From contig JASLLL010000049.1 in NCBI GenBank assembly GCA_030747075.1, forward strand, positions 1 to 10,890: DNA of 10,890 nt. Direction: 5' to 3'. This DNA is from Gemmatimonadota bacterium (lineage in GTDB: Bacteria > ARS69). This document shows, piece by piece, positions 1 through 10,890 of this stretch. Below the pieces are notes generated by a model. It made no database searches. It worked only from the letters and a program-made list of their open reading frames with translations, and was not told the DNA's origin. Every line of letters begins with the position of its first letter. The first letter of the stretch is position 1. A program made the translations under genes and the position numbers.

Positions 1-98
1 TTCGACACGGCCAGGAACGAGCACATCCCCAGGAAGTAAGCGAGGAGGATGTTCTCCACGAAGATCGACTTGATGGCCAGGCTCAGATAATGCTCCAT
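1..98 (-). CDS. nqrE: Na+-translocating NADH:quinone reductase subunit E, N-terminal part (cut by window edge)
   Basis: Only the first 32 codons are present; the gene runs off the left edge. The product begins [13 protein letters not shown] and continues through [11 protein letters not shown], which closely matches my recollection of Vibrio NqrE (MEHYISLLVKSIF, FLGMCTFLAVS). NqrE is a membrane subunit of the Na+-pumping NADH:quinone reductase. Together with NqrD it holds an iron-sulfur centre inside the membrane. Cys26, one of its ligands in the Vibrio enzyme, is present. The ATG lies one base after the nqrD stop (TAG-G-ATG), so translation is probably coupled. The related RnfA is the main alternative, but the N-terminus and the surrounding NqrA-D point to NqrE. 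nqrF would be expected beyond the left edge. Confidence 0.93.
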
Positions 99-99
99 C

Positions 100-717
100 C
101 TAATGCTCCGTGTAGCCGTTGATGGTGCGCTGGATCCAGATGATGAGCCCCAGCAGAATGAACGCCCCCGCCGGGATGACCATGAGCCCCATGTTCTGGT
201 AGCCGAGGTCGTAGAGAGCCTGCGGAACGACGCGCAGCCCGAAGACCGTGCCGCTCCCCAGAAGCTCCCGCCCGAACGCGACCGCCAGGAGAATGGCGCC
301 GTAGCCGAGCGAGTTCCCCAGCCCGTCGAGGAAGGAGCGCCAGGGCGGATTCGCCATCGCGTAGGCTTCCGCGCGGCCCATCACGATGCAGTTCGTGATG
401 ATCAGTCCCACGAATACGGAAAGCGCGCGGGAGATGTCGTACATGTAGGCTTTGAGGATCTCGTTCACCACGATCACCAGACTGGCGATCACCGACAACT
501 GCACGATGATCCGGATCTTCGACGGAATGTGGTTCCGCAGGAGACTGATGATGACATTCGACAGCGTCAGGACGAAGGTCACCGCCAGCGTCATGACGAC
601 GGCGGTCTGCATCTGGACCGTCACCGCCAGCGCCGAGCAGATGCCGAGCACCTGCACGGTGATGGGGTTGTTGTCCGAAAGCGGATCCGCAAGCGCCTTG
701 CGCGACTTCTTGTTCAT
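100..717 (-). CDS. nqrD: Na+-translocating NADH:quinone reductase subunit D
   Basis: This 205-residue, very hydrophobic protein is full length for NqrD. Its conserved stretches are [18 protein letters not shown] near residues 15-32, [13 protein letters not shown] at 61-73, LKAYMYDIS at 88-96, and [14 protein letters not shown] at 105-118. Cys27 and Cys110 are the expected ligands that pair with two NqrE cysteines to hold the intramembrane [2Fe-2S] centre, by family knowledge. About six membrane segments are visible. The ATG overlaps the nqrC stop as ATGA, and nqrE starts one base after this gene's TAG. RnfE is the paralogue. The DNNPI start and the neighbouring NqrA/B/C-type subunits favour NqrD. 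Confidence 0.96.
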
Positions 718-1427
718 CGCGACGACTCCCCTGACGATGCGCGCAGTTCAGCAAAGTAGGGTTCGTACCGCATGAGCCCCGCCCGCACGAGATCCGTCAC
801 GCCGTTGCAGGTCATCGTGGCGCCGCTGATGCCGTCTACCCAGTGATCCAGTTCCGCGGAGTGCCGTTCCACGGCCGGCCCTTTCGCGACCGATACGGAG
901 ACCATCGTGCCGTCCGCATCGAGCACCTTCTTCCCCACCCAGCCTTCCTGGAAGTACGCCTTGTCGATCTCCCCGCCGAGGCCCGGGGTCTCTCCGTGCT
1001 GGTAGAAGGTGATCCCGCGCACGGTGTCGAGATCTGAATCCAGCGCGAAGTACCCGTAGCAGGTCGACCAGAGTCCCTTCCCTGAAATGGGGAAGGTGTA
1101 CGCGGAGACCGCGCCGTCGTCGATGCGCTGGAAGACCGGGAAGAGGCCCGTATCCGTTCCGATGTCCCCGGGAGCGCGCCCCTGCGCGACATTCCCGTCG
1201 GCATCCACCACGAGTCCGCGAATGCGCTCCGCGTAGATCCCGTTCACTTCCTCGCGGGTGGCCGTCTCCGGCATGAGCCCGACCGACTTCAGGATGTTCT
1301 TTCGAATGTCGAGTTTCAGGTTGGCGTCCTGACGCGCACGCAATCCGTTGGCCGCCCCCGACACGAGGATGCTGCACCCCAGACAGACCATGGCCGCGAA
1401 GCGGAGAGTCCGGAAAGTCTCACGCAC
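714..1427 (-). CDS. nqrC: Na+-translocating NADH:quinone reductase subunit C
   Basis: This is a 237-residue subunit with one N-terminal membrane helix (about residues 10-27, ending VSGAANGLR) and a periplasmic FMN-binding domain. The motif SGATMT at 201-206 matches the S/T-G-A-T flavinylation motif, in which Thr204 would carry covalently bound FMN. The NqrC hallmarks GKGLWS (116-121) and [12 protein letters not shown] (142-153) are also present. It starts with GTG at 1427, overlapping the nqrB stop by 8 bp. The start is fixed by a strong AGGAGG seven bases upstream. It is slightly shorter than the Vibrio protein (about 257 residues). The flavin is normally attached by an ApbE-type transferase, which is not encoded in this window. 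Confidence 0.96.
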
Positions 1428-2610
1428 GGGTGAGCCTCCTTCGGATGTTCGCCTGCACGACGAAGTGATCCACCAGAGGCGCGAAGATGTTCATGAAGAG
1501 AATGGCCAGCATCATCCCTTCCGGATAGGCGGGATTGACGACACGCACGAGGATCGCGAGGAAACCCACCAGGAAACCGTAGATCCACTTCCCGGTGCCG
1601 GTGGCCGCCGCGGAGACCGGGTCGGTCGCCATGAAGACCGTGCCGAAGGCGAAGCCGCCCATCACCAGATGCCAGTGCGCGGGAAGCGCCATGACGCCGG
1701 ACGAAGCGGGGCCGGCCACCGCGTTCATGAGAAGCCCCGCGCCGAGACCGCCCGCCACGCAGCCGACCATGATGCGCCACGAAGCGACCCCCGTAACCAC
1801 GAGCACGAGCGCACCCAGCCCGATGGCGGCCGCGGATGTCTCTCCCATGCTGCCCGGCACGAGCCCGGTGAGGAGGCTGCGGAAGGAGTAGCCCGCGTCG
1901 CCGAGCGCGATGGCCACCGTCTCCGCCTTCGCGGCTGCCGCGACGGCCAGCGGGGTGGCCCCGGTGAAGGTGTCCACCAGCTGGTCTTTCGCGGGATTCA
2001 CGGCCTTCCAGACCTTGTCGCCCGAGATGAACGCCGGATACGCGAAGAACACAAACGCGCGAGCAGTCAGCGCGGGGTTCAGGATGTTCATCCCCGTGCC
2101 GCCGAAGACCTCTTTCCCGATGACGACGCCAAACGAGATCCCGACCGCCACCATCCACAACGGCAGAGTCGGCGGGCAGGTCAGCGGAAAGAGAATGCCG
2201 GTGACAAGGAAGCCTTCGTTGATCTCGTGCCTGCGCACCACCGCGAAGAGCACTTCCCAGAAGCCTCCGGCCGCGTACGACACCAGAACAATGGGAAGCA
2301 TCTTCCACGCGCCGAGAACCAGACAATCCCACAAGCCGGTCGTCTGCCCGAGCGCGGAGAGCGCCTGGAACCCGACATTGTAGGCCCCGACCACCATGGC
2401 CGGAAGCACGGCCACGACGACCATCGACATGAGGCGCTTGATGTCCATGGCGTCCCGGACATGCACGCGCCCGCGCGTCGTCTTTCCCTGAACGAAGAGA
2501 AAGGACTCCGCCGCCTCAAACACGGGATAGAGCTTCGCGAAGCGCCCCCCCTGTTCGAAGTGGGGTCGCATGGCGTCGATTCGCCCGTAAAGTCCGCGTC
2601 CGGAACCCAT
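1420..2610 (-). CDS. nqrB: Na+-translocating NADH:quinone reductase subunit B
   Basis: This is a 396-residue polytopic membrane subunit that takes part in electron transfer and Na+ translocation. The motif TFTGATP (215-220) contains the S/T-G-A-T sequence, with Thr219 the expected covalent FMN site. Other conserved family stretches are HVRDAMDIKRLMSM (50-63), GGFWEVLFAVVRRHEINEGF (115-134), GKEVFGGTGMNILNPALTARAF (165-186), HWHLVMGGFAFG (312-323) and VNPAYPEGMMLAILF (358-372). The open frame extends far upstream, antisense-like and over nqrA. I chose the ATG at 2610 because it lies two bases after the nqrA stop and follows GGGAAGGG. The resulting N-terminus, MGSGRGLYG...PHFEQGG, aligns with Vibrio NqrB (MGLKKFLED...HHFEPGG). 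An ATG 13 codons further in is less likely. Confidence 0.95.
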   Translation of the reverse strand: MGSGRGLYGRIDAMRPHFEQGGRFAKLYPVFEAAESFLFVQGKTTRGRVHVRDAMDIKRLMSMVVVAVLPAMVVGAYNVGFQALSALGQTTGLWDCLVLGAWKMLPIVLVSYAAGGFWEVLFAVVRRHEINEGFLVTGILFPLTCPPTLPLWMVAVGISFGVVIGKEVFGGTGMNILNPALTARAFVFFAYPAFISGDKVWKAVNPAKDQLVDTFTGATPLAVAAAAKAETVAIALGDAGYSFRSLLTGLVPGSMGETSAAAIGLGALVLVVTGVASWRIMVGCVAGGLGAGLLMNAVAGPASSGVMALPAHWHLVMGGFAFGTVFMATDPVSAAATGTGKWIYGFLVGFLAILVRVVNPAYPEGMMLAILFMNIFAPLVDHFVVQANIRRRLTRA

Positions 2611-2612
2611 TC

Positions 2613-3965
2613 TTACCCTTCCCTCATGCACTCTTCGATGGCCTGTCCGAGAATCCGACCGAACTCGATCTTCGACGGACAGACGAAGGTGCAAAGCCCG
2701 CACTCCGCGCAATCCAGCAGGCCGAGTTTCATCGTTTCTTCCACATCTTCCGCCAGTACGCTCTTCATCAGTTGCGCGGGGTAAAGGCCCGTGGCGCAGA
2801 CATCTTCGTGAACACCGGTCATGACATGCGCCCGAACGCCTCCGCCCAGGTTGGTGTTGATGGAACCCGGTCCCGACCGGACCAGCGCCGACGCGTACGC
2901 CCGGAAGCGGCTCACTTTCGAGAAGCCGGGCTTCATCCACCCCGCGAACTCTGGTTCCGTCCCCTCGGGAATGACGCAGAGCGTGGCGTCGTGGAAGCCG
3001 ACGGCGGCGCCCGGCGTCACCTCGGACCCGCTGAGAAGCGTGCCGCTCACCGTACGGAATCCGTGAGCCGTGGAGTCCGTGCCGGTGAGGAGCGTCGCGG
3101 GAACACCCCGGCGCGTTCGGTAATGGACGCGATTCTCCGCCCCTTCCCCGCCGACCGCGATCACGCGCGTCACCGGATACCGACCGCTGCGCAGGCACTC
3201 CCCGACGGCGGCAACATCCTGCGCGTCCAGATACCACACGACCTGCCCGGGCTTGTGGGGAAGCGCGTGGTGAATCTGGACCTCGGCCTGCCCGGAAGGG
3301 TGCGGCCCGTCGAATGTGTGCGTGGAGACCGCCGCAAGGTTGGCCAGCGCGGAACCCGAGGCGCGCGTCCTGCTGTGCAGCCCCACATGAACCTGCCCCG
3401 AGGTGAGCTTGCGAAGAACGCCGAGACCCAGCCGGAAGTCCTCTTCCCGGTCCACCAGCGCCAGGTTGGGATCGTGCGGGAGAGGCGATGTATCCGACGC
3501 CGAGACGAAGATTCCGGCCGGGTCCACGGCCGGATCCGGAATGTTCGAAAACGGCCGCTGCCGGAACACCGGCCAGAGCCCCGCGCCAAGGAGGCGATCC
3601 ACAATCTGTTCCCGGGTCAACGATTCCATCTGCGCGGGCGTGGCGCCCGGCCCCTCCGCAAAGGGTTCCTCCGCATCCAGCTTCACCACGATCTCCAGAA
3701 GGAGGCGCCGCTTCCCCCGGCGAATCTCCACGACCTCTCCCCCGCCGGGAGACCCAAAGACGATCTCCGGGCGCTCCTTGTCGGCAAAGAGCGGGGTGCC
3801 GGCAGAGACCCGGTCTCCTTCGTGGACGAGAAGGCGTGGCTTCACACCGCGGAAATCCCCGGGGCGAAGCGCCACGGTGCGCGCGGGGGGCGCGGCCACG
3901 AGCTTCCTGGAGGCCGCTCCCGGGACGGGGATGTCATACCCCCGGGAAATCTTGAAGCTGGACAT
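2613..3965 (-). CDS. nqrA: Na+-translocating NADH:quinone reductase subunit A, with a complete tetracysteine motif
   Basis: This 450-residue, soluble-type subunit sits on the cytoplasmic face of the Nqr complex and has been linked to quinone binding. It matches NqrA along its length: FKISRGYDIPVPG at the start, a biotinyl-like region with SPGGGEVVEIRRGKRR (72-87), GLWPVFRQRPFSNIPDP (131-147), HTFDGPHPSGQAEV and GWMKPGFSK. The C-terminus ends CTFVCPSKIEFG, as expected. Just before it this protein has two more cysteines, giving Cys419-x2-Cys422-x2-Cys425-x3-Cys429-Pro, a standard [4Fe-4S] ligand pattern. The Vibrio protein, as I remember it, keeps only the last two. RnfC, the homologue, has two such motifs, but the rest of this sequence is NqrA-like. 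It is the first gene of the nqr set and follows a 125-bp gap after the Omp85 gene. The ribosome site is modest (GAGGG). Confidence 0.96.
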   Translation of the reverse strand: MSSFKISRGYDIPVPGAASRKLVAAPPARTVALRPGDFRGVKPRLLVHEGDRVSAGTPLFADKERPEIVFGSPGGGEVVEIRRGKRRLLLEIVVKLDAEEPFAEGPGATPAQMESLTREQIVDRLLGAGLWPVFRQRPFSNIPDPAVDPAGIFVSASDTSPLPHDPNLALVDREEDFRLGLGVLRKLTSGQVHVGLHSRTRASGSALANLAAVSTHTFDGPHPSGQAEVQIHHALPHKPGQVVWYLDAQDVAAVGECLRSGRYPVTRVIAVGGEGAENRVHYRTRRGVPATLLTGTDSTAHGFRTVSGTLLSGSEVTPGAAVGFHDATLCVIPEGTEPEFAGWMKPGFSKVSRFRAYASALVRSGPGSINTNLGGGVRAHVMTGVHEDVCATGLYPAQLMKSVLAEDVEETMKLGLLDCAECGLCTFVCPSKIEFGRILGQAIEECMREG

Positions 3966-4090
3966 GCCGACCCTCGCGCCGGTTGCTCGGAAATCTGTCG
4001 CCTGACAAGCCTGACAAAGATGTCCGGAGTGCCGCTGAGCGTCAAGGAGTGTTCGCCTGAGGGCGGGGTGAGTCCCGCTGAGGACCGGGG
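3966..4090 (-). promoter_or_regulatory. nqrA upstream region with iterated repeats and a weak promoter-like sequence
   Basis: This 125-bp gap lies between the Omp85 stop and nqrA. On the coding strand TTGACG (4045-4040) stands 17 bases before CATCTT (4022-4017); the -35 is good and the -10 poor. Two kinds of repeat surround it. GCCTGACAA occurs twice in tandem at 4000-4017, close to where transcription would start. On the plus strand, GAGT-(5 or 7 bases)-TGAG occurs three times, at 4027-4039, 4047-4061 and 4070-4082. Placement around the promoter-like boxes suggests operator sites controlling nqr, but no known regulator's consensus is recognised. The promoter call is an inference and could be wrong. 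Confidence 0.35.
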
Positions 4091-5422
4091 CTAGATCAGG
4101 TTTCCCTCGATCACATAGAAGGAGGGCCGCCCCGAGGAATCGAACGCCACTTCGATTCGCACGAGTTCCAGCACCGGCAGGAAGATCCGCAGCCCCAGCC
4201 CCGCGCCCGCTTTGACCTGCGCGTGCCCGAATCCGGGGGAATCGTCCCAGGCGGTCCCGGCATCGGCAAAGACCTCGCCGTCGATCCGCAGGTCGAAGTT
4301 GGAGAGGCTCGACGGCAGGAACGGCATGGGCAGGATGAAGCGCCGCAACCCCATCAGCGGGAAGCGCATCTCCAGCGACATGCGCGCGACATTTTTCCCC
4401 GTAAGCACGCCGTCCGGCTGGCCGCGAATGGACGACGGCCCGCCGGCCGTGAGCAGGCGATACTCGGGAACCTCCCCCGTGGTGAGCGTGGCGGTGGCTC
4501 GGGTCGCCAGCAGGAGATCCTGCCTCACATGGTGGAAGCCCCGCGCATCGAAGCTCGTGCGGAGGTAGCTTGGTTCGCCGGTATTGAGGCCGCGCGTCAC
4601 CTCCGACCGGCTGGAGAGGACCCCGCCGCGCGAGGGGTCAATCCGCACATTCCGGGTGTCGCGGAAGACGCCGAGCAGAAGCGCCGGACTGGTCTCATGG
4701 ACCTCGCCCGACGGCGAACCGGCGTCCCTGGAGATGAAGTCGAGCCGGAGCCCGCCCGTCAGTCCCTGCCGGACGCCCCGGTAGTCTCCGAGAAATCGAA
4801 CCGTCGAGATGCCGCCCTGCGTGAGCGCGATCCCGTCGTGGTCGTCCTCGTCGGGTCGGCTGTCCCGCGCGTACACGGTGAGGCCCTGCTTCACCGTGCC
4901 GATCCACGGCGTCGACCAGGACGCCACCGCGCTGTGCCCGCCCCCCGGGCGCACGATGCCGCGCGCACGAAAACGCCGGTTCATCCCGCCGAGATTCCTC
5001 AGGCGCACATCGAAGCCCGGCGTGACTTCCCCTTCTTCCTGCGAATAGCTGACCGTGGGCGTGGCGAACCATGTCGGCCGCTCCGAGACGCAGACAGCCA
5101 CCAGCACACCTTCGCCGGACGCCACCGCGTCCACCTCCAGATGCGCGAAGATCGCGAGGTCGGCGAGCCGCTCCCAGTCGCGCCAGAGCTCCCTGGACGA
5201 GAAGGGCCGTCCCACCTGGAGACGCATCTCGCGCAGCAGCACGCGTTCCTTCGTGTGGGTATTCCCGAGCACCACGACCGAGACGACCTCCTTCCCCTCG
5301 AGGTGCGCATAGGGACGGTGGTGCAGCCGCTCAAACGCGCACGCGGGAGGCGGCGCGGAGAGGCACGCCGCCACGGCCGCGAAGAGCGTCGCAAGAAGAA
5401 GAGGCCTTCGGGAAAGGGTCAC
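4091..5422 (-). CDS. Omp85 (BamA/TamA) family outer-membrane protein with one POTRA domain
   Basis: This 443-residue protein has a signal peptide (about residues 1-29, ending PPACA) and one POTRA-like domain at about 45-118. The POTRA has the typical VVSVVVLGNTHTKERVLLREM opening and the LADLAIFAHLEVDAV pattern. A 16-strand-type barrel follows. The barrel contains RDTRNVRIDPSRGG (254-267) and IRGQ at 332-335, the counterpart of the conserved (V/I)RG loop-6 motif of Omp85 proteins. The last residues are NLI, not the usual terminal Phe or Trp. With one POTRA it is unlikely to be the main BamA; a TamA-like, patatin-associated or lineage-specific transporter is more plausible. The open frame continues 136 codons upstream, but GTG at 5422 overlaps the previous stop (GTGA), gives a clean signal peptide and follows AAAGGA. 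Confidence 0.85.
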   Translation of the reverse strand: MTLSRRPLLLATLFAAVAACLSAPPPACAFERLHHRPYAHLEGKEVVSVVVLGNTHTKERVLLREMRLQVGRPFSSRELWRDWERLADLAIFAHLEVDAVASGEGVLVAVCVSERPTWFATPTVSYSQEEGEVTPGFDVRLRNLGGMNRRFRARGIVRPGGGHSAVASWSTPWIGTVKQGLTVYARDSRPDEDDHDGIALTQGGISTVRFLGDYRGVRQGLTGGLRLDFISRDAGSPSGEVHETSPALLLGVFRDTRNVRIDPSRGGVLSSRSEVTRGLNTGEPSYLRTSFDARGFHHVRQDLLLATRATATLTTGEVPEYRLLTAGGPSSIRGQPDGVLTGKNVARMSLEMRFPLMGLRRFILPMPFLPSSLSNFDLRIDGEVFADAGTAWDDSPGFGHAQVKAGAGLGLRIFLPVLELVRIEVAFDSSGRPSFYVIEGNLI

Positions 5423-6702
5423 GCAGGCGCGTCCTTTCCGTCGTCTTCCTCTTCGCCGGACGGCGCTTCCGGAGCGATCGGTGGCGGGGGAACCGGAGGC
5501 GGCGGCGACGCGGGAGCGGACGGAGGCGGCGCGTACCCCGGCGCGGGAGGCGGCAGCGCCGCCGGAGAGCTCCCGAAGCGGGTCGACAGCAGCGCGCCGA
5601 AGCCGACGATGGCCGCGACCAGAACGACCACATTGCCCGCAAACTCCACCAGGCCCGGAATCGGTCCCAGCCACGGGAGGAGTCCGAGCAGGGACGACAG
5701 GATGCTGAATGCGTGAACGCCCAGAATCCCGACGAGAATCATGCGGTACGGCCCGCAGGCAGTGGCCAGGCCGTCCGCCGAGCGCAGGGCGCACAGGCGT
5801 CGGCCCGCGGCAAGCCACGCGCCGAGGCATCCGATGAACGCGACCACGGCCACGCCGATGGCCAGCGCCGGAAGCAACAGGATTCCGACAATGCTGATGA
5901 GAAGCAAGAGGGCGGCGCCCCCCACGGCGATCGGCGATGCGAGCGAACCCAGGAACCCGATGAGGAAGCTGCGTCCCGGTTCCTCATCGATGCGACGGCT
6001 CATGACTTCGACGCGTCGGCCCGCCACCGCGTAGAACGCGGCCGCGAAGAGGACGAGGACGGCCATCCACACGAGGCTTTGCAGGGGACCCGCGAACGAA
6101 GGCGTCTCGTAGCGCCCCATCGGAAGGAGTCCGTCTCCGGAGAAGAGATGCCCGAGGCCGACATTGATGGAGATGCGTTCTCCGCAGAGAGACGCGTCGT
6201 TATCGACCTGGACGCGCCCTCCGACGGACACCGCGTCTCCCTCCACGACCGCCCCGTCCCACAGGTGAACGCCGCCGCCGACCGCCACCACATCCCCGGT
6301 GACCGTTCCATAGACATCCACGCGGCCGCCGACCGCCACGACATCTCCCTGCACGGCTTCTTCCGCACGAACGCGAACGCTCCCGCCCACGGCCACACGA
6401 TCGTCGTTCGAGACGCGGATGCGCCCATGAGCGCGGAAGGGACCTTCGACATCCGCGTCCGCGGGGTCGTCCTCTTCGAGATCGGCGGCGTCGTCAATCT
6501 GCCGGTCGAGATCCTCCAGATCCTCCGGCGCGATGAAACCGCTTCCGTCGAGAGAGATGTGGACGCCATCGGAGTCGACTTCGATCTCCGTGACGACGCG
6601 GAGGGAATCCGGCTCCGCATCCGCGAAGAGCGGGAGACACGCGAAGAGCGCGAGGAACGCGGCGGCAATCACCGGGACGCGCTTATACGAGAAGACCCGC
6701 AT
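5419..6702 (-). CDS. Membrane-anchored bactofilin-like beta-solenoid protein with proline-rich tail
   Basis: This 427-residue protein has a likely signal peptide (residues 1-29) and an acidic linker (57-86, rich in Asp and Glu). A repeat region follows at about 100-182, in which VAVGG-type steps recur at 103, 122, 139 and 158. That spacing (17-19 residues) and the alternating Val/Gly pattern are typical of bactofilin-like (polymer-forming) right-handed solenoids. Four or five hydrophobic segments come next (about 207-226, 248-299 as two helices, 320-345, 353-373). The tail at 380-417 is rich in proline and then acidic. The exact role is not known; an envelope stress or scaffold function is an inference from the neighbours. 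The ATG at 6702 has AAAGGGGGG upstream and lies 20 bp inside the anti-sigma gene. It overlaps the Omp85 gene by 4 bp, so the two are probably co-translated. Confidence 0.75.
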   Translation of the reverse strand: MRVFSYKRVPVIAAAFLALFACLPLFADAEPDSLRVVTEIEVDSDGVHISLDGSGFIAPEDLEDLDRQIDDAADLEEDDPADADVEGPFRAHGRIRVSNDDRVAVGGSVRVRAEEAVQGDVVAVGGRVDVYGTVTGDVVAVGGGVHLWDGAVVEGDAVSVGGRVQVDNDASLCGERISINVGLGHLFSGDGLLPMGRYETPSFAGPLQSLVWMAVLVLFAAAFYAVAGRRVEVMSRRIDEEPGRSFLIGFLGSLASPIAVGGAALLLLISIVGILLLPALAIGVAVVAFIGCLGAWLAAGRRLCALRSADGLATACGPYRMILVGILGVHAFSILSSLLGLLPWLGPIPGLVEFAGNVVVLVAAIVGFGALLSTRFGSSPAALPPPAPGYAPPPSAPASPPPPVPPPPIAPEAPSGEEEDDGKDAPA

Positions 6703-7318
6703 GAGTCCCCCCTTTCCGTTGGATGGTGGCGGCGGACCGCCTCATGCGTACGGCGGCCAGAACAAAGAGCGCCGACGCGGTGAGCAGAACGGGCAGCGCA
6801 TCGGCTACGGCGGATCGCATGGCGTGGCGCGCGACGGGCGCGACGGGTTCCATGCAGTGGAAGAGGCGGCCTGCTTCGGAGAAGGCCGATGACGAAGCGA
6901 AAAGCGCGGCCTTGAGAACCGTGACCCCGCGCGCGAGAAGAACGGCCCCGGTGGCGAACGCTTCCGGGACGGCGGCGGGAACGGCGGAACGCCCGGCAAG
7001 AACCAGCGCAAGGACGGCGGCGGCCCCTCCGAATGCGAGCGCGTACTCCAGCACGGGCGAAAGGCGCGGAAGGAAGGCGCGGCGAGGCGGGGTCCGCCGT
7101 GCGGCGGCGAGGATGGCGTCGTGGAGGCCCGCGGGGAGGGGTTCGTCCAGCGGGGTGCCCAGGAAGCGCAGGAACGCCTCTTCGCGGCGGCTCGCGGCGG
7201 CCCAGCCTTCGTCCGACTCGACCAGACGGCGAAGGCGCTCCGATTCCGGCGCACCGAGCAGCCCCTCCACGGAATCCTGGAGAAGGGCGGGGTCGGGGGT
7301 CGGGTTGTGTCGAGTCAT
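6683..7318 (-). CDS. Anti-sigma-factor-like membrane protein
   Basis: This 211-residue protein is encoded directly after an ECF sigma factor. Its first 75 residues form a short soluble segment (LLQDSVEGLLGAPESERL, SDEGWAAASRREEAFLRFL) resembling the helical N-terminal domain of anti-sigma factors, which sequester the sigma factor at the membrane. Two hydrophobic segments are visible, at about 91-108 and 178-197. The HxxxCxxC zinc motif common in such proteins is absent, so it would belong to the non-zinc class. The identification therefore rests on gene order, topology and the N-terminal pattern, not on strong sequence identity. ATG at 7318 follows GGGGAG with six bases of spacing. A promoter matching the one before the sigma gene lies just upstream. 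Confidence 0.65.
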   Translation of the reverse strand: MTRHNPTPDPALLQDSVEGLLGAPESERLRRLVESDEGWAAASRREEAFLRFLGTPLDEPLPAGLHDAILAAARRTPPRRAFLPRLSPVLEYALAFGGAAAVLALVLAGRSAVPAAVPEAFATGAVLLARGVTVLKAALFASSSAFSEAGRLFHCMEPVAPVARHAMRSAVADALPVLLTASALFVLAAVRMRRSAATIQRKGGTHAGLLV

Positions 7319-7346
7319 GGCAGGCTCCCCGGGTTCTTCATGGCTC

Positions 7347-7372
7347 TACGGGAGAATCCGCCGGGGGGTTGC
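7347..7372 (-). promoter_or_regulatory. Candidate ECF-sigma promoter before the anti-sigma gene
   Basis: On the minus strand GCAACCC is followed after 15 bases by CGTA. This resembles ECF-type promoters, which have a -35 centred on AAC and a -10 such as CGTA or CGTC. The CGTA ends 28 bases before the anti-sigma ATG, leaving a short leader with the ribosome site. The same two boxes at the same spacing precede the sigma gene. The match is by eye, and the recognising sigma factor is inferred to be the neighbouring one. Confidence 0.5.
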
Positions 7373-7482
7373 GTCGTCAGACCCGTCACGGGCGAACGCG
7401 GCAAGACCCCGAAGCGGACGGCGGCCGCCATCATAGGGCAGAGAGCGGGTTTGAGCGACAGGCAGGGCACCGGATTCTCTCC

Positions 7483-8076
7483 TCAGGCGAACTCGTTCAG
7501 TCCGTAGCGTCGCACGAGCGTCTTTCGCAGCGCTTCCCGCCCACGGTGGATCCGCGCCTTCACGGTGCCGAGCGGGGCGCCGAGCACGAGGGCGATCTCG
7601 TCGTAGGAGAGGTCTCGCTGGTGGCGCAGCTCCAGCACGAGACGCTGCGCCTCCGGAAGCTCGGCCATGGCGGCGGCCAGCATGCGCGCGCGGTCGGCTT
7701 GCTCCGCGTCGGCGGCCGGGTTGCAGGAGTCGTCCGGGATCTCGCGCGGCGCCTCCTCCCCGTCGCCGAATCGAACCGGCGCGTCCAGCGACACGGTCTG
7801 GAGGCGGCGGCGACGAATGTGGTCGATGCAGAGGTTCGTCGCCACCCGGTACAGCCAGCTGGTGAAAGGATAGCGCGGGTCGTACTTCGGAAGGGACCGG
7901 TGCACCTTCACGAAGAGGTCCTGCGTGAGGTCTCGGGCGGTTTCCCGGTCGCGGACCATGCGAAGCATCAGGTTGAAGATCCCCCGCTCGTGGGCGCGGA
8001 CGAGACCATCGAACGCACCGGATTCCCCGGCGAGCGTCCGGCGGACGAGGTCCCGATCGGCGGCGGGGTCGGACAC
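7483..8076 (-). CDS. RNA polymerase ECF-type sigma factor (sigma70 family)
   Basis: This 197-residue sigma factor has the two-domain ECF layout. Region 2 spans about residues 9-93, with AFDGLVRAHERGIFNLMLRM, DLTQDLFVKVHRSL, and FTSWLYRVATNLCIDHIRRR for core binding and -10 recognition. Region 4 spans about 138-187, with LPEAQRLVLELRHQRDLSYDEIA and LGTVKARIHRGREALRK, the helix-turn-helix that reads the -35. The linker (94-137) is variable and has no extra domain. The start is GTG at 8076, supported by TAAGGAGG eight bases upstream. It is divergent from enolase. The next gene downstream, after 164 bp, is a membrane protein resembling an anti-sigma factor, and a candidate self-recognised promoter lies directly upstream. 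The environmental signal cannot be read from the sequence. Confidence 0.95.
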   Translation of the reverse strand: MSDPAADRDLVRRTLAGESGAFDGLVRAHERGIFNLMLRMVRDRETARDLTQDLFVKVHRSLPKYDPRYPFTSWLYRVATNLCIDHIRRRRLQTVSLDAPVRFGDGEEAPREIPDDSCNPAADAEQADRARMLAAAMAELPEAQRLVLELRHQRDLSYDEIALVLGAPLGTVKARIHRGREALRKTLVRRYGLNEFA

Positions 8077-8084
8077 TTGCGGAA

Positions 8085-8092
8085 CCTCCTTA
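8085..8092 (-). promoter_or_regulatory. Strong ribosome binding site of the sigma-factor gene
   Basis: TAAGGAGG on the minus strand lies eight bases before the GTG at 8076. It decides the non-ATG start; no ATG in frame gives a better-placed N-terminus for region 2. Confidence 0.8.
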
Positions 8093-8102
8093 GCCGATGA
8101 AG

Positions 8103-8128
8103 TACGGCCGGCGCGTCCACCGGGTTGC
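8103..8128 (-). promoter_or_regulatory. Candidate autoregulatory ECF promoter before the sigma gene
   Basis: Minus-strand GCAACCC, 15 bases, then CGTA. This is the same pair of boxes and the same spacing as at 7347-7372. The CGTA ends 26 bases before the GTG start, so transcription would begin just ahead of the ribosome site. ECF sigma factors commonly drive their own operon, which fits. The assignment is inferred from the repeated pattern. Confidence 0.5.
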
Positions 8129-8147
8129 CCGCCGTGGGGGACGGCGG
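8129..8147. repeat. Perfect 7-bp inverted repeat in the sigma/enolase divergent spacer
   Basis: CCGCCGT-GGGGG-ACGGCGG forms a perfect 7-bp stem with a five-G loop. It adjoins the -35 box of the candidate sigma promoter and has no T-run on either side, so it is not a standard terminator. It could be an operator or merely reflect GC-rich composition. Confidence 0.45.
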
Positions 8148-8276
8148 CGCTGCCGTGAGCAGAGGGGGCAGCCTACCGCAAACCGGACGAACGCTCCCGA
8201 ACTTCCGCTGGAGATTCCCGGAGGTCTGGGCGACACTGCGCGAGGGACCCGTCGAGAAACCCGGGGGAGACCGTGA

Positions 8277-9608
<1,332 letters not shown>

Positions 9609-9613
9609 AGGGC

Positions 9614-9740
9614 GCGGCCGGTGGTGCGGGGTGCGGCCGGTGGTGCGGGGCGCGGCCGGTGGTGCGGGGCGCGGCCGGTGGTGCGGGGCGCGGCCGGTGG
9701 TGCGGGGTGCGGCCGGTGGTGCGGGGTGCGGCCGGTGGTG
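9614..9740 (+). repeat. Tandem array of a 19-bp G-rich unit (six full copies plus 13 bp)
   Basis: The unit GCGGCCGGTGGTGCGGGGY starts at 9614, 9633, 9652, 9671, 9690, 9709 and 9728; the seventh copy stops after 13 bases. The full copies differ only in the last base (T, C, C, C, T, T). The period is not a multiple of three and lies between stop and start codons, so it is not coding. It fills most of the spacer between enolase and the division gene. High identity suggests recent expansion, as in a VNTR. Runs of G on the transcribed-sense strand might form structure. Confidence 0.97.
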
Positions 9741-9765
9741 GCCGCGGGGATGAGGACGGCGACGG

Positions 9766-9770
9766 GGAGG
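9766..9770 (+). promoter_or_regulatory. Ribosome binding site that selects the upstream start of the FtsB-like gene
   Basis: GGAGG, continuing as TGAGGCG into the ATG at 9778, has ideal seven-base spacing. The internal ATG at 9973, which would give a family-typical shorter protein, has only GGGGCGG abutting it. Confidence 0.6.
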
Positions 9771-9777
9771 TGAGGCG

Positions 9778-10464
9778 ATGGGTGGCGGACCGTGGGGCGG
9801 CGAGAGGCCGAAGGCACCGAAGGCAGGCGCGGGACGGGAGGCGCTGGGACGCTCGGCGCGGGCGAGACGCGCACGACGGGCGAAGGCGCGCGGAGGCGGA
9901 GAGACGCGAAGGTCGGCGGCGGCCGCCAGGCGCGGGCTGCGGCGGGAACGCGGGCGGCGTGGCGCGGGGCGGATGGCGGCCCTCCTGCGGCCGGTGGTGG
10001 GTGTGGCGGCGGGGACCGCGGCGAAGCTGGCCGGATACGCGCGGGTATCACCACAGGGATTCCTGGGGCGGCAGCGGCTGCGGTGGGTGGTGCTGGCGCT
10101 CGGGGGCGTGTGGGTGGTGTGGACCTTCTTCCTGAGCAGCGGGAGCCTCCCGCGGCTGTGGTCCGTCCGCGGGGAAAACCGAGCGCTGAACGCGGAGATC
10201 CATGCGATGGAGGCGCGTGCTGACGGACTCCGCGCGGAGGTGGCCGGGCTCGCGGCGGCAGGCGGCGAGGACTGGCGGGAGGTCGCGGGGGTCGCGGGCG
10301 ACGCGGCGGGCGCGGCGGACGACGCGGCGGCGAAGGTGCGGCCACCGACCGAGCAGGAAGCGCGGGAAGCGCTGGAGCGCGTCGCGCGGGACGAGCATGC
10401 GATGGTCGGGCGCGGGGAGACGCTCGTTCGCTTCTACACGGAAAAGGCGGACGGGGAGCGTTAG
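9778..10464 (+). CDS. FtsB/DivIC-family division protein with long basic N-terminus
   Basis: This 228-residue protein has one membrane helix at about 102-121 (RWVVLALGGVWVVWTFFL), then a coiled-coil-like stretch at 127-160 (LWSVRGENRALNAEIHAMEA). Its C-terminal segment at 195-221 (REALERVARDEHAMVGRGET) resembles the conserved end of FtsB/DivIC (IERIAREEYGMVKPGE type). Such proteins join FtsL and FtsQ in the septal complex, with the coiled coil outside the cytoplasmic membrane. Position directly after eno supports this. Two features are unusual: residues 1-100 are extremely rich in Arg, Ala and Gly, and a Gly/Ala/Asp-rich insert of about 30 residues (161-190) separates the coiled coil from the end motif. 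I keep the ATG at 9778 because of its strong ribosome site; ATG at 9973 (residue 66) is the alternative start. Confidence 0.75.
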   Translation: MGGGPWGGERPKAPKAGAGREALGRSARARRARRAKARGGGETRRSAAAARRGLRRERGRRGAGRMAALLRPVVGVAAGTAAKLAGYARVSPQGFLGRQRLRWVVLALGGVWVVWTFFLSSGSLPRLWSVRGENRALNAEIHAMEARADGLRAEVAGLAAAGGEDWREVAGVAGDAAGAADDAAAKVRPPTEQEAREALERVARDEHAMVGRGETLVRFYTEKADGER

Positions 10465-10490
10465 GCCGGTCCGGGCGCGGGGGGATGCGG

Positions 10491-10560
10491 CCGGGGGAGG
10501 CCGCGGCGGTGCGCGGGTGGTGGGGCCGGTGGAGGCCGCGGCGGTGCGCGGGTGGTGGGG
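10491..10560 (+). repeat. Two tandem copies of a 35-bp G-rich unit
   Basis: Copies at 10491-10525 and 10526-10560 differ at one base (CCGGG versus CCGGT at the start); the remaining 30 bases are identical. They lie between the division gene stop and the tRNA promoter. The words GGCCGGTGG-like and GGTGGTG recall the 19-bp array upstream of the same gene, though the unit length differs. Confidence 0.95.
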
Positions 10561-10617
10561 AGAGCGGCGGGGGATGCGGGAAGCGGCAGGCGACCGCGAT
10601 GGACGCCGATTCGTCGC

Positions 10618-10646
10618 TTGACGGGTGTGGAGCCGTCCCGTAGATT
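10618..10646 (+). promoter_or_regulatory. Sigma70-type promoter of tRNA-fMet
   Basis: TTGACG (10618-10623), 17 bases, then TAGATT (10641-10646). This is a near-consensus housekeeping promoter, with five of six and four of six matches. Its -10 ends 12 bases before the mature tRNA, leaving a very short 5' leader. It is the clearest housekeeping promoter in the window. Confidence 0.75.
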
Positions 10647-10658
10647 CCTGCGTCACAT

Positions 10659-10890
<232 letters not shown>

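Follow-up and report, generated by a model that had tools for sequence, protein, structure and literature searches.

The window analyzed here is one complete contig of 10,890 bases whose minus strand carries nqrA (2613 to 3965), nqrB (1420 to 2610), nqrC (714 to 1427) and nqrD (100 to 717). The nqrC and nqrD products score above the cut-offs of TIGR01938 and TIGR01939, respectively. A second contig of this genome (C39; L102) opens with the 3' part of nqrE and the whole of nqrF, so the NQR complex of this bacterium is very probably complete and divided between two contigs by the assembly. In three relatives (L028, L030 and L056), nqrABCDE are found in identical order, with nqrF on the same contigs. 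Apart from the unusual nqrA described below, the operon of the window is a canonical nqrABCDEF, and no additional partner gene was seen beside it.

Searches of the genome gave no rnfB match above the cut-off, no second NqrA or RnfC match and, in a search for complex I, no NuoF. A haem-copper oxidase gene is present. Taken with the missing NuoF, this suggests that NQR may be the main NADH dehydrogenase of the organism.

A possible envelope-related unit lies on the minus strand upstream of nqrA (4091 to 8076); its genes encode a short Omp85/POTRA protein, a weakly bactofilin-like protein, a putative anti-sigma factor and an ECF sigma factor. Elsewhere, directly 3' of the enolase stop codon (9610 to 9740), a G+C-rich unit of 19 bases is repeated in tandem in 6.9 copies with 97% matches.

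An NqrA with an RnfC-type C-terminus

The nqrA open reading frame encodes 450 residues. Its product scores 342.7 bits against the NCBIfam NqrA profile TIGR01936 (cut-off 321.05), which identifies it as an NqrA, and it exceeds the cut-offs of PF05896 (NQRA_N), PF24836 (NQRA_2nd) and PF13534 (Fer4_17). Against the RnfC profile TIGR01945 it reaches 59.9 of the 245.95 bits required, over residues 388-435 only, and it does not have the two complete C-x2-C-x2-C-x3-C motifs that define RnfC. The C-terminal residues 388-434 nevertheless match both Fer4_17 and RnfC, with an E value of 6e-5 to the RnfC structure 8ahx. The FMN domain PF01512, a profile that does match an RnfC (L013), is absent from the window protein, and the FMN loop of RnfC is replaced in the alignment, leaving no FMN site.

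An AlphaFold2 model of the protein (pLDDT 86, pTM 0.90) resembles both NqrA and RnfC. Its pLDDT is lower, about 51-87, over residues 341-440, and parts of the stretch 341-390 are modelled with little confidence. The closest folds are those of NqrA (Z 47-49, with Z 49 to 8acw_A), followed by RnfC (Z 27-29) and, distantly, the complex I subunit NuoF (Z about 13). Vibrio cholerae NqrA (PDB 7xk3, 8a1y, 8acw) has the same fold at 32-34% identity and is encoded in the same kind of operon, and like the window protein it has no FMN site.

Near the C-terminus, the protein contains DCAECGLCTFVCPSK, which reads C419-x2-C422-x2-C425-x3-C429-P. The motif is encoded at 2679-2711 on the minus strand (codons 2711-2709 for Cys419, 2702-2700 for Cys422, 2693-2691 for Cys425 and 2681-2679 for Cys429), exactly where a preliminary description of this DNA had placed it. 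That description had also related the motif to RnfC and stated that Vibrio NqrA keeps only its last two cysteines. Both points hold: alignment with 8ahx_C makes the motif homologous to the second motif of RnfC, and the aligned region of V. cholerae reads LDEEDLALCTFVCPGK. Vibrio NqrA has leucines at the positions of C419 and C422, no cysteine at 390 and a two-residue insertion in the loop, whereas the window NqrA has cysteines at these positions and no insertion.

Motif 1 is represented in the window protein by its fourth cysteine. Cys390 (2796 to 2798, minus strand), in the context EDVCATGL, aligns with the cysteine that closes motif 1 of RnfC (DACPMGL). The first three positions of the former motif (2808 to 2828, minus strand) are occupied by H380, T383 and H386 and are cysteines in RnfC and in the two-cluster NqrA proteins described below. 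Overall, the protein shares with RnfC (PDB 8ahx, 7zc6, 9eri) the C-terminal Fd domain, a full motif 2, the fourth cysteine of motif 1 and the length of the loop. It differs in having neither the first three cysteines of motif 1 nor the FMN domain signature, and in being encoded in an nqr operon with nqrF and not rnfB.

Conservation and distribution of the cysteines

Four full-length NqrA proteins of the window family, each from a different genus and 51-64% identical in pairs, have cysteines in 17 alignment columns. Exactly five of these columns are invariant: 390, 419, 422, 425 and 429. The probability of drawing precisely those five is 1/C(17,5) = 1.6e-4, so their conservation is not due to chance. 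The relatives themselves (L002, L003 and L004, with the partial sequence L009 from a fifth genus) are 51-63% identical to the window NqrA and carry all five cysteines. Conservation of Cys419 and Cys422 in close relatives, on which the preliminary description had made its case depend, thus extends to all five genera of the family. Named public metagenome-assembled genomes with such an NqrA are labelled Gemmatimonadota or simply "bacterium."

We then compared NqrA proteins more broadly. The main survey covered 386 genomes spread widely over families, 34 of which have an NqrA above the family cut-off. To these we added 297 genomes from the phylum of Desulfosarcina, 397 genomes around one genome from an NqrA-rich group (the best 30 of 126 matches were classified) and a scan of named genomes biased to motif-like sequences. 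After duplicates were removed, 98 NqrA proteins were classified, and the counts describe this sample rather than natural frequencies. Neither ligand set is present in 73 of them, the classic form; four have the single set of the window protein, 20 have both RnfC sets and one has a damaged motif 1. The concern that the full motif might be common and empty is thereby answered, as it is missing from 73 of the 98. A scan of viral contigs gave no relatives.

The cysteines are distributed as a unit. In all 98 proteins, C390 and C422 either occur together or are both missing, and C390, C419 and C422 are never retained as a set without the rest. C390 is missing from every one of the 73 cluster-less proteins. 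The spacing between G415 and C429 follows the same division, with 17 residues in 73 of 73 cluster-less proteins and 15 in every other protein, among them RnfC and the hybrid forms. C425 and C429 behave differently: both are present in 55 of the 73 cluster-less proteins, although no cluster can form there.

The two-cluster proteins, which carry RACVNCGTCAKICPVDILP...GLLDCAECGLCTYACPSK, are encoded in nqr operons of Desulfosarcina widdelii, other Desulfobacterales and several uncultured groups. Many of the 20 come from Desulfobacterales and are annotated simply as NqrA. Examples with both ligand sets and no FMN site are L043, L039, L046, L054, L097, L103, L104, L123-L125, L127 and L141, and in L043, L046 and L054 the complete nqrABCDEF operon is present. 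Like the window protein, they have the same Fd domain; the difference is that both of their ligand sets are complete. The FMN loop of RnfC is missing from their alignment, and the Pfam FMN domain was not found in L043, L054 or L097. The literature searched contained no mention of a two-cluster NqrA, which is available in cultured species and apparently unreported, and no report of a one-cluster NqrA.

The single damaged protein (L140, 1501-2859) has C-x2-S-x2-C-x3-C as motif 1, with serine at the second cysteine, and an intact second ligand set; it may represent a step in cluster loss or hold a [3Fe-4S] site. Two hybrid operons (L099, 1691-7338; L100, 1962-7480) encode a two-cluster RnfC/NqrA intermediate with an altered FMN loop and subunits B to E, with an NqrF-like protein where RnfB would be expected, and they branch between RnfC and NqrA. 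L129 and L130 encode similar RnfC-like proteins. In one operon of the hybrid type (L101, 10715-13001), the last subunit joins the N-terminal part of NqrF to a NuoE/HoxE-like domain, and the next open reading frame resembles the first part of a NuoF-like protein. It looks as though the NADH module of complex I had taken the place of the NqrF reductase domain.

A predicted cluster beside riboflavin

Ferredoxin-like domains with two motifs, among them SdhB and the bacterial 2[4Fe-4S] ferredoxins, are cross-ligated: the last cysteine of one motif binds the cluster held by the first three of the other. Applied to the window NqrA, this rule makes C390, C419, C422 and C425 a complete set, and these four are probably the ligands of a retained [4Fe-4S] cluster. 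The assignment draws on general knowledge of two-motif domains and on the conservation pattern: in the window family, all three motif 1 ligands of one cluster are gone and all four of the other are present, C390 included. The four conserved cysteines expected at an RnfC-type [4Fe-4S] site are found in five genera. C429 would then be a partnerless leftover of the lost cluster, which would have been held by the first three cysteines of motif 1 and the fourth of motif 2.

Complex I suggests which cluster was kept. Its cluster N3 adjoins FMN. In a MAFFT alignment, the N3 ligands of NuoF (CxxCxxC and a cysteine located 46 residues beyond the first) pair with RnfC motif 1 cysteines 1-3 and motif 2 cysteine 4. 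On this correspondence, the lost cluster is the FMN-side one and the retained cluster the riboflavin-side one. NuoF, which has an FMN and NADH site, would thus hold as its single cluster the one that the window NqrA has lost. An hhalign comparison of NuoF and RnfC gave a different register; we followed MAFFT, which agrees with where the fourth ligand of N3 is known to lie. We therefore infer that the retained cluster is the homologue of the one that neighbors the membrane riboflavin in RnfC. In Clostridium tetanomorphum Rnf, these two cofactors are 11.7 Å apart (PMC9588780), and in Vibrio NQR the quinone lies 11.6 Å from riboflavin (PMC10643135). By homology, the cluster would be about as far from riboflavin as the quinone is in Vibrio; homology likewise underlies the predicted cluster binding, the identity of the cluster and its function.

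The window NqrB has equivalents of the Vibrio quinone-contact residues G141, N156 and F159 and of the riboflavin-contact residues T162, G198, N200, N203 and D346. With these sites intact, NADH-to-quinone electron transfer with Na+ pumping should still run, so the electron route is unlikely to have been replaced, and a side centre is the likelier role. The explanation that fits best, and that we regard as probable, is an otherwise canonical Na+-NQR whose NqrA holds one ancestral [4Fe-4S] cluster at C390/C419/C422/C425, most likely a side centre of riboflavin. The predicted cluster would be a second one-electron neighbor of the NqrB riboflavin and would exchange single electrons with it. Quinone would stay the main acceptor, and the cluster would act as a buffer or branch point, the most likely function given that NqrA has no further carrier. 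A bolder version, which we offer tentatively and consider rather unlikely, divides NQRs into two-, one- and zero-cluster forms and makes the one-cluster form a branched pump, in which riboflavin either passes electrons to quinone or, via the NqrA cluster, exchanges them with a soluble partner in the cytoplasm.

We also considered loss of the quinone-site glycine (Vibrio G141) as a marker of cluster-bearing NQRs. The glycine is missing in 16 of 19 NqrB proteins of the two-cluster group, but the window family retains it in four of four, and 12 of 40 cluster-less NqrB proteins are also without it, so the marker was rejected. The position is occupied by Leu, Met, Phe or Ser in L032, L034-L038, L057, L081 and most two-cluster operons. 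All sampled Bacteroidales NqrB proteins, which are cluster-less, have no glycine at this residue, which has been described as essential for quinone access. The residue may track quinone type.

The main rival to a buffer or branch point is a structural relic: a [4Fe-4S] cluster bound at the same four cysteines that merely stabilizes the fold, outside electron flow. The absence of a further carrier in the window NqrA, from which the FMN loop and the other cluster are gone, would suit a relic, as would the intact quinone site of NqrB and the ability of classic NQR to function without any NqrA cluster (PMC10643135). However, the cluster-free fold has taken over in many lineages, which argues that the cluster is dispensable for folding in general, and strict retention across about 50% divergence suggests use. 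We judge the relic unlikely on balance.

It is still less probable that the cysteines hold no Fe-S cluster at all and instead serve as a Zn site, pair as disulfides or stay empty. A cofactor has never been measured in any NqrA (PMC12174285), and the frequent survival of C425 and C429 demonstrates that some cysteines persist clusterless. Against this, the domain is homologous in sequence to that of RnfC, in which clusters have been measured (PMC9588780). Moreover, no NqrA that lacks the rest retains C390, C419 and C422 as a set, and the length of the loop goes with the RnfC-like state. Least credible is the ligand set of the preliminary description, of which Cys419, Cys422 and Cys425 stand and Cys429 gives way to the overlooked C390: C-x2-C-x2-C-x3-C occurs widely as an Fe-S pattern, and the family keeps each of its cysteines without exception, but that set ignores the cross-ligation established for two-motif domains, leaves the sole survival of C390 from motif 1 unexplained and relies on a C429 that is present in most NqrA proteins unable to have a cluster.

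A possible stepwise loss of clusters from RnfC to NqrA

Trees of NqrA and RnfC were built without the motif columns and rooted on RnfC. RnfC is followed first by RnfC-like proteins, among which are those encoded in operons with NqrF, and then by all NqrA, whose two-cluster forms branch off early; the deep branches have weak support. The NqrB tree is broadly similar. In the first tree, the one-cluster family was nested inside cluster-less NqrA. Constraining the cluster-less proteins to a single clade improved the likelihood in both of two overlapping data sets (p-AU 0.76 and 0.83), so regain of a cluster is not needed and the nested arrangement was set aside. The two-residue insertion agrees with a single origin of cluster-less NqrA.

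These trees are compatible with a stepwise loss from RnfC through two-cluster and one-cluster NqrA to none. In the simplest history, FMN would have been lost first, then the FMN-side cluster and finally the riboflavin-side cluster; an RnfC-like ancestor with two [4Fe-4S] clusters would thus have given rise to the window NqrA with one, after loss of the FMN/NAD site and the other cluster. The preliminary description had raised an ancestral RnfC-like cluster as one reading, and it is the one favored by the trees and the 15-residue loop spacing. A 2014 evolutionary study (PMC4014512) reported that the cluster cysteines were lost in NqrA and had some Desulfobacteraceae branch basally in NQR together with Chlorobi/Bacteroidetes. 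The window NqrA looks like a living halfway stage between RnfC and NqrA.

NQR structures and reviews describe NqrA as a subunit without redox cofactors (PMC12174285, PMC11889175, PMC9588780), as in the Vibrio structures (PMC10643135), without assignable function, and with its ancestor's cluster ligands gone. Intermediates in living bacteria make the transition from Rnf to Nqr testable step by step. From them, one additional redox centre is expected in some NQRs and two in Desulfosarcina, and cluster-bearing NqrA proteins would provide a handle on the function of this subunit.
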